NCBI RefSeq assembly: GCF_004352825.1
Contig: NZ_SJRW01000002.1
Location: 1,116,001 to 1,180,000, forward strand
Direction of reading: 5' to 3'
Length of the DNA stretch: 64,000 nucleotides
DNA from: Luteimonas arsenica
GTDB taxonomy: Bacteria > Pseudomonadota > Gammaproteobacteria > Xanthomonadales > Xanthomonadaceae
Position 1 is the stretch's first letter. Every line of letters begins with the position of its first letter. Below, piece after piece: positions 1 to 64,000 of the stretch. A model generated the notes under the pieces. The model was given only the letters and a program-made list of their open reading frames with translations, did no database searches and was not told the DNA's origin. A program made the position numbers and the translations under genes.

Positions 1-545
1 GCCCGTCCGCCCAGTTCGACGATGCGGTTGGCCGCGGCGGCGCGGACGCGGATCTCGGCCGCCACCAGGGCGGGATCGACGCCCGGGGTATTGCCGGCCG
101 CCGCACGGGCTTCCTCGATCGAGGCGATGCTGGCGTCGAGGATGCGATCGACCTCCTCGACGCTGGCGGCATTCTCGATCTCCGGCATGCCTTCGACCGA
201 AATCGAACCTTCCTCGACGTGGATCGACGCGGCGCCGATGAAGAACGTGAGCACCGACAGGATGACGAACAGCCGCAGCGGCGCGATGTAGCGCGCGCGG
301 TGGCCGGCCAGGTAGTTGTTGGCCACCCGGCCGGGGAACATCAGGTCGCGCAGGGTGCGGAAGACGCGCCCGTCGAGGTGCCAGAAAGCCTCGAAGAACT
401 CCTCGACCGCGTGGCCGAGGTGGCGGATGGGGTTGTGCACGGACTGCCCGCAGGCGTGGCAGAACTCGCCCTGCAGGGCGGTGGAGCAGTTCTCGCAGTG
501 GGCGGGTGCGTCGTGGGCGCCGGTATCGACGGACTGTCTGCTCAC
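1..545 (-). CDS. DUF3667 family membrane protein (3' end outside window)
   Basis: Read on the minus strand from a GTG at 545 (preceded by a GGGGAA run), the frame is open to the window edge, so the C-terminus is missing. Residues 17-37 hold a zinc-ribbon-like C-x2-C...C-x2-C-G-Q motif, followed by a conserved FHLDGR/FRTLRDL-type block and a membrane segment (about residues 80-95, IAPLRLFVILSVLTFFIGA). This layout of an N-terminal zinc ribbon, short conserved helix and transmembrane part is that of DUF3667 proteins, whose function is unknown. The start codon is inferred; no better ATG lies upstream in frame. Confidence 0.75.
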   Translation of the reverse strand, partial: MSRQSVDTGAHDAPAHCENCSTALQGEFCHACGQSVHNPIRHLGHAVEEFFEAFWHLDGRVFRTLRDLMFPGRVANNYLAGHRARYIAPLRLFVILSVLTFFIGAASIHVEEGSISVEGMPEIENAASVEEVDRILDASIASIEEARAAAGNTPGVDPALVAAEIRVRAAAANRIVELGGR

Positions 546-636
546 GCTGGATGGTTCCCCGGTTCGCGGCCGCCAAGGTTACGGGCGGCCGGGCTCGGGC
601 ACCAGTGCGCGCTGCCTGCAGCGGGCCCTGTCTTCG

Positions 637-3264
637 CTATCTCTCGGCCAGGATGCTGCCGCCGGCGTAGTGGCCACGCTGGTACAGGAAGGCATCGATC
701 TCGCCCACCGTGTTTGGCTCGTAGACGGTCTTGACCGGAGTGGCCGCGCCGGTGCTCGGGTTCACGTAGTACTCCGTGGGCGGCCGGGTGGTGTCGCTGC
801 CCAGCTTGCCGGGATCACCTTCGTAGCCGTCGATGACCTTTTGGAGGTTGTTGTTCAGGTCTTCCAGCGTGCCCCGGGGGAGGCCGTTGATCCAGTCCAC
901 GAAGGCCTCGCCATCTTCCGGCTTGTCGAGGTCGTAGCCCTTGTGCGTCGCGTACTCCTGCAGCAGCAGCATCGAACTGTAGCCATCGCCGCTGAAGTCG
1001 GAGAGCACCTCGGCGGCGTCGGCATCGAAGCCCATCGATGCCAGGAAGCCGCGGCTGGCATCCTCCAGTTCGCCCTCCGCGGCCTTCGCGCGGTGGACGT
1101 TGAGTCCGAAGCTGGCCGCGGCGGCGATCAGGCCGATGCCCACGCCCACCGGGCCGGCCCAGGAGCTGGTGCCGAGCAGCGCGAGCGCGCCGCCGCCCAC
1201 GCCGGCAAGGCCGATGCCGGCCTGCGCCAGGTCGCCCTCGGACAGGCTGTCGGCCACGCCCACCAGGCCAAGCCCGATGCCGACGCCGCCAAGCACCTTG
1301 CCCAGCGTGCTGCTGGCCGAGAAGCGGCTCCACGGGCTGGACTCGGGAATCGCGCCCAGGCCGGTGGCGAGGTCGCCAGTGGCGACCGCCAGGCCTGCGG
1401 AATCGGCCAGCACCCTGACACCGGACTCCAGCGAGGGATCGTCGATGAGGCCGGTCGTGGATCCCCACAGCGACGCCACGCCCGCCGCCACGCCGATGCC
1501 GCGGAACACCTGGCCCAGCGGCTGCGTGCGATCGAAGGCATCGAGTTTGTCGAGGCTGTCGTTGAGCTGGCGCAGCCGGGTGTCGACATCGGCCTGCGAC
1601 AGGGTTTCCCCGTTCTGCGGCAGGATGCGCTGCAGTTCGTTCACCGCCGCGTCGAGGTCGCCGAGCTGCGATGGATCCAGGCCCAGTGCGGTGGCGATCG
1701 CGGGATTGCGCAGGGTGGATATCTGCGAACGCGCGTTGGCCAGGGCCTCGGGATCGGCGGGATCGATATTGGCCAGCGTGCCCAGCACGTTGTTCTGTAC
1801 ATGGGCGGAGGCGAGCGCCTTGACCACCTTCTGGCCGCTGTTGCCCAGCTTCAGGGCGTCGGCGAAGCCCACCATTTCCGGCAGGTCGAGGCCCTGGATG
1901 GCTTCGGGATCGGTGCTGGCGGCGGTGGCGATGGCGTAGCCCGTCTCCGGGTCCTCGAGCAGCGACTTGATGCGCGCGCTGGCGTCGTCGCCGTACGCGT
2001 CCTTGATGCCCGGGGGAAGGTCGCGCAGCGCATCGATCTGCTGCAGCAGCGCCCCGCCGTGCTCCGCGACCTCGCCCTGCAGCCGGTCGTGCTCCTCCTG
2101 CCAGCCGGGATTGGCCTCGGCGTAGTCCTCGATCGCCTGCTGCAGCATCTCCGGAGACGCGCCGGCACCCAGGTTCTGCAGCATCCAGTTGAGTTCGGAG
2201 GTGTGTTCGGAGTACGCCTCGATGGCGGGCTCCACCTTCTTCTCCACGTAGTCATCGAGCGCCTTGTCGATGTTGCCGGTGAACATGTCGAGCTCGTGCT
2301 CGCCGAAGCGCGTTTCGACCATGTCGGCCATGTGCAGGTACAGGGGCAGGCCGATGCCTTCGTCGCGCAGCGGCGCCATCAGCGATTCATTCGCCGGGCC
2401 GGTGGCGTCGAACATCACGTCGGCGATGCGGGTCAGCAGGGTGTCGCCCTGGCGCGTGCCGGCCACGCGGTCGGCCACGGTGGCCAGCGAGGCCAGTGCC
2501 GCTTCGCCCTCGGCGCTGTGGACGGTGCCCGGGAAGAAGCCGATGTCGTCCATGCGTCCGGCGATCGGCTCCAGTGCCTGGTCGACGATGGCCGCTGCGG
2601 CTTCGGGGTCGAGGTCCGCGGTCATCTGCTCCAGGCGCGCGGTCGCTTCCTTGATCGCGTCGAACTGCTCGCGGTCGCTGAGGTCGTCGAAGCCCTCCAG
2701 CGCATTTTCCACGTAGTCCGTGGCGGCGCTGGAGCGGGTCGGGATGCCGGCTTCGCGCAGCAGCTGGTCGCTGCGTCCGGGCAGGGATTCCGGAGTGATG
2801 CCGGCATCGCCGATGCCGCCCACGCCGTCGACGTAGTCCTGCACCGTCTGGTAGGCCTCCAACCGCTCCGCCGGGGTGGCGCCTTCCAGCGTGACGCCGC
2901 GGGTGACGGTGGTGTTTGCGTGGAGCGCCTGGTCAACGGCCGCCACGACTTCGGAATCGAAGCGCGTGGGAATCCCGGCCCGTTCCAGGGTTCCTATCGC
3001 GTTGCCTTCCAGGGTGGCGGCGTCGATGCCGGTGAAGTCGCCGCCGCTGGCGACGGCGTCGTAGTACGCCTGGACTTCCTGGTAGGCCTGGGTGAGTTCC
3101 TTCTGCCCGATATCGGGGTCGACCACCTTGTTGACCGCCGCCTCCACGTCCTTGTTGACGCCTTCGGGAACCTTGGCCTTCTCGGCCGCGGGGGGCGGCG
3201 GTGGCGGCGGTGGCGGCGGTGGGGGAGGCGGGATCCTGGGAAGGATGTCGACCGGACGGTTCAT
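637..3264 (-). CDS. Large polyproline-tract repeat protein, possible secreted/translocator-like protein
   Basis: 875 residues from the ATG at 3264; an earlier in-frame start at 3339 would add an implausible Arg-rich leader. Residues 12-25 are 14 consecutive prolines. Two related blocks follow (about residues 60-101 and 138-177), each with a YQ-V-Q-Y-D stretch and ending in AGIPTR. The middle is helical and acidic. The C-terminal third has Gly/Ala-rich hydrophobic segments (VLGGVGIGLGLVG and GPVGVGIGLIAAAASFG), then a charged tail. There is no signal peptide. Proline-rich N-terminus, imperfect repeats and late hydrophobic segments resemble type III translocators of the HrpF/NolX/HrpK kind. That is a layout similarity only, and no secretion apparatus lies in the window. 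Confidence 0.6.
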   Translation of the reverse strand: MNRPVDILPRIPPPPPPPPPPPPPPAAEKAKVPEGVNKDVEAAVNKVVDPDIGQKELTQAYQEVQAYYDAVASGGDFTGIDAATLEGNAIGTLERAGIPTRFDSEVVAAVDQALHANTTVTRGVTLEGATPAERLEAYQTVQDYVDGVGGIGDAGITPESLPGRSDQLLREAGIPTRSSAATDYVENALEGFDDLSDREQFDAIKEATARLEQMTADLDPEAAAAIVDQALEPIAGRMDDIGFFPGTVHSAEGEAALASLATVADRVAGTRQGDTLLTRIADVMFDATGPANESLMAPLRDEGIGLPLYLHMADMVETRFGEHELDMFTGNIDKALDDYVEKKVEPAIEAYSEHTSELNWMLQNLGAGASPEMLQQAIEDYAEANPGWQEEHDRLQGEVAEHGGALLQQIDALRDLPPGIKDAYGDDASARIKSLLEDPETGYAIATAASTDPEAIQGLDLPEMVGFADALKLGNSGQKVVKALASAHVQNNVLGTLANIDPADPEALANARSQISTLRNPAIATALGLDPSQLGDLDAAVNELQRILPQNGETLSQADVDTRLRQLNDSLDKLDAFDRTQPLGQVFRGIGVAAGVASLWGSTTGLIDDPSLESGVRVLADSAGLAVATGDLATGLGAIPESSPWSRFSASSTLGKVLGGVGIGLGLVGVADSLSEGDLAQAGIGLAGVGGGALALLGTSSWAGPVGVGIGLIAAAASFGLNVHRAKAAEGELEDASRGFLASMGFDADAAEVLSDFSGDGYSSMLLLQEYATHKGYDLDKPEDGEAFVDWINGLPRGTLEDLNNNLQKVIDGYEGDPGKLGSDTTRPPTEYYVNPSTGAATPVKTVYEPNTVGEIDAFLYQRGHYAGGSILAER

Positions 3265-3407
3265 GCGGTGGTCCCGGAAACGTGTCTGCGACCATGATCG
3301 TGGCGCGCGGGCGGTGTGCCAATCTGGGGTTCGCCCCACCGGCGACGCTGTCCATGGCGGGGGAGCGGTTGCTAGGCTGGGCCGCCACCGGAATGCGGAC
3401 GAGCGAC

Positions 3408-4457
3408 ATGAACAGGCGGGAATTCATCACGAACGCCGCAGCTGCAGGTTTGTTGCTGCCACTTGCAGGCGGCTTCGGTGGCCACGCGTTCGCGGCATCG
3501 CGCAGCCGCCTGTTGCCGGTTCCGCTGCGCAAGGGCGACACGGTGGCCCTGGTCAGCCCTTCGTCGGCCACCGACGAACGCATCAATCTGCAGCTCGCAC
3601 GGGAAGTCATGGAGGCGCTCGGCTTCAAGGTGAAGACCGGCGCGCACTACGGATCGCGCTACGGCCATCTCGCCGGCACCGACGCCGAGCGTGCGGGGGA
3701 CATCAACACCGCCTTTGCCGACCCGGAGGTCCGGGCCGTGATCGCCCTGCGTGGCGGATCCGGCGCGGCGCGTCTGTTGCCGCTGCTCGACTACGAGGCC
3801 ATCCGCGCCAACCCCAAGGCCCTGCTGGGCTACTCGGATATCACCGCGCTGCACTGCGCGATCCACGCGCAGACGGGCCTGGTCACCTTCCACGGTCCCA
3901 ATGGCACCGGCAGCTGGAACCGCTTCAACGCCGACCAGTTTCGCCGCATCTTCTTCGAACGCGAACTGGTGGAATACCGCAACCTGGTCGAAGCCGGCGA
4001 CGAACTGGTGGCGCGTCGCAACCGCACGCTCACCATCACCGGCGGTCGCGCACGGGGCGAACTGGTGGGCGGCAACCTCGCGGTGCTCAGCGCGCTGGCG
4101 GGCTCGCCCTACCTTCCGGACTTCCGCGGCAGGATCCTGTTCCTGGAGGACGTGTCCGAGGCGCCGTACCGCGTCGACCGCATGCTCACCACGCTCAAGC
4201 TGATGGGCGCGCTGGACGGCATCGCCGGCTTCATCTTCGGCGAGTGCACCGACTGCGATCCGGGCGACGGCTACGGCTCGCTCACCCTCGACCAGATCTT
4301 CGACGACCACATCCGGCCGCTGGGCGTGCCCGCCTACAGCGGCGCGATGATCGGCCACATCCGACAGCAGTTCATCGTGCCGGTGGGCGGCCGGGTGGAG
4401 ATGGATGCCGACGCCGGCAGCTTCCGGCTGCTGGAGCCGGTGTTCCAGGCGGGGTAG
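3408..4457 (+). CDS. LD-carboxypeptidase, S66 family, Tat-type leader
   Basis: 349 residues. The N-terminus MNRREFI followed by an Ala/Leu-rich stretch to about residue 30 is a twin-arginine-type export signal, so the enzyme should act in the periplasm. S66 peptidases cleave the L-Lys/mDAP-D-Ala bond of murein tetrapeptides during cell-wall recycling. The family motifs are present: RGGSGA near 115, the nucleophile Ser143 in GYSDIT, Glu247 in FLED and His317 in GH, with spacing close to the Pseudomonas LdcA triad. The ATG at 3408 was chosen because the upstream frame has a Gly-rich translation antisense to the polyproline tract. It is convergent with the M14 peptidase gene downstream. Confidence 0.9.
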   Translation: MNRREFITNAAAAGLLLPLAGGFGGHAFAASRSRLLPVPLRKGDTVALVSPSSATDERINLQLAREVMEALGFKVKTGAHYGSRYGHLAGTDAERAGDINTAFADPEVRAVIALRGGSGAARLLPLLDYEAIRANPKALLGYSDITALHCAIHAQTGLVTFHGPNGTGSWNRFNADQFRRIFFERELVEYRNLVEAGDELVARRNRTLTITGGRARGELVGGNLAVLSALAGSPYLPDFRGRILFLEDVSEAPYRVDRMLTTLKLMGALDGIAGFIFGECTDCDPGDGYGSLTLDQIFDDHIRPLGVPAYSGAMIGHIRQQFIVPVGGRVEMDADAGSFRLLEPVFQAG

Positions 4458-4481
4458 GGCGCTACCTGCGCAGCAGGGCGC

Positions 4482-5816
4482 TTACTCGCTGTCCTCCGTG
4501 GCAGCCGCAGGCATGGGCAGGGTCGGGTCGATGTCGCCGTCCAGCGTCCAGGCGACATCGCGGCCTTCGGCGTCGCGGGCGAGGTGGAAATGCGCGGGAA
4601 TGCCGGGCCCGAAGGTACCGCGCTCCCGGGTCGCGTCGCTGCCTGGCGGATCGAAGGGAATGATGTACAGGCGACTGGCGTCGATCACGCGGCGTGCCTT
4701 CTCGCCGCCGAGGTCGCCGACATCGGCGATGCGGCCGCCGCGTCCCAGCAGCGGCTGCTCGAACCTCAGCAGCAGGTCGACCCGGGCCTGCGGCCGTCCC
4801 GGCAGGACGAGGGTGCCCCCGGTGACCAGCAGGTCGGGCCAGGTCTCGCCGTTCTCCGGAAGCTCCTCGTAGGCCGCGTGCGGCAGGCCCGCGTGCGCGC
4901 CGGTGGCGATGGCGTCCAGCGCGGCGGCCAGCGCCAGGAAGTTGAGCTTGCGCAGGCGCTGCTTCTGCACGTCGCCCTCGATGCCGCCGGATTCGATCAG
5001 GATCGTGGACACGCCGGCCTTCGCGGTGAGGTCGCCGAAGGCGCGCGGATTGAAGGTGTCGTCCCACTTCGCGATGTGGCCGGCGATCCGGGGCTCGAGC
5101 GCGGCGCGGATCGCCACCGCCACTTCGATGGCGCGTGCGCGGCTGGCGTCCACCTCGCGCGCCTCGTTGAAGGCGGGGGCGAGCAGGGCGATGGCGGTGC
5201 CGCGGTCGGAATCGCCGGCGCGGTAGCCGACGTGCTGGTCGTGCAGGTTGAAGCCGAAGGCCGGCCGCACGCGCTCGCGCAGTCCGTGCAGGGCGCGGCC
5301 TTCCGGCGTGGCCAGGGCACGGGCGTCGCGGTTGACGTCGACGCCCTGGGCGTTGCGGCGCTGGAAGCGCGCCGCGCCGTCGGGGTTCACGATCGGCATG
5401 AAGTGCAGGGTGGTGCCGCTGCGCAGGCGCCGGACCAGCGGGTCGTCGGGGTGTTCGCCCAGGAAGCGCAGCAGGTCGGCCAGCGCCATCGATGCCGTGC
5501 TCTCGTCGCCGTGCATCTGCGACCACAGCAGCACGCGCGTGTCGCCTTCGCCCCAGGCCACATGGCGCAGCGGCCGGCCTTCGACGCTGCTGCCGATGGT
5601 TTCCACCGTGAAGCCGCGCTTGCGGGTCGCCAGCGGCAGGGCGATGTCCCACCACGCCTCCGGCTGGAACCGGCGGTCATCCAGGCCGTCGACGCGGAGG
5701 CCGGCGTCATACAGTGCCTCGAGCCCGTCCAGCCAGTCCGGCGGTGGTGGCGTCGCGGTCGCGGCGGTGGCCGGCAGCATCGACAGCGAAAGCAGGAGGA
5801 TCAGGGCAAGGCGCAT
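4482..5816 (-). CDS. M14 family zinc carboxypeptidase, secreted
   Basis: 444 residues with a Sec signal peptide (residues 1 to about 19, ending ATA). M14 enzymes remove C-terminal residues from peptides using one zinc ion. The ligands are visible as His102 and Glu105 in MHGDES and His192 in FNLHDQH, with the general base Glu275 in LIESGG and a substrate-binding NPDG/VNRD region around 144-163. The C-terminal 120 residues form an extra beta-rich part. The gene is divergent from the DUF3228 gene with only 32 bases between the starts, so its promoter must overlap that gap or the neighbouring coding start. Substrate unknown. Confidence 0.9.
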   Translation of the reverse strand: MRLALILLLSLSMLPATAATATPPPPDWLDGLEALYDAGLRVDGLDDRRFQPEAWWDIALPLATRKRGFTVETIGSSVEGRPLRHVAWGEGDTRVLLWSQMHGDESTASMALADLLRFLGEHPDDPLVRRLRSGTTLHFMPIVNPDGAARFQRRNAQGVDVNRDARALATPEGRALHGLRERVRPAFGFNLHDQHVGYRAGDSDRGTAIALLAPAFNEAREVDASRARAIEVAVAIRAALEPRIAGHIAKWDDTFNPRAFGDLTAKAGVSTILIESGGIEGDVQKQRLRKLNFLALAAALDAIATGAHAGLPHAAYEELPENGETWPDLLVTGGTLVLPGRPQARVDLLLRFEQPLLGRGGRIADVGDLGGEKARRVIDASRLYIIPFDPPGSDATRERGTFGPGIPAHFHLARDAEGRDVAWTLDGDIDPTLPMPAAATEDSE

Positions 5817-5848
5817 CGCAAGGCTCCAGGTGCGGGCGGGGCTGTAGC

Positions 5849-6415
5849 ATGGCCCCCATGTCGATCATCCTCACCGATTTCGCCCGCGCCCGCCTGTTCC
5901 CCCGGGAACCGCGCCGCAACACCATCCAGGACTGCACGCCGGAGCAGTTCGAGCGCCATCTCAACGAGGTGCCGCCGCTGAAGGTCCTCGACGGCTATGC
6001 GCCGTTCTGCAAGCTGCACGTGCACCGCAACTGGACCTCGACCCGCTGCCTCTCAGTGCCCATCACCGACGCCAACCGCCACCTGCTGCGTTCGGCCTAC
6101 GAGGCGCGCAGCCGCGAGGAGTTGCCGGTGCTGGTGCGCTGGTTCGAAGGCCTGGAGCCGCCGGTGGCGGAGTACCTTGTGGTCATCCTCTACAGCCGCG
6201 AGCAGATGGCGAAGGAGGGCACGCCGGTCGACGCCGACTGGGGCGTGGTCGGCTGCATGTACACCGCCGAGCCCGAGGAAACGCCGATGGCGCCGATCAC
6301 GATGATGCGCAACGCGCTGGGCGTGGAGGAGGGCGGCTCCGGCGTGCCCATCGACCGCGAGGCCTACCGGCGCAGCGTGGAATTCTGGGACACGCACGCG
6401 AACTGGCGGGGTTAG
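5849..6415 (+). CDS. DUF3228 family protein
   Basis: 188 residues from ATG 5849 (MAPMSII); a second ATG at 5858 would give 185 residues. The purine-rich GGGCGGGG about 8 bases before 5849 slightly favours the first. The protein matches in pattern the conserved DUF3228 family (LTDFARARLFPREPRRNT at the start, a central HVHRNW and a FWDTHANW end). It has no signal or membrane segment, so it is probably cytosolic. Function is unknown. It is followed after 6 bases by a Tat-signal SDR, so the two are probably cotranscribed. Confidence 0.8.
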   Translation: MAPMSIILTDFARARLFPREPRRNTIQDCTPEQFERHLNEVPPLKVLDGYAPFCKLHVHRNWTSTRCLSVPITDANRHLLRSAYEARSREELPVLVRWFEGLEPPVAEYLVVILYSREQMAKEGTPVDADWGVVGCMYTAEPEETPMAPITMMRNALGVEEGGSGVPIDREAYRRSVEFWDTHANWRG

Positions 6416-6421
6416 GGACGG

Positions 6422-7408
6422 ATGGCACCTGTATCGATGATCCGGCGCCGGCGCTTCCTGCAGGCCGCGGCGTTCCTCGCGGCCACGCCGCTGGCGGCAG
6501 CGCTGCGGGCGGGGCCCGCCGCAGGTCCCGGCATACCGGAGCCTCCGGAGGGCTTCGACGACACCACCACGGCCGAAGCCGCCACCCGTGGGCTCGACCT
6601 CGCCGGCCGCACGGTGCTGGTGACCGGCGCCACCTCCGGCATCGGGCGCGAGACCGCGCGCGTGCTCGCGCTTCGCGGCGCGCACGTGATCGGCACCGCA
6701 CGCAGCCAGGCCGGAGGCGCGGCTGCCGCGGCCGCCATTCCGGGCCGCTTCACGCCGCTGGTCCTGGACCTGGCCGATTTCGATTCCGTGCGTGACGCCG
6801 CCGTCCGGGTCCGCGGGCTCGTGCCCCGGCTCGACGCGCTGGTGTGCAATGCCGGCATCGTGCTGGACCGGCTGGAGCAGGTACGAGGCATCGAGAAGAC
6901 CTTCGTGGTCAATCACCTCGGGCACTTCCTGCTGGTCAATGAACTGCTGCCGCAGGTGCTGGCCGCGCCGTCGGGGCGGGTGGTCGTGCTGGGCAGCGGT
7001 GACCACGAGCGCGCGCCCGTCGGCGGTATCCAGTTCGACGACCTGTCGGGCCGCGGCTGGGAGGCGCGCTATGCGCACTCCAAGCTCGCCAACGGCCTGT
7101 TCTCGCTCGAACTCGCGCGCCGCCTGCGCGGAACCCGCGCGACTTCGAACTGCGTGACGCCCGGACATACGCGTACCAACATCCTGCGCCACGTGGGGGA
7201 CGGCTATCGCGCCGACGCGCGCACGGTGGCGGTGGGCGCGGCGACGCCGTGCTACGCGGCGGTGCATCCCGCGATGGCCGGCGTGAGCGGGCACTACCTG
7301 CGCGATTTCCGGTCGGCGGAGCAGGGAGCGGTGCAGCGCGACGCCGCCATGGCCCGGCGCCTGTGGGATGTCTCGGAAGCGCTGGTCGGGGACGCCGCCC
7401 GCGGCTGA
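6422..7408 (+). CDS. Tat-exported short-chain dehydrogenase/reductase
   Basis: 328 residues. The N-terminus has an RRRRFLQ-type twin-arginine motif and hydrophobic stretch (residues 8-30), suggesting periplasmic export. The Rossmann fold follows: TGATSGIG at 68-75 (NADP-type nucleotide loop), NAG at 143-145, likely catalytic Ser192 and Y217-x3-K221. The closest family resemblance is to retinol-dehydrogenase/WW-domain-oxidoreductase-like SDRs. Substrate cannot be told. An exported NAD(P)-dependent enzyme is unusual because the periplasm lacks free cofactor, so it would have to be folded with cofactor before Tat transport. Confidence 0.85.
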   Translation: MAPVSMIRRRRFLQAAAFLAATPLAAALRAGPAAGPGIPEPPEGFDDTTTAEAATRGLDLAGRTVLVTGATSGIGRETARVLALRGAHVIGTARSQAGGAAAAAAIPGRFTPLVLDLADFDSVRDAAVRVRGLVPRLDALVCNAGIVLDRLEQVRGIEKTFVVNHLGHFLLVNELLPQVLAAPSGRVVVLGSGDHERAPVGGIQFDDLSGRGWEARYAHSKLANGLFSLELARRLRGTRATSNCVTPGHTRTNILRHVGDGYRADARTVAVGAATPCYAAVHPAMAGVSGHYLRDFRSAEQGAVQRDAAMARRLWDVSEALVGDAARG

Positions 7409-7490
7409 ATGCTCAGGGCTGGCCCGGGTGTGACCATCGCCATCGGCTTCGGCTACCGTGGCCTCTGGTCCATCGATGGGAGAGCGGGTG

Positions 7491-9065
7491 ATGCCGACGC
7501 AGGCCTGGTCCAGGCGCAAGGTGCTGGCTTCGATGATCGCGGGCGCCGCCTGTGCGGCGATGCCGCCGACGTTCGCTGCCGGGCGCGTGGCGGCTGCCGA
7601 TGGCACCGGCCTGCTGCTGCGCGACGTGCGCCTGGTCGACGGCAGCGGCGCGCCGGCGCGTGGCGCGGACGTCCTGGTGCGCGGCGACACCATCGAACGG
7701 ATCGGCCGCCTGTCCCGCGGCGAGGCGCGCGGTCTGCGCGTGGTCGACGGCGGTGGCCGCGTGCTGGCACCGGGCTTCATCGACCTGCACACGCATGGCG
7801 ATCCGCTGGAGTCCGCGTTCACTCCCTTCCTCGCGATGGGCGTGACCACGGTGCTGTTGGGACAGGATGGCGGCAGTCCCTCGCTGGAGGGTGCTGCGCG
7901 CGACGCCAGCAGCCTGGCCGCGTGGATGGACGCGGTCGATGCGGCCACGCCCGACATCAACATCGCCACGCTGTCCGGCCACGGCGCATTGCGCCGCCGC
8001 GCCGGCATCGACGATGGCACGCGCAGACCCTCGGACGGACAGCTCGCCAGGCTGCAGTCGGTGCTGGAAGCCGACCTGCGCGCCGGCGCCTTCGGCCTGT
8101 CCAGCGGCCTGGAGTACGTGCCGGGGCGCTATGCGGAGCTGCGGGAACTGCGCAGCCTCGGCCCGGTGGTCGCGCGTTTCGACGGCGTGGCGATGAGCCA
8201 CATGCGCTCGGAGGACGCCGACGATGTGCGCGCGTCCATCCAGGAACTGGTCGAGGCCAGCGGGCCGGCGCGCGCCCACGTCTCGCACCTGAAGATGGTC
8301 TACGGCAAGGGCGAGGCCGCCGCCGACGGGCTGCTCGACTTCCTGCGCGGGCTGCGCGGTGACGGCAACTCGCCGACCGCCGACGCCTATCCCTACGAGG
8401 CCAGCTACACCGGCGTCGGCATCCTGTTCCCGGAGTGGGCGCTGCCGCCGAACGACTACGCTGCGGTGGCCGCCGCCCGCGGCGATGAACTGCGCGCGCA
8501 CCTGCAGGCGCGGATGGAGCAGCGCAACGGCCCCGAAGCGCTGCTGTTCGGCACCGGCCGCCACGCCGGCCGGACGCTGGCGCAGGTGGCGGCGGCGGAA
8601 GGAAAGCCCTTCGCCGAAGTCCTGGTGGATCTCGGCCCCGGCGGCGGCCAGGCCGCGCACTTCGTGATGGACCGCGCGCTGCAGGACCGCCTGATGCTGG
8701 CACCGTTCGTGGCCCTGGGCAGCGACGGCTCGCCCGGCGGCAGCCACCCGCGCGGCGCCGGCACCTTCGCCAGGTGGATCGAGGACTTCGTGGTGCGCCA
8801 GCCGCGGGTGTCGCTGGAAGATGCCGTTCGCAAGGCGACCTCGCTCCCGGCTTCGATCCTGGGGCTGCGCGACCGTGGAACGGTCCGCGAGGGGGCGAAG
8901 GCCGACCTGGTGCTGTTCGATCCCGGTCGCGTACGCGCCCGCGCCGACTACGTGAACCCGACGGCGATCGCCGAAGGCTTCGACCTGGTACTGGTCAACG
9001 GGCGGCCTGCGTACGAGGCCGGTGAGCCGGCCGGGCGGGACGGGCGCCTGCTGCGGCGGCGTTGA
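7491..9065 (+). CDS. N-acyl-D-amino-acid deacylase-type amidohydrolase, Tat leader
   Basis: 524 residues from ATG 7491, which has a purine-rich GGGAGAGCGGG ahead of it. The WSRRKVLASMIAG leader (residues 6-18) is a twin-arginine signal. The metal-dependent amidohydrolase barrel carries HTH at residues 100-102, later SHMRSED and HVSHLK histidines, and a GSDGSP aspartate, as in D-aminoacylases. The usual cysteine metal bridge (GNCG-type) is replaced by GQDGG, so metal binding may differ. The likely reaction is hydrolysis of N-acyl-D-amino acids or D-peptides in the periplasm; exact substrate is inference. Confidence 0.85.
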   Translation: MPTQAWSRRKVLASMIAGAACAAMPPTFAAGRVAAADGTGLLLRDVRLVDGSGAPARGADVLVRGDTIERIGRLSRGEARGLRVVDGGGRVLAPGFIDLHTHGDPLESAFTPFLAMGVTTVLLGQDGGSPSLEGAARDASSLAAWMDAVDAATPDINIATLSGHGALRRRAGIDDGTRRPSDGQLARLQSVLEADLRAGAFGLSSGLEYVPGRYAELRELRSLGPVVARFDGVAMSHMRSEDADDVRASIQELVEASGPARAHVSHLKMVYGKGEAAADGLLDFLRGLRGDGNSPTADAYPYEASYTGVGILFPEWALPPNDYAAVAAARGDELRAHLQARMEQRNGPEALLFGTGRHAGRTLAQVAAAEGKPFAEVLVDLGPGGGQAAHFVMDRALQDRLMLAPFVALGSDGSPGGSHPRGAGTFARWIEDFVVRQPRVSLEDAVRKATSLPASILGLRDRGTVREGAKADLVLFDPGRVRARADYVNPTAIAEGFDLVLVNGRPAYEAGEPAGRDGRLLRRR

Positions 9066-9180
9066 CCGGCCACCGCGGGTCGGCCGCGTCGGGGGCACTC
9101 AGGGTTTTCCCCTGGATGCGTTCCCGGGCATGACCGCTAGAGTCCCGATGCAAGTCCCCAGTCCACGAGGTTCCGCCGAA

Positions 9181-9720
9181 ATGAAGAAGTCCGCCGCGCT
9201 GCTGTTCCTGCTGTCGTGCATCGTCCTGTCCGGCTGCGCGGCCACGGTCAAGCGTCCGACCGCCGGCGCCGCGCCACTGGCGATCCCCGCGGTGGCGACC
9301 ACGCGCATCCAGCTGCACGTCAAGGGAACACCCGAGATGACCGCGTCGGACGACTGGACGTTCTTCCGCACGCAGTGGCGCACGGCGATGGCCGAAGCCG
9401 CTGCGGCCGAGGGCCGCGAGTTCGTCTGGCTCGACAGCCTGCCGTCGAGCTTCGACGGGCCCGGCACGCTGGTGGTCGTGACCGTCACGGATTACCGCTA
9501 CGTGTCCACCGGCGCACGCTACGGCCTGGGCGTGATGACGGGCAACGCGCGGGCAGAGGCGGAGGCCACGTTCCACGTCCTGCCGGAGCAGCGACTGGCC
9601 GGCACGCGCGAATACTCGACCTCGTCCACGGCCTGGCAGGGCATCTTCTCGGCGATGACGCCGAAGCAGCTGGCCGCGATTGCCGCACAGATGATCCGCG
9701 ACATCGACGCGCGGGACTGA
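9181..9720 (+). CDS. Putative lipoprotein, DUF4410-like
   Basis: 179 residues from ATG 9181. The leader KKSAALLFLLSCIVLSGC ends in a lipobox (LSGC, Cys at about residue 20), so the mature protein should be lipid-anchored. The mature part has alternating beta-strands with an LVVVTVTDYRYVS segment and a C-terminal helix (MTPKQLAAIAAQMIRDI). This resembles DUF4410-type outer-membrane lipoproteins of unknown role. A longer reading frame starting upstream exists but would hide the lipobox. Confidence 0.75.
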   Translation: MKKSAALLFLLSCIVLSGCAATVKRPTAGAAPLAIPAVATTRIQLHVKGTPEMTASDDWTFFRTQWRTAMAEAAAAEGREFVWLDSLPSSFDGPGTLVVVTVTDYRYVSTGARYGLGVMTGNARAEAEATFHVLPEQRLAGTREYSTSSTAWQGIFSAMTPKQLAAIAAQMIRDIDARD

Positions 9721-9778
9721 CCGCCGCCGGCCGCATGCGCTAAGGTCCGGTTTCCGCATTCCCCTGGTCGACACGCCC

Positions 9779-10204
9779 ATGCGCATCCTCGCCTTCGCCG
9801 CCCTCACCGCTGTTGCCGCGTTCGCCCACGCCGGCGGCCCCGCGTCCTATGGCGCCCCGTTCAGCGAAGGCCCGGTGATGCCGGTGTCCGAAGCGATCGC
9901 CAGCTTCGACGAGGTCGCGGGACAGCCCCGGCGCTTCAGCGGCCGCATCGCCGAGGTCTGCCAGGCCAAAGGCTGCTGGCTGATGCTGGAGGACGACGGC
10001 CAGGTGGCGCGGGTGATGTTCGGCAAGCACGATTTCTTCATCCCGAAGGACAGCACCGGCCGCGCCGTGGTGCACGGCGTGCTGGAGCGCAAGGCGCTGA
10101 CGCCGGAGCAGGTCGAGCACCTGAGTGGCGACAGCGGCAAGGGCATCGCGGCGGAGCCGGTGGAGTACCGGATCGTCGCCGACGGAGTGCTCGTCGCGGG
10201 CTGA
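9779..10204 (+). CDS. DUF4920 family exported protein
   Basis: 141 residues with a Sec signal peptide (MRILAFAALTAVAAFAHA). The mature domain has the DUF4920 pattern: FSGRIAEVCQAKGCWLMLEDD with two cysteines (C-x4-C), then VMFGKHDFFIPKD. Family members are small OB-fold-like periplasmic proteins that often sit near metal or thiol-stress genes; no reaction is established. The gene ends 158 bases before the borosin precursor, and an extended -10 promoter in that gap suggests the two are transcribed separately. Confidence 0.8.
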   Translation: MRILAFAALTAVAAFAHAGGPASYGAPFSEGPVMPVSEAIASFDEVAGQPRRFSGRIAEVCQAKGCWLMLEDDGQVARVMFGKHDFFIPKDSTGRAVVHGVLERKALTPEQVEHLSGDSGKGIAAEPVEYRIVADGVLVAG

Positions 10205-10263
10205 GATCCGGCGGCCCCGGGGGCGCTCCGATGGCCGGGCACGGCGGTGTTTGGCCTGGCTCC

Positions 10264-10272
10264 TGTGATAAT
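10264..10272 (+). promoter_or_regulatory. Extended -10 promoter upstream of borosin precursor
   Basis: The sequence TG-T-GATAAT is a good extended -10 element in an otherwise GC-rich gap. No strong -35 hexamer lies 17 bases upstream, as expected for extended -10 promoters. The start of transcription would fall near 10280, leaving an 80-base leader that contains the hairpin at 10293-10316. Confidence 0.45.
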
Positions 10273-10292
10273 GTCGTTCATTACTTGACGGA

Positions 10293-10316
10293 CCGGAAGC
10301 AAGGGGGTGCTTCCGG
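10293..10316 (+). promoter_or_regulatory. Perfect hairpin in leader of borosin precursor
   Basis: CCGGAAGCA (10293-10301) and TGCTTCCGG (10308-10316) form a perfect 9-bp inverted repeat with a 6-base AGGGGG loop. It is not followed by a T run, so it is unlikely to be a terminator. It could be a protein operator, an RNA-binding hairpin or an mRNA-stabilising element. It ends 45 bases before the precursor ATG. Confidence 0.5.
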
Positions 10317-10361
10317 CTACATGACAATGGAAGTTCCGGATTGTTCAAGGGGAGGCGCAAG

Positions 10362-10577
10362 ATGGTCACACTGCTTGACCTGATGAGGAAGCTGGCTAGC
10401 GACGCGTCGCTCGCTGCCGAGTACGAAAAGGATCCTGCCACGGTGCTGCGGCGCGCCGGCCTGTCCGACCAAGAGCAGAAGGCGATGCTCGACAAGGACT
10501 ACGCTTCGATCAAGAAATTCACCGGGCTCGCCGACGGCCAGTTCGCGACGAACCATATCGTCAAGGCATTCGAGTAG
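10362..10577 (+). CDS. Split-borosin precursor peptide (LigA-like fold leader)
   Basis: 71 residues from ATG 10362, decided by GGAGG at 10351-10355 with a 6-base spacer. In split borosins a small helical leader (the borosin-binding domain, which resembles the LigA dioxygenase subunit) presents a C-terminal core to a partner methyltransferase that methylates backbone amides. This protein has the matching size (Shewanella SonA is about the same length) and pattern: LLDLMRKLASDASL, then Y-x3-P-x2-VL-x3-GLS and a D-x5-K helix, up to about residue 56. The candidate core is residues 59-71 (DGQFATNHIVKAF then E). The partner enzyme is 29 bases downstream. The core and methylated positions are inferred. 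Confidence 0.85.
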   Translation: MVTLLDLMRKLASDASLAAEYEKDPATVLRRAGLSDQEQKAMLDKDYASIKKFTGLADGQFATNHIVKAFE

Positions 10578-10606
10578 CCCCGTTCCCGGCTGGCGAACTT
10601 CAGACC

Positions 10607-13132
10607 GTGTTCCGGCTGGTCCGCATCGCGTTGCTGCTGGTGCTTGCATGCGTGGGCGGACCGGTGTCCGCCGACGACGCGCTGGAGGCGAGTGTCGTCG
10701 AGATCGAACGACTGGCCACGACGGCGCACTGGCGCGAAGCAGATCGCAGGATCGACGACCTTTCGTCGCGTCACGACGAATTGTCCCCGGAGCAGCGCCA
10801 CCGGATCGAGTTCGTGCGCCTGCGCAACCTGGGACTGGCGGGCAGAGAGTCCGCCGCGCTGCCGGCTTTCTCGCGGCTGCTGCAGCAGGACATGTCGCCG
10901 GCATTGCGGCTGCGCGTTTACACCACTGCGATCAGCGTCGCCGCCAATGTCGAGGACTGGCCGCTGGCTTTCAGCTGGCTGAGCGAGGCCCTGGGGCACC
11001 TTCCCGATGAACCCGAGGCGGCGCCGGGGCTGCTGGGCGCGGCCAGTTACCTGCATACCCTGGTGGGGGAAACCGGCAAGGCGCGGGATCTGGCGCAGCA
11101 GGCGCTCGAAGCGGTCGAGTCCAGTGGCGACCCGCGGGCGCGTTGCCTGGCCCTGGCCGACCTGGCGATGGCCGAGGACCATGCGGGGAACTTCAAGGAA
11201 GCCGAGACCTGGCGGCGGCACCAGATCGAGGCCTGCGAGGCTGCAGGCGACCTCGTCTTCGTGGCCAACGGCAAGTATGGCGTGGGCAAGATGGTCGCTG
11301 CCCAGGGGCGGCACGCCGAGGCGCTGGACTGGTCGCGCCAGGCGTTGTCGGAATTCGAGGCCGCGGGCTTCAGCGCCGGCGCGTGGAGCGCCACGCTGGA
11401 AATCGCGGGCAACCTGATCGCGCTCGATCGTGATCTTGACCGCGCGGAAAGCCTGCTCGACGACACGCTGCAGTATTACCGGGCGCAGAATTCCGAACTC
11501 GCGGTGGCCGAGACGGAGCGCCTGTATGCCAGGCTTGCCGAGCAGCGTGGTGATCTGGAGGGCGCCCTGTCGCATCTTCAACAGGCGATGGCTGCCCAGG
11601 AGGAAGCCGAGCGGGATGCCCGCGAGCGCCGCCTGGCCTACCTGCAGGTCGAGTTCGACACCCGTCTCAAGGAGCAGCAGATCGCGCTGCTCGAGGCCGA
11701 GAAGGAACTTGCCGCGCTGCAGGTCACCGCGACCCAGCGCCGGCAGTGGCTGTTGGGCCTGGGCATCGTCGCCCTGCTGGTCACCGCGGTCCTGCTCTCG
11801 GGGCTGCTGCGCCATTCGTTCCGCGAGCGCCGCCGCTACCGCTGGCAATCCGAGCGCGACGGGCTGACCGGGCTGTACAACTACCAGCAGATCCGCCTGC
11901 TGGGCGAGGACGCCTTCCGGCGCGCGCGCCTGCACGGGAGCCCTTTCACGGTGGTCGTCGCCGACATCGACCTGTTCAAGCAGGTCAACGACCGCTACGG
12001 CCACGCCGCGGGCGACGAGGCGCTGCGCTCGCTCGGCGGCTGGATCAGCGAAGTGATGGGGAGCCAGGGCCTGGCCGGGCGCAGCGGCGGCGACGAGTTC
12101 ACCATCCTGCTTGACGCCGACAATGCGGCGGCCGATGCGCTGCTGCAGCGCCTGCGCAAGCGGGTCGAGCCGATCACCGTGTTCGGGCAGACCTTCGGCT
12201 TCAACCTCAGCGCCGGCGTCTGCCAGGACGATGGCCGCATCGACACCCTCGAGCAGTTGATCCACAAGGCCGACCAGGCGCTGTACCGGGCCAAGCACGG
12301 CGGCCGCGACCGCGTGGTCTGTGCGAAGGGCGAGGCCGCCGTGGACGCCGCCGCGAACGGTTCGCTGGTGGTGGTCGGCAGCGGCATCCAGTTCGGCCGC
12401 CACGTCAGCGAACGCACCCTGTCGGAAATCCGCGAGGCCGAGCAGGTGTTCTGCCTGGTCGATCCCTTCGCCCTGGGCATGATCCACGCGATCCGGCCCG
12501 ACGCGGTCAACCTCGGCGTGCATTACGCGCCCGGCAAGGACCGGCGCGAGACGTACCGGGAGATCGGCGACGCGATCATGGCCGGGGTCGAGGCCGGCAA
12601 CCGGGTATGCGCGGTGTTCTACGGCCACCCGGGCGTGTTCGCCGACGTGCCGCACGATGTCATGCGCAGGACGCTGGCGAAGGGTCTGCCGGCGCGCATG
12701 GAGCCCGGCATCTCCGCCGAAGCCTGCCTGTACGCCGACCTCGGGCTGGATCCGGGGCAGCGCGGGGTGCAGTCGCTGGAAGCGACGCACTTCCTCATCC
12801 ACGACCGCCCGCTGGACACGGCCGCGCTGGTGCTGCTGTGGCAGGTGACGCTGGCCGGGGACCTGTCGTGCACGCGCCTGCACGCCGATCCCGACGGGCT
12901 TGAGGCGCTGGTGGACAAGCTGCTGCGCTGGTACCCCGCCGACCACGAAGTGATCCTGTACGAAGCCGCGCAGCTGCCGATCGATGCGCCGCGGATCGAG
13001 CGCCTGGCCCTGCGCGACCTGCCCACGGCGCACTACGAGGAATACACCACCCTGGCGATCCCGCCGCTGGACACGCCGCGCGCCGAACCCGGCGCGCGCG
13101 AGCGGGTGAGGGGCGTTGCCGGCGCGGCCTGA
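10607..13132 (+). CDS. TPR sensor-GGDEF-borosin alpha-N-methyltransferase fusion
   Basis: 841 residues from GTG 10607, with a signal peptide (residues 1 to about 24, cleaved near VSA). Residues 30-345 are TPR-like helices (periplasmic), 345-378 a charged coiled coil, 380-402 a membrane segment, 415-575 a GGDEF domain with intact GGDEF at 494-498 but no upstream RxxD inhibitory site, and 585-835 a SAM-dependent methylase of the tetrapyrrole-methylase fold. That last domain is specifically borosin-like: GSGIQFG, YGHPGVF (672-678) and EPGISAEAC (699-707). Tyr640, Arg646, Tyr650 and Tyr672 keep the 6/4/22 spacing of the OphMA active site (SonM has 9/4/22). It should methylate the adjacent precursor in the cytosol while making c-di-GMP. 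The coupling is inference. Confidence 0.9.
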   Translation: MFRLVRIALLLVLACVGGPVSADDALEASVVEIERLATTAHWREADRRIDDLSSRHDELSPEQRHRIEFVRLRNLGLAGRESAALPAFSRLLQQDMSPALRLRVYTTAISVAANVEDWPLAFSWLSEALGHLPDEPEAAPGLLGAASYLHTLVGETGKARDLAQQALEAVESSGDPRARCLALADLAMAEDHAGNFKEAETWRRHQIEACEAAGDLVFVANGKYGVGKMVAAQGRHAEALDWSRQALSEFEAAGFSAGAWSATLEIAGNLIALDRDLDRAESLLDDTLQYYRAQNSELAVAETERLYARLAEQRGDLEGALSHLQQAMAAQEEAERDARERRLAYLQVEFDTRLKEQQIALLEAEKELAALQVTATQRRQWLLGLGIVALLVTAVLLSGLLRHSFRERRRYRWQSERDGLTGLYNYQQIRLLGEDAFRRARLHGSPFTVVVADIDLFKQVNDRYGHAAGDEALRSLGGWISEVMGSQGLAGRSGGDEFTILLDADNAAADALLQRLRKRVEPITVFGQTFGFNLSAGVCQDDGRIDTLEQLIHKADQALYRAKHGGRDRVVCAKGEAAVDAAANGSLVVVGSGIQFGRHVSERTLSEIREAEQVFCLVDPFALGMIHAIRPDAVNLGVHYAPGKDRRETYREIGDAIMAGVEAGNRVCAVFYGHPGVFADVPHDVMRRTLAKGLPARMEPGISAEACLYADLGLDPGQRGVQSLEATHFLIHDRPLDTAALVLLWQVTLAGDLSCTRLHADPDGLEALVDKLLRWYPADHEVILYEAAQLPIDAPRIERLALRDLPTAHYEEYTTLAIPPLDTPRAEPGARERVRGVAGAA

Positions 13133-13159
13133 GCCGCGCCCGTCTTCGCCGGCAGGGAT

Positions 13160-14752
13160 TTACCTGGGCTCGATCACCCGCTTGCGCGGCATGCGCTCCT
13201 CCCGCATCGCGGCGTGGTAGGCGAACGAGGCGACGATGGCCGCGGCCTGCTTCAGGTCCTCGGGTTCGACGTGGTCCCAGGTGTCCAGGTGGGTGTGGTG
13301 GACGTTGGTGAAATAGTCCAGCCGGTCCTGGATGAACTGGAAGCCGGGCAGGCCGACGCGGTCGAAGGCGATGTGGTCGGTGCTGCCGGTGTTGCGGGTG
13401 GCCACGGTGGTGGCGCCGACGTCGTGGAAGGGCTCCAGCCAGGCCTTGAAGATCGGGATCGCGGCCAGGTTCTCCTGCGCGTAGATGCCGCGGAAGCGGC
13501 CCGAGCCGTTGTCCATGTTGAAGTAGACCGAGAAGCGGTCGTAGTCGCGCTTCTTCTGCAGGGCGCCGGTGGGTTCGCGCAGCGAACCCGGCAGCGCCTT
13601 CTGCGCCGGGTCGGTGGGCTCCGGATAAGCCGCGAAGTGGCGGGCGACGTAATCCTGCGAGCCGATCAGGCCCTGTTCCTCGCCGCTCCAGAGCGCCACA
13701 CGGATGGTGCGCTCCGGGCGCGCGCCCACGGCCTTGAGGATGCGCATGGCCTCCATCATCACCGCCACGCCCGCGGCGTTGTCGGCGGCGCCGGTGCCGG
13801 TGTGCCAGGAGTCCATGTGCGCGCCGAGCATGACGATCTCGGCCGCCTTGCGGCCGCGGCCGGGGATCTCGGCCAGGGTGTTGTAGCCGGGCTCGTCGGT
13901 GTCGCCGGTGAAGCGGGCGTCCACGTTCACGCGCAGGCGCACGGTCTGCTTCCGCTCCAGCGCGCGCACCAGCGGATTGAAGTGCTCGGCGATCATCGCC
14001 AGCTCCGGGATGCCCACCGGTTCGCCGGCCTTGCGCGAACCGCCGCCGGCCACGCGGATGATGCCGTTGTCCCAGCTGCTGATGCTGATGGATGCCAGCG
14101 CGCCCTCGGCGATGAAGAATTCGTTGGTGGCCTTGGCCAGTTCGACGCGTTCGCTGTACTCCTTGACCCGCTTGGCGCGGTCGCTGGCGCTGTCCTTCGG
14201 GACGGTGAACTCCTGCAGGCCTTCCAGCGAGGTGGCGTCGTGGCGGTGCGAGTCCGGCTCGGTGCCGCGCTTGTACTCGCGCGCCTCGCCCAGCAGCAGG
14301 ATCTTGCCGCCCAGCTTGCCGCGGTACTTGTCGAGATCGGCCAGCTTCTTGATCTCCACGTGCACCAGTTCGCCCTCCACCGGACCGTCGGTGCCCGGCG
14401 TCCAGGCCTTGGGCAGGGCGTGCAGCGGCTGCACGCGCTCGCCGAGCATCTCCACGCTGGCCGAGCTGAACTCCCAGCCGCGGCCGAAGCCGTCGAAGGC
14501 TTCGTCGTGGACGTTGGACAGGCCCCATTCGTTGAACTTCGAGCGGGTCCAGGCATTGGCCTCGGCCATCTGCGGGGAGTTGGTCAGGCGCGCGCCGATG
14601 TTCTCGGTCAGGTGGCTGAAGGTCGCCATCACCTGCGAGTTGTGGAAGGCCTCCTGGCGGATGCGGCTGACCATGTCCAGGTCGACCGGCTCGCTGGCCA
14701 GGCTCAGGCTGCTGGCGCCCAGGCAGAGCAGCATCAGGCAGGGCTTCAACAT
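13160..14752 (-). CDS. M28 family zinc aminopeptidase with PA-type insert, secreted
   Basis: 530 residues with a signal peptide (residues 1 to about 19). A protease-associated-like region lies before the catalytic domain. The two-zinc M28 centre is complete: His312 in GAHMDSW, bridging Asp324 in GAADNAAG, Glu358-Glu359 in SGEEQG, a later MDNG aspartate (about 428) and the HTHLDT histidine near the end. Family members are aminopeptidases or carboxypeptidases acting on peptides outside the cytoplasm. The gene is convergent with the borosin gene (27 bases between stops), so the two are not cotranscribed. Confidence 0.9.
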   Translation of the reverse strand: MLKPCLMLLCLGASSLSLASEPVDLDMVSRIRQEAFHNSQVMATFSHLTENIGARLTNSPQMAEANAWTRSKFNEWGLSNVHDEAFDGFGRGWEFSSASVEMLGERVQPLHALPKAWTPGTDGPVEGELVHVEIKKLADLDKYRGKLGGKILLLGEAREYKRGTEPDSHRHDATSLEGLQEFTVPKDSASDRAKRVKEYSERVELAKATNEFFIAEGALASISISSWDNGIIRVAGGGSRKAGEPVGIPELAMIAEHFNPLVRALERKQTVRLRVNVDARFTGDTDEPGYNTLAEIPGRGRKAAEIVMLGAHMDSWHTGTGAADNAAGVAVMMEAMRILKAVGARPERTIRVALWSGEEQGLIGSQDYVARHFAAYPEPTDPAQKALPGSLREPTGALQKKRDYDRFSVYFNMDNGSGRFRGIYAQENLAAIPIFKAWLEPFHDVGATTVATRNTGSTDHIAFDRVGLPGFQFIQDRLDYFTNVHHTHLDTWDHVEPEDLKQAAAIVASFAYHAAMREERMPRKRVIEPR

Positions 14753-14899
14753 CGGGACTCCTTCCGCGCCGGGACGTGGCGCTCGAAACCCACGACTCTA
14801 GCGACCCCCCGGGGCGGCGGCACCCGCCGTTGGTCACGCTCCGGCTGCCGGTTTGCTACGCTTTGCCTTCGCTCGATGGAATGACCGGCTGGTGCCCTG

Positions 14900-15778
14900 A
14901 TGTCCTCACTGCGCGCCGTGCTGGTGCTGCTCCTGATCGTGGCCAGCACGCTGCTGCACGCGGTGCCGCTGCTGCTGGCGGCCCTGTTCAAGGCACTGCT
15001 GCCGTCCGCCCGCCTGAGGCGGGCCATCGACAGGGTGCTGGCGGCGCTTGCGGAAAGCTGGATCGGCGCCAACAGCGCGATGATCGACCACTTCACGTCC
15101 ACGCGCTTCCACGTCGAGGGCGACGGGGAGCTTGTCGCCGACGGCCACTACCTGGTGCTGGCCAACCACCAGAGCTGGGTGGACATCGTGGTGCTGCAAA
15201 AGGTGTTCAACCGGCGGATCCCGCTGCTGCGCTTCTTCCTCAAGCGCCAGCTGTTCTGGGTGCCGGTGCTGGGGCTGGCCTGGTGGGCGCTGGATTTTCC
15301 CTTCATGGGCCGCTACAGCCGCGCGCAGATCGCGAAGAATCCCGAGCTGGGCCGGCGCGACATGGAGGCCACGCGGCGGGCCTGCGAGAAGTTCCGCGAG
15401 ATCCCGGTGGCGGTGATGAACTTCGTCGAGGGCACGCGTTTCACGCCGGAGAAGCATGCGCGCCAGGCCTCGCCGTACCGGCATCTGCTCAAACCCAAGT
15501 CGGGCGGCGTGGCCTTCGTGATCGACGCCATGGGCGACGCCCTGCATGGCGTGCTGGACGTGACCATCGCCTATCCCGGTGGTCGGCCGACCATGATGGA
15601 CCTGATGGGCGGGCGCATCCCCGAGGTGCGGGTGCGGGTGCGCCACCACCCGATCCCGACCGAAGTCATGTGTGGCCGCTACCAGGACGACCGCGCGGTG
15701 CGCGCGCGCTTCCAGCAGTGGATGAACGGACTGTGGGCGCAGAAGGATGCCGACCTCGGGCGCCTGCTCGGGGAGTGA
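14900..15778 (+). CDS. YihG-type 1-acyl-glycerol-3-phosphate acyltransferase
   Basis: 292 residues. An N-terminal membrane segment (residues 5-30) anchors it to the inner membrane. The PlsC/LPLAT motifs are present: H90-x4-D95 (NHQSWVD), a FPFMGRYS substrate block and FVEGTR at 175-180. The full layout matches YihG/YihG-like acyltransferases that remodel phospholipids using acyl-CoA or acyl-ACP. It is divergent from the M28 gene across a 147-base gap. Confidence 0.88.
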   Translation: MSSLRAVLVLLLIVASTLLHAVPLLLAALFKALLPSARLRRAIDRVLAALAESWIGANSAMIDHFTSTRFHVEGDGELVADGHYLVLANHQSWVDIVVLQKVFNRRIPLLRFFLKRQLFWVPVLGLAWWALDFPFMGRYSRAQIAKNPELGRRDMEATRRACEKFREIPVAVMNFVEGTRFTPEKHARQASPYRHLLKPKSGGVAFVIDAMGDALHGVLDVTIAYPGGRPTMMDLMGGRIPEVRVRVRHHPIPTEVMCGRYQDDRAVRARFQQWMNGLWAQKDADLGRLLGE

Positions 15779-15839
15779 ACGCAGCGACACCGGCGGCCCG
15801 ACAAGGAACTGCCGCCGGGATGCAGGGACGGGCGCGGTG

Positions 15840-16175
15840 TCAGAACATCTGCAGGGGGATCCCGCGGGCGTTGCGGTTGGCGTAGTCCTCGCGTACGGCC
15901 TGGCAGTATGGGCCCCCCATCTCGAAGCGCCGGCAGACTTCGGGCCGCGATTCGTAGATCGAGCATCCGCCACCGGCCGGGTCCACCGCCACGCACCAGC
16001 CGAACTCGTCGCGGGCCATGACGTGCAGCCCGGCGTCTGTGTGCTCGGTGAGGTGGCCGGCGATGCGGTCGCCGGCCTGCAGGACCACGGTCATGCGGCA
16101 GCAGACGGCATCGCAGGATGCACAGTGGGGCACGCCGGCCTCGGTGGCGGCTGGCATGGTGGCGGAAGTAGGCAT
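15840..16175 (-). CDS. YkgJ family cysteine-cluster protein
   Basis: 111 residues from ATG 16175; a TTG one codon earlier is less likely. Eight cysteines at 18, 21, 25, 26, 61, 71, 81 and 91 follow the C-x2-C-x3-CC ... C-x9-C-x9-C-x9-C pattern of the YkgJ/DUF-type Zn/Fe-chelating family, with the CSIYESRPEVCRRF signature. Members probably bind Fe-S or zinc; reactions are unknown. It is convergent with the acyltransferase gene. Confidence 0.85.
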   Translation of the reverse strand: MPTSATMPAATEAGVPHCASCDAVCCRMTVVLQAGDRIAGHLTEHTDAGLHVMARDEFGWCVAVDPAGGGCSIYESRPEVCRRFEMGGPYCQAVREDYANRNARGIPLQMF

Positions 16176-16304
16176 CAATGCGCAGGAAGCGGGAACTGCA
16201 TCCTAGCCGGTTGCGCGTGAACGCCCCCGTATGGCGGCGCATGGCCTGCCGTTGTGGCTAGAATCGCCAACGCCCTCCGCGTGGAGGGCGCGCGGGGGAA
16301 GGGC

Positions 16305-16748
16305 ATGAAGCACTGGATTCGGAACATCGCCGCGGTCCTTGCGGGACTGGTCGTGGGCAGCGTGGTCAACATGGCGATCGTGACCTGGGGGCCTTCGCTG
16401 GTGCCGCCGCCAGCGGGCGTGGACGTGACCACCGCCGAAGGACTGGCCGCGGGCATCCACCTGTTCGAACCGAAGCATTTCCTGGCCCCGTTCCTGGCGC
16501 ATGCGCTGGGCACGCTGGCGGGAGCGTTCGTGGCCTTCGTGGTCGCGGGCAGGCGCAAGGCGGCGTTGGCCTGGGTGATTGGCGCGGTGTTCCTGGCCGG
16601 CGGCATCGCCGCAGCCTTCATGATCCCGGCCCCGGCGTGGTTCATCGCCGTCGACCTGCTGTTCGCCTACCTGCCGATGGCGTGGCTGGCGATCCTGGCG
16701 GGCAGGCGCGTAACGGGTGGAGCCAGGCTCCCTTCGTCGGGACGATGA
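16305..16748 (+). CDS. Small four-helix inner-membrane protein, unknown
   Basis: 147 residues from ATG 16305, preceded by GGGGGAAGGG. About four hydrophobic helices lie at residues 6-27, 58-80, 86-108 and 112-132. The C-terminus is short and basic. A long loop after the first helix contains a FEPKHFLAPF segment that looks conserved in Xanthomonad hypothetical membrane proteins. No function can be assigned. It is convergent with selD. Confidence 0.65.
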   Translation: MKHWIRNIAAVLAGLVVGSVVNMAIVTWGPSLVPPPAGVDVTTAEGLAAGIHLFEPKHFLAPFLAHALGTLAGAFVAFVVAGRRKAALAWVIGAVFLAGGIAAAFMIPAPAWFIAVDLLFAYLPMAWLAILAGRRVTGGARLPSSGR

Positions 16749-16776
16749 TCGCCGGGCCCGCACGCCCGCCAGCGAA

Positions 16777-17850
16777 TCAGACGACTTCGACGCGCGCCTC
16801 GCCGGCGCGGGTCTCGCCGATCACGGCCGCATCGGCGAAGCCGCCGGCGTGGAAGGCCTCCAGCACTTCGCCCAGCGCCTGCGGCGCGCAGGACACCAGC
16901 AGGCCGCCGGAGGTCTGGGGATCGGTGAGCAGGTCGCGGGCGGGTTTGTCGATACCGGCGCCGAGCTCGACGCCGTCGCCGTAGGCGGCCCAGTTGCGCC
17001 CCGAGGCGCCGGTGACCACGCCCTCGGCGGCCAGCGCCTGCACGCCCGGCAGCCAGGGCAGGTCGTCGTGGCGCAGGCGCACCGTGAGCTTCGCGCCGCG
17101 TGCCAGCTCCAGTGCGTGGCCGAGCAGGCCGAAGCCGGTGACGTCGGTCATCGCGTGCACGTCGGGCAGCGCCGCCAGCGCGGGCCCGGGCCGGTTGAGG
17201 CGGGTGGTGGCGTCGATCATCGCGCGGTAGCCGGCGTCGTCGAGCACGCCGCGCTTGAGCGCTGCCGACAGCACGCCCACGCCCAGCGGCTTGCCCAGCA
17301 CCAGCAGGTCGCCGGCGCGCGCGTCGGCGTTGCGGCGGATGCGGTCGGGGTGGGCGATGCCCATCGCGGCCAGGCCGTAGATCGGCTCGACCGAGTCGAT
17401 GCTGTGGCCGCCGGCGACGGGAATGCCGGCTTCGGCGCAGGCGTCCTCGCCGCCGCGCAGGATTTCGGCAATCACCTCGTGCGGCAGCACCTTGATCGGC
17501 ATGCCGACCAGGGCCAGGGCCATGATCGGCGTGCCGCCCATGGCGTAGACGTCGGACAGGGCATTGGTGGCGGCGATGCGGCCGAAGTCGTAGGGATCGT
17601 CCACGATCGGCATGAAGAAGTCGGTGGTGGCGATCAGCGCCTGCTCGTCGTTGAGCCGGTACACCGCGGCGTCGTCGGCGGTGTCGTTGCCGACCATCAG
17701 CTGCGGCCAGACCGGCGCCGGCGCGGCGCGCTTGAGCAGGTCGGCCAGCACGCCCGGTGCGATCTTGCAGCCGCAGCCGCCGCCGTGCGACAGCGACGTC
17801 AGGCGGGGCGTCTGGGGCTGTGCTACGGGCGTGCCGGCGTTTGCGGTCAT
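16777..17850 (-). CDS. selD: Selenide, water dikinase SelD
   Basis: 357 residues. SelD converts selenide and ATP to selenophosphate, the selenium donor for SelA. The N-terminal glycine loop HGGGCGCKIAP carries Cys26 (the position occupied by Cys17 in E. coli and by selenocysteine in some species) and Lys29. The AIR-synthase-like fold follows, with FFMPIVDDPYDFGRIAATNALSDVYAMGG and TDVTGFGLLGH. The active site here is cysteine, so this is not itself a selenoprotein. It is the last gene of the selA-selB-selC-selD run, 43 bases after the tRNA. Confidence 0.95.
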   Translation of the reverse strand: MTANAGTPVAQPQTPRLTSLSHGGGCGCKIAPGVLADLLKRAAPAPVWPQLMVGNDTADDAAVYRLNDEQALIATTDFFMPIVDDPYDFGRIAATNALSDVYAMGGTPIMALALVGMPIKVLPHEVIAEILRGGEDACAEAGIPVAGGHSIDSVEPIYGLAAMGIAHPDRIRRNADARAGDLLVLGKPLGVGVLSAALKRGVLDDAGYRAMIDATTRLNRPGPALAALPDVHAMTDVTGFGLLGHALELARGAKLTVRLRHDDLPWLPGVQALAAEGVVTGASGRNWAAYGDGVELGAGIDKPARDLLTDPQTSGGLLVSCAPQALGEVLEAFHAGGFADAAVIGETRAGEARVEVV

Positions 17851-17893
17851 GCTTCACTCGCTGGTTCGGTGCGTCCGCGCGGCGGCGCGGGAA

Positions 17894-17989
17894 TGGCGGA
17901 AGGCAACAGGAGTCGAACCTGCCTGGGAGCGGCTGACGCCCCCAACCGGGTTTGAAGCCCGGCCGCGCCACCGGGCGCGCTTGCCTTCC
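17894..17989 (-). tRNA. selC: tRNA-Sec (anticodon TCA)
   Basis: A 96-base tRNA on the minus strand with the long acceptor/T arms typical of selenocysteine tRNA: 5' GGAAGGCA pairs with the 3' end before an encoded CCA (17894-17896). The anticodon TCA is at 17953-17955 inside the loop CTTCAAA, flanked by a CCGGG/CCCGG stem. A long variable arm (about 17925-17943) and the GGTTCGACTCC T-loop are present. It decodes UGA with SelB. It sits between selB (92 bases upstream) and selD, so it is probably cut from a shared transcript. Confidence 0.95.
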
Positions 17990-18081
17990 ATGGGTGGCCG
18001 CGCCGGCGGGGTGCGCCGCGTGCCGCAGCCAAGCTATCACAAGGATCGCGTGGCGACGGATGCTGTCTGGACCGCAGCGTT

Positions 18082-20034
18082 TCAGTCGTCGGGCGCGTCT
18101 GCCGCCGACGCCGCGCGCAGCGCCTGCAGCCAGGTGCTGTCCTCGCGCAGCAGGTGGCTGTCGCGGACGCGGCGGGTGAGGCCGGTTCGGTCGAAGTGCT
18201 CAAGGATCTGGATCGCGCGCTTGCGGCCCAGGCCCGTGGCATCGCGGAAGTTCGCGGCTTCGATCGAGCCCTCGCGCGCGGCGATCGCGCAGGCGAGCGC
18301 GGCCGCCTCCTGCATGCGATCGCGATGGTAGAAGAGGTCGCGCACCACCTGGTGGGCGTCGCCCTGCAGGGCGAGCATGCGCAGCAGCCGGCGCACGCGT
18401 TCCTCCGGCTGGGCCTCGATCCGGGCGAGGTCGCGCACCCAGGGCGGATCGAAGCCGCCATCATGCAGGCGCACGAGCAGGCGCGAGGCCAGCGCGGCAT
18501 CGTCGGCATCCATCGTGACGCGGTGCCCGGGCAGGTGCAGCCAGGGGCCCTTGCGCTGCAGCCGGCCTTCCTGCGCGAGTTCGTCCAGCAGCGCCTGCCA
18601 CAGGGCGGCGGGGGCCGTCGGCAGCGCGATGCGGCGCAGGCGCGTGGCCTCGGGCCCGGGTTCGTCGGGCGAGTCGTGGTGGAAGTCGGCGAGTGCCTGT
18701 TCGATGCGCGCGCACAGCGCTTCGCGGTGCAGGTCGGTAATCGCGATGCGCGGCGCGCCGCGCGGGAGCAGCCAGCGTGCGTCGCCAGGCAGTTGCAGCT
18801 GCTCTGGCGCCAGGCTGGCCAGGCGCACCAGGGCGGTCTCGTCGACGCCATGGCCGGCATGGCGCAGCAACGCCTGCAGGCCTTCGCCGTCGAGCATGGC
18901 GGCGATGCCGTCCAGCCAGGCCAGGCGTTCGGGCGAGCGGCGCTTGCGCGCGGGCGCGTTGGGATCGAGCACGCGCCCGCCGCCGATGGTGCGGCTGGCC
19001 TGGGCATCGCGCACGATGAAGCGGTCGCCGGGCGCGGCGCACAGCGGTTCGTCGAAGACCAGCTGCACGCGGCCGCTGCCGCCTGGCGCGATGCCGCCGT
19101 CGGCCAGCGGCACGGCGTGCGCCAGGCGGCGCGCGGTGCCGAGGTGCAGGTGCAGCGGCGCCCAGTTGCCGATGGCGGCATCGGCGTCGGGCAGCAGCCG
19201 CAGTTCGACGTCGACGTTGCGCGTGGGCAGGAAGGCGCGGACATCGGCGATCCAGTCGCCGCGTCCGATCGCGTCCCTGGCGGTGCCGGCCAGGTTGAGC
19301 GCGCAGCGTTCGCCGGCGCGGGCGTCCGGGCTGGGCCGGTTCTGCGCGTGGATCGAACGCACGCGCACCGGCTTGCCGGCGGGCGCCAGCTCCAGCCGCG
19401 CATTCTCGTCGCCGGCCGAGGTGCGGCCGGCGAAGACGGTGCCGGTGACCATGGTGCCGCGGCCGGCAAGGGTGAACACGCGGTCGACCGCGAGGCGGAA
19501 CAGGCCGTCGGCATTGCGCGCGGGCGCGGCCAGGGCCTGCTCCTGCAGGTGCTGGCGCAGCGCCTCCACGCCGGGATCGCCGTCGGCGCTGGCGTTGACG
19601 GCGAAGGCCGGCGCGCCGGCCAGCGGGCCATCGGCCAGCAGGGCTGCGACTTCGGCGCGCACCGCGTCGATCCGCGCGGGCTCGACGCGGTCGGCCTTGG
19701 TGATCGCCACCGCGCCGCGTCCGACGCCGAGCAGGCCGAGGATCGCCAGGTGCTCGCGCGTCTGCGGCATCACGCCGTCGTCGGCGGCCACCACCAGCAG
19801 TCCGAAGTCGATGCCGCAGGCACCCGCGGCCATGGTGTGCACCAGCTTCTCGTGGCCGGGCACGTCGACGTAGCCCAGCACGCCGCCATCGGGCAGCGGT
19901 GCATAGGCATAGCCGAGTTCGATCGAGATGCCGCGCGCCTTTTCTTCCTTCAGGCGGTCGGTCTCGACCCCGGTGAGCGCGCGCACCAGGGTGGTCTTGC
20001 CGTGGTCGATGTGGCCGGCGGTGCCGACGATCAC
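18082..20034 (-). CDS. selB: Selenocysteine-specific elongation factor SelB
   Basis: 650 residues from a GTG at 20034 that overlaps the selA stop in GTGA. The EF-Tu-like GTPase core has [12 protein letters not shown] at 4-15, DVPGHE and TKAD. Beta-barrel domains and a C-terminal half of winged-helix repeats follow (the part that binds the SECIS hairpin in mRNA). The length is slightly above E. coli SelB (614). The open frame continues far upstream into the antisense of selA, but the GTPase motif begins right after the GTG. The 4-base overlap indicates translational coupling with selA. Confidence 0.95.
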
Positions 20035-21476
20035 GCGCGCAGTGCCTTCAGCTGGGTGGCGAAGTCGGCTTCGTCGGCTTCTTCCAGGCAGCGCAGGTCG
20101 AGCCACAGCGCGTCGTCGGCGATGCGGCCGATCACGGGGCGCGGCAGATCGCGCAGTGCCTTTGCCAGTCGCTCGAGTGCGCGGCCGCGGCTGCCTTTGC
20201 CCTTGAAATGCAGCATCAGGCCCCAGCTCGGCAGCGCCTCGACCGGCATCGCGCCGCTGCCGATCTGGCTGGCCATGGGCGCCGTGGCGATGGCCCAGGC
20301 TTCGCCCAGCGCGTCCTGCAGCGGCGGGGCCAGGCGCTGCGCCTGCGCCTGCATCGCCGCCTGCGGGCGCAGCAGCAGGCGCAGGGTGGTGAGGCGTTCG
20401 GGCAACTGCTCCGGCGCGCGGTACAGCGCCAGCACCGGTTCCAGCGCGGCCAGGGTCAGCTTGCCCACGCGCAGGGCGCGCTTGAGCGGGTTCCTGCGGA
20501 TCTTCGCGATGAGGTCCGCGCGGCCGACGATCAGTCCCGCCTGCGGGCCGCCGAGCAGCTTGTCGCCGCTGAAGGTGACCAGGTCGGCGCCGGCTTCGAT
20601 GGTTTCGCGGACGGTGGGCTCGTGCGGCAGGCCCCAGCGCGCGGGATCGATCAGCGAACCGCTGCCCAGGTCCACGCCCAGCGGCAGGCCGTGCCCGCGC
20701 GCGATCGCCGAAAGCGCCGGCGCATCGACGCTGCTGGTGAAGCCGGAGATCGCGTAGTTGCTGCAGTGGACCTTCATCAGCATCGCGCTGCGCGCGCCGA
20801 TGGCGCCTGTGTAGTCTGCGGCGTGGGTGCGGTTGGTGGTGCCGACCTCGACCAGCTTCGCGCCGGCGCGCTTCATGATGTCGGGGATGCGGAAGGCGCC
20901 GCCGATCTCCACCAGTTCGCCGCGCGAGACCAGCACTTCGCGGCGGTTGGCCAGCGAGTTGAGCATCAGCAGCACGGCGGCGGCGTTGTTGTTGACCACG
21001 GTCGCGGCTTCGGCGCCGGTCAGTTCGCACAGCAGGCCTTCGACCAGGTCGTCGCGGTCGCCGCGGCCGCCGCGTTCGAGGTCGTATTCCAGCGCGACCG
21101 GCGAGGTGAGCGCCTGCATCACCGACTGCAGCGCCGCGTCCGGCAGCAGCGCACGGCCGAGGTTGGTGTGCAGCACGGTGCCGGTGAGGTTGAACACGCT
21201 GCGCAGCCGCGGCTGCGAGGCCTTGTGCAGTGCTTCGGCCACGGCTTCGGCCACGGCCTCGGCGCGGAGTCCGTCGCGTGCCAGCGTGCCGGCCAGCGCC
21301 GCTTCGCGCAGGGCATCGAGTCGCGTGCGCAGGGCCGCGGTGACCTGCGTCGTTCCGTACTCCGCGCGCAGGGCGGCCAGCGCGTCGTCACGAAGCAGGC
21401 GGTCCAGCGACGGAATGTCGCCCGCCAACGCCGGTTCCTGTCGTGCAGCCGCGTGATCTGCCGTCGTCACTTTCAT
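20031..21476 (-). CDS. selA: L-seryl-tRNA(Sec) selenium transferase SelA
   Basis: 481 residues from ATG 21476, with a strong GAGGGGGA just ahead. SelA is a PLP enzyme that turns Ser-tRNA(Sec) into Sec-tRNA(Sec) using selenophosphate. Family features seen are [10 protein letters not shown] at the start, [16 protein letters not shown], the [11 protein letters not shown] block, ISGFTSSVD and the PLP lysine Lys306 in [10 protein letters not shown]. It heads the selA-selB-selC-selD run. A longer frame upstream to 21644 is rejected because of the ribosome site and family start. Confidence 0.95.
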
Positions 21477-21642
21477 TCCCCCTCGCCGTTCCGGGCGCGT
21501 GAACGCCCTTGCGTGGGGCAGGTTAGGCCAAAAGCCATCGATGTCGCCATGTACGGCCGCACCTGTGCGTGGACTGCAGCGGCGGCAGTTTCGGCGCAGG
21601 CAGGTAGGATGTCGCCGCACCTCCATAGAGCCCATCGACCGC

Positions 21643-22920
21643 ATGAACCGGCCCGAACGCGATCCCTATCCCGACGCACTCCGCGCCTGCGCGCTGCTGG
21701 TGGTGGTGCTGGGGCACTGGATCGCGACGCTGCCACGCCTGGTCGATGGCCGGCTGGTGGAGACCGACCACCTGCTCGCGGTGTGGGATGCAGCCGGCTT
21801 CCTGACCTGGGTGGTGCAGGTGGTGCCGCTGTTCGTGTTCGTGTCCGCGGCGGTGAGCGCGGACGGCGTGCTGCGCCGGGTGGAGCAGGGCGGGCAGGCG
21901 CGCTGGTGGGCGGCGCGCGCGCTGGGGCTGGCGCGGCCGACGGTGACCTACCTCGCGGTGCTGGCGCTGCTGGCGGCGCTCACGCTGCTGACCGGCGGGC
22001 GCCTGCTGGGTGTGTTCGACCAGTCGCTGACCGTCCACCTGTGGTTCCTGCTGATGCTGCTCACGGTGCAGGCGCTGCTGCCGTGGTGCCTGCGGCTGGA
22101 CGCGCGCTTCGGCCTGGGCGCGGTGCTGGGCCTGGTGGCGGTCGCGGCCGTGTTCGACGTGGTCCGCGCGGGCGCGTACACGCCCGCGGCGCTGCGCTGG
22201 CTGGGCCGTGGCGTGTCCGAGAACGCGGCGGGGATCGCCTGGCTGAACATGCTGGTGGTCTGGCTGCTGCCGCAGCAGCTGGGCATCGCCTGGAAGCGAG
22301 GGCGCTTCCGCGGCGTCGGCGCGGGTGCCGCGCTGGTGCTGCTGGGTGCCGCCTGGCTGGCGCTGGCGATGGCCAGCGGCTATCCGGTGGCGATGGTCGG
22401 CGTGGCCCTGGCCGGCAACAACATGCTGCCGCCGACCCTGGCCCTGGTCGGGGTGATGTGGCTGCAGGTGGGCGCGGTGCTGCTGTTCGAACCGCTGGCG
22501 CGACGGCTGCTGGCCGGCCACGCGCTGGGGCGCACGATCGCGGTGCTCGGCGCGCTGGGCATGCCGCTGTACCTGTGGCACAAGCTCGCCGAACTGCCGG
22601 CGGCATGGCTGGGCGAGAAGCTGGGCCTGCCGATCGACGCCGGCCTGCCCGGCGAGCCCGGCTTCTGGCTCGGCCGCGCGGGCTGGATCGCGCTGTGCCT
22701 GCTGGTGGTCGCACCACTGGTGGCGCTGGTGGTGCGCTTCGAACTGCGGCGCACGCGCGAGGTGCCCGCGGTCGGGGAGACCGGCGCGGTGTTGCTGGGC
22801 GGCGTCGCGCTGTACGCCGGGCTGGCCGCGGCGCTGGTCTGGGGTGCTTGGCCCGGCGCCGTCGTTGGACTGGCGGCGGTGGCGTTCGCGTCGTGGAAGC
22901 TGCGGTTGCGCGAGGCTTGA
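21643..22920 (+). CDS. Acyltransferase 3 family integral membrane protein
   Basis: 425 residues with about 11-12 membrane helices. The N-terminus [21 protein letters not shown] is the signature of acyltransferase-3 (OafA/NolL-like) proteins, which transfer acyl groups to sugars or lipids across the inner membrane. A LYLWHK motif near residue 310 is also typical. The ATG at 21643 matches the family start. It is divergent from selA across 166 bases. Substrate unknown; it could be surface polysaccharide acetylation. Confidence 0.85.
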
Positions 22921-22966
22921 GTCTCGTGGCATTGCCAGTGGCTAGAATCCGCGATCACCCACGACC

Positions 22967-23871
<905 letters not shown>

Positions 23872-23877
23872 GCGCGC

Positions 23878-24768
23878 TCAGAGTAGGTGGCGCCGGAACC
23901 AGTCCAGCGTCCGCTCCCAGGCCAGCTTCGCCGCGGCCTCGTCGTAGCGCGGCGTCGAGTCGTTGTGGAAGCCGTGGTTCGTGCCCGGATAGAAGTGCGC
24001 TTCGTAGTCGGTGCCCGCGGCCTTCAATGCCTCTTCGTAGGCGGGCCAGGTGGCGTTGACGCCGGCATCGTTCTCGGCGAAGTGGATCAACAGCGGTGCC
24101 TTGATCCGCGGCACGTCCTCCGGCTTCGCCTGGCGGCCGTAGAAGGGCACGGCCGCCGCCAGCTCCGGATAGGCGACCGCGGTGGCGTGGGAGACGCCGC
24201 CGCCGTAGCAGAAGCCGGTGATGCCGATCTTGGCGGTCGTGCGTGCGTCCGCGAGCAGGAACTCGAAGGCGGCGAAGAAGTCGTTCATCAGCTTCTCCGG
24301 ATCGACCTGCTGCTGCAGTTCTCGCCCGCGCTCGTCGTTGCCGGGATAGCCGCCGACCGAGCTCAGGCCGTCGGGCGCCAGCGCGGCGAATCCGGCCTTG
24401 GCCAGGCGGCGGGCGACGTCCTCGATGTAGGGGTTGAGGCCGCGGTTCTCGTGCACCACGATCACGCCCGGCACCGGGCCTTCGGCCTTCGCGGGCAGGA
24501 CAAGGTAGCCGCGCACCTCGCCGTGGCCCTTGGGCGAGGGATAGCTGATGTACTCGGCCCGGATCTCCGGATCGGTGAACTGCACCTGCTGTGCCAGCGC
24601 GTAGTTCGGGCTCAGCGCGGCGAGGGCGCCGAGCGCGGTCATTCCGCCGATCGCCAGCGTGCCGGCGCGGTCGAGGAACTGCCGCCGGTTGATTCGGCCG
24701 TGCACGTAACCGTCGTACAGCTCGAGCAGCTCGGGCGGGAAGTCGCTGGCGGTCAGGCGGCGGCTCAT
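23878..24768 (-). CDS. Dienelactone hydrolase family protein, exported
   Basis: 296 residues. A cytosolic-looking N-terminal stretch is followed by NRRQFLDRAGTLAIGG (residues 27-42) and a hydrophobic region to about 58, an internal-type twin-arginine signal common in this subfamily. The alpha/beta hydrolase has the dienelactone hydrolase triad Cys187 (GFCYGG), Asp234 (AEND) and His265 (TNHGFHN), plus the HENRG motif at 106-110. It probably hydrolyses lactones or esters in the periplasm. It lies convergent with the broken deacetylase gene. Confidence 0.88.
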   Translation of the reverse strand: MSRRLTASDFPPELLELYDGYVHGRINRRQFLDRAGTLAIGGMTALGALAALSPNYALAQQVQFTDPEIRAEYISYPSPKGHGEVRGYLVLPAKAEGPVPGVIVVHENRGLNPYIEDVARRLAKAGFAALAPDGLSSVGGYPGNDERGRELQQQVDPEKLMNDFFAAFEFLLADARTTAKIGITGFCYGGGVSHATAVAYPELAAAVPFYGRQAKPEDVPRIKAPLLIHFAENDAGVNATWPAYEEALKAAGTDYEAHFYPGTNHGFHNDSTPRYDEAAAKLAWERTLDWFRRHLL

Positions 24769-24829
24769 GCGGATGCTCCTGTGATGCTGTCGACGGTGCC
24801 CGCCACGATACCGCGATCGTTCCGCTGCT

Positions 24830-25282
24830 TCAGTCGCAGCGCTGGCGCGCCATGCCGCCTTCGCTGGCGACCAGCGCCTGGCCGTCGGCCGACAGTTCGA
24901 AGCCGTGTGTCGCTTCCCAGGTCTCGCCCTCGCCGGTCAGGCGGATGGTGACCGCAAGCAGGTTGCCCTCGGTGTCTACCGCCGTGACCGGCCCCGAGCT
25001 TTCGTGGAAGGCGATTTCGTCGGCGCGGATGGCGAGGTGCGACTCATGTCCGGGCGATGCGCAGGCGGCCGCGTCCGCCGCCCAGGTGCCGCGGAAGCGC
25101 TCCGGAACCGTTCCCGGCAGGCCGTCCGCGGGAGGGATGCCGGCATCGGTATCGGCGGTGGGCTCAGCCGTGGGCTGCGCGGCGGCTACGTCGCCATCAG
25201 CGGCATTGCCGGCGGTGTCGCCGGTTCCGGGCGCGCAGCCGGCGGCAAGGAGGAGGGTGAGCAGGGTTGCGGGGATGCGCAT
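24830..25282 (-). CDS. Small lipoprotein, unknown function
   Basis: 150 residues from ATG 25282. The leader MRIPATLLTLLLAAGC ends in a lipobox, Cys16 being the lipid-modified residue. A low-complexity Ala/Asp/Thr/Pro linker (17-55) precedes a small beta-rich domain with FRGTWAADAAACASPGHES and a C-terminal RQRCD; its three cysteines could form a disulfide. No known family recognised; the FRGTWA...C pattern recurs in hypothetical Xanthomonad lipoproteins. Confidence 0.7.
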   Translation of the reverse strand: MRIPATLLTLLLAAGCAPGTGDTAGNAADGDVAAAQPTAEPTADTDAGIPPADGLPGTVPERFRGTWAADAAACASPGHESHLAIRADEIAFHESSGPVTAVDTEGNLLAVTIRLTGEGETWEATHGFELSADGQALVASEGGMARQRCD

Positions 25283-25370
25283 GGTCGGCTCCATCGGGGA
25301 TGCGGCCACTGTCGGCGATGCCGCGTTAGCGGAGGGTCTACACTCGCGCCTCCCTTGAAGAGGCGCACGC

Positions 25371-25922
25371 ATGGCCCCCAACGCCACGATCTACCGCCTG
25401 GACCTCCAGGTCAGCGACATGGACCGGAACTACTACGCCGGCCACGCGCTGACGCTGGCCCAGCATCCTTCCGAGACGCCGGTGCGGCTGATGGCGCGCG
25501 TGATCGCCTTCGCGCTGAACGCGCACGAGCGCCTGGAGTTCGGCCGCGGCCTCAGCACCGACGAGGACCCCGACCTCTGGCTGCGTGACTACACCGGCGA
25601 CGTCGAGCACTGGATCGACCTCGGCCAGCCCGACGAAAGCCGCATCCGCAAGGCCTGCGGCCGCGCCCGCGAGGTCACGGTGGTCAACTACAGCGGCAGC
25701 GCCGCGGAGATCTGGTGGGGCAAGGTCGGCAACGGCCTTTCGCGCCTCGGGAACCTCGCGGTGGTGGACCTCGATGCCGCGCAGGTGGAAGCCGCCGCCG
25801 GCCTGCTCGAGCGCAGCATGAACCTGACCGCGATGATCCAGGACGGCACGCTGCAGCTGATCGGCGACCGCGGTGACGTGAGCCTGACACCGCGCCTGCG
25901 CAAGGGCATGGCGGCTGCATGA
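25371..25922 (+). CDS. yaeQ: YaeQ family protein
   Basis: 183 residues beginning MAPNATIYRLDLQVSDMDRNYY and carrying the DEDPDLWLRDYTGDVEHWIDLGQPDESRI segment that defines YaeQ. YaeQ has a fold related to restriction-endonuclease-type enzymes and was once reported to suppress rfaH mutants; its molecular role is still unclear. The usual length is about 180, so the gene is complete. It is divergent from the lipoprotein gene (88-base gap). Confidence 0.92.
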   Translation: MAPNATIYRLDLQVSDMDRNYYAGHALTLAQHPSETPVRLMARVIAFALNAHERLEFGRGLSTDEDPDLWLRDYTGDVEHWIDLGQPDESRIRKACGRAREVTVVNYSGSAAEIWWGKVGNGLSRLGNLAVVDLDAAQVEAAAGLLERSMNLTAMIQDGTLQLIGDRGDVSLTPRLRKGMAAA

Positions 25923-26000
25923 CGGTGGTGACGCGGCTTGCTCACGTGAGGAGGACGCCCGCTCTGGGATGATCGTCGCAGGCCAGCAGGAGCCAGCGAC

Positions 26001-26531
26001 ATGTCCGACAATCCAGTCACTGGAGAGGTCTCCAACAGCAAGCTCGCGGCGGTCTTCGACAGCGGCACCGCCGCGCGCGACGCCGCCGAGGCCCTGGTCG
26101 CCACCGTGGGCCTCCAGCCCGTGCAGGTGAAGGTGATCGCTCCGGACGAGCCCGACGCCAACATCATGCTCGAGCCAGAGGGCGGCGGCATCTGGCGCAC
26201 CATCGTGACAGCTCACCTGAGGCTGGGCATTCTCGGCGCCGTGGTCGGCGCGATCGCCTTCGGGGTCATGATGTGGGCGGGGCTGCCGTTCGTGGCGCGC
26301 TCGCCGGTCGCAGCAGCACTGGCCGCGGTCGCGTTCGGCGCGGTCGGCGGGCTCCTGCTGGGCGGCCTGGTGTCGATCCGGCCCGACCACGACCGCTATG
26401 TCCAGACCACCCACGATGCGATGGACGCGCGCCGCACCACCGTGGTCGTGCATGCCCTGTCGCGCGATGAGCAGCAGCGGGCGAAGGACTTCCTCTTCGC
26501 CCGCGGGGCGGAGGTGACCGCCACGCTTTGA
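26001..26531 (+). CDS. Two-helix membrane protein with stress-protein-like ends
   Basis: 176 residues. A cytosolic N-terminal domain (residues 14-50, KLAAVFDSGTAARDAAEALV then VQVKVIAPDEP) resembles the small alpha/beta domain of general-stress and heat-induced proteins that read FDS..A..A...L. Two hydrophobic Gly/Ala-rich helices (73-92 and 100-125) follow, then a second small domain with TTVVVHAL. Homologous Xanthomonad proteins are often labelled by mistake as riboflavin biosynthesis proteins. Function unknown. Confidence 0.65.
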   Translation: MSDNPVTGEVSNSKLAAVFDSGTAARDAAEALVATVGLQPVQVKVIAPDEPDANIMLEPEGGGIWRTIVTAHLRLGILGAVVGAIAFGVMMWAGLPFVARSPVAAALAAVAFGAVGGLLLGGLVSIRPDHDRYVQTTHDAMDARRTTVVVHALSRDEQQRAKDFLFARGAEVTATL

Positions 26532-26564
26532 CTGGCGTGTGTGCGGCGCCCGCGCCGGTGGCGC

Positions 26565-27482
26565 TCAGCGCGGCGCAGGAATCGCCGGCCGACCGCTGGC
26601 GAAGGCCTCGGCCAGGTAATCGATCATCACCCGCACCTTGGCCGGCGGCCGCCGGTCGGGCGGGTAGAGCACGTGGATGCCGCCCAGCTCCAGCGGAGGG
26701 CGGTCCAACTCCAGCGCCACCAGTTCGCCGCGCGCGAGCGCCGCTTCGACGATGAACTCCGGCTGGTAGATGATCCCCTGGCCGCGGATCGCGGCCGCCA
26801 GCAGGGCGTCGCCGTTGTTGGCCATCAGATTGCCGCGGACCGGTACGCGGACATCGCCGTTGGCGCCGAAGGCCCAGTGCCCGCGGCCCTGGGCAGCGGA
26901 CAGCGTGTAGCCCAGGCAGTTGTGCTGGACCAGTTCCGCCACCCGCCGCGGCACGCCGCGCTGGTCGAGGTAGGCGGGGGAGGCGCAGACCCGCATCGGG
27001 CTGTCGCCCAGCTTCCGCGCCTGCAGGGCGCTGTCGGCGAGGCGGCCGATGCGGATCGCCAGGTCCCAGCTGCCGGCGAGGATGTCGACCTCGGCGTCGC
27101 TCAGGCCCAGCTCCACGGCCACCTCGGGATGGCGTTGGCAGAACTCGGGGATCAGCGGCGCCACGAAGCAGCGCCCGAACGACAGCGGCACGTTCATGCG
27201 CAGCAGGCCGGTCGCCTTGATGCGCTGCGAGGCGGCCGCCGCCTCGGCCTCGTCGATCTCGGGGAGGATGCGCAGGCAGGCGTCGAGGTAGTCGCTGCCG
27301 GCCTCGGTCAGCGCCAGGCGGCGGGTGCTGCGATGGAACAGCTTCACGCCCAGGCGGGCCTCGAGCGCGTTGACGTGCTTGGTCGCCATCGCCGGCGACA
27401 TGCCGAGATGGCGGGCCGCCGCCGAGAGGCTGCCGTCGGTCGCGGCGCGGACGAAGACGCGCATGCTGGTGATCCGGTCCAT
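26565..27482 (-). CDS. LysR-type transcriptional regulator
   Basis: 305 residues. The N-terminal winged helix-turn-helix (residues 1-60: FVRAATDGSLSAAARHLGMSPAMATKHVNALEARLG) is followed by a LysR substrate-binding domain. The subfamily resembles the CrgA/AphB-like group that controls divergent reductase or dioxygenase genes. It is divergent from the extradiol dioxygenase operon, and a palindrome between them (27494-27515) is a likely binding site for this protein. An inducer such as a quinone or catechol is a guess. Confidence 0.92.
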   Translation of the reverse strand: MDRITSMRVFVRAATDGSLSAAARHLGMSPAMATKHVNALEARLGVKLFHRSTRRLALTEAGSDYLDACLRILPEIDEAEAAAASQRIKATGLLRMNVPLSFGRCFVAPLIPEFCQRHPEVAVELGLSDAEVDILAGSWDLAIRIGRLADSALQARKLGDSPMRVCASPAYLDQRGVPRRVAELVQHNCLGYTLSAAQGRGHWAFGANGDVRVPVRGNLMANNGDALLAAAIRGQGIIYQPEFIVEAALARGELVALELDRPPLELGGIHVLYPPDRRPPAKVRVMIDYLAEAFASGRPAIPAPR

Positions 27483-27493
27483 TGCGTCAATCT

Positions 27494-27515
27494 AACACTG
27501 TGGGTATCAAGTGTT
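27494..27515. promoter_or_regulatory. Palindromic operator for the LysR regulator
   Basis: AACACT (27494-27499) and AGTGTT (27510-27515) form a perfect inverted repeat around a 10-base spacer, with T-N10-A at its centre as in LysR boxes. It lies 12 bases from the regulator start and 53 bases from the dioxygenase ATG, in position to act on both promoters. Confidence 0.7.
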
Positions 27516-27567
27516 GATCGGTAGTGCCGGATTCTGTTCCTTCGGGGCGGAGACCATACTGTCGGGC

Positions 27568-28428
27568 ATGAACACGAACGCATCCACTTCCCCCAGCGGC
27601 AACGGCAATGCGCCGGCCGCCGACCGTGCCGCGCGCATGCCCGTGCTCTTCGTTCCGCACGGCGCCGGACCCTGCTTCTTCATGGACTGGAACCCGGCCG
27701 ACACCTGGGACCGCATGGCCGCCTTCCTCAAGGGCGTGGCCGGCACCCTGCCGGAGGCGCCGCGGGCGATCGTGCTGGTGTCCGGGCACTGGCTGGAGCC
27801 GGGTTTCAGCGTCACCGGCAGCGCCCGGCCGGCGTTGATCTACGACTACAGCGGCTTCCCTGCGCACACCTACGAACTCACCTACCCTGCGCCCGGCGAA
27901 CCGGCCCTTGCCGACCGCATCGTGCAGCTGCTGGGCGAGGCCGGTGAGCAGGCGCGCGTGGACCCGCAGCGCGGCTACGACCATGGCGTCTTCATTCCGC
28001 TCAAGCTGATGTTCCCGAATGCGGACATCCCGGTGGTGCAGCTGTCGCTGCGCCGCGACATGGATCCGGCCGCGCACATCGCCGCCGGCCGCGCGCTGGC
28101 CGCGCTGCGCGACGAAGGCGTGCTGGTCGTCGGCAGCGGCATGAGCTTCCACAACATGCGCGGCTACGGTGATCCGCGCTACACGCCGGTCTCGGCGAAG
28201 TTCGATGCCTGGCTGACCGCGGCGATCGAAAGCCCGACAGAGCAGCGCGAGGCCCTGCTGCGCGAGTGGGCGAGTGCTCCGCATGCGCGCGACAGCCATC
28301 CGCCGGGGGGCGAGGAGCACCTGTTGCCGCTGCTGGTCGCCGCCGGCGCGGGCGCCGGCTCCGAGGGCCGCAAGGTCTACTCGGAAGAGGTCATGAAGAC
28401 CACGCTTTCCGCATTCCGCTTCGGCTGA
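27568..28428 (+). CDS. Class III extradiol (4,5-DOPA-type) ring-cleavage dioxygenase
   Basis: 286 residues from ATG 27568. The LigB/DodA-YgiD fold is shown by the metal histidines His31 (PHGAG), His74 (SGHW), His195 (GMSFHN) and His251 (EEHLLPL), and by YDYSGFP near 92. Such enzymes open catechol-type rings; YgiD acts on L-DOPA, but the substrate here is not known. In many Proteobacteria this gene is paired with a LysR regulator and oxidoreductases, as here. It is the first gene of a three-gene run. Confidence 0.88.
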   Translation: MNTNASTSPSGNGNAPAADRAARMPVLFVPHGAGPCFFMDWNPADTWDRMAAFLKGVAGTLPEAPRAIVLVSGHWLEPGFSVTGSARPALIYDYSGFPAHTYELTYPAPGEPALADRIVQLLGEAGEQARVDPQRGYDHGVFIPLKLMFPNADIPVVQLSLRRDMDPAAHIAAGRALAALRDEGVLVVGSGMSFHNMRGYGDPRYTPVSAKFDAWLTAAIESPTEQREALLREWASAPHARDSHPPGGEEHLLPLLVAAGAGAGSEGRKVYSEEVMKTTLSAFRFG

Positions 28429-28460
28429 TCCAGAGCCGCCCCACGTACAGGAGTTCCCCA

Positions 28461-29255
<795 letters not shown>

Positions 29256-29296
29256 TTCCCTTCGACACAACCAGACATTTTTCGGAGCAACCCATC

Positions 29297-30244
29297 ATGC
29301 AGAAGCGCAAGCTCGGCCGCAGCGGCCCTGAAATCGCCCCCCTCGTCTTCGGCGGCAACGTCTTCGACTGGACTGCCGATGAGGCCACCTCCTTCAAGCT
29401 GCTCGACCGCTTCGTCGAGCGCGGCTTCAACGCCATCGACACCGCCGACGTGTACTCGTCCTGGGGCTCCGGCCTGAGCGGCGGCGAGTCGGAGACCGTC
29501 ATCGGCAACTGGCTCGCGAAGCGCGGCCGCCGCGACGACGTGGTGCTGATGACCAAGGTCGGCATGTGGGAGCCGCGCAAGGGCCTGTCGGCGGACACCA
29601 TCGCCGCCGCGGTGGATGAGTCGCTCAAGCGCCTGCGCACCGACCATATCGACGTCTACTTCGCGCACCTGGACGATGCCGAGGTGCCGCTGGTGGAGAC
29701 GCTCGGTGCCTTCGGCCGGCTGGTCGAGGCGGGCAAGGTACGCACCCTGGGTGCGTCCAACCATACGGCGGAGCGCCTGCGCGAAGCCCTGGCGGTATCG
29801 GAAGACAACAACCTGCCGCGCTACGAAATCATCCAGCCGGCGTACAACCTGTACGACCGCAGCTTCGAGTCGGCGCTGGCGGGCGTGGCGCAGGAGCACG
29901 GCCTGGGCGTGGTCAGCTACTTCTCGCTGGCCAGCGGCTTCCTCACCGGCAAGTACCGCAGCGTCGACGATCTCAAGGGCGCCGCGCGCGAAGGCTTCCT
30001 GCAAGGCTACTTCGACGAGCGCGGCCTGAAGCTGCTCGACGTGCTGCGCAAGGTCGCGGACGAGGTGAAGGCGACGCCGGCACAGGTTGCATTGGCCTGG
30101 CTGATGTCGCGCCCGGCGCTCACCGCGCCGATCGCCAGCGCCACCAGCCTGCAGCAGATGGAGGACATCCTGGGTGCGGCGGAATTGGCGCTGCCCGGGT
30201 CCGCGCTCGAGGTACTGGAGGATGCGGGCCGGCACGACGCCTGA
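29297..30244 (+). CDS. Aldo/keto reductase
   Basis: 315 residues with the TIM-barrel aldo/keto reductase tetrad Asp48, Tyr53, Lys87 and His124 (DTADVYSSW, MTKVGMW, YFAHLDD). The length and the GLSGGESETVIG block match the YajO/Tas-like group that reduces aldehydes or quinones with NADPH. Last gene of the LysR-controlled run; the pairing of ring-cleavage dioxygenase, SDR and AKR suggests aromatic or electrophile handling. Confidence 0.88.
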   Translation: MQKRKLGRSGPEIAPLVFGGNVFDWTADEATSFKLLDRFVERGFNAIDTADVYSSWGSGLSGGESETVIGNWLAKRGRRDDVVLMTKVGMWEPRKGLSADTIAAAVDESLKRLRTDHIDVYFAHLDDAEVPLVETLGAFGRLVEAGKVRTLGASNHTAERLREALAVSEDNNLPRYEIIQPAYNLYDRSFESALAGVAQEHGLGVVSYFSLASGFLTGKYRSVDDLKGAAREGFLQGYFDERGLKLLDVLRKVADEVKATPAQVALAWLMSRPALTAPIASATSLQQMEDILGAAELALPGSALEVLEDAGRHDA

Positions 30245-30270
30245 CCGCAGGCCACGATACCGGTCGCGAT

Positions 30271-31425
30271 TCAGGCGTGAAGCGCGTCCATGAAGCGGCG
30301 CGCCAGGTCGTCGGGCGCGGCCCGCAGCAGGGTGGCGTTGACCTGCATCGGGATTTCGCCCGTGCCAGGCACGGGCATTGCCATGCGGATGCCGCGCTGG
30401 CGGATGCGCTGGACGAAGCCGGCCGGGTCGGTTCCGGCCACCGACAGGTAGAAGCGGACGCTGCCGTCGCCAAGCCTGCGTGCCCGGAAGCGCCCGCTGG
30501 CCTCGAGGATGCCCAGCAGCGCATCGGCCACGCGCCAGCTCTCGGCATAGTCCACCTGGAAGCGGGCGGCGGATTCCTCCACCAGCGCCAGTTGCGGCCA
30601 GGCCGCGGGCAGAGCGCCGCCGAACATGCGGCGCTCGTGGGACAGGCCGTCGATGAAGTCCTCGCTGCCCGCCAGGATCGCGCCGCTGGCCGCATTGAAA
30701 TGCTTCCACAGCGAGACGTACACGGTGTCGAACAGCGCGGTGTAGGCCTGCAGGGGTTGGCCGGAGTGCTGCGGCAGCGCGAACAGGCGGGCACCGTCGA
30801 GGTGCAGGCGGATGCCTTCGGCACGGGCGTAGCGGCTGACGCGCTCCAGCTCGCCGAAGTCGGCGGCAGTGTGGTCGCGGCGGCGCACCGGCGTTTCGAT
30901 CGAGACCACGCCGACGTCGTTGCGCACGCGGCCGCTGCGCGAACGTTCCACCCAGTCCCGCACCTCCGTCAGCGGCAGCGTGGCCTGGCCCGGCGCGAGC
31001 GGCACCAGGTTGAGCCCGCCCAGCAGCTGCGCGCCGTCGCCGCTGTCGTTGTAGAGGTGGCTCTCGGCCTGGACCAGCACGCGGCGGTCATCGCCTGCGA
31101 GGCGGCGCACGGCCAGCAGGTTGGCCAGGGTGCCCGTGGCCACGAACATCGCGGCGGGCTTGCCGAGCAGACGGGCGAACGCCTGCTCCACCTTCGCGAC
31201 TTCGCCGCCAAGCGAGTAATTGTCCGCGAGGAAGCCGTCGCGCCCGGCCATGGCCTGCAGGCGGCTGGCGTATTCGTGCGGATCCAGGCCCAGGCCGTCG
31301 GAGGTGAAGTCGATGCGCTGGAACAGGCGTTCGTCCCGGACGGACTGTGCCGCGGTGCCGGCGCCGGGCAGCACCGAGGCGGTCGCGGCCAGGCTGCCCG
31401 TGGCCAGGAAGGTGCGGCGATCCAA
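30271..31425 (-). CDS. Threonine aldolase-like PLP enzyme with Tat leader (TTG start)
   Basis: 384 residues from a TTG at 31425 preceded by GAGGGGGA. The leader DRRTFLATGSLAATASVLPG is a twin-arginine signal. The body is a beta-eliminating lyase / threonine aldolase fold: MFVATGTLANLLAVR, HLDGARLFALP, and the PLP lysine in YVSLWKHFNAASG. Cytosolic threonine aldolases cleave threonine to glycine and acetaldehyde; export of such an enzyme is unusual, and Tat is the plausible route because PLP is bound before transport. The frame is open further upstream into the antisense of the next gene. Confidence 0.8.
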   Translation of the reverse strand: MDRRTFLATGSLAATASVLPGAGTAAQSVRDERLFQRIDFTSDGLGLDPHEYASRLQAMAGRDGFLADNYSLGGEVAKVEQAFARLLGKPAAMFVATGTLANLLAVRRLAGDDRRVLVQAESHLYNDSGDGAQLLGGLNLVPLAPGQATLPLTEVRDWVERSRSGRVRNDVGVVSIETPVRRRDHTAADFGELERVSRYARAEGIRLHLDGARLFALPQHSGQPLQAYTALFDTVYVSLWKHFNAASGAILAGSEDFIDGLSHERRMFGGALPAAWPQLALVEESAARFQVDYAESWRVADALLGILEASGRFRARRLGDGSVRFYLSVAGTDPAGFVQRIRQRGIRMAMPVPGTGEIPMQVNATLLRAAPDDLARRFMDALHA

Positions 31426-31521
31426 TGGCGTCCCCCTCGAGGTTCCAACCGCCGATGCTGTGGTCGTGCACCGAACCCTGTCAAACTCCGGGTTCCAACG
31501 ACGAAGGCGACGGCTTCCTCC

Positions 31522-32643
31522 ATGCAAACCATCGAACTGCAGCGAAAGGTCTTCCTGTTCCTGTTGCTGGCGGTCACCGTGGCCTTCGGATGGGTGTTGT
31601 GGCCGTTCTATGCCGCGGTGTTCTGGGCGGTGATCCTGGCGCTGCTGTTCTCGCCGCTGTACCGGCGGTTGCTGGCGCGGATGCCGCGGCGCCGGAACCT
31701 GGCGGCGCTGGCCACGCTGCTCGTGTGCCTGGTGATCGCGGTGCTGCCGGTGACGCTGATCGCGGTGTCTCTGGTACAGGAGGCAAGCGCGATATTCCAG
31801 CGCGCACGCACCGGCGACGTCGGCTTCAGCCACTACTTCCAGCAGGTGATGGGTGTGCTGCCGGGCTGGGCGATCGACCTGCTCGACCGGCTCGGCCTGG
31901 GCTCGGTGGCGGAGCTCCAGGACAAGCTGGCCAGCGGCGCCGCCAGCGTCAGCCAGTTCGTGGCCACGCAGGCCCTGAGCGTGGGGCAGGGCACGCTGCA
32001 CTTCTTCGTGAGCTTCGGCATCATGCTCTACCTGCTGTTCTTCCTGTTCCGCGACGGCGCCATGCTCGCGGCGCGGATCCGCCGCGCGATCCCCCTGGAC
32101 GAAGGCCACAAGCGCGCGCTGATCGGAAAGTTCACCACCGTGATCCGGGCCACGGTGAAGGGCAACATCGTGGTTGCGATGGTGCAGGGCGCGCTGGGCG
32201 GCCTGATCTTCTGGATCCTGGGCGTGCAGGGCGTGGTGCTGTGGTCGGTGGTGATGGCCTTCCTGTCGCTGCTGCCGGCGCTGGGCACCTTCCTGGTCTG
32301 GGGCCCGGTGGCGATCTATTTCCTCGCCACCGGCTCGGTGGTGCAGGGCCTGGTCCTGATCGCCTACGGCGTGTTCGTGATCGGGCTGGTCGACAACATC
32401 CTGCGCCCGATCCTGGTCGGCAAGGACACGCGCATGCCCGACTACGTGGTGCTGATCTCGACGCTCGGCGGCATGGCGCTGTTCGGCCTGAACGGCTTCG
32501 TGATCGGGCCGCTGATCGCGGCGCTCTTCATTTCCGCCTGGGACCTGTTCGCGGCCGACCAGGCCGAGGCGGATCCGGAAGTCATGGTCGAGGCCGAAGG
32601 CATCTCCGTCGACGACGCCGGCAGCGGCACCCAAGCGGAATAG
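31522..32643 (+). CDS. AI-2E family transporter (PerM-type permease)
   Basis: 373 residues with about eight membrane helices in the AI-2E/PerM pattern: two hydrophobic pairs at the start, a long soluble loop (about 95-165), and the conserved C-terminal GLVDNILRPILVGKDTRMPDYVVLISTLGG. The family includes transporters and antiporters of varied substrate; the AI-2 role is not general. It is divergent from the threonine aldolase-like gene. Confidence 0.88.
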   Translation: MQTIELQRKVFLFLLLAVTVAFGWVLWPFYAAVFWAVILALLFSPLYRRLLARMPRRRNLAALATLLVCLVIAVLPVTLIAVSLVQEASAIFQRARTGDVGFSHYFQQVMGVLPGWAIDLLDRLGLGSVAELQDKLASGAASVSQFVATQALSVGQGTLHFFVSFGIMLYLLFFLFRDGAMLAARIRRAIPLDEGHKRALIGKFTTVIRATVKGNIVVAMVQGALGGLIFWILGVQGVVLWSVVMAFLSLLPALGTFLVWGPVAIYFLATGSVVQGLVLIAYGVFVIGLVDNILRPILVGKDTRMPDYVVLISTLGGMALFGLNGFVIGPLIAALFISAWDLFAADQAEADPEVMVEAEGISVDDAGSGTQAE

Positions 32644-32674
32644 CCGCGGTCCGGCGCCGCGCGCGCCGCCGGGC

Positions 32675-33397
32675 TCAGTTGCCCGAGTCGAAGATGGTCT
32701 CGAAGCCGCCCCACATCATGCGCTTGCCGTCGAAGGGCATTTCGGACGGGAAGTCCGCGGGATCCATCTCGGCTTCCATCGCCTTCGCGGCCGCGTCGCA
32801 GGTGGCGCGGTCGGGCCAGCTGATCCAGCTGAACACCGGGACTTCGTTCTCCTCGGCCTTCGTCGCGCGGTAGAAGTCCGTGCGCTTGCCGTGGGGCACG
32901 TCCTCGCCCCAGGCCTCGACCGTGCCCAGGGCACCGCGCGTGGCGAACATGTCCCAGGCCTGCCGAGCCATGTCGACATAGGCGGCGCGGTTCGAGCCGG
33001 GGACCGCGAGCGTGAAGCCCTGGTAGTAGTCCGAGCCCATCGGTTCGCCCTGGTCGAACACCGGCGAGAAGCCGCCGAAGACCATCCGGCTGCCATCGAA
33101 GGGCATCTCCGGGATCGTGGCCATCGAACCGTCCTCCTCCATCGCCTGCCAGGCGGTGTCGCAGGCCGCGCGGTCGGGCCAGGCGATCCAGGAGAACACC
33201 ACGGTTTCGTCGTCGCCGGCCTCGACCGTGCGATGGAAGTCGGTGGTATGGCCCTTGGGGACGTCGACGCCCCAGGTCTCGACCATGCGCGTTGCGCCGT
33301 GGGCCTGGAACACGGGCCAGCTCGCGGCGGCGTGGTCGATGTAGTCCTGCTTGCGGGCGGTGGGGACGGCCGCAATCAGGCCGGTGTAGTAGGGCAT
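32675..33397 (-). CDS. Tandem DUF1428 protein
   Basis: 240 residues holding two copies of the DUF1428 ferredoxin-like domain, each about 115 residues: YYTGLIAAVPTARKQDYIDHA...MPFDGSRMVFGGF (3-112) and YYQGFTLAVPGSNRAAYVDMA...MPFDGKRMMWGGF (about 124-232). Single DUF1428 proteins are about 115-120 residues and dimerise, so the fusion probably makes an internal dimer. No enzymatic role is known. The start at 33397 follows CCGGAGGTGCC. Confidence 0.85.
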   Translation of the reverse strand: MPYYTGLIAAVPTARKQDYIDHAAASWPVFQAHGATRMVETWGVDVPKGHTTDFHRTVEAGDDETVVFSWIAWPDRAACDTAWQAMEEDGSMATIPEMPFDGSRMVFGGFSPVFDQGEPMGSDYYQGFTLAVPGSNRAAYVDMARQAWDMFATRGALGTVEAWGEDVPHGKRTDFYRATKAEENEVPVFSWISWPDRATCDAAAKAMEAEMDPADFPSEMPFDGKRMMWGGFETIFDSGN

Positions 33398-33477
33398 GTG
33401 GCACCTCCGGGGGGGTGTGCGCGAACCCCGCCGGGAGCCCGTCGCCGACCCGGAACGTACACCGGAAAGTGTTTCGC

Positions 33478-34575
33478 CTATGTCGTTTCCGGTGCCGTTG
33501 TCGCCCCCGGGCCGGATGAGCGGGCCATGCCGGTGTCCCGCGCGCAGCCGGGGTGGTCGAACCAGTCCAGTACCGCAGGGGCCAGTTCGTCGAGCTGCAT
33601 CGGCAGGCTGAGGTGGTCCTCGCCGGGGAGCTCGATGTAGCGCGCGTGCGGCGCCGATGCCGCCAGCGCGCGCCCGTGCGCCACCGGCACGTGGCGGTCG
33701 GCGTCGCCGTGCACCAGCAGCGGGCAGCGCACCTCGGCCAGCGCGGCGACCACGTCCACGCCGTCCAGCGGCAGGTCCAGCGCGTCGCCGGCCTGGTCGA
33801 TCGCGGCGTCGAGCACCGAGTCGCTCAGCCGCCAGCGCAGCCACTGTCGGGTCAGCCAGGCCGAGGGCGGGGCCGGTGCGTCGGTGAGCATGTAGGGCAC
33901 CATGTCGCGGATCGCGGTGTCGGCTACGGCGAAGGATTCCATCGCCACCACGCTCTCGGCCCCGAGCGCCGGGTCGGCACCGGCGAAGATCGCGGTGGCC
34001 GCGCCATAGGACACGCCGAGCACGTGCAGCGGGCCGACGATCTCGCCGCGCGCGCGTAGCGCGGCGACCACGTCCACGACGTCGCCGGCCTCGCGGGTGC
34101 CATAGCCCGAGGGCGCCTGCCCGGAGCGGCCGTGGTTGCGCAGGTCGATGGCGATGGTGCGATAGCCGGCTTCGCCCAGGCGCAGCGCCCAGGGCAGCAT
34201 CGAGTCGCCGTGCATCATCCAGCCATGCAGCAGGACCACGGTGCCGCGCGGCGCGGCGGCGGGCGCGTCGGGCACCTCGAAGTCGAGGTCGGGGAAGGTG
34301 TCGGCCACGCCCAGGCCCCGTGGCCAGGACATGCGCAGCGCGTAGGCGGCCGGGTCGATCGCGCGCCAGTAGACCTCGACGCCGTCGCGGGTGGTGACGC
34401 GGCCGTCGCGGTCGCGCAGCCGTGCCAGGGCCGCATCGATCGGCTCCGGCGGCAGCAGCGGCGAGGTGCCGTCGGGCGCGACCAGATGCGCTGCGAGAGT
34501 CGCCGGCAGGCCGGGGAGCGAGGAGAAGCCGGCCGCGAGCAGGCAGGCGGCGAAGAGGACGGTGGCGCGAAGCAT
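33478..34575 (-). CDS. Alpha/beta hydrolase, exported
   Basis: 365 residues with an N-terminal hydrophobic leader (MLRATVLFAACLLAAGF). The hydrolase fold has an oxyanion HGWMMHG motif, the nucleophile elbow GVSYGAA, and the catalytic His in GEDHLSL near the end, plus an Asp in HGDADRHVP. Probably an esterase or lipase-like enzyme at the membrane or in the periplasm. A longer frame to 34641 would hide the leader, so ATG 34575 was chosen. Confidence 0.85.
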   Translation of the reverse strand: MLRATVLFAACLLAAGFSSLPGLPATLAAHLVAPDGTSPLLPPEPIDAALARLRDRDGRVTTRDGVEVYWRAIDPAAYALRMSWPRGLGVADTFPDLDFEVPDAPAAAPRGTVVLLHGWMMHGDSMLPWALRLGEAGYRTIAIDLRNHGRSGQAPSGYGTREAGDVVDVVAALRARGEIVGPLHVLGVSYGAATAIFAGADPALGAESVVAMESFAVADTAIRDMVPYMLTDAPAPPSAWLTRQWLRWRLSDSVLDAAIDQAGDALDLPLDGVDVVAALAEVRCPLLVHGDADRHVPVAHGRALAASAPHARYIELPGEDHLSLPMQLDELAPAVLDWFDHPGCARDTGMARSSGPGATTAPETT

Positions 34576-34630
34576 GGGGGAACCGCAGCGGTGTTCGGCC
34601 GTGGAGCGTAGGCAGCGGGCGAGGGCGCAT

Positions 34631-34942
34631 CTACCTCGCAATGGTTACGTTGTGATGACAGTTGTCCGGGCGTTCAGCCGCCGGGTGCGGTTGCGTGGGG
34701 TACTCCACGGGCTGTCCGGAGGCGTCCACAACCAGCCGGACGCGCCGGCCCTCGTGATAGAAGCTGGCGCGATACAGGCCCGCGTCCTCGCCGGTGCCGC
34801 GCTCGCACAGCACGCCGACCTTGCGGATCGTCATCAGCTCGCGGAAGGTCGCCACGTCCAGGCCCAGGCCCTGCGCCACCAGGGCGCCGTCGATCTCGAT
34901 GTCGGGTGGGCCGCCGAGCTGGACGGGAATGGCATCGCCCAT
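34631..34942 (-). CDS. DUF6522 family protein
   Basis: 103 residues with a strong GGAGGAAACACC ahead of ATG 34942. The pattern IEIDGALVAQGLGLDVATFRELM...CERGTGEDAGLYRASFYHEGRRVRLVVD matches DUF6522, small cytosolic proteins often linked to respiratory or denitrification genes; function unknown. The C-terminus ends in a His/Asn-rich tail (DNCHHNV). Divergent from sstT. Confidence 0.75.
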   Translation of the reverse strand: MGDAIPVQLGGPPDIEIDGALVAQGLGLDVATFRELMTIRKVGVLCERGTGEDAGLYRASFYHEGRRVRLVVDASGQPVEYPTQPHPAAERPDNCHHNVTIAR

Positions 34943-35086
34943 GGTGTTTCCTCCTTGCGTCGCGGGGACCGGTGCAGCGTCGCCCGGGCGGACCCGTGCG
35001 CGCATTGACCTGGGTCAGGCGGGTGCGTCCCGGGACGGCCGCGGCCTATGATGACCGGCTGCAGTCCGCCCGGAGCCGTGCCGCCC

Positions 35087-36373
35087 ATGTCCTTCCTCCC
35101 GACCTTCCTGCGCAGGCCCAGCCTGGTCACCCAGATCGTGATCGGCCTGCTTGCCGGCGTCGCCCTGGCCCTGGTCTCGCCGCGCGCGGGGGCCGCCGTC
35201 GGCCTGCTGGGCACGGTCTTCATCTCCGCGCTCAAGGCCGTGGCGCCGGTGCTGGTGCTGGTGCTTGTCGCCGCGTCGATGGCCAACCACCGCCAGGGGC
35301 AGGACACGCGGATGCGGCCGATCCTGGCGCTGTACCTGGCCGGCACCGTGATGGCGGCGCTGGTGGGCGTCACCGCCAGCTTCCTGTTTCCCACGACGCT
35401 AACGCTGGCCGTGCCGGCCGACACGGGCCTGAGCGCACCCGGCGGCATCGGCGAGGTCCTGCGCACCCTGGTGCTGAAGGTGTTCGACAACCCCTTCAAC
35501 GCCGTGGTCGAGGCGAACTACATCGGCCTGCTGGCCTGGGGCATCGCGATGGGCCTGGCGCTGCGCCATGCGGGCGAGGCCACCCGGCGGGTGCTGTCCG
35601 ATTTCTCGGAGGCGATCACGCGCGTGGTGCGCCTGGTGATCCGGCTGGCGCCGCTGGGTGTGTTCGGCATCGTCGCTTCGATCCTGGCCGACACCGGACT
35701 GTCCGCACTGCTCGACTACGCGCACCTGCTGGCGGTGCTGTTGGGTGCGATGCTGTTCGTGGCCCTGGTCGGCAATCCGCTGATCGTGTTCGCGGTGACC
35801 CGGCGCAATCCCTGGCCGCTGGTGCTGCGCTGCCTGCGCGAGAGCGGCATCACCGCGTTCTTCACCCGTTCGTCGGCGGCCAACATCCCGGTCAACATGG
35901 AGCTGTGCCGCCGGCTGGGCCTGCACCAGGAGACCTGCTCGGTGGCGGTGCCGCTGGGCGCGACGGTGAACATGGCGGGTGCGGCGATCACCATCTCGGT
36001 GCTGTCGCTGGCGGCGGTGCACACCCTGGGCATCCCGGTCGACCTGCCGACGGCACTGCTGCTGAGCGTGGTCGCGGCGATCGGCGCCTGCGGCGCCTCG
36101 GGCGTGCCCGGTGGCTCGCTGCTGCTGATCCCGCTGGCCTGCGGGCTGTTCGGCATCGGCGACGACATCGCCATGCAGGTGGTGGCGATCGGCTTCATCG
36201 TGGGCGTGGTGCAGGACTCGGCGGAGACGGCGCTGAACTCGTCCACCGACGTGGTGTTCATCGCCGCGGCCTGCGGCCAGGCCTCGGGCCGCGATGCGGT
36301 GGTCGATGAGCCGTCGACCCTGTCCGCCGCTGTCGGCGGCGGCGTGGCCGCGGAGCCCCGCGCAGGGGGCTGA
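35087..36373 (+). CDS. sstT: Serine/threonine:Na+ symporter SstT
   Basis: 428 residues with the dicarboxylate/amino-acid:cation symporter layout: about eight helices plus two re-entrant hairpins. Diagnostic parts are [30 protein letters not shown], and the C-terminal [16 protein letters not shown] plus [17 protein letters not shown], all as in SstT. It imports serine and threonine with sodium. ATG 35087 was preferred over 35048 from the family start [10 protein letters not shown]. Confidence 0.9.
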
Positions 36374-36415
36374 GCACGTCGGGCGGCGCGCGCTGGTCGC
36401 GCGCCGCCAGCGTGC
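36374..36415. terminator. Bidirectional hairpin between convergent genes
   Basis: GGCGGCGCGCG (36382-36392) and CGCGCGCCGCC (36398-36408) form a perfect 11-bp stem with a 5-base loop. GCACG (36374-36378) and CGTGC (36411-36415) extend it across a small internal loop. It fills the gap between the convergent sstT and the Lys/Ala-rich gene, as expected of a shared terminator, although no clear T run follows. Confidence 0.6.
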
Positions 36416-36421
36416 CGGGAC

Positions 36422-36730
36422 TTACTTCTTCGCGGCCTTCGCGACCTTCGCGACCTTCGCGGCCTTCGTCGCGGGAGCGGCTTCGGTCACGCTCGCCTTG
36501 CGGGTGGTGCTGCGCGCGGCGTACGGCCGCAGGGGGGTGTTGCCCAGCACTTCGATGCGGCCGCCGGACTTCTTGAACGCAGCGAGGTCGGTCGCGATGC
36601 GCTGGCTGGTCAGGTGCGCGGCCGAGTTGCCCGAGCTGCCGCTGCTGCTGCGGCGGAGCGGCGCGGATGCGGCGCGCGCCGGGGCGGGAGAGGGGGTGGC
36701 GGTCTTCTTCTGGGTGCTGCTGCGGGACAT
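36422..36730 (-). CDS. Small basic Lys/Ala-tailed protein, unknown
   Basis: 102 residues. The first half is Ser/Ala/Arg-rich, the centre has a conserved-looking SQRIATDLAAFKKSGGRIEVLGNTPLRP segment, and the end is a lysine/alanine repeat (TKAAKVAKVAKAAKK) made by near-identical 9-base units. The strongly basic, disordered character resembles the histone-H1-like tails seen on bacterial nucleic-acid-binding proteins. The central segment resembles SutA-like or RNA-polymerase-associated short motifs only vaguely. Function not known. Confidence 0.6.
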   Translation of the reverse strand: MSRSSTQKKTATPSPAPARAASAPLRRSSSGSSGNSAAHLTSQRIATDLAAFKKSGGRIEVLGNTPLRPYAARSTTRKASVTEAAPATKAAKVAKVAKAAKK

Positions 36731-36896
36731 CTCGACTCCTGTCGTTATGGGTCCGGCCGGGCGCGAGCGCCGGCGGGCCTGCGGAGGGCGGCCATGGGCA
36801 GTGGGGATGCGGGGTCCCCGAGGGCGGATGCGGCGCGCGACGGCGCCCGGGGGGGTACTGCCAGACCAGGACGCGGTAGGCGCGTCCTTGCCGTCT

Positions 36897-36902
36897 ATTC
36901 TA
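36897..36902 (-). promoter_or_regulatory. Possible -10 element for the Lys/Ala-rich gene
   Basis: Within the 248-base gap 36731-36978 an AT-rich island (about 36895-36945) stands out. On the minus strand it carries TAGAAT, a fair -10 hexamer, with no strong -35 at 17 bases. It would drive the 36422-36730 gene with a leader of about 160 bases. The rest of the gap shows nothing recognisable. Confidence 0.3.
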
Positions 36903-36978
36903 CAAATCGGGCATTAACAAAGTGTTTGCGGGTTCTTGACGGAACCTTCCGGTCATGGCATGCGGAGCCAGCCCGTGT

Positions 36979-38667
36979 TCAGCCCTGGCGGCGCAGCAGC
37001 TCGACGAACTCCGCGGCCGGCATCGGCCGGGCGATGCCGAAGCCCTGTCCGGCATCGCAGCCGGCTTCGACGAGCCAGCGGCGTATGGCCTCGTCCTCCA
37101 CGCCTTCCGCGGCGACACTGGCGCCCAGTTCGTGCCCGAGCCGGATGCTGGCGCGCACGATCGCGCCATCGGAGTGCGAATCCGGCAGCGCGCGGACGAA
37201 GGAACGGTCGATCTTGAGCTCGTCCGGAGCCAGCCGGCGCAGGTTCACCAGCGAGGAATGGCCGGCGCCGAAGTCGTCGACCGAGATGCGGATGCCGTGC
37301 GCGCGCAGGCGAGGCAGGGCCTCGGCGACGCGGCCGGGTTCGCGCATGACCTCGGTTTCGGTGATCTCCAGCATCAGCCCGGGCACGCTGCCCCGGCTGG
37401 CCTCGATGATCGCGTCGACCAGGTGCGGGTCGGCAAGGTCGTTGGCGGAGACGTTGATCGACACGTGCAGCGGATCGCCGGTGTCGGGCCAGTTACGGCA
37501 CTGCTCCAGGCCCTGGCGGACCAGGTAGAGGGTCATTTCCCCGATCGCGTTCGCCTGTTCGGCGAGGGGCACGAAGTCGTCGGGTTCCAGTGCGCCGAGC
37601 CTCGGGTGTTCCCAGCGCACCAGCATCTCGGCGCCCAGCCAGCGGCCGCTGCGCAGGTCGACCTTCGGTTGCAGGGCGAAGCCGAGTTCATGGCGGGCGA
37701 TCGCTTCGCGCAGTTCGGCCAGGAGCGGCGCGTCGGCCGGCGTGGCGCCCGCGGGCGCGGAGGGTGCTGCCGCGTGCCTGGCCCGGCGGTGCCGCCAGGC
37801 CAACAGGGCGAGGGCGGCCAGCAGCAGGAACCCGGCCGCGGCCACCGCCGCCAGGCGGCTCGGGTGCGCGGTGCCGGCGGGGTCGCCCGTGCCCGGGGCC
37901 ATGGGACTGCCGATCCATTCGACGTAGAGCCGGTTCTGCACGCCGTCGCGGCGCAGGCGTTCCAGCGCGCCATTGATCTCAGGCACCAGTTCCGGCCGCT
38001 CGGGCGCGACCGCGAACACATACTTGCGCTCCAGCAGCGGCGGGCTGAGCGCGACCAGGCCGTGCAGGTCGTCGCGCTGGATCGCGTGGTAGCCGATGCC
38101 GGTGGGAGCCAGCGCGTAGTCCGCGTCGCCGCGGGCGACTGCGGCCAGGGTCTCGCCTTCGTTGTCGAGTTCGACCAGGGTCACGCCGGCGCGGTCGAGC
38201 TCGTGCATCGCCTCCCAGGCCAGCCCCGAACGCTGCACCGCCACACGCGCATTCGCCAGGCCTTCGAGCGATTCCAGGGTGGGGGTTTCGAAATGGCCGA
38301 ACAGGGCGTGGTGGCGGAGCAGGATCGGATCGGACATCGGGAAGCGGCGTTCGCGTTCGGCCGACCAGAACATGGGCACGATGTCGACCTCGTCGCGGGC
38401 CAGGCGTTCCAGCGCTGCGCTCCAGTCGCCGAGTTCGAACACCGGCTCCAGGCCAAGGTCGTCGGCGACCGCACGCGCGAGCTCGACGTCGAATCCGTCG
38501 GCGTGGCCGCGGGAATCGAGGAAGTGATAGGGCGGGTAGCCGGCGTCACCGCCGAAGCGCAGCGAGCCGCGCGCGTCGTCGTCCCCCGACGCCGTCGCGG
38601 GCGACGCGAATGCCAGTGCCATTGCGGCCAATGCCCACGTCGCCAGCCCTCCCCGGGCCATGCGCAT
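36979..38667 (-). CDS. Periplasmic-binding (SBP_bac_3)-EAL c-di-GMP phosphodiesterase
   Basis: 562 residues from ATG 38667 (AAGGG ahead; in-frame ATGs at 38697 and 38736 also exist). Signal peptide 1 to about 26; solute-binding domain about 35-260 of the amino-acid-binding type (LRFGGDAGYPPYHFLD...GFDVELARAVADDLG); membrane helix about 270-290; EAL domain about 322-562. Phosphodiesterase residues look intact: EMLVRWEHP in place of EAL, LEITETEVM, SVDDFGAGHSS, KIDRSFV, AAEGVED and GQGF. It should hydrolyse c-di-GMP in response to a periplasmic ligand. No GGDEF domain is present. Confidence 0.88.
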   Translation of the reverse strand: MRMARGGLATWALAAMALAFASPATASGDDDARGSLRFGGDAGYPPYHFLDSRGHADGFDVELARAVADDLGLEPVFELGDWSAALERLARDEVDIVPMFWSAERERRFPMSDPILLRHHALFGHFETPTLESLEGLANARVAVQRSGLAWEAMHELDRAGVTLVELDNEGETLAAVARGDADYALAPTGIGYHAIQRDDLHGLVALSPPLLERKYVFAVAPERPELVPEINGALERLRRDGVQNRLYVEWIGSPMAPGTGDPAGTAHPSRLAAVAAAGFLLLAALALLAWRHRRARHAAAPSAPAGATPADAPLLAELREAIARHELGFALQPKVDLRSGRWLGAEMLVRWEHPRLGALEPDDFVPLAEQANAIGEMTLYLVRQGLEQCRNWPDTGDPLHVSINVSANDLADPHLVDAIIEASRGSVPGLMLEITETEVMREPGRVAEALPRLRAHGIRISVDDFGAGHSSLVNLRRLAPDELKIDRSFVRALPDSHSDGAIVRASIRLGHELGASVAAEGVEDEAIRRWLVEAGCDAGQGFGIARPMPAAEFVELLRRQG

Positions 38668-38782
38668 CCGTGTATTGCCCTTGCCGTCCGCTTCCATCCG
38701 TTCCGCTTCCGATGGGGCCGTCGGGAGTATTAGCACGGTTGGCCACCGTTGGGGCGTTGCCGGTGCGGCTTACCATCCCTGC

Positions 38783-39457
38783 ATGCGAAACACGATGACC
38801 CCTGCGATCCGCATCGGCCTGTCCGTGGCGGTGGCTACCGGCCTTTACGGCATCTCCTTTGGCGCACTCGGTGCGGCTGCGGGGCTGGGCGTGCTGCAGG
38901 TCGTCGCGCTGAGCGCGCTGATGTTCACCGGCGGCTCGCAGTTCGCCTACATCGGCGTGGTCGCGGGCGGCGGTGGGGGCGCCGCCGCCTTTGGTGCGGC
39001 GACCCTGTTGGGCGTGCGCAACGCGGTCTACGGCATGCAGGTCAACCGCACGCTCAGGCCGCGGGGCTGGCGGCGGCTGCTGGCGGCGCAGGTGTGCATC
39101 GACGAGTCGACCGCGACCATGCTCGGACAGCGCGATCCCGACGAGCAGCGCCGGGGGTTCTGGGCCGCGGGGCTGGGCATCTACCTGCTCTGGAACCTGA
39201 GCACGCTTGCCGGCGCGCTGCTGGGCGATGCCCTGGGTGACCCGCGCCGCTGGGGCCTGGACGGCGCCGCGGTGGCGGCGTTCCTGGGCCTGCTGTGGCC
39301 GCGGCTTGCGGCGCGCGAGCCGGTGGCGATCGCCGTGGTCTGCGCGCTCGCCACCGTGGTCGCCGTGCCCTTTGTGCCGCCGGGCGTGCCGATCCTGGTG
39401 GCGGCGGTGGTGGCCGCCGCCTGGGGCTGGTTCTCGCGCGCGGAGGCGCCGGGCTGA
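38783..39457 (+). CDS. azlC: AzlC family branched-chain amino acid exporter subunit
   Basis: 224 residues with about six membrane helices and the AzlC pattern (GLYGISFGALGAAAGL, ALSALMFTGGSQFAYIGV, LLGVRNAVYGM, DESTATML). AzlC with AzlD exports branched-chain amino acids in the inner membrane. The stop TGA overlaps the next ATG by one base, so azlCD is coupled. The gene is divergent from the binding-protein/EAL gene. Confidence 0.9.
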   Translation: MRNTMTPAIRIGLSVAVATGLYGISFGALGAAAGLGVLQVVALSALMFTGGSQFAYIGVVAGGGGGAAAFGAATLLGVRNAVYGMQVNRTLRPRGWRRLLAAQVCIDESTATMLGQRDPDEQRRGFWAAGLGIYLLWNLSTLAGALLGDALGDPRRWGLDGAAVAAFLGLLWPRLAAREPVAIAVVCALATVVAVPFVPPGVPILVAAVVAAAWGWFSRAEAPG

Positions 39458-39759
39458 TGTCGCAGTGGGGCTGGATCCTGCTCGCCTGCGCGGCCGCGTT
39501 CGCGACCAAGTTCGCGGGTTTCCTGGTGCCGCCGCGCTGGCTGGATGCGCCGCGCGCGCGGACTGCGGCGATGGCGCTGACCGTCGGCCTGCTGGCTTCG
39601 CTGACCGCGGTCAACACCTTCGCCCACGGCCAGTCGCTGGCCTTCGATGCGCGCGTGGCCTCGCTGCTGGCGGCCGCGGCGGCGCTGGCGCTGCGCCTGC
39701 CTTTCCTGCTGGTGGTGATCATCGGCGCCGCGGCGGCGGCGCTGGTGCGGCTGCTCTGA
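39457..39759 (+). CDS. azlD: AzlD family transporter subunit
   Basis: 100 residues with three to four hydrophobic helices; the usual AzlD size. WILLACAAAFATKFAGFLVPPRWL and a C-terminal LPFLLVVIIGAAAAALVRLL fit the small partner of AzlC. Translationally coupled to azlC by a TGATG junction. Confidence 0.88.
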   Translation: MSQWGWILLACAAAFATKFAGFLVPPRWLDAPRARTAAMALTVGLLASLTAVNTFAHGQSLAFDARVASLLAAAAALALRLPFLLVVIIGAAAAALVRLL

Positions 39760-39763
39760 GGCA

Positions 39764-39780
39764 GGGCGCGGGCCGCGCCC
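39764..39780. terminator. Hairpin between azlD and the peroxiredoxin gene
   Basis: GGGCGCG (39764-39770) pairs with CGCGCCC (39774-39780) around a 3-base loop, in the 31-base gap between two convergent genes. It is a plausible shared terminator stem; there is no T run. Confidence 0.4.
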
Positions 39781-39790
39781 GCGGCTGGGC

Positions 39791-40360
39791 TCAGCCGCCG
39801 GCGGCCGGTTTGTCGCTGTCGCCTCCGGGGATGCTCTCCAGCATGCGCTTCACGTGCTGCGCGGGGTTCATGTCCGAATGCACCGCCAGCACGCGGCCAT
39901 CCTGGCCGACCAGGTAGGAGGTGCGGCTGGACATCTCCGGCTTGCGCTCGAGCACCGCGGCGTAGTCGGCGGAGATTTTCGCGCCCGCGTCGGCGGCGAC
40001 CGGGAACTTGCCGGCGCAGGTCGCCTTGTCGGCGGAGAATTCGCGCAGCTGGTCGGTGTTGCCGGCGGTCACGCCGATCACCGACACGCCGCGGGCCTTG
40101 AAGTCGTCGATCGCCTGCGAGAACAGCGAGGCCTCGATGTTGCAGCCGGGGGTATTGGCGGCCGGAAAGAAGTAGAGGACGACCGGACCGTCTCGCAGGG
40201 CGTCGGCGAGCGAGTATTCGAAGGCTTCGCCGGCCAGCCAGGCGGGCGCGCTGAAGTCCGGCGCGGCGTCGCCGGGCTGCAGCGTGGCGTGGGCCTGGAA
40301 GGAGCAGGCCGAGGCGAGGGCGAGGGCGGCGAGGACGAGGGTCTGCTTGATGGAAGTCAT
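39791..40360 (-). CDS. Peroxiredoxin (BCP/AhpC-TSA type), exported
   Basis: 189 residues. The leader MTSIKQTLVLAALALASAC may be a signal peptide or lipobox (LASAC-S), placing the protein outside the cytoplasm. The thioredoxin-fold domain has the peroxidatic Cys73 in FPAANTPGCNIEA, in the position of BCP's TPGC, and a second Cys115 that could resolve it. It would reduce H2O2 or organic peroxides. Divergent from the Ca2+ ATPase gene. Confidence 0.85.
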   Translation of the reverse strand: MTSIKQTLVLAALALASACSFQAHATLQPGDAAPDFSAPAWLAGEAFEYSLADALRDGPVVLYFFPAANTPGCNIEASLFSQAIDDFKARGVSVIGVTAGNTDQLREFSADKATCAGKFPVAADAGAKISADYAAVLERKPEMSSRTSYLVGQDGRVLAVHSDMNPAQHVKRMLESIPGGDSDKPAAGG

Positions 40361-40444
40361 GGGCGGGCTCCTGGATCCACGGGAGTCTAGCGCTCGTGCT
40401 GTTGGGGTGGTGTGTCCCGGGCCCCCAGCGATTAAGGTTCGGAG

Positions 40445-43300
40445 ATGGACACGCGCATCCCCCCCGTTGCTTCACCCTGGGCCGAATCCCCCGGCGACCT
40501 CGCCGCCCGCCTGGGCAGCGACCTCGAATCCGGGCTGGGCACGGCCGAAGCCGCCCGGCGCCTCGCCGCACAGGGCCCCAACGAGCTGGCCGGCACACCG
40601 CCGGTTCCTTCCTGGCGCCGCTTCCTGGCCCAGTTCCGCGATCCGCTGATCTACCTGCTGATCGCCGCGATCGCGATCTCGTTGGTCGCATGGGCGGTCG
40701 AGGGCGCGCACGGCTGGCCGGTGGACGCGCTGGTGATCGCGGTGATTGTGCTGCTCAACGCGGTGCTGGGCTTCGTGCAGGAGGCCAAGGCCTCGAACGC
40801 CGTCGCCGAGCTGGCGAAGATGACCGAGGTGACCTCATCGGTGCTGCGCGACGGCCATGCGCAGCGCATCCCCAGCCGCGAACTGGTGCCCGGCGACGTG
40901 CTGCTGCTGGCCGAGGGCGACGCCGTGGGCGCGGACGCGCGGCTGGCGACGGCCGCCGCGCTCCGGGTGCAGGAGGCGTCGCTCACCGGCGAGAGCGCCC
41001 CGGTGACCAAGGACGTGGCGGCCCTGCCGGCCGACACCCTGCTGGCCGAACGCCGCGGCATGGTGTTCAAGGGCACCGCGGTCGGGCAGGGCAGCGCGCG
41101 CGCCCTGGTCACCGCCACCGGCATGGATACCGAGATGGGCGCCATCGCCGGCATGCTCGAGGCCACGGACAAAGAGCAGACGCCGCTGCAACGCGAGGTC
41201 GGGCGCCTGGGGCGGATGCTCGGCATCGCGGTGGTGGCGGTCGCGGTGGTGGTGATGGCGACGCTGTTCGTCGTCGCCGACATCGACGGCATCCAGGACG
41301 TGGTGACCGTGCTCCTGCTCGGCGTCTCGCTGGCGGTGGCCGCCGTGCCCGAGGGCCTGCCGGCGATCCTGTCGGTGGTGCTGGCGCTGGGCGTGCAGCG
41401 GATGGCGAAGCAGCGCGCGATCGTGAAGCGGCTGTCGTCGGTGGAGACGCTCGGCTCGGCCTCGGTGATCTGCTCGGACAAGACCGGCACGCTCACCCGT
41501 TCGGAGATGACCATCCAGCGCGTGGCCACCGGTTCGGGCACCAGCCGGGTGACCGGAGTCGGCTATGCGCCCGAGGGCGAGGTGCTGGCCGGCGACGGTG
41601 AGGCCTTGCCGCCGGAGCAGCGGGCCGAGGGCATCGTGGTGCTCAGCGGCGGCAGCCTGGCCGGCAACGCCCAGCTGCGCCGTGGCGACGACGGCGAATG
41701 GGAGATCCAGGGCGACCCCACTGAGGCCGCCTTCCTGGTCGCGGAGCGCAAGCTCGGCGCGCACGAGCGCCGCGGCCACCGCTTCGGCTTCGTGCGCGAG
41801 ATCCCGTTCACCTCCGAACGCAAGATGATGTCGACCATCCAGGTCGACCATGAACACGGCGACGAGCGCGTGCTGATCGCCAAGGGTGCGCCCGACGTGC
41901 TGCTGGGCCGTTGCAGCCACGTCCGCGTGGGCATGGAGACGCTGCCGCTGGACGAGGACTGGCGCGAGCGCATCCTGGGCGACGTCGCGGCCATGGCCCG
42001 CGACGCGCTGCGCACGCTGGGCGTGGCCTACCGGCCGCTGGCGGACGGCGAGGGCGAGGACGACGCCGACGACGAAGGGCTCGAACAGGGCCTGGCCTAT
42101 GTCGGCACCGTCGGCATCATCGACCCGCCGCGCGAGGAGGCCGCGGTCGCGATCGCCGAGGCGCAGCGCGCCGGCATCCGCGTGGTGATGATCACCGGCG
42201 ACCATCCCGACACCGCGGCGCGGATCGCCGCCGACCTCGGCATCGCCGGTGCCGGGAGCGGCGGCGCGCTTTCGGGCCGCGACCTCGACGGACTGGATGA
42301 CACCGCCTTCGACGAAGCCGTGCGGCGCACCGCGGTGTTCGCGCGGGTGGCGCCCGAGCACAAGCTGCGCATCGTCGACGCCCTGCAGGCCCAGGGCAAC
42401 GTGGTGGCGATGACCGGCGACGGCGTCAACGACGCGCCGGCGCTGAAGTCGGCCGACATCGGCGTGGCCATGGGCATCACCGGCACCGAGGTCAGCAAGG
42501 AGGCGGCGGACATGATCCTCGCCGACGACAACTTCGCGACCATCGTGGAGGCGGTGCGCGAGGGCCGCGGCATCTTCGACAACATCCGCAAGTTCCTGCG
42601 CTACCTGCTGTCGTCGAACATGGGCGAGGTGTTCACCGTGTTCTTCGGCGTGGTGCTGGCCGGCGTGATCGGCCTGTCCGGCGCGGACGGTGCCCTGGTG
42701 CTGCCGCTGCTGGCGACCCAGATCCTCTGGATCAACCTGGTCACCGACTCCGGGCCGGCGCTGGCCATGGGCCTGGACCCGACGGCCGACGACGTGATGT
42801 CGCGGCGGCCGCGGCTCCTGGACGACCGGGTGATCGACGGGCGCATGTGGGCGGGCGTGCTGCAGATCGGCCTGGTGATGGCCGCGGCGACCCTGCTGAC
42901 CCTGGACATCTACCTGCCCGGTGGCCTGGTCGAAGGCGGTCGCAGCCTGGACAACGCGCGCACCGCGGCTTTCACCACGCTCGTGTTCGCCCAGCTGTTC
43001 AATTGCTTCAACGCGCGTTCGGATACGGTCAGTGCGTTCCGGGGCCTGTTCTCCAACGCCTGGCTGTGGGGTGCGATCGCGCTGTCCGCGCTGCTGCAGC
43101 TGGCGGTGGTCAACCTGGGCGTGCTCAACGCGGCCTTCGGCACGGTGCCGCTGGATGCGGGGCAGTGGCTGGCGTGCATCGCGCTGGCGAGTTCGGTGCT
43201 CTGGTACGACGAGCTGCGCAAGCTGGTGCTGCGCCTCGTGGTCCGTGAGGGGGACGCGGGTGCCGCGCGGGTGGCGGCCGCCGGGGGCGGCGACGGATGA
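40445..43300 (+). CDS. Ca2+-transporting P-type ATPase (P2A)
   Basis: 951 residues. P-type ATPase signatures in order: TGES (about residue 182), the phosphorylated Asp345 in CSDKTGTLT, KGAPD, TGDGVNDAP, and about ten membrane helices. The N-terminal cation-ATPase domain (LAARLGSDLESGLGTAEAARRLAAQGPNEL) and PEGLPAI in helix 4 mark the P2A calcium group. It should expel Ca2+ from the cytosol using ATP. Its stop overlaps the start of the next gene (ATGA), a Ca2+/cation exchanger, so the two make one calcium-efflux unit. Confidence 0.92.
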   Translation: MDTRIPPVASPWAESPGDLAARLGSDLESGLGTAEAARRLAAQGPNELAGTPPVPSWRRFLAQFRDPLIYLLIAAIAISLVAWAVEGAHGWPVDALVIAVIVLLNAVLGFVQEAKASNAVAELAKMTEVTSSVLRDGHAQRIPSRELVPGDVLLLAEGDAVGADARLATAAALRVQEASLTGESAPVTKDVAALPADTLLAERRGMVFKGTAVGQGSARALVTATGMDTEMGAIAGMLEATDKEQTPLQREVGRLGRMLGIAVVAVAVVVMATLFVVADIDGIQDVVTVLLLGVSLAVAAVPEGLPAILSVVLALGVQRMAKQRAIVKRLSSVETLGSASVICSDKTGTLTRSEMTIQRVATGSGTSRVTGVGYAPEGEVLAGDGEALPPEQRAEGIVVLSGGSLAGNAQLRRGDDGEWEIQGDPTEAAFLVAERKLGAHERRGHRFGFVREIPFTSERKMMSTIQVDHEHGDERVLIAKGAPDVLLGRCSHVRVGMETLPLDEDWRERILGDVAAMARDALRTLGVAYRPLADGEGEDDADDEGLEQGLAYVGTVGIIDPPREEAAVAIAEAQRAGIRVVMITGDHPDTAARIAADLGIAGAGSGGALSGRDLDGLDDTAFDEAVRRTAVFARVAPEHKLRIVDALQAQGNVVAMTGDGVNDAPALKSADIGVAMGITGTEVSKEAADMILADDNFATIVEAVREGRGIFDNIRKFLRYLLSSNMGEVFTVFFGVVLAGVIGLSGADGALVLPLLATQILWINLVTDSGPALAMGLDPTADDVMSRRPRLLDDRVIDGRMWAGVLQIGLVMAAATLLTLDIYLPGGLVEGGRSLDNARTAAFTTLVFAQLFNCFNARSDTVSAFRGLFSNAWLWGAIALSALLQLAVVNLGVLNAAFGTVPLDAGQWLACIALASSVLWYDELRKLVLRLVVREGDAGAARVAAAGGGDG

Positions 43301-44289
43301 GCGCGAACGTCTTCTGGCTGCTGGTCGGCCTGGTTGCGCTGATCGCCGGCGCCGAGCTGCTGACGCGCGGCGGCACCCGCCTGGCGGCGCGGCTGGGCAT
43401 CCGCCCGGTGCTGATCGGCCTGACCGTGGTCGCGCTGGGCACCAGCATGCCGGAGCTGGCGGTGGGCCTGTGGTCGGTCGGCGATGGCCACGCCTCGCTG
43501 GCGCTGGGCAACATCGTCGGCGCCAACATCATGAACATGCTGCTGACGCTGGGCCTGAGCGCGGCGCTGCTGCCGCTGGCGATCCAGATGCAGAGCCTGC
43601 GCTTCGACCTGCCGATGATGGTCGGTGCCGCCCTGGTGCTGCTGGCGATGGCCTGGGACCTGCGGCTGGAACGCTGGGAGGGCATCGTGCTGGTGGCGAT
43701 GGGCGTGGCCTACATCGCGGTGCTGGTGCGCACCTCGCGCAACGAGAGCCGTGCGGTGAAGGCGGAGTTCGAGGCCGAGTACGGGGAACAGGCGCTGGCC
43801 GGCGCGCTGCCGGAGCCGCGCGGCCGCTTCGCCGCGCTCAGCGACCTGATGTGGCTGCTGGCCGGCATCGCCATCGTGGTGGTCGGCGCGGAATGGATGG
43901 TCGAGGGCGCATCGGGCATCGCGCGTTCGCTGGGCGTTCCGGAGGCGGTGATCGGCCTGACCATCGTCGCGCTCGGCACCTCGTCGCCGGAGCTGGCAAC
44001 GACGGTCGTGTCCACGCTGCGCCAGGAGCGCGACATCGCCATCGGCAACCTGCTGGGCAGCTGCGTGCTCAACATCTTCGTGATCCTCGGCATCACCGTG
44101 GCCTCGGTGCCGACGGGCCTGGGGATCGACCCGCAGCTGGTGCGGATCGACATCCCGGTGATGGTGCTGGCGGCGATCGCCTGCGTGCCGGTCTTCGTGA
44201 CCGGGCGACGGGTGGGGCGGCTGGAGGGGATCGCCTTGCTGGCCGCCTATCTGGCTTACATGGGGTATCTGCTGGTGGTGCGGACGTAG
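43297..44289 (+). CDS. Ca2+/Na+ exchanger (CaCA family, YrbG-like)
   Basis: 330 residues with ten membrane helices in two inverted repeats. Alpha-repeat signatures are GLTVVALGTSMPELAVG (about 45-61) and GLTIVALGTSSPELATT (about 227-243), with the GNIVGANIMN and GNLLGSCVLN partners. This is a K+-dependent or independent Na+/Ca2+ exchanger; the ion pairing is not settled by sequence. It overlaps the ATPase gene by four bases. Confidence 0.92.
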   Translation: MSANVFWLLVGLVALIAGAELLTRGGTRLAARLGIRPVLIGLTVVALGTSMPELAVGLWSVGDGHASLALGNIVGANIMNMLLTLGLSAALLPLAIQMQSLRFDLPMMVGAALVLLAMAWDLRLERWEGIVLVAMGVAYIAVLVRTSRNESRAVKAEFEAEYGEQALAGALPEPRGRFAALSDLMWLLAGIAIVVVGAEWMVEGASGIARSLGVPEAVIGLTIVALGTSSPELATTVVSTLRQERDIAIGNLLGSCVLNIFVILGITVASVPTGLGIDPQLVRIDIPVMVLAAIACVPVFVTGRRVGRLEGIALLAAYLAYMGYLLVVRT

Positions 44290-44345
44290 GCTGCCGCAAG
44301 GCTTGCCCCCATCCGCCCTTCGGACATCTTCCTTTGCGACGCGCC

Positions 44346-44957
44346 TCAGACGTCGAGGCTGGATTCGCGGCGTTTCCCGGCCTTCAGCGCGCGGCGGCGG
44401 TCCTCGGCGCTGCGCCAGCGGCGCACGCTGCGCTGGAAGAACAGGCTGTTGGGCACGCGCAGCACGCTGCCCCGCGCCTCGCCGGCGTCGTCGACTTCCT
44501 GCAGGGTGGTGTAGACGAGGTTGATGTCGGTGACCCGGCCGCCGAGCCCGGGCTTGTCGCCGCTTTCCAGGATCTCGACGTGGTCGTGGAGCCGGAACGG
44601 ACGAGTGGCCAGGATCAGCATGGTGCAGAAGATGTTCGACAGCACGCTCCAGGCGGCGAAGAAGGCCACTGCCGCCACCGCCGCGAAGCCGGTGAAGGCC
44701 GTCCACAGCACCGTGCCCGACACGCCCAGCCGCTGCAGGATCAGCAGGAAGGCGGCGGCGGAGATCAGGAAGGTGACCACGCGCCGGGAGCCGATCACCA
44801 GTTCCGGCGGCGCGTCGTAGCGCTTCCAGAGTCGGTCGCCCAGGCGGCGCGCGAGCAGGCGCAGCAGCCAGGCCACCAGGATGATCAGCGCCACCTGGCC
44901 CAGCGGCACGATCACGCCCAGCCATTCCTGCACCCAGACCGGAAGCTGTTCCCTCAT
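44346..44957 (-). CDS. Short MscS-type mechanosensitive channel
   Basis: 203 residues with three N-terminal helices (about 15-35, 60-75, 83-105) and the MscS pore/beta domain start (FTGFAAVAAVAFFAAWSVLSNIFCTMLILATRPFRLHDHVEI). The C-terminal MscS body is shorter than E. coli MscS (286) and ends in a basic tail. It probably releases osmolytes under tension or modulates ion flow. Confidence 0.85.
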   Translation of the reverse strand: MREQLPVWVQEWLGVIVPLGQVALIILVAWLLRLLARRLGDRLWKRYDAPPELVIGSRRVVTFLISAAAFLLILQRLGVSGTVLWTAFTGFAAVAAVAFFAAWSVLSNIFCTMLILATRPFRLHDHVEILESGDKPGLGGRVTDINLVYTTLQEVDDAGEARGSVLRVPNSLFFQRSVRRWRSAEDRRRALKAGKRRESSLDV

Positions 44958-45042
44958 CGCGACTCCCGCCCGGCACCCCGCCGGCGTGGCGCGATTGTCC
45001 CAGATCGCCGCGCGGCGCGGGATGCCGGCGCCATCCTGCGCG

Positions 45043-46092
45043 CTACATCACCGCCAGCGAACGGTTGTCGAACTGGCCCGGGTACTGGCGGCGGATCTCC
45101 AGCTTCTGTTCGATCGAGGCCAGGATGTGGGCGGCGAAATTGACGCCGGCCATCTTGCTGCACGTGGCCAGGTTGCCCGGCGAGAACACGTTCACCTCCA
45201 GGATCGTGTCGCCGATGATGTCGATGCCGACCAGGAACATGCCGTCGCGCACCAGCTTGGGCCGGATCATTTCGGCCACGCGCAGTTCGCGGTCGGTGAT
45301 CCGCACCGCACGCGCCTTGCCGCCGGCGTGGATGTTGCTGCGGATGTCGCCCTCGGCGCCGACCCGGCGCATCGCGGCGTACTTGCCCCCGACCTGGAGC
45401 GGCTTGCCGTTCATCAGGAACAGGCGGATGTCGCCCTTCTCCGCGCCCGGCACGAAGGCCTGGGCGATGATGTAGCCGTCGCGGCCGATGGCCTCGACCA
45501 TCTGGTTGAGGTTCTTGCCGCTCTTGCCGTCGAGCAGGAACACGCCCTGGCCGCCGGAGCCCTGCAGCGGCTTGAGCACCACCTTGCCGCCGTGGGCCTT
45601 GGCGAAGGCGCGGATGTCGGCGGTGGAGCGGCTGATCAAGGTTTCGGCGCGGACCTCGCGCGGGAAGGACTGGAAGTAGAGCTTGTTGATCGCCTCAGAC
45701 AGCGCCGCCGGATCGTTGAGCACCAGGCAGCCGCGCGCCGCGGCCAGGCGGCCGAACAGCATGCCCACGTGCTCGGCCCAGGGGCGCTCGCCGGCATCGT
45801 TGGAGGGGTCGTTGCGCAGCATCAGCACGTCGATGTCGGACACCTCGATCAGCTTGCTGCGCTCGACCGCCTGCAGATCCTTGAAGAACTTCGGGCGCCC
45901 GCGCTTGCTGCCCTTGACCGCGGGCAGGATGCGGGCGTGCACCCGCAGGTCGTCGTCGCTGCCGAGCACGAAGTCGCCCGGGGTGACGTAGGCGACGTCA
46001 TGGCCCCGACGCGAGGCCTCGTGCGCGAGCACGGTGGTGGTGTAGCCCGGGTACTCGGTCTCGAGGTCGTTGACGAAGAAGGCGATCAGCAT
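45043..46092 (-). CDS. Glutathione-synthetase-like ATP-grasp ligase
   Basis: 349 residues with the ATP-grasp fold of glutathione synthetase/RimK type: KVVLKPLQGSGGQGVFLL (ATP-binding loop), GDIRLFLMNGKPL and LEVNVFSPGNL (metal/phosphate residues near 295-305). It likely forms an amide bond between an amino acid and a carboxylate using ATP; the substrates are unknown. It overlaps the QEGLA gene by 7 bases and is third in a run of N-formylglutamate amidohydrolase, QEGLA protein and ligase. This grouping is repeated in other Proteobacteria. Confidence 0.85.
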   Translation of the reverse strand: MLIAFFVNDLETEYPGYTTTVLAHEASRRGHDVAYVTPGDFVLGSDDDLRVHARILPAVKGSKRGRPKFFKDLQAVERSKLIEVSDIDVLMLRNDPSNDAGERPWAEHVGMLFGRLAAARGCLVLNDPAALSEAINKLYFQSFPREVRAETLISRSTADIRAFAKAHGGKVVLKPLQGSGGQGVFLLDGKSGKNLNQMVEAIGRDGYIIAQAFVPGAEKGDIRLFLMNGKPLQVGGKYAAMRRVGAEGDIRSNIHAGGKARAVRITDRELRVAEMIRPKLVRDGMFLVGIDIIGDTILEVNVFSPGNLATCSKMAGVNFAAHILASIEQKLEIRRQYPGQFDNRSLAVM

Positions 46093-47978
46093 GGCGGGTG
46101 ATCCTGGAGGTGGTCGAGGAAATCGCCTCCGGCACGGATGCGCGCGATGCGCTCCCGTGCGCCGGGGCGCGTGAGGAACTCGGGGGTGGCGAGCGGCGCG
46201 CGCAGGATGCCGCGCGCATGCAGTTCGTCGACCATGGGCACGTGCGCCTCGGCGATCTTGCCCAGCCAGAACGGCGCCAGGTCGCGTCCGCCGGCCACGA
46301 AGGCGAAGACCTGGCGCAGGCCGCGCAGGTAGATCGCATCCTTGGCCAGGCCGCCGGAGCGGAAGATGCGGGCGATGATGTTGAACGCGGTGCGCGCGCC
46401 GAAGCCGTGTTCGCGCACCAGCATCCGGTGGCATTCGCCGAAGCCGGCGCCGGCGAGCATGGCGTCGACCACCAGCACGCGCGCGGCCAGCAGGCGCAGC
46501 CGCGAGGCGGTCAGGCCGCCGGACAGGTATTCGGCGAACACCCCCAGGCCTTCCTGGATGCCCTCGTAGCCGGCCAGGCCCGCGCCGAAGATGCCCAGGC
46601 CCTGGTGATCGCCATTGATGCAGGTGAGCACGTGCACGCCGATCTCGTGCTGGAGCAGGGCGTCCAGGCGCGAGCGGCGCATGCGGGTGGCGGTCGAGAC
46701 CAGCACGCTGTTGCCGCTGACCATCAGCCCGGGCGCAAGATCCTCGCGCAGACAGACCTCGGCCTTGAATTCCGGCACCTTGCGCCGGTAGCGGGCGAGC
46801 ATCGACTGCGCGGCCTCGCGCACGTCGCCGGCATCGATCCTGCAGTCGCCGGGCGCCGGCGCGTCGTCCACCCGCCCCAGGATCGCCTTCGCATCCGCGA
46901 GCAGGCCGGCCTCGACGCCGCCGTACAGCATCACCGAGGCATGGCGGAATGGCGGCGTGTTCCGGCACTGCAGCATCGTCAGCTGCAGATCCAGCTCCTG
47001 CTGCTTCTCGCGGAACAGGGTCTCGAGCACCGGATCCTCGACCGCGCGCAGGTCGATGGCGTACAGCGCGCGCTTGGCCATGCCCGGATCGACGGTCAGC
47101 GGGCGGTAGTGGAATTCCGGCTCGGGCAGGTCGCTGCCGCGGCAGCGCTCGAACTGCTCGACGGTGTTGATCGGCGACACGCCCAGCAGGAAGTCGAAGG
47201 AGCGGCTGATGCGCGCCAGCTCGCGGTCGGCGACCACCGCCGCCTCGATGTAGCTGCTGCGGCCGAGCGAACGGTGCTGGGGTGCCTTCCTGCCGGTGGC
47301 CGCGGCCAGGTAGGCGGCGAAGGCGCGGAGCAGGGCGTCGAACACCGTCGACTCGAGTTCGTGGAACACCTGCGGATAGATGCGCCCGTCCTCGCCCGGC
47401 ACCAGATGGATGCGTGGCAGCCCCAGGCTCAGACGCGGGCTGTCCGGGTCATCGCCCGGGCGCAGGTCGGGGAGGGCGGCGGCGGAAGGTGCGGGAAGCG
47501 TCTCGATGCGTGGTTCGCGCAGGTCGACGCACAGCGAAGACAGGGTCGAGGCCAGTTCCCGGGCCGCGGCCTGGGTCGGGGCGTCGTCGCTGGCGCCGAT
47601 CAGGAAGCGGAAATCCTCCAGGCGCGCGCTGTCCTCGCCGAGGCTGTCGTCCTCCTGGATGTCGTGCAGCCCCGCCAGCAGCAGCGGCGGGCCGTCGGCG
47701 GACTGGCGAGCGGCGATCGCGTCGATGCACTCCAGCGCCGCGCCGTCGGCGTCCTTGCCCGCCGACCAGGTCATGCTGGCCGGGCTGATCGCGGCGATGC
47801 GCTGGGCCAGGCTGTGCGGGGTGCCGTCGCTGCGGTGGATGACGAGGAAGGGGAGCGGACGGTCGATGTAGACGCGGCCGCTGTCGGGCAGTGCCTGATG
47901 GAAAGGCCCGTGGCCCGCGCCGGCGTCCGCCACGTCCTTCGCGCGCTTCGTTGTCCGTCCCTGCTCAGCCATGGGCAT
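46086..47978 (-). CDS. QEGLA-motif protein (DUF1704, flavohemoglobin expression-modulating)
   Basis: 630 residues from ATG 47978 (a second ATG six bases later, 47972, is also possible). The diagnostic IQEGLGVFAEYLSGG motif lies near residue 475, with a HEIGVH stretch about 35 residues earlier that looks like a metal site of tyrosine-carboxypeptidase/DUF1704 type. Family annotation links it to modulation of flavohemoglobin expression, but biochemical evidence is thin. The gene overlaps both neighbours, so it is in one operon with N-formylglutamate amidohydrolase and the ATP-grasp ligase. Confidence 0.88.
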   Translation of the reverse strand: MPMAEQGRTTKRAKDVADAGAGHGPFHQALPDSGRVYIDRPLPFLVIHRSDGTPHSLAQRIAAISPASMTWSAGKDADGAALECIDAIAARQSADGPPLLLAGLHDIQEDDSLGEDSARLEDFRFLIGASDDAPTQAAARELASTLSSLCVDLREPRIETLPAPSAAALPDLRPGDDPDSPRLSLGLPRIHLVPGEDGRIYPQVFHELESTVFDALLRAFAAYLAAATGRKAPQHRSLGRSSYIEAAVVADRELARISRSFDFLLGVSPINTVEQFERCRGSDLPEPEFHYRPLTVDPGMAKRALYAIDLRAVEDPVLETLFREKQQELDLQLTMLQCRNTPPFRHASVMLYGGVEAGLLADAKAILGRVDDAPAPGDCRIDAGDVREAAQSMLARYRRKVPEFKAEVCLREDLAPGLMVSGNSVLVSTATRMRRSRLDALLQHEIGVHVLTCINGDHQGLGIFGAGLAGYEGIQEGLGVFAEYLSGGLTASRLRLLAARVLVVDAMLAGAGFGECHRMLVREHGFGARTAFNIIARIFRSGGLAKDAIYLRGLRQVFAFVAGGRDLAPFWLGKIAEAHVPMVDELHARGILRAPLATPEFLTRPGARERIARIRAGGDFLDHLQDHPPC

Positions 47979-48771
47979 CGAGCAGTCCGCGTGCGGTGTC
48001 GGCGACGTGGGCGATGAAGCCGCGCATCGCCGCCAGTTCGCCGGGATCGGGCTGGCCGTTCCATTCGTCCATGAAGAACTTCTTGAACTCCAGCGCGATC
48101 GCGCAGCCGTGCTCGGGATGCCGCTCGTGCACGAAGCGGGTCAGCGCGCCGCGGCCCTGGAAGGCGACGTTCTCGCGCACGTCCAGGCGGCGGCCATTGA
48201 AGTCGAAGCCGCGCATCGCCTCCATCAGCGGGTCGAGCAGGAAGGCCCAGCGCTCGCGCGGCATCGAGAAGGTGCCGATGTTGATGTCGGGCGCATCGTC
48301 CTGCGGCATCGGTGCGGCGTCGGCGCCGTCGCGGCGGTGGTTGTAGCTGTGGACGTCGATCAGCGCGTAGGCGCCGTGGGCATCGCGGATGTCGTCGAGC
48401 AGCTGGCCCATCATCGCGTAGAAGGCGCGGTGCAGCCTGAGCGAACCGTCGACCAGCGCCTGCGCGGGCGGCTCGCGCCACACGTCCAGGCCCCAGGCCT
48501 GCTCGGGCGTGCGGTAGAAGGCTTCGTCCTCGCCGCGGTTGAGGTCGACCTCGAAGCGCGAGCGCCCGGCGATGACGTGGGTCGGCGCGGCGGCGGCGGC
48601 CTGGCCGGTGTACGGATCCTCCTCGCGCAGCCGTCCGGCCTCGTCGAGCCTGATCGCGGCCGCGATCTCCGGCCGCAGGCCGTGGCCGTCGTGGATGGCG
48701 GTGGCGAGCACGCGGTCGTCGCTGCGCTGCAGCGTCCACCATGGGGATTCGGGGGTGGGTGGGGCATTCAT
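47965..48771 (-). CDS. N-formylglutamate amidohydrolase family
   Basis: 268 residues from ATG 48771. The pattern SRFEVDLNRGEDEAFYR, IDVHSYNHRR, and DINIGTF matches the FGase/HutG family that hydrolyses N-formylglutamate to formate and glutamate in one histidine degradation route. No hut genes lie here, so the substrate is likely another N-acyl amino acid or peptide. First gene of the run; it overlaps the QEGLA gene by 14 bases. Confidence 0.86.
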   Translation of the reverse strand: MNAPPTPESPWWTLQRSDDRVLATAIHDGHGLRPEIAAAIRLDEAGRLREEDPYTGQAAAAAPTHVIAGRSRFEVDLNRGEDEAFYRTPEQAWGLDVWREPPAQALVDGSLRLHRAFYAMMGQLLDDIRDAHGAYALIDVHSYNHRRDGADAAPMPQDDAPDINIGTFSMPRERWAFLLDPLMEAMRGFDFNGRRLDVRENVAFQGRGALTRFVHERHPEHGCAIALEFKKFFMDEWNGQPDPGELAAMRGFIAHVADTARGLLDAHG

Positions 48772-48885
48772 GGCGCCCCGTTGTACGCAGGCCGCCGTGA
48801 TCGGCGTGAAAAACCGCCCCCGGGTATGCTTGCGGGGTTGGCACCCGCGGGTGCCCATCCACGCATCCAGACGGAGATACCGACC

Positions 48886-51015
48886 TTGAAGACCAGCCTC
48901 CTCGCCGCGGCCACCGCGCTTGCCCTGGCGCTCGCCGCGCCCGCCGCCGCCCATGACGCCAGCGACGCCGGCTGCATCGACATCGCCTGCGACGCCCGCC
49001 TGCTGTTCGCCGCCGACGATGCCGGCGCCGCCGCCGGCGCGGACGCCGCGGCTGCCACCCGCTACGGCACCTGGGGCATCGATACCGCCGGCATGGACAC
49101 CACGGTGTCGCCGGGCGCGGACTTCTTCCGCTACGTCAGCGGCACCTGGGCGGCGAACACGGAGATTCCGTCGGACAAGTCGATGTACGGCTCCTTCCTG
49201 GTGCTGCGCGACCTGTCCGAGGCGCGCGTGCGCGGGCTGGTCGAGGGTTATGCCGCGCAGGGCGACGCCGCCACCGGCGATGCCGCCAAGGTCGCCACCC
49301 TGTACCGCAGCTTCATGGACGAGGCCTCGATCGAAGCCCAGGGCGCGAAGCCGCTGGCCCCGCACCTCGACGCCATCCGCGCCGCCGCCGACAAGGACGC
49401 GATCGCCGACCTGATGGGCCAGGCCGCCGGCGGCCCCGGCGCCACCCTGTTCCGTCTGGGCGTCTCCGACGATCAGCGCGATCCCGACCGCTACACCCTC
49501 TACATGAGCCAGTCCGGCCTGGGCCTGGGCGACCGCCAGATGTACCTGGACGAGAAGTTCGCGCCGCAGCGCGAGCGCTACGTCGCCTACATCGGCCAGA
49601 TGCTGGAGCTGGCCGGCTGGGATGACCCGAAGGGGAACGCCCAGCGCGTATTCGACTTCGAGAAGGCCGTGGCCGAGGCGCACTGGACCCGCGCGGAGAG
49701 CCGCGACCGCAGCCGCACCTACAACCCGGTCGAGCGCGCGGACTTCGCAACCACCGCGCCGGGCTTCGCCTGGGAGCGCTACTTCGCCGCCTCCGGCGTC
49801 GGCCAGGCGCCGCGCGCCGTGGTCCGCCAGGACAGCGCGATGCCGAAGCTGGCCGCGATCTTCGCCGGCGCCGACCTCGACACGCTGAAGGCCTGGCAGG
49901 CCTTCCACGTCACCGACCAGGCCGCGCCGCTGCTGTCGAAGGCCTTCGTCGATGCCCACTTCGACTTCCGCTCGAAGTTCCTCTCCGGCCAGCCCGAGCA
50001 GCGCGAGCGCTGGAAGCGCGGCGTTTCCCACGCCGAAGGCGCGATGGGCGAGGCCATCGGTCGCGACTACGTGGCGCTGTACTTCCCGCCGGACGCCAAG
50101 GCCAAGATGGACGACCTGGTGGCCAACGTGAAGGCGGCCATGGGTGCGCGCCTGGACCAGCTTGAATGGATGGGCGAGGACACCAAGAAGGAGGCCCGCG
50201 CCAAGCTCGCCGGCTTCGGCCTGAAGATCGGCCACCCGGAGACCTGGCGCGACTACGCCGCGCTCGAGGTCCGCGACGGCGATGTGCTCGGCAACGCCCT
50301 GCGCTCGGCCGCCTTCGAGTGGGACTACGACCGCGCGCGCATCGGCCAGCCGGTCGACAAGGGCGAGTGGGGCATGACCCCGCAGACGGTCAACGCCTAC
50401 TACTCCTCGGTGAAGAACGAGATCGTGTTCCCGGCCGCGATCCTGCAGCCGCCGTTCTTCGATCCCGACGCGGACCCGGCGGTGAACTACGGCGGCATCG
50501 GCGGCGTGATCGGCCACGAGATCATCCACGGCTTCGACGACCAGGGCCGCAAGTCCGACGGCGCCGGCCTGCTGCGCGACTGGTGGACGGCCGACGACGC
50601 CGCCAAGTTCGAGGCCCAGGCCGCGAAGCTCGGCGCCCAGTACGAGGCCTACGAGTTCCCGCAGCTGCCGGGCATGCACATCAACGGCAAGGTGGCGATG
50701 GGCGAGAACATCGGCGACCTCGGCGGCCTGACCATCGCGCTGGAGGCCTACCGCCGCTCGCTCGGCGGCCAGGAAGCGCCGGTGATCGACGGCTTCAGCG
50801 GCGAGCAGCGCTTCTTCATGGGCTGGGCCCAGGTCTGGCGCACGCTGTGGCGCGATGATGCCCTGCGCCAGCAGCTGGTCAACGGCACGCATTCGCCGGG
50901 CCACATCCGCGCCTTCGCGCCGCTGCGCAACATCGATGCCTGGTACGAGGCCTTCGAGGTCACCGAGGGCGATCCGCTGTGGATCGCGCCGGACGATCGC
51001 GTCCGCATCTGGTGA
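48886..51015 (+). CDS. M13 family metallopeptidase (neprilysin-like), secreted
   Basis: 709 residues from a TTG at 48886 (GGAGA lies 8 bases ahead; no ATG sits upstream in frame near the signal peptide). Signal peptide 1 to about 22. The zinc site is HEIIH at 544-548 with third ligand Glu607 in GENIGDLGG, and the family has NAYYSS for substrate binding and a terminal RIW. M13 peptidases cut small peptides in the periplasm or outside. Cut off by a clear terminator at 51022. Confidence 0.93.
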   Translation: MKTSLLAAATALALALAAPAAAHDASDAGCIDIACDARLLFAADDAGAAAGADAAAATRYGTWGIDTAGMDTTVSPGADFFRYVSGTWAANTEIPSDKSMYGSFLVLRDLSEARVRGLVEGYAAQGDAATGDAAKVATLYRSFMDEASIEAQGAKPLAPHLDAIRAAADKDAIADLMGQAAGGPGATLFRLGVSDDQRDPDRYTLYMSQSGLGLGDRQMYLDEKFAPQRERYVAYIGQMLELAGWDDPKGNAQRVFDFEKAVAEAHWTRAESRDRSRTYNPVERADFATTAPGFAWERYFAASGVGQAPRAVVRQDSAMPKLAAIFAGADLDTLKAWQAFHVTDQAAPLLSKAFVDAHFDFRSKFLSGQPEQRERWKRGVSHAEGAMGEAIGRDYVALYFPPDAKAKMDDLVANVKAAMGARLDQLEWMGEDTKKEARAKLAGFGLKIGHPETWRDYAALEVRDGDVLGNALRSAAFEWDYDRARIGQPVDKGEWGMTPQTVNAYYSSVKNEIVFPAAILQPPFFDPDADPAVNYGGIGGVIGHEIIHGFDDQGRKSDGAGLLRDWWTADDAAKFEAQAAKLGAQYEAYEFPQLPGMHINGKVAMGENIGDLGGLTIALEAYRRSLGGQEAPVIDGFSGEQRFFMGWAQVWRTLWRDDALRQQLVNGTHSPGHIRAFAPLRNIDAWYEAFEVTEGDPLWIAPDDRVRIW

Positions 51016-51021
51016 GTGGCG

Positions 51022-51051
51022 AAGGGGGCGGGCGACCGCCCCCTTCCTTTT
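51022..51051 (+). terminator. Rho-independent terminator after the M13 peptidase
   Basis: AAGGGGGCGG (51022-51031) pairs perfectly with CCGCCCCCTT (51036-51045) around a GCGA tetraloop, followed by CCTTTT. It is the cleanest intrinsic terminator in the window. Confidence 0.85.
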
Positions 51052-51131
51052 CCACCGCTTGACCCCGGTCAGGGCGCACTGCGCGCGTGTCCCCCAGGCT
51101 TGGCGGCATCCACCCGTTCCCGGAGTGCGGC

Positions 51132-52391
51132 ATGCCCGAGTCTTCCATCATCATCATCGGCGCCGGTCCCGCCGGCCTTTGCCTGGCGCGTGCGCTTTCG
51201 CAGCGCGGGCTGCGCGTGGACGTCATCGAGCGCCAGCCACGCGCGGCGGTGGTGGCGCCCGCGCCCGATGGTCGCGAGATCGCCCTGACCCAGGCCTCGA
51301 TGCGCATCCTGCGCGAGCTCGGGGTATGGGAAGGCATCGACGCCTCGGCGGTGTCGCCGCTGCGGCGCGCGCGGGTGGCCGACGGCGACGCCGGCAACGG
51401 CTTCGAGGTCGATGCCGAAACCTTCGGCCAGGCCGCGCTGGGCGGCCTGGTGGCCAACAGCGACATCCGCGCCGCCGCCTGGTCGGTGGTCGAGGGCGAT
51501 GAGCGCATCCGGGTGCACTTCGAGGCGGAGGTGGCCTCGGTGGCGGCCGGCTCGCGCAGGGCCGAGGTTGTGCTGGAAGACGGGCGGCGCTTCGAGGCGC
51601 CGCTGCTGGTCGCCGCCGACAGCCGCTTCTCGTCGACCCGGCGTGCCCTGGGCATCCCGGTGGCGATGCACGACTTCGGCAAGATCATGCTGGTCTGTCG
51701 CGTACGCCCGGGCCGTGACCATGAAGGCGTGGCCTGGGAATGGTTCGGCGAAGGCCAGACGCGCGCGCTGCTGCCGCTCAACGACGGCCTGGCCTCGGCG
51801 GTGCTCACCGTGACCGGCGTCGAGGCGGAGCGGTTGCAGGCGCTGGATGCCGATGCGCTCTCGCGCGAGCTCGAGGACCGCTACCGCGGCCGCTTCGGCC
51901 CCATGGCACTGGAAGGCGAGGTGCATGCCTATCCGCTGGTGGCGACCTGGGCCCACCGCTTCGTCGGCCCGCGTTTCGCCCTGGTCGGCGACGCCGCGGT
52001 CGGCATGCATCCGGTGACCGCGCACGGCTTCAACCTCGGCCTGGCCAGCGTCGAGCGCCTGGCTTCCGCGGTGGCGGATTCGATCGCGCGCCACGGCGAT
52101 CCGGCGCATCCGGCGATGCTGGCCCGCTACCAGCGTCGGCACCGCGCAGGCAGCGCGACCCTGTTCCTGGGCACCGGCCTGGTGGTGCGGGTGTTCACCG
52201 ACGACCGCCTGCCGGTGCGCCCGCTGCGGCGCGCGATCATCGCGGCGGGGCGGGCCTTGCCGCCGCTGCGGCGCGCGCTGGCCGACGCGCTGCTCGACGA
52301 CGGCCCGGTGGACCCCACGCCGCGGCAGCGCCTGCGCCGCGGCTTCGAGGTCCTGCGTCCGCGGGTGGCCGGGAGCCGGCGGCTACAATGA
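51132..52391 (+). CDS. UbiH/UbiF/UbiM-type FAD-dependent hydroxylase
   Basis: 419 residues from ATG 51132. The FAD-binding IIIGAGPAGLCLARAL start, GREIALTQASMRILRELGVW, a DSRFSSTR-like loop and LVGDAAVGMHPVTAHGFNLGL (FAD second motif and ubiquinone-hydroxylase block) place it among aromatic-ring hydroxylases of ubiquinone synthesis. UbiM is the best match of pattern, but UbiF or UbiH cannot be excluded. Acts with a C5 or C6 ubiquinone precursor at the membrane. Confidence 0.82.
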   Translation: MPESSIIIIGAGPAGLCLARALSQRGLRVDVIERQPRAAVVAPAPDGREIALTQASMRILRELGVWEGIDASAVSPLRRARVADGDAGNGFEVDAETFGQAALGGLVANSDIRAAAWSVVEGDERIRVHFEAEVASVAAGSRRAEVVLEDGRRFEAPLLVAADSRFSSTRRALGIPVAMHDFGKIMLVCRVRPGRDHEGVAWEWFGEGQTRALLPLNDGLASAVLTVTGVEAERLQALDADALSRELEDRYRGRFGPMALEGEVHAYPLVATWAHRFVGPRFALVGDAAVGMHPVTAHGFNLGLASVERLASAVADSIARHGDPAHPAMLARYQRRHRAGSATLFLGTGLVVRVFTDDRLPVRPLRRAIIAAGRALPPLRRALADALLDDGPVDPTPRQRLRRGFEVLRPRVAGSRRLQ

Positions 52392-52416
52392 GCGGTCCAG
52401 TACATCAGGAGCCGCC

Positions 52417-52755
52417 ATGTCCGCCATTCCCGCCTGCCCGCAATGCGGCCTCGAGAACACCTATCCCGATGGCGCGCTCTTCATCTGCCCCGACTGCGGG
52501 CACGAATGGGCGGCCGGCGACGGCGGCGCGGATGAAGGCACCGTAGTGCGCGACGTCAACGGCAATCCGCTGGCGGCCGGCGACACCGTGGTCGTCATCA
52601 AGGACCTGAAGGTCAAGGGCTCGTCGATCCCGCTCAAGCAGGGCACTGTGATCCGCAACATCCGCCTGGTCGAGGACGACCCCGAGCACATCGAAGGGAA
52701 CTCGGACAGGATCAAGGGCCTGGTGCTGAAGACCTGCTTCCTGCGCAAGGCCTGA
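52417..52755 (+). CDS. YjdM/PhnA family zinc-ribbon protein
   Basis: 112 residues with a zinc ribbon C7-x2-C10...C24-x2-C27 and the C-terminal domain VVRDVNGNPLAAGDTVVVIKDLKVKGSS, as in YjdM (formerly PhnA). Despite the old name it is not needed for phosphonate breakdown; role unknown. Complete and of normal length. Confidence 0.93.
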   Translation: MSAIPACPQCGLENTYPDGALFICPDCGHEWAAGDGGADEGTVVRDVNGNPLAAGDTVVVIKDLKVKGSSIPLKQGTVIRNIRLVEDDPEHIEGNSDRIKGLVLKTCFLRKA

Positions 52756-52762
52756 GGGCGGG

Positions 52763-54046
52763 GTGGACGGTGCGCCCGCCATCGATGCGGCGTCGCCTGG
52801 CGACCGCCGCGTCGCCGTCGTCGGTGGCGGCCCGGCCGGGTTGTTCGCCGCGGAGGTGCTGCGCGCCGCGGGCTGCGAGGTCCACGTCTTCGAAGCCAAG
52901 GGTTCGGTCGGGCGCAAGTTCCTGGTCGCCGGCAAGGGCGGGCTGAACCTCACCCATTCCGATCCGCCGGCGCTGTTCGCCAGCCGCTATCGCGAACGCA
53001 GCGACGAGGTCGCCCGCTGGCTGCAGGCCTTCGACGCCGACGCGCTGCGCGAATGGGCGCTGGGCCTCGGCGTGTCGACCTTCGTCGGCAGCTCGGGCCG
53101 GGTGTTCCCGGATGACCTCAAGGCCGCGCCGCTGCTGCGTGGTTGGGTGCGGCGGCTGCGCGCGCAGGGCGTCCATGTCCATGTCCACCATCGCTGGCTC
53201 GGGTGGAATGGAGACGGCGTGCTGCGTTTCGAAACGCCCGATGGCGCGCTGGATGTCGAAGCCGACGCCACGATCCTGGCCCTCGGCGGCGGCAGCTGGC
53301 CGCAGCTGGGTTCCGACGGCGCCTGGCAGGATCTGCTGCGCGATGCGGGCGTCGACGTAGCGCCGCTGCAGCCGTCCAACTGCGGCTTCGACGTCGACTG
53401 GTCGCCGCACTTCGCCGCGCGCCATGCCGGCGCGCCGCTGAAGCCAGTGGTCGCGCACTGGCGCGACGACGGCGGCGGCGCGCAGATGCTGCAGGGCGAA
53501 TGCGTGATATCGGAACACGGCATCGAGGGCAGCCTGGTCTATGCCCTGTCGGCGATGCTGCGCGATCGCATCGCGCGCGATGGCGACACCGTGCTCGAAC
53601 TCGACCTGGTCCCGGGCCGCGAACCCGCGCGGCTGCAACGCGAACTGTCGCGCCCGCGCGGCAAGCGCAGCCTGTCCGAACACCTGCGTCGCGCCGCGGG
53701 CATCGACGGCGTGAAGGCGGGCCTCTTGCGCGAGGTGGTGGGTGCGGATGCCATGCACGATCCCGCGACCCTCGCCGCGGCCGCCAAGCGCCTGCCGCTG
53801 CGCCTGCGCGCCCCCCGTCCCCTGGTCGAGGCGATCAGCAGCGCCGGCGGCCTGCGCCTGGAAGCGCTGGACGAAGGCCTGATGCTGCGGACGCATCCAG
53901 GCGTCTTCGCCGCAGGCGAGATGATCGACTGGGAAGCGCCCACCGGCGGCTACCTGCTCACCGCCTGCTTCGCCAGCGCTCGCGTGGCCGCCGATGGCGC
54001 CTTGCGCTGGCTGGCGCATTCCCCGCGTGGCCGTGACGAAACCTGA
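52763..54046 (+). CDS. HI0933-type FAD/NAD(P)-binding oxidoreductase (TIGR03862 group)
   Basis: 427 residues from GTG 52763. It begins VAVVGGGPAGLFAAEVL and has GSVGRKFLVAGKGGLNLTHS, ALGGGSWPQLGSDGAW, and a C-terminal PGVFAAGEMIDWEAPTGGYLLTACFASAR, the pattern of the TIGR03862 flavoproteins. The enzyme reaction is not known. It follows yjdM after 7 bases, so both are probably one transcript. Confidence 0.88.
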   Translation: MDGAPAIDAASPGDRRVAVVGGGPAGLFAAEVLRAAGCEVHVFEAKGSVGRKFLVAGKGGLNLTHSDPPALFASRYRERSDEVARWLQAFDADALREWALGLGVSTFVGSSGRVFPDDLKAAPLLRGWVRRLRAQGVHVHVHHRWLGWNGDGVLRFETPDGALDVEADATILALGGGSWPQLGSDGAWQDLLRDAGVDVAPLQPSNCGFDVDWSPHFAARHAGAPLKPVVAHWRDDGGGAQMLQGECVISEHGIEGSLVYALSAMLRDRIARDGDTVLELDLVPGREPARLQRELSRPRGKRSLSEHLRRAAGIDGVKAGLLREVVGADAMHDPATLAAAAKRLPLRLRAPRPLVEAISSAGGLRLEALDEGLMLRTHPGVFAAGEMIDWEAPTGGYLLTACFASARVAADGALRWLAHSPRGRDET

Positions 54047-54091
54047 ACGCCGATGCGGCATGCTTGGGGGCCATACGTGCCCGAGAGGAAA

Positions 54092-54574
54092 ATGATGGAT
54101 CGCAGACTGTTGCCGCTGCTGCTCGTACTGGCTATTCCCCTGGTCGCCTGCGACCGTGCCGCAACGCCGGCCGACGCGTCGATGCCTGACGATGATGCTG
54201 GGGGGGCCGTGGTTGACGCGCCCGCGGTTCCCGGCGAAGGCACGTCAACGCTTCCCGCCGAGTTCGTGGTGTCGACCAACGAACCCTTCTGGCAGGCGCG
54301 CGTTGAGGGTGGCGAAGTGGTGCTCAACGGCCCGGACGTCGACAACCGCCGCTTCACCATCGACACCGACGATGCCGGTGACGACGCAAGGGTGGTCAAT
54401 GCCAGCGACGGCGCAGGCGCGATCTCGGTCACGCTGCTGCCGGGGCCGTGCCAGGACAGCATGTCCGGCGCAACGTTTCCGCTGGCCGGCGAGCTGACCA
54501 TCGACGGCATCGGCCCGACCCCGGGCTGCGCGCGTCCGGCCGACATGCCGCCGCCGGGCGAGCCGGGACACTAG
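54092..54574 (+). CDS. COG3650-like lipoprotein
   Basis: 160 residues from ATG 54092 or 54095, which follow AGAGGAA. The leader ends in a lipobox (LAIPLVAC). The mature part includes NEPFWQARVEGGEVVLNGPD and a disulfide-capable Cys pair, the COG3650 pattern of unknown function seen near stress-related lipoproteins. Convergent with the DUF1521 gene. Confidence 0.75.
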   Translation: MMDRRLLPLLLVLAIPLVACDRAATPADASMPDDDAGGAVVDAPAVPGEGTSTLPAEFVVSTNEPFWQARVEGGEVVLNGPDVDNRRFTIDTDDAGDDARVVNASDGAGAISVTLLPGPCQDSMSGATFPLAGELTIDGIGPTPGCARPADMPPPGEPGH

Positions 54575-54595
54575 GCCCGCCGCAGGGGCGGGCCT
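54573..54595. terminator. Hairpin between convergent lipoprotein and DUF1521 genes
   Basis: AGGCCCGCC (54573-54581) and GGCGGGCCT (54587-54595) form a perfect 9-bp stem with a 5-base loop in the short gap between the two stops. A shared terminator without a clear T run. Confidence 0.5.
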
Positions 54596-54604
54596 GAAGA
54601 GCGG

Positions 54605-55435
54605 TCAACCGCCCTGGTTGACCAGCGAGAAGTTGAACGAGAACGACCAGGAGAAGGACCAGTCGCCGGCGTCGTCGGCGACCGGCGCCGACGGCAGCGG
54701 ATTGTTGATCTGCACCGGCGCGGGCAGCACGTCGGGACGCGGCGAATCGCTGTCGCGTTCGTGCGAGACCAGATCGCCGGAAAACACGATCGCGACCAGG
54801 CTCTTGAAGATGTGCATCGCCTCGCGGTAGTGCTGCATGAACGACACCGCGCCCTGCTTGACCTCGTCGGTGGCATTGATGAAGGCCTGGTCCACGCCGA
54901 CCAGGTCGCCATTGCGATCGAGGGCGACGAAGCCGGCGCCCTTGTCGTTCTCGTAGAGCACGTTGCCGTCGCGGGTCGCGAGTTCGTGCACGGTGGCGTG
55001 GACGCCGTGGAATTCGCGGAACTCGAGGTCGCCGCGGGTGTTGGTGTCGACGCCGCTGATCTCGGCCGTGTACTCGCCGTCGGTGATGGTGACCTTCGAG
55101 GCGATGGTGGCGCCGTTCTTGCCCTCGTTCCAGGGCGTGGTCTCGATCGTGACCTTGGTGCCGTCGTCGAGGACGAAAGTGGTCTGGCCCCAGAAGTCGA
55201 AGGCCTGTTTGCCGTCGATCTCGACGTGCGGGTCGCCCCAGATGCGGTACTGCTCGCCGGTGTTCTTGTTCTGGATCAGGACCTGGTTGTCGTCGCCGGC
55301 GGTGATCCGGTAGCTGTCGTTCTCGAACTGCACCTTGCCGTCCGAGGTGCGCTGGGTGGTCGGCGCGTCGGCGGCGGGCTTGATGGTGCCGCTGCCGTTG
55401 ATGACCAGCGATGCGCTGACGAGGTGGTTTTCCAT
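54605..55435 (-). CDS. DUF1521 protein with GDPH self-cleavage site
   Basis: 276 residues. The DUF1521 (metal-ion-inducible autocleavage) domain occupies about residues 30-150, with G67-D68-P69-H70 in IWGDPHVEIDGKQAFDFWG. In Bradyrhizobium NopE1 and a Vibrio homologue this Asp-Pro bond is cut by the protein itself on calcium binding. The rest is acidic with a Pro-rich linker and a striking C-terminus of alternating aromatic and serine residues (DWSFSWSFSFNFSL). There is no signal peptide, so secretion by a specialised system is possible. Cleavage here is predicted from the motif. Confidence 0.8.
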   Translation of the reverse strand: MENHLVSASLVINGSGTIKPAADAPTTQRTSDGKVQFENDSYRITAGDDNQVLIQNKNTGEQYRIWGDPHVEIDGKQAFDFWGQTTFVLDDGTKVTIETTPWNEGKNGATIASKVTITDGEYTAEISGVDTNTRGDLEFREFHGVHATVHELATRDGNVLYENDKGAGFVALDRNGDLVGVDQAFINATDEVKQGAVSFMQHYREAMHIFKSLVAIVFSGDLVSHERDSDSPRPDVLPAPVQINNPLPSAPVADDAGDWSFSWSFSFNFSLVNQGG

Positions 55436-55540
55436 GGCCGGCTCCCTGTTTGCCCTGAGGTTGTAGGGCCATTGGAGACGCGGGGACGGGGGTTGGAAAG
55501 CCGGGGCAATCCCTTGCTCGGGTAAACCCGCGGTCCGGGC

Positions 55541-55753
55541 TCAGCGCTTGTCGCCGGCGGTGCCCGGCTCGACGATCACGGTTTCGCCCCAGTCCGTTGG
55601 GACGACAATGGCCACGGGCCGTCCGGCGGTGGTGGCATCGCCCAGCGCGACGGCATGGGCGGCCATGATCGCCTTGAAGCGGTTCTGGAAGACTTCGTGG
55701 AACCGGGCTCCCGAAACCTCGAAGCCCGCAGCCACCTTCTTGATCTCGACCAT
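55541..55753 (-). CDS. Small protein upstream of the DUF1521 gene
   Basis: 70 residues from ATG 55753, same direction as the DUF1521 gene 105 bases downstream. It begins VEIKKVAAGFEVSGARFHEVFQNRFKAIMAAHAVALGDA and is predicted mixed alpha/beta. No family recognised. Its position suggests a partner, chaperone or unrelated neighbour; the ORF is modest in size, but the downstream gap and reading direction support it. Confidence 0.45.
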   Translation of the reverse strand: MVEIKKVAAGFEVSGARFHEVFQNRFKAIMAAHAVALGDATTAGRPVAIVVPTDWGETVIVEPGTAGDKR

Positions 55754-55940
55754 GGACCTGCCCGCGAGTGGGGAGTGTGCCCCGGCCCAGCTTCACGACT
55801 TGCTCAAGGTCGCGGCCAGTTCCGTTGCTGAGCGGCATCCGTGACCGGTGCAGGGCCGTGCTGCCGGGGCAATCTCCAGCTTGCTCCGGACGCGGGCTGG
55901 GGGGTGTCGGCGGGTTTCCTGATGTGGCGTAGGAAGATTC

Positions 55941-57344
55941 CTACCCCTGCTCGTGTTCCTGGGCCGGGCCGGCGTCGGCCCCGTCTTCTGCCGGAAGCAG
56001 GTCTTCGCCGGCATGCGCCCGCTGTTCGGCCGCCAGGTGCGCGTCGAGGTCGCGGTCGACCGAGGTGTCGGCCACGCTGTCCATGCCGGCCAGCGCAGGT
56101 GCTTCCTCGGCCGGGTGCAGCGGCGCGTCGGCCAGGTTGGCGGTGTACTGGATGTTGCGCGGCGTGCTGACGCCGCATTCGGCCAGGCGGGCGCGCACGG
56201 CGTGGATCGCCTCCCGGCGGACCTTGCCCAGGTCGCTCCGGCGCTGGTCGACCCAGGCGAAGAAGCGCAGGGTGATGCCGCTGGCGTCGTAGGCGTCCAC
56301 CGTCCAGGACGGCGCGGGATCGGCGAGCACGCCCTCGACCTCGCGCAGCGCCTCCAGCGCCAGCTCCTGCGCGTTGCGGATCGATTCCTCGACGTCGAGC
56401 GGGATGGTGAACTCCAGCCGCCGCTTCGGATTGCTGGAGTAGTTGAGGACCACCGACTTGAACACCAGTGCGTTGGGCAGGGTGAGCCGGTTGCCGTCGG
56501 CGGTGACCAGCACCGTTGCGCGCGAGGTCAGTGCCGCGACCCGGCCCTCGTGGCTGCCGTCGATGCGCAGCAGTTCGCCGGGGGCGAACGGACGACGGAT
56601 GCTCAGCAGCACGCCGGCGACGTAGTTTTCGGCGATGTCCTTGAAGGCGAAGCCCAGCGCCAGGCCGATCACGCCGGCCGAACCCATCACCGCACCCACC
56701 AGCGCCGTGGCGCCGAGCAGGTCCAGCGCCACCAGCACGCCGCCCAGCAGCACCAGCCACTGCACCAGCTGCTGCACCAGGCTGGCGAAGAAGGGATTGT
56801 CCGACTGCCAGTTGCGGCGCGTGATGCGCCGGCCCACGCGCCGGCCCATCCACTTGCCCAGCCACCAGGCCAGCCCCACGACCGCGATCGCCACCAGCAG
56901 CAGCGGCAGGGCGGCCAGCAGGCGTCCCACCTTGTCCAGCGCCAGCGCGGTGGCGGTGGCGACGCGGTCGGACAGCCGGGTGCTCAGGGTCACGCGGTTC
57001 TCGACCCGTTCGATGCCGGGCTGCTGAGCCACCAGTTGCTCTGCGCGTTCGCGGTCTTCCGGCGACAGCACGACGCCCTGCAGTTCGGCCACGCCACCGC
57101 GCACCGTGACGGTGACGTCCGCCAGCCCGTCGGCCTCCTGCAGGCGCCGCGCGACGCGGCGGCTCTCGACGATGCCCTCCGCGGAGTCTTCTGCGGGCGC
57201 GTCGGCCGCCTCCGGGGCTTCGCGGACAGCGGTGACGCCGGGCTCGTCCACGGTGTCCTGTGCACGGACCTGCGCCACCCCCATCGACAGGGCCAGCGAC
57301 AGCAACAGGGAGGTGGCAAGGGTCCGGATCGTATCGGCTCGCAT
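55941..57344 (-). CDS. BON-domain MscS-type mechanosensitive channel
   Basis: 467 residues from ATG 57344. Signal-like leader 1-28, a BON-type phospholipid-binding domain (about 58-120: ARRLQEADGLADVTVTVRGGVAELQG...GIERVENRV), then MscS helices and pore (VMGSAGVIGLALGFAFKDIAENYVAGVLLSIRRPF near 235-270) and beta domain. The C-terminus is long and acidic. Such BON-MscS proteins are found in Xanthomonads. Likely periplasmic-domain-controlled tension release. Confidence 0.88.
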   Translation of the reverse strand: MRADTIRTLATSLLLSLALSMGVAQVRAQDTVDEPGVTAVREAPEAADAPAEDSAEGIVESRRVARRLQEADGLADVTVTVRGGVAELQGVVLSPEDRERAEQLVAQQPGIERVENRVTLSTRLSDRVATATALALDKVGRLLAALPLLLVAIAVVGLAWWLGKWMGRRVGRRITRRNWQSDNPFFASLVQQLVQWLVLLGGVLVALDLLGATALVGAVMGSAGVIGLALGFAFKDIAENYVAGVLLSIRRPFAPGELLRIDGSHEGRVAALTSRATVLVTADGNRLTLPNALVFKSVVLNYSSNPKRRLEFTIPLDVEESIRNAQELALEALREVEGVLADPAPSWTVDAYDASGITLRFFAWVDQRRSDLGKVRREAIHAVRARLAECGVSTPRNIQYTANLADAPLHPAEEAPALAGMDSVADTSVDRDLDAHLAAEQRAHAGEDLLPAEDGADAGPAQEHEQG

Positions 57345-57388
57345 GGCGCGATGGTCGCATGCGGTCGTGAAGAATGCGCCAGCTTCGA

Positions 57389-60300
57389 TCAGCCGGCCCG
57401 GCGTGCGGACGCCGGGTCGGACTGCAGCAGCCGCACGGTGCGCGCGTCGATCCCGTCCGGATCCGCGCCGGCCAGCAGCGACTGGATGGCGTCGGGGAGG
57501 GGCGCATCGCCCGGAACCATGCCTGCCCATCCATTCTTGCTTCCGCGCTTGATCCGGTACAGGCAGCGATCGGCCAGGTCCAGGCAGGCGCTCCAGTCGC
57601 CGAGCGCGGGCCAGTCCAGCGAGAACGGCCACGGTGCGAAGCCGATCGAGCAGGTCAGGTCCAGGGCCACCCCGCGGCCGATGCGGATCGGCTGGGTGGC
57701 GATCGCGGAGCGGATGCGCTCGGCGAGCAGGGCGGCATCCTCCGCGCGCGCGAAGCGCGACACGAGCAGGAACTCCTCGCCGCCCCAGCGCACGAGCAGG
57801 TCGTCGTCGCGACTGAGCAGGCGCAGGCGGTCGGCGAAGTGCACCAGGACTTCGTCTCCCGCCTGGTGACCATGGGCGTCGTTGATGCGCTTGAAGTCGT
57901 CGATGTCGACCATCAGGAACACCAGGCGTTCCTGTTCGCCGTCGGCGGTCTCCATGCGGTTGCGCAGCGCGGCCGCTTCGCGGCCCAGCCACTCCTGCAG
58001 GTCGCGACGGTTCGAGATGCGTGTCAGGGGATCGCGGCGGGTGGCGATGCTGAGCTGGGCATTGGTCCGGCTGAGGCTCTGGTTGGCGAGCTGCAGCTGG
58101 GCAGTGCGTTCGGCGACCGTGCGCTCGAGCAGTTCGACCTGGCTGCGCTCCCGGCGCATCGCCGCGGCCGTGCGCCCGACGATCAGGACCAGCAGCAGCA
58201 CCATCGCCACCACGTAGGCGGCGTATGCAGCGGGATGCCGCCACCACGGCGGTGCCATGTGCAGTTCCAGCCGTCGGGCCTGGCCGAAGCGGCCGTCGCG
58301 GCCGGCGGCCTCGACCTCCAGTGCGTAACGGCCCGGGGGCAGCGCGGTGATGGAGAACTCCGCCGTGGGCGCCCGCGGATACACCCAGTCCTGGTGCAGG
58401 CCGAGGACCCGGTAGCGGAGCCGGGCGGCATCGGGAGCGCTGAAGTCGATCGCGGTCATGCGGATGCTGACGAGCCGGTCGCGATGCTCCAGCTGCGCGT
58501 CCCGCGCATAGACGATGTCGACTTCGCGTGGACCGTTGTCATCCGCATTCAGCGGAAGCGCCTGCAGGGTGGTCAATACGGGCCGTGCCGGAGGGCTGTG
58601 CCGGGGCAGGCCGGACGGATCCACCACGTCCACCCCGCGCGTGCCGCCGAAGTGGAGCAGTCCGTCGTCGCTCCGGAACGCCGATCCGCTGTTGTACTCG
58701 CGGTTGGCCAGGCCGTCGCGCGGGCCGAGCACCTGGATCGTGCGGTTTTCGAGGTCGATGACCGAGAGGCCGTTGTTGCTGCTGGCCCACAGCCTGCCCT
58801 GGCCGTCGGCGAGCAGGGAATAGACGACGTTGTTCCCGAGGCCGTCGTGCTGGGTGGTGCGGGTGACTTCCCCGCTGGCGCGGTCGATGCGGTAGATGCC
58901 GTGGGAGTAGCTTCCCGCCCACAGCGCCTGGTCATCGGCGTGCAGCGACCAGATGGAATGATGCAGGACATCCGGGAAGACCCGTTCGGGATCGCTGCCG
59001 GGATCGAGTCGCCAGAGACCATCGGCGTTGGTCGCGATCCAAAGATGGCTGCCGCTGCGCAGGAGGGCGGTCACGTGGCTGCGCCGCAGCGGGGCGATCT
59101 CCGGGGTGTCGACGATGCGGCCATGCCGCAGCAGGGCAAGCCCTCCGCGGGTGCCGATCCAGCCGGCCTCGCCCTCGAACAGCATGGCGTCGATGCGGGC
59201 GTCGGGCAGGCCCGTGATCGCGCGCGGCGGCCCTTGCCCCGGCCAGTGGAAGAGGCCGTCGTGGCTGCCGATCCACCAGCCGCCGTCGGTGGCCCGAGCG
59301 ATCGCTCGCACGGACTGGCCCTCGAAGCCGGGCACCTGCCGCCATTGCCCGTCGTCGCGCAGGCGTTCCAGCAGACCCTCGTCGGTGCCGAGCAGGACGT
59401 GCCCGCCGCGCCGCCAGATCGCGCGCATGCTTCCTCGCGGCCAGTCGCGCCCGGCCTCGACGCCGCCGACGCGGACCGCCGCGGACAGCGGGCGCGCATA
59501 GTGCAGCCCCGAGGTATAGGTGCCGATCCACAGCGCGCCGGCGGGATCCTCGTGCAGGACGTCAACGGCGTTGTCCAGCGGCTGGTCGAAGCGCAGCGCT
59601 TCCGGCACGCTTGCCGCGCCGGGCAGGCGGAGCACTCGGCCGTCGCGCAGGCCGATGAGCAGGCTGCCGTCGTTGCGCCGCAGCAGGGCGGTGACCCGCG
59701 GGGTGCCGGGGGCCAGGTCGGCGGCCGTCAGCGTCCGCAACAGCCGGCCATCGGCGGGATCGAGCAGGAACACTCCGCCCTGTTCGCTCGCGGCCCAGGC
59801 CCCTTCGGGACCTGCCTGCAGGGCGGTGCAGCTTCCGGCGGGTGCCGGCAGGGTGGCCAGCAGGTCCAGGCGGACGCGGGTCGCGCGCCAGACCCGACAG
59901 TCGCGCCCGAGCGCCAGGGCCACGCCGGTCCCGGGCAGGGCGGCTACGCCGATGGTTTCCGAATCGCCGCCAAGGTGTACGACCCCCGGGGTGCCGGCCG
60001 CGGCGACGTGGTCCAGTCCTCCGACCGTGCCGACCCAGGCACCGTCAGTCCCGTCCAGCGCGAGGGCGGTGACCTGGTTGTGGGCCAGGCCATCGTCGCG
60101 GTCCATGCGCAGCCGTGACCAGGTCGGCAGGTGCAGGATCTCCAGGCCGGCATCGTTGGTGCCCAGCCACAGGTGCCGGCTCGCGGCATCGAAGACCATC
60201 GAATCGATGCTGCCGCTCGACAGCACACGCGCGCCGTCGCCGTCGCGCCATACCTCGAAGCGGTGCCCGTCGAAACGGGCCAGGCCGTCCTGGGTGCCGA

Positions 60301-60526
60301 CCCAGAGAAAGCCCTGGTCGTCGTTGGCCAGCGCCTTGACCGAGGATTGCGGGAGGCCCTGGTCGGGTCCCCGGGTTTCCAGGCGGAGGACCTCGCCGTC
60401 GCCGGCGGCCAACGGACGCGCCGCGCTCGCCGGTGCGAAGGAGGCCAGGCTCGCGATCAGCGCCAGCGCCGCGGCGAGGCGCGGCGGGCTGAGGACGCTG
60501 GGTGCGCTGGAAAGGGGGCAGGCCAT
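57389..60526 (-). CDS. Propeller/Y_Y_Y sensor-GGDEF diguanylate cyclase
   Basis: 1045 residues from ATG 60526; an upstream in-frame start at 60628 gives a less plausible leader. Signal peptide 1 to about 36; two-component-regulator-type beta-propeller about 40-650 (repeats such as GLPQSSVKALANDDQGFLWVG and LGNNVVYSLLADGQGRLW); Y_Y_Y domain about 680-760; membrane helix about 764-786; GGDEF 830-990 with GGEEF at 915-919 and the RxxD inhibitory site RDDD at 906-909. It should make c-di-GMP and be feedback inhibited. A hybrid sensor-like layout without a kinase. Confidence 0.9.
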   Translation of the reverse strand: MACPLSSAPSVLSPPRLAAALALIASLASFAPASAARPLAAGDGEVLRLETRGPDQGLPQSSVKALANDDQGFLWVGTQDGLARFDGHRFEVWRDGDGARVLSSGSIDSMVFDAASRHLWLGTNDAGLEILHLPTWSRLRMDRDDGLAHNQVTALALDGTDGAWVGTVGGLDHVAAAGTPGVVHLGGDSETIGVAALPGTGVALALGRDCRVWRATRVRLDLLATLPAPAGSCTALQAGPEGAWAASEQGGVFLLDPADGRLLRTLTAADLAPGTPRVTALLRRNDGSLLIGLRDGRVLRLPGAASVPEALRFDQPLDNAVDVLHEDPAGALWIGTYTSGLHYARPLSAAVRVGGVEAGRDWPRGSMRAIWRRGGHVLLGTDEGLLERLRDDGQWRQVPGFEGQSVRAIARATDGGWWIGSHDGLFHWPGQGPPRAITGLPDARIDAMLFEGEAGWIGTRGGLALLRHGRIVDTPEIAPLRRSHVTALLRSGSHLWIATNADGLWRLDPGSDPERVFPDVLHHSIWSLHADDQALWAGSYSHGIYRIDRASGEVTRTTQHDGLGNNVVYSLLADGQGRLWASSNNGLSVIDLENRTIQVLGPRDGLANREYNSGSAFRSDDGLLHFGGTRGVDVVDPSGLPRHSPPARPVLTTLQALPLNADDNGPREVDIVYARDAQLEHRDRLVSIRMTAIDFSAPDAARLRYRVLGLHQDWVYPRAPTAEFSITALPPGRYALEVEAAGRDGRFGQARRLELHMAPPWWRHPAAYAAYVVAMVLLLVLIVGRTAAAMRRERSQVELLERTVAERTAQLQLANQSLSRTNAQLSIATRRDPLTRISNRRDLQEWLGREAAALRNRMETADGEQERLVFLMVDIDDFKRINDAHGHQAGDEVLVHFADRLRLLSRDDDLLVRWGGEEFLLVSRFARAEDAALLAERIRSAIATQPIRIGRGVALDLTCSIGFAPWPFSLDWPALGDWSACLDLADRCLYRIKRGSKNGWAGMVPGDAPLPDAIQSLLAGADPDGIDARTVRLLQSDPASARRAG

Positions 60527-60644
60527 CGGCCACGAGCGCACGCAAGGAACATGCCATGGTGGCTGGAGTCGCCCCGGGGCTTGCCTGCCGGCCCTCTCGC
60601 CCCGATAACAGGGATCTGTCGAGGACAATCAGCGGAGCAGGCAC

Positions 60645-60911
60645 ATGGCCACCGGCTGGGCCGGAGACGGCGCCGTACAGGACCAGATCGACGCGACCGT
60701 GAAAGACGCGATCGAGCGCGCGCGCAGCCGCCTGGGCACCGGGCCGGGGCGGGCGGACTGCGAGGAGTGCGGGGAGTCGATTCCCGACGCTCGCCGCAAG
60801 GCGGTGCCCGGGGTCCGCCTGTGCCTTGCCTGCCAGGTGGCCAGGGACGAGGAAGAAGCCGGCCAGGCCGGTTACAACCGGCGCGGCAGCAAGGACAGCC
60901 AGCTGCGTTGA
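60645..60911 (+). CDS. DksA/TraR C4-type zinc-finger protein
   Basis: 88 residues, ATG at 60645 behind GCGGAGCAGGC. Four cysteines (39, 42, 60, 63) form the C4 zinc finger CEEC-x17-CLAC, with the coiled-coil part short. It matches the YbiI-like group of DksA relatives that may contact RNA polymerase. Divergent from the propeller-GGDEF gene. Confidence 0.85.
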   Translation: MATGWAGDGAVQDQIDATVKDAIERARSRLGTGPGRADCEECGESIPDARRKAVPGVRLCLACQVARDEEEAGQAGYNRRGSKDSQLR

Positions 60912-60912
60912 G

Positions 60913-60948
60913 CCGGCGGGACGCCGCGGAATCCGCGACGCCCGCCGG
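60913..60948. terminator. Hairpin between convergent zinc-finger and Arg/Gln-rich genes
   Basis: CCGGCGGG (60913-60920) pairs with CCCGCCGG (60941-60948), and the inner CGCGG (60925-60929) with CCGCG (60933-60937), across a small internal loop. It fills the gap between two convergent stops; a shared terminator-like structure lacking a T run. Confidence 0.5.
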
Positions 60949-60959
60949 GCCACCCCGGG

Positions 60960-62153
60960 TCAGAGCTGCTGGAAGCCGAGGATCGCCCCCAGCACGGCGG
61001 CCAGGATCAGATAGTCGCCGCTGTCGTCGCGGCGGCCGTACTCGCTGCGGCCGTAATAGCCGTCGTCATAGCCGCGACGGAAGCCTTCGCGGAAGTAGTG
61101 GGCGTACTCGTCGCGATCGACGTACCAGCCGTTGTAGCCGTAGCTCGCGTCCTGCCAGGCGTAGCTGTTGCGATAGTCGGCCTGCCAGCCGTCCTCGCGG
61201 TCCGCGCGGCCGGCGCTGCGTCCTTCCCGGTAGCCCAGGTCGACCGCTTGCTGCAGCAGGTCGGCGGCGTAGCGGTTGACGTCGTGGTAGCGGCCGTCGC
61301 GCTGGTAGCGGTAAATGACCGGTGCCGAGTACCAGCTGGCGTTGTAGCTGCCCCGGCGCATGTCGCGCGCGTGCAGGCGGGCGTAGTAGTCACGCAGGTA
61401 GCGCTGCTGGTGGATGCGGCGCTGCTGGGCCAGGCGCTGCTCGTAGCGTCGCTGGGCCTGGCGCAGCTCGCGCTGGTGGCGCTGGTGTTCGGCCTCACGG
61501 CGGCGCTGTTCGGCCACCCGCCGCTCGCGCTCGCGCCGGTCGACATCGCGTCGATCACGCTGCTGGCGCTCGCGCTCATGGGCCTGGCGACGCTGGTCGG
61601 CGGCTCGACGCTGTTCGGCGATGCGGCGTTGTTCGGTGCCGCGGCGCTGTTCGGCGATGCGGCGCTGCTCCGCCTCGCGGCGCTGTTCGGTGCCTCGGCG
61701 CTGCTCGATATCCCGCCGCTGTTCCGCGTTCCGGCGCTGGTCCGCGGCACGGCGCCGCTCGGCCTCGCGCCGGCGTTCGGCCTGCTGCTGTTCCTGTCCA
61801 CGGCGCTGCTGCTCCCGAAGCTGGGTCGCACGGCGCTGGGTTGCTTCGCGCTGTTCGCTCGCGCGCGGGTTCGCGCCGCGTTGGGGGTCGGGGCGCTGCC
61901 GGGGCGTCGCGGGTCTCTGGCGCTGCTGCTGCTCGCGGTGGCGCGCTGGTCCGTCATTGCCGCGCGGCCCCTGGCGCTGCTCGGCCCGGCGCTCGCGCTG
62001 CTGGCGGGCTTCACCGCGACGGGTGTCCTGGTCGTCGCGCTCGGCCGCAGGTTCGCGCATTCTGGAGCGATCCTGGGCATCGGCCGCGATGGGTGCGGCC
62101 AGGCCAAGCGACAGCAACAGGGCGGCGAGAATGGACGTCGGATGCAATGTCAT
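60960..62153 (-). CDS. Exported Arg/Gln/Glu-rich repeat protein
   Basis: 397 residues from ATG 62153. A signal peptide ends near residue 27 (IAADA). Residues about 30-245 are almost only Arg, Glu, Gln and Ala in runs of (R/E)QRR units such as AEQRRGTEQRR, predicted to form a long charged helix or coil. The C-terminal region is Tyr/Arg/Gly/Asp-rich (YNASWYSAPVIYRYQRDGRYHD, then GYREGRSAGRADRED) and ends in a short hydrophobic helix (LILAAVLGAILGFQQL) that could anchor it. No clear family; function unknown. Confidence 0.7.
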   Translation of the reverse strand: MTLHPTSILAALLLSLGLAAPIAADAQDRSRMREPAAERDDQDTRRGEARQQRERRAEQRQGPRGNDGPARHREQQQRQRPATPRQRPDPQRGANPRASEQREATQRRATQLREQQRRGQEQQQAERRREAERRRAADQRRNAEQRRDIEQRRGTEQRREAEQRRIAEQRRGTEQRRIAEQRRAADQRRQAHERERQQRDRRDVDRRERERRVAEQRRREAEHQRHQRELRQAQRRYEQRLAQQRRIHQQRYLRDYYARLHARDMRRGSYNASWYSAPVIYRYQRDGRYHDVNRYAADLLQQAVDLGYREGRSAGRADREDGWQADYRNSYAWQDASYGYNGWYVDRDEYAHYFREGFRRGYDDGYYGRSEYGRRDDSGDYLILAAVLGAILGFQQL

Positions 62154-62332
62154 GGCGGTGATTCCCTCTGCGATACGCCTGCACTTCACGACGAAGTTGC
62201 TTAACGCGCTCTGAGAATCGCTGCTGCGCCGGGTTCCCGTTCAGCGGGGATGCGCTGTAAGCGTTTACCCGGGCGCTGTCGGGCCATGCTGCGCTGCGAT
62301 AGGCTGCCCGTCTGGTGGCGACGGAGGCGGCG

Positions 62333-63151
62333 GTGGCGGACAGCGGAAACTGGTTCGGGAAGCTGGCGGAGGGCCTGGCCCGCCTGCGCGGCGGCAAGGT
62401 GGTGGATCCGACCGGGTTGTCGCTGCCACCCGCACGCCTGCGCCGGCACAACGGCTACGTGTCCCTGCAGTTCCGCCGTGGGCAGACCCAGAGCCGCATG
62501 GACGGCGACCGGCCCGAAGTCCTTCTGGTCGATTACACCCGGACCATGCTCGCGGCGCTGCTGTGGCAGCCGCGGCCCGCGCGTATCGGCATCGTCGGCC
62601 TGGGCGGTGGCTCGCAGGTGAAGTTCCTGCACCGGCACCTTGCGGGCGCGTCGATCGAGGTGGTGGAGAACCACCCGGGCGTCATCGCGTTGCGCCGCGA
62701 CTTCGGCATCCCCGACGACGACGACCGCCTCGAGGTCTGCCTGGACGACGGCGCGCGCTTCATCGCTGCCCGCCCGGGCCGCTACGACCTGCTGCTGGTG
62801 GACGGTTACGACGACCGCGGCATCCCCGAAGCGCTGGCCACGCCGGCCTTCCACCGCGATTGCCGCCTGGCGCTGGCGCCGGGTGGCGTGCTCGCCAGCA
62901 ACCTGCACTGCGACGACCCCGGTCCCTACGCCACCCGCCTGGCCGAGGCCTTTGGCCAGGAGCAGGTACTCCTGGTCAGCGAGCGGAAGATGAGCAACCA
63001 CGTCGCCTTCGCCTGGACGGGCGGAGCACCGGACGGTGGCGACGCCTGCATGGAAGCCGTGCAGGCGGCGCTGCCCGACGCCGCACGCCGCGAACTGGCC
63101 TCCGTACTGGAGCGCGTGGCCAGCGAGCTGCGACGGCGCCGGCAGGCATGA
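62333..63151 (+). CDS. Spermidine-synthase-like SAM-fold enzyme
   Basis: 272 residues from GTG 62333, chosen for GGAGG at 62323-62327 five bases ahead; GTG 62315 is possible. The Rossmann part has IGIVGLGGGSQVKFLHRH and EVVENHP (nucleotide-binding), and LLLVDGYDDRGIP where aminopropyltransferases bind substrate. It resembles polyamine-aminopropyltransferase-like proteins but lacks the usual full N-terminal domain, so the substrate is uncertain. Its stop overlaps the next ATG by four bases. Confidence 0.82.
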   Translation: MADSGNWFGKLAEGLARLRGGKVVDPTGLSLPPARLRRHNGYVSLQFRRGQTQSRMDGDRPEVLLVDYTRTMLAALLWQPRPARIGIVGLGGGSQVKFLHRHLAGASIEVVENHPGVIALRRDFGIPDDDDRLEVCLDDGARFIAARPGRYDLLLVDGYDDRGIPEALATPAFHRDCRLALAPGGVLASNLHCDDPGPYATRLAEAFGQEQVLLVSERKMSNHVAFAWTGGAPDGGDACMEAVQAALPDAARRELASVLERVASELRRRRQA

Positions 63152-63768
63152 ACGCTCCGCTCCAGGTGCCCGTCGGGATGCTGGAGGCGCTGCGCGCCGC
63201 CTATGCCACGCCGGCGCGCGCCTACCACCACTTCGGCCACGTCGAGGCCCTGATGCGGCACTTCGACGAGGTCGCCGCAGGGCCCGGTTGGGCGCGGCCG
63301 CGCGAGGTCTGGCTGGCGCTGCTTTACCACGACGCGGTCTACGAGGCGGGGCGCCGGGACAACGAGGCGCGCTCGGCGACGCTGGCCGCCGCCGAGATCG
63401 CGCGCTGGATACCCGATGCCGGCGTGGACATCGAGCGCGTGGTCGAGCTGATCGAGCTCACCGCGCGCCACGGCACGCTGTCGCCCGCGGACCTGGGCGA
63501 AGGACCCGATGGCGACGACGCGCGCCGCTTCCTCGACTGCGACATGGCCATCCTCGGCGCCGATGCGGCGGACTTCGACGCCTACGATCGCGCGATCGAA
63601 GCGGAATACCGCGACGCGGTGCCGCGCTGGCTGTACCGGATCAACCGTCGCCGCTTCCTGCGCGGCCTGCTGCGCCGCGAACGCATCTACCTGAGCGACG
63701 ACTTCCATGACCGCCTGGACGTCGCCGCGCGGGCCAACCTGCGCCGGGCGGTGGGCGAGGGCGGCTGA
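63148..63768 (+). CDS. HD-superfamily metal-dependent phosphohydrolase (COG4339-type)
   Basis: 206 residues. Metal-binding residues YHHFGHV (26-32), H61-D62 (LLYHDAVYEAGRRDNEARS) and a later FLDCDMAILGA aspartate fit the predicted HD hydrolases sometimes mislabelled as NMDA receptor subunits. The substrate is not known; nucleotides are typical of the superfamily. Overlaps the spermidine-synthase-like gene by four bases (ATGA). Confidence 0.85.
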   Translation: MNAPLQVPVGMLEALRAAYATPARAYHHFGHVEALMRHFDEVAAGPGWARPREVWLALLYHDAVYEAGRRDNEARSATLAAAEIARWIPDAGVDIERVVELIELTARHGTLSPADLGEGPDGDDARRFLDCDMAILGADAADFDAYDRAIEAEYRDAVPRWLYRINRRRFLRGLLRRERIYLSDDFHDRLDVAARANLRRAVGEGG

Positions 63769-63786
63769 GCCGCGGCGCGGCGTTTT
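63769..63786 (+). terminator. Short stem-loop with T run after the HD gene
   Basis: GCCGC (63769-63773) and GCGGC (63777-63781) form a 5-bp stem with a 3-base loop, followed by G and TTTT (63783-63786). A weak intrinsic terminator. Confidence 0.4.
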
Positions 63787-63824
63787 CGCACGCCGGTAGC
63801 AGTCCGCGGGTATCCTTGGCCGCG

Positions 63825-64000
63825 ATGGCCAAGCTGCTGCTCAACATGAGGATGGTCCCGGACGACGAGGCGGACGACGTCCGCGGCTTCCTGCGCGAAC
63901 ACGGCATCGCCTTCCACGAGACCCGGCCCAGCCGCTGGGGCATTTCCTACGGCGGCATCTGGGTGTCCGAGGATGCCGACTACCCGCGTGCGCGCGGGCT
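63825..64000 (+). CDS. DUF6164 family protein (3' end outside window)
   Basis: The first 58 residues from ATG 63825: MAKLLLNMRMVPDDEADDVRGF, then REHGIAFHETRPSRWGISYGGIWV. This N-terminal pattern is that of DUF6164, small cytosolic proteins of unknown function in Xanthomonads and relatives. The frame is open at the window edge. Confidence 0.75.
   Translation, partial: MAKLLLNMRMVPDDEADDVRGFLREHGIAFHETRPSRWGISYGGIWVSEDADYPRARG

What the first reader, a model, noticed from the sequence alone, without database searches (positions are those of the whole stretch)
10362..13132. Split borosin RiPP locus with the alpha-N-methyltransferase fused to a membrane TPR-GGDEF protein
A 71-residue precursor-like protein with a good ribosome site is followed 29 bases later by a protein whose C-terminal 250 residues are a borosin-type methylase. 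The active-site tyrosines and arginine (Tyr640, Arg646, Tyr650, Tyr672) keep the 6/4/22 spacing of OphMA. Borosin enzymes were first described as fungal fusions and later as separate bacterial pairs such as SonM/SonA. Here the methylase is joined to a periplasmic sensor, a transmembrane helix and a GGDEF cyclase, which would tie backbone methylation of a peptide to c-di-GMP signalling. I do not know of a characterised example of this layout and cannot confirm that none is described.
Basis: partly seen in the sequence, partly recalled or inferred. Interest (0 to 1): 0.95.

Follow-up and report, generated by a model that had tools for sequence, protein, structure and literature searches.

The report
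Peptide methylase built into membrane sensor
Two neighbouring genes encode a small peptide of the borosin kind and a predicted membrane sensor fused to a predicted peptide-methylating enzyme; dozens of related bacteria carry the same three parts as neighbouring genes, so this peptide chemistry likely serves cell signalling rather than antibiotic making.

Summary
A 71-aa SonA-like precursor (10362-10577) is followed 29 nt later by an 841-aa protein: signal peptide, TPR, transmembrane helix, GGDEF, borosin methylase. The methylase matches SonM at E=4e-67 (best tetrapyrrole methylase 0.6) and keeps SonM's catalytic residues.

The layout is not wholly unknown: the legend of a 2024 borosin architecture figure already lists a GGDEF domain.

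New here is context. In this family 75 of 82 unfused borosin methylases with enough downstream sequence have a same-strand GGDEF gene within 1.2 kb (73 with a TPR match), usually with a precursor between; in a named, mostly Shewanella set, 73 of 80. About two of 82 would be expected. Five other loci carry a TPR protein that is a hybrid histidine kinase (four scanned) instead. The 21 fused methylases form one group; their closest unfused relatives include precursor > TPR sensor > methylase with ATGA overlaps. Fused cyclases keep the active site but lack the RxxD site that most unfused ones have.

Best reading: a signalling module in which the methylated peptide likely acts on the TPR sensor. 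Methylation, release, ligand and c-di-GMP output are untested.

The parts
10349..10355 (+). GGGGAGG, likely ribosome site of the precursor, six bases before ATG 10362
   Evidence: read in the sequence
10362..10577 (+). 71-aa borosin-type precursor
   Evidence: SonA is its best PDB match by sequence, 3.5e-5; five-helix model best matched by SonA chains; homologue upstream of 19 of 20 fused loci
10371..10523 (+). leader (borosin-binding domain), residues 4-54
   Evidence: five helices at pLDDT 82-88 over residues 11-50
10542..10574 (+). presumed core, residues 61-71 (FATNHIVKAFE); methylated positions not known
   Evidence: disordered in the model; aligned with the SonA tail; conservation in 20 loci
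10607..13132 (+). 841-aa TPR-transmembrane-GGDEF-borosin methylase protein
10607..10672 (+). predicted signal peptide, residues 1-22
   Evidence: hydropathy segment 4-22
10676..11545 (+). TPR domain, residues 24-313, predicted periplasmic
   Evidence: Pfam; helical solenoid, ten-residue block means of pLDDT mostly above 90
11555..11854 (+). long helix, residues 317-416, through the membrane (382-400) into GGDEF
   Evidence: model, hydropathy
11840..12325 (+). GGDEF cyclase domain, residues 412-573; motif at 494-498; no RxxD I-site
12359..13078 (+). borosin methylase domain, residues 585-824; Y640, R646, Y650, Y672
   Evidence: SonM 4e-67; residue map

Best explanation
This two-gene locus encodes a borosin-type precursor peptide and a TPR-transmembrane-GGDEF protein with a SonM-like methylase domain at its C-terminus, and it likely works as a peptide-signalling module in which the backbone-methylated peptide would act on the TPR sensor to set c-di-GMP output. 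Shown by sequence: the precursor, the domain order, intact methylase and cyclase motifs, and a conserved neighbourhood. Inferred: the methylase domain binds the five-helix leader and methylates the C-terminal core (residues 61-71) at the inner face of the membrane. Inferred and least certain: the core is released, reaches the periplasm (N-methylation would help it cross the membrane) and is bound in the TPR groove, whose signal passes down the long transmembrane helix to the GGDEF dimer. In some relatives a TPR sensor beside precursor and methylase ends in a hybrid histidine kinase, so the output is exchangeable.
For: Methylase and precursor are SonM/SonA-like with the catalytic residues kept and 7 of 9 residues of SonM's leader-binding loop identical. 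Unfused family relatives: 75 of 86 loci (75 of 82 with 2.5 kb or more downstream) have a same-strand GGDEF gene within 1.2 kb, 73 with a TPR match; 42 GGDEF genes elsewhere in 1,394 kb of the same regions give about 0.02 expected per locus (arithmetic mine). Named set: 73 of 80, including Shewanella sp. HN-41. TPR-hybrid kinases in its place in L113, L115, L135 and L136, L137 by size and position. Fused loci need one change on the tree and group with precursor > sensor > methylase loci with ATGA overlaps. Over 126 unfused loci the partial distance correlations are leader-methylase 0.43, core-TPR 0.30, core-GGDEF 0.04. The TPR helices assigned to the groove side are more conserved in 8 of 8 pairs. 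Peptide-bound TPR proteins (Rap-pheromone, APPBP2-degron) are among the solved neighbours.
Against: Nothing here shows methylation, release or export of the core, or binding to the TPR. In the 61 unfused loci of the window's own family core-GGDEF (0.24) exceeds core-TPR (0.14); in the named subset leader-TPR is 0.39. Five family loci (L103, L109, L174, L183, L184) and eight distant ones (L116-L121, L138, L139) show no TPR-sensor partner by these tests. L103 has a C39-peptidase ABC transporter instead, the mark of an exported product. TPR solenoids resemble each other, so structural neighbours are weak evidence. The core is not more conserved than the leader.
Confidence: 0.45

Rival explanations
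1. Intramolecular control: the methylase domain, by binding precursor and S-adenosylmethionine as a dimer, would set the spacing of the two GGDEF domains, so precursor occupancy rather than a released peptide controls cyclase activity; the TPR senses something else.
For: Methylase and GGDEF are one chain with an 11-residue linker; all 20 fused cyclases lack the RxxD I-site that 129 of 158 unfused ones have, as if control had moved elsewhere. SonM works as a dimer that opens and closes on binding (PMC8429565, passages). Core-GGDEF distance correlation in the family subset is 0.24.
Against: Most relatives have the methylase as a separate protein, so tethering is not needed. The partner output can be a histidine kinase. 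The linker is among the least conserved stretches (mean entropy 2.59 bits).
Confidence: 0.22
2. The sensor governs the peptide, not the reverse: an outside signal read by the TPR domain would raise c-di-GMP (or phosphorelay output), and that output controls when an ordinary methylated natural product is made.
For: Sensor and pathway genes are neighbours in most loci examined. L103, within the same methylase group, has an exporter and a repeated core like a product pathway.
Against: In the fused form the sensor is the enzyme, not a regulator of its transcription. Of ten window flanking genes, 19 of 20 fused loci share none, so no exporter or protease from the window's flanks travels with the pair.
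Confidence: 0.23
3. The methylase domain is a tetrapyrrole (cobalamin or siroheme) methylase and the small ORF is unrelated.
For: Pfam's general TP_methylase model is the curated hit.
Against: SonM 4e-67 against precorrin-2 methylase 0.6; catalytic residues in 120 of 120 listed homologues; precursor beside 19 of 20 fused loci.
Confidence: 0.02

Closest known systems
Split borosin SonM/SonA of Shewanella (type IV)
   Same: Methylase 49% identical over 237 positions with the catalytic residues kept; precursor of equal length with a SonA-like leader fold; Shewanella relatives also have a TPR-GGDEF gene beside the pair
   Different: Here the methylase is the C-terminus of the TPR-GGDEF protein, the gene order is precursor first, and the tail sequence differs
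GGDEF-bearing borosin type named in Xu et al. 2024, Figure 1 legend (PMC11395268)
   Same: A borosin architecture with a GGDEF domain (legend seen)
   Different: Only the legend could be read, so which protein carries GGDEF, and whether TPR and membrane parts are drawn, is unknown
TPR-GGDEF diguanylate cyclases beside unfused borosin genes
   Same: Signal peptide or N-terminal hydrophobic segment, TPR, transmembrane helix, GGDEF
   Different: The unfused ones end after GGDEF and 129 of 158 have an RxxD I-site; 0 of 20 fused ones do
Peptide-pheromone TPR receptors (Rap family)
   Same: TPR solenoid beside a small peptide gene; Rap-pheromone complexes among the structural matches of residues about 20-345
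   Different: Rap proteins are cytoplasmic and bind unmethylated peptides (recalled); here the TPR is predicted periplasmic and no ligand is shown

Membership tests
borosin alpha-N-methyltransferase | sequence closer to SonM/OphMA than to tetrapyrrole methylases | tested here: met
   4e-67 and about 1e-38 against 0.6
borosin alpha-N-methyltransferase | catalytic Tyr/Arg/Tyr/Tyr set | tested here: met
   Y640, R646, Y650, Y672 map to SonM Y58, R67, Y71, Y93; 120 of 120 listed homologues
borosin alpha-N-methyltransferase | methylates peptide backbone amides | not testable with these tools
   needs co-expression and mass spectrometry
split borosin precursor | five-helix borosin-binding leader | tested here: met
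   model has five helices; Foldseek ranks 1-29 are SonA chains, TM up to 0.90 by target, but E-values 0.08 and up for so small a protein
split borosin precursor | C-terminal core reaching the methylase active site | not testable with these tools
   no complex prediction available; tail disordered in the single-chain model
type IV split borosin | methylase and precursor on separate, stand-alone proteins | tested here: not met
   precursor is separate, but the methylase is a domain of an 841-aa protein
diguanylate cyclase | intact GG(D/E)EF active site | tested here: met
   GGDEF at 494-498; 120 of 120 listed homologues and 20 of 20 fused loci
diguanylate cyclase | makes c-di-GMP | not testable with these tools
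   needs an enzyme assay
peptide-receptor TPR (Rap-like) | TPR solenoid with a peptide-binding groove | tested here: inconclusive
   fold matches Rap and APPBP2 complexes; assigned groove helices more conserved in 8 of 8 pairs; no binding shown
RiPP natural-product cluster | exporter or leader peptidase travelling with the precursor | tested here: inconclusive
   none of ten window flanking genes is found in 19 of 20 fused loci; the flanks of those loci were not annotated

The most novel reading that the evidence does not exclude
Bacterial split borosins are a dedicated signalling class: backbone-methylated ribosomal peptides are the ligands of periplasmic TPR receptors with exchangeable outputs (diguanylate cyclase or hybrid histidine kinase), and in this lineage the enzyme that makes the signal and the receptor that reads it are one polypeptide.
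Probability: 0.33. Interest if true: 0.93.

Novelty: new variant of a known kind. Interest (0 to 1): 0.74.

Why it matters
In the passages I could read, bacterial split borosins are treated as natural-product pathways and I saw no cellular role given for SonM/SonA. The TPR-sensor neighbour, present also beside the methylase of Shewanella sp. HN-41, turns 'what are they for' into a gene-deletion experiment with c-di-GMP as readout. From recall I know no other case of peptide backbone methylation tied to second-messenger or two-component signalling. No held paper has borosin together with diguanylate, c-di-GMP or tetratricopeptide; the single borosin-and-GGDEF paper is Xu 2024. Subscription papers are mostly not held, so this is not proof of absence from print.

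Tried and rejected
Core invariance: a first count gave FATNH in 108 of 108 homologues, but that search seeds on exact 5-residue words. In loci found without such seeding the motif is in 8 of 20, window included. I withdrew the invariance claim; the tail is about as conserved as the leader, slightly less.

Tetrapyrrole methylase reading: rejected.

Full-length model: the TPR and GGDEF parts are confident, the methylase part is not (ten-residue block means of pLDDT 37 to 92; Foldseek TM about 0.47 to SonM), so nothing is concluded from it about domain contacts.

Promoter and terminator scan: no promoter-like site; one terminator-like site on the other strand, the number expected by chance.

Published type of the GGDEF borosin (V-X): not settled; Imani 2022 and Lee 2024 are not held and Cho 2022 was not looked up.

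S. oneidensis MR-1 itself did not appear in the 80 named loci (94 matched, best 80 kept), so its neighbour gene was not seen.

Precursor profile: of 114 unfused loci, 30 gave no precursor by the first profile; a wider profile, run on 16 chosen loci and on all L052-L186 ORFs but printed for 17 loci, found one in several of these.

Counting notes: the 214 loci are not all independent. At least four genomes appear twice (L163/L231, L157/L242, L156/L263, L111/L262, by equal contig lengths) and L086/L186 come from one genome. One second-copy match (G018:C38, same score as L074) and three weak matches (E 3e-4 to 9e-4) were not fetched. L110 holds no methylase and was dropped. In one search the unfused loci were thinned; it was a quick tree without bootstrap, and L133 and L114 are among its flagged long branches. 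In one search loci with more than one precursor, or with short leader or core, were dropped (126 kept of 163); partial Mantel tests do not remove relatedness.

Full report
What is there. The window lies in a 2.97-Mb genome (G000, 7 contigs); the named relatives of its fusion protein are mostly Luteimonas. The 71-aa ORF at 10362 and the 841-aa ORF at 10607 exist as described. The larger protein has a signal-peptide-like start, TPR repeats, one transmembrane segment at 382-400, GGDEF at 412-573 and a methylase at 585-824. One borosin-type methylase was found in this genome.

Is the methylase a borosin enzyme? Against the PDB sequences the domain matches SonM at 4e-67 and OphMA at about 1e-38, while the best tetrapyrrole methylase is at 0.6. 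SonM Y58, R67, Y71, Y93, F99 and W166 are kept (Y640, R646, Y650, Y672, F678, W745), and seven of nine residues of the SonM loop 208-216, which the precursor leader wraps around, are identical (roles from passages of PMC8429565). The 120 homologues listed, of 320 found, all carry PF00590 and PF00990 and keep the four catalytic residues and GGDEF; that search admits only proteins near the query's length, so it could not show unfused methylases. Named carriers include Luteimonas, Pseudoxanthomonas and Rubrivivax.

Is the small ORF a precursor? SonA is its best PDB match by sequence (3.5e-5). Its model has five helices (4-13, 15-23, 25-31, 36-43, 47-54) and a disordered tail, as described for the SonA leader. 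Foldseek ranks 1-29 are SonA chains, TM up to 0.90 by target length, followed by OphMA and LigAB; E-values are 0.08 and up because the protein is tiny. In 19 of 20 fused loci from related genomes a homologous precursor lies directly upstream: 9-39 nt in 16, with an overlapping ORF start in L056 and L062 and an apparent frameshift in L064.

Autonomy. Of ten flanking window genes, 19 of the 20 fused loci share none; the closest species (L052) shares five. The pair looks like a free-standing unit.

Neighbourhood test. If the fusion reflects function, unfused methylases should sit beside the same partner. Of 296 genomes of the family, 105 have a methylase match and 21 the fused-type precursor. I fetched 86 standalone loci: 75 have a same-strand GGDEF gene within 1.2 kb downstream, 73 of these with a TPR match; 7 have none by that rule and 4 end within 2.5 kb. 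Of the 7, L087 has one 1.6 kb downstream and L168 has TPR-GGDEF genes on both sides; L103, L109, L174, L183 and L184 have none. GGDEF genes elsewhere in the regions of 114 unfused loci number 42 in 1,394 kb, about 0.02 expected per locus (arithmetic mine). Outside the family 28 loci gave 13 downstream, 1 upstream (L133) and 14 without. Of the 14, five have the TPR-kinase partner below, L125 has precursor and GGDEF genes divergent from the methylase, and eight more distant ones (L116-L121, L138, L139) have neither. In a named set of 80 loci, mostly Shewanella, 73 have the GGDEF gene; L199 and L257 have it 1.2-1.4 kb away, L228 and L229 upstream of the methylase, L192 has TPR and GGDEF on two ORFs, L214 a weak GGDEF match, and L250 ends too soon. 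Shewanella sp. HN-41 (L194) reads methylase, 71-aa precursor, 596-aa TPR-GGDEF protein. A profile of unfused precursors found 90 such ORFs beside the methylases of 84 of 114 unfused loci, nearly all downstream of the methylase. Over all 214 loci sorted, 163 read methylase > cyclase, 20 are fused, 5 read cyclase > methylase and 26 have no GGDEF partner by the rule.

Another output. Five loci without a GGDEF partner (L113, L115, L135, L136, L137) have a TPR protein of 951-1082 aa beside precursor and methylase. Pfam finds TPR plus HisKA, HATPase_c and receiver domains in L113, L115, L135 and L136, with an Hpt match in L115 and L136; L137 was not scanned and is assigned by its size and position like L136. 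L114 has a TPR-kinase and a TPR-GGDEF gene. So the TPR sensor is the more constant partner and the output is exchangeable.

Origin of the fusion. On a quick tree of 100 methylase domains the 21 fused ones need one change (SH-aLRT 87) and lie in a 99%-supported group with L133, L113 and L114 (L133 and L114 are flagged long branches). L133 reads precursor > TPR-GGDEF > methylase and L113 precursor > TPR-kinase > methylase; in both the sensor stop overlaps the methylase start as ATGA. Loss of such a stop would give the fusion. Fused cyclases have GG[DE]EF and lack RxxD in 20 of 20 loci, and lack RxxD in 120 of 120 listed homologues; 129 of 158 unfused cyclases with the motif have RxxD. That RxxD marks product inhibition is recalled knowledge.

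Which part meets the peptide? Over 126 unfused loci the partial rank correlations of sequence distance are leader-methylase 0.43 (the pair known to bind, a positive control), core-TPR 0.30 and core-GGDEF 0.04. In the 56-locus named subset core-TPR is 0.30, core-GGDEF 0.00, core-methylase 0.27 and leader-TPR 0.39. In the 61-locus family subset core-TPR is 0.14 and core-GGDEF 0.24, which goes against the idea. The helices I assign to the groove side of the TPR are more conserved than their partners in 8 of 8 pairs (assignment mine). Solved neighbours of the TPR part include Rap-pheromone and APPBP2-degron complexes, but TPR solenoids resemble each other. The TPR-ligand model is the best single bet, not a result.

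Conservation of the core. In 20 fused loci found without word seeding, residues 61-71 have mean entropy 1.12 bits against 0.86 for leader residues 4-54; position 61 is F or Y, 62 A or S, 67 V or I, 70 Y or F in all 20. The earlier 108 of 108 count for FATNH was biased by the search and is withdrawn.

Literature. Xu et al. 2024 (PMC11395268; passages, reference list and legends read) explain 'GGDEF' in the legend of their figure of borosin architectures, so a GGDEF-bearing borosin is in print. Imani 2022 (PMC9019853) and Lee 2024 (PMC11221551) are not held. PMC8429565 and PMC11285071 were read as passages only. Borosin with diguanylate, c-di-GMP or tetratricopeptide gave no paper; borosin with histidine kinase gave one marine RiPP review, seen in the listing only.

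Verdict. A real borosin pair whose methylase is built into a TPR-GGDEF protein. The layout is probably already typed; the conserved sensor partnership and its exchangeable output, found here, give a testable function.

Noticed in passing
window 16777-19974 (-): Selenocysteine genes: selD (16777-17850), a tRNA-Sec (17894-17989) and a selB match (18085-19974) lie side by side.
   Followed up: partly
window 57533-58036 (-): A second GGDEF domain in the window, one of 14 in this genome.
   Followed up: no
L103 about 8000-11684: A borosin methylase with a precursor that repeats a YFC-TPE-like core and a C39-peptidase ABC transporter downstream, a more classical product cluster.
   Followed up: partly
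L078, L092, L093, L149, L189, L198: Two or three precursor genes in a row between methylase and TPR-GGDEF gene.
   Followed up: no
L109, L183, L184: A distinct group of borosin-type methylases of 450-513 aa with a C-terminal extension that looks LigA-like by eye (not tested) and no GGDEF neighbour.
   Followed up: no
window 13160-14752 (-): A peptidase-like gene (weak match to aminopeptidase LapA, 50 bits against a cut-off of 600) converges on the fusion gene; among 20 fused loci only the closest species has it.
   Followed up: partly
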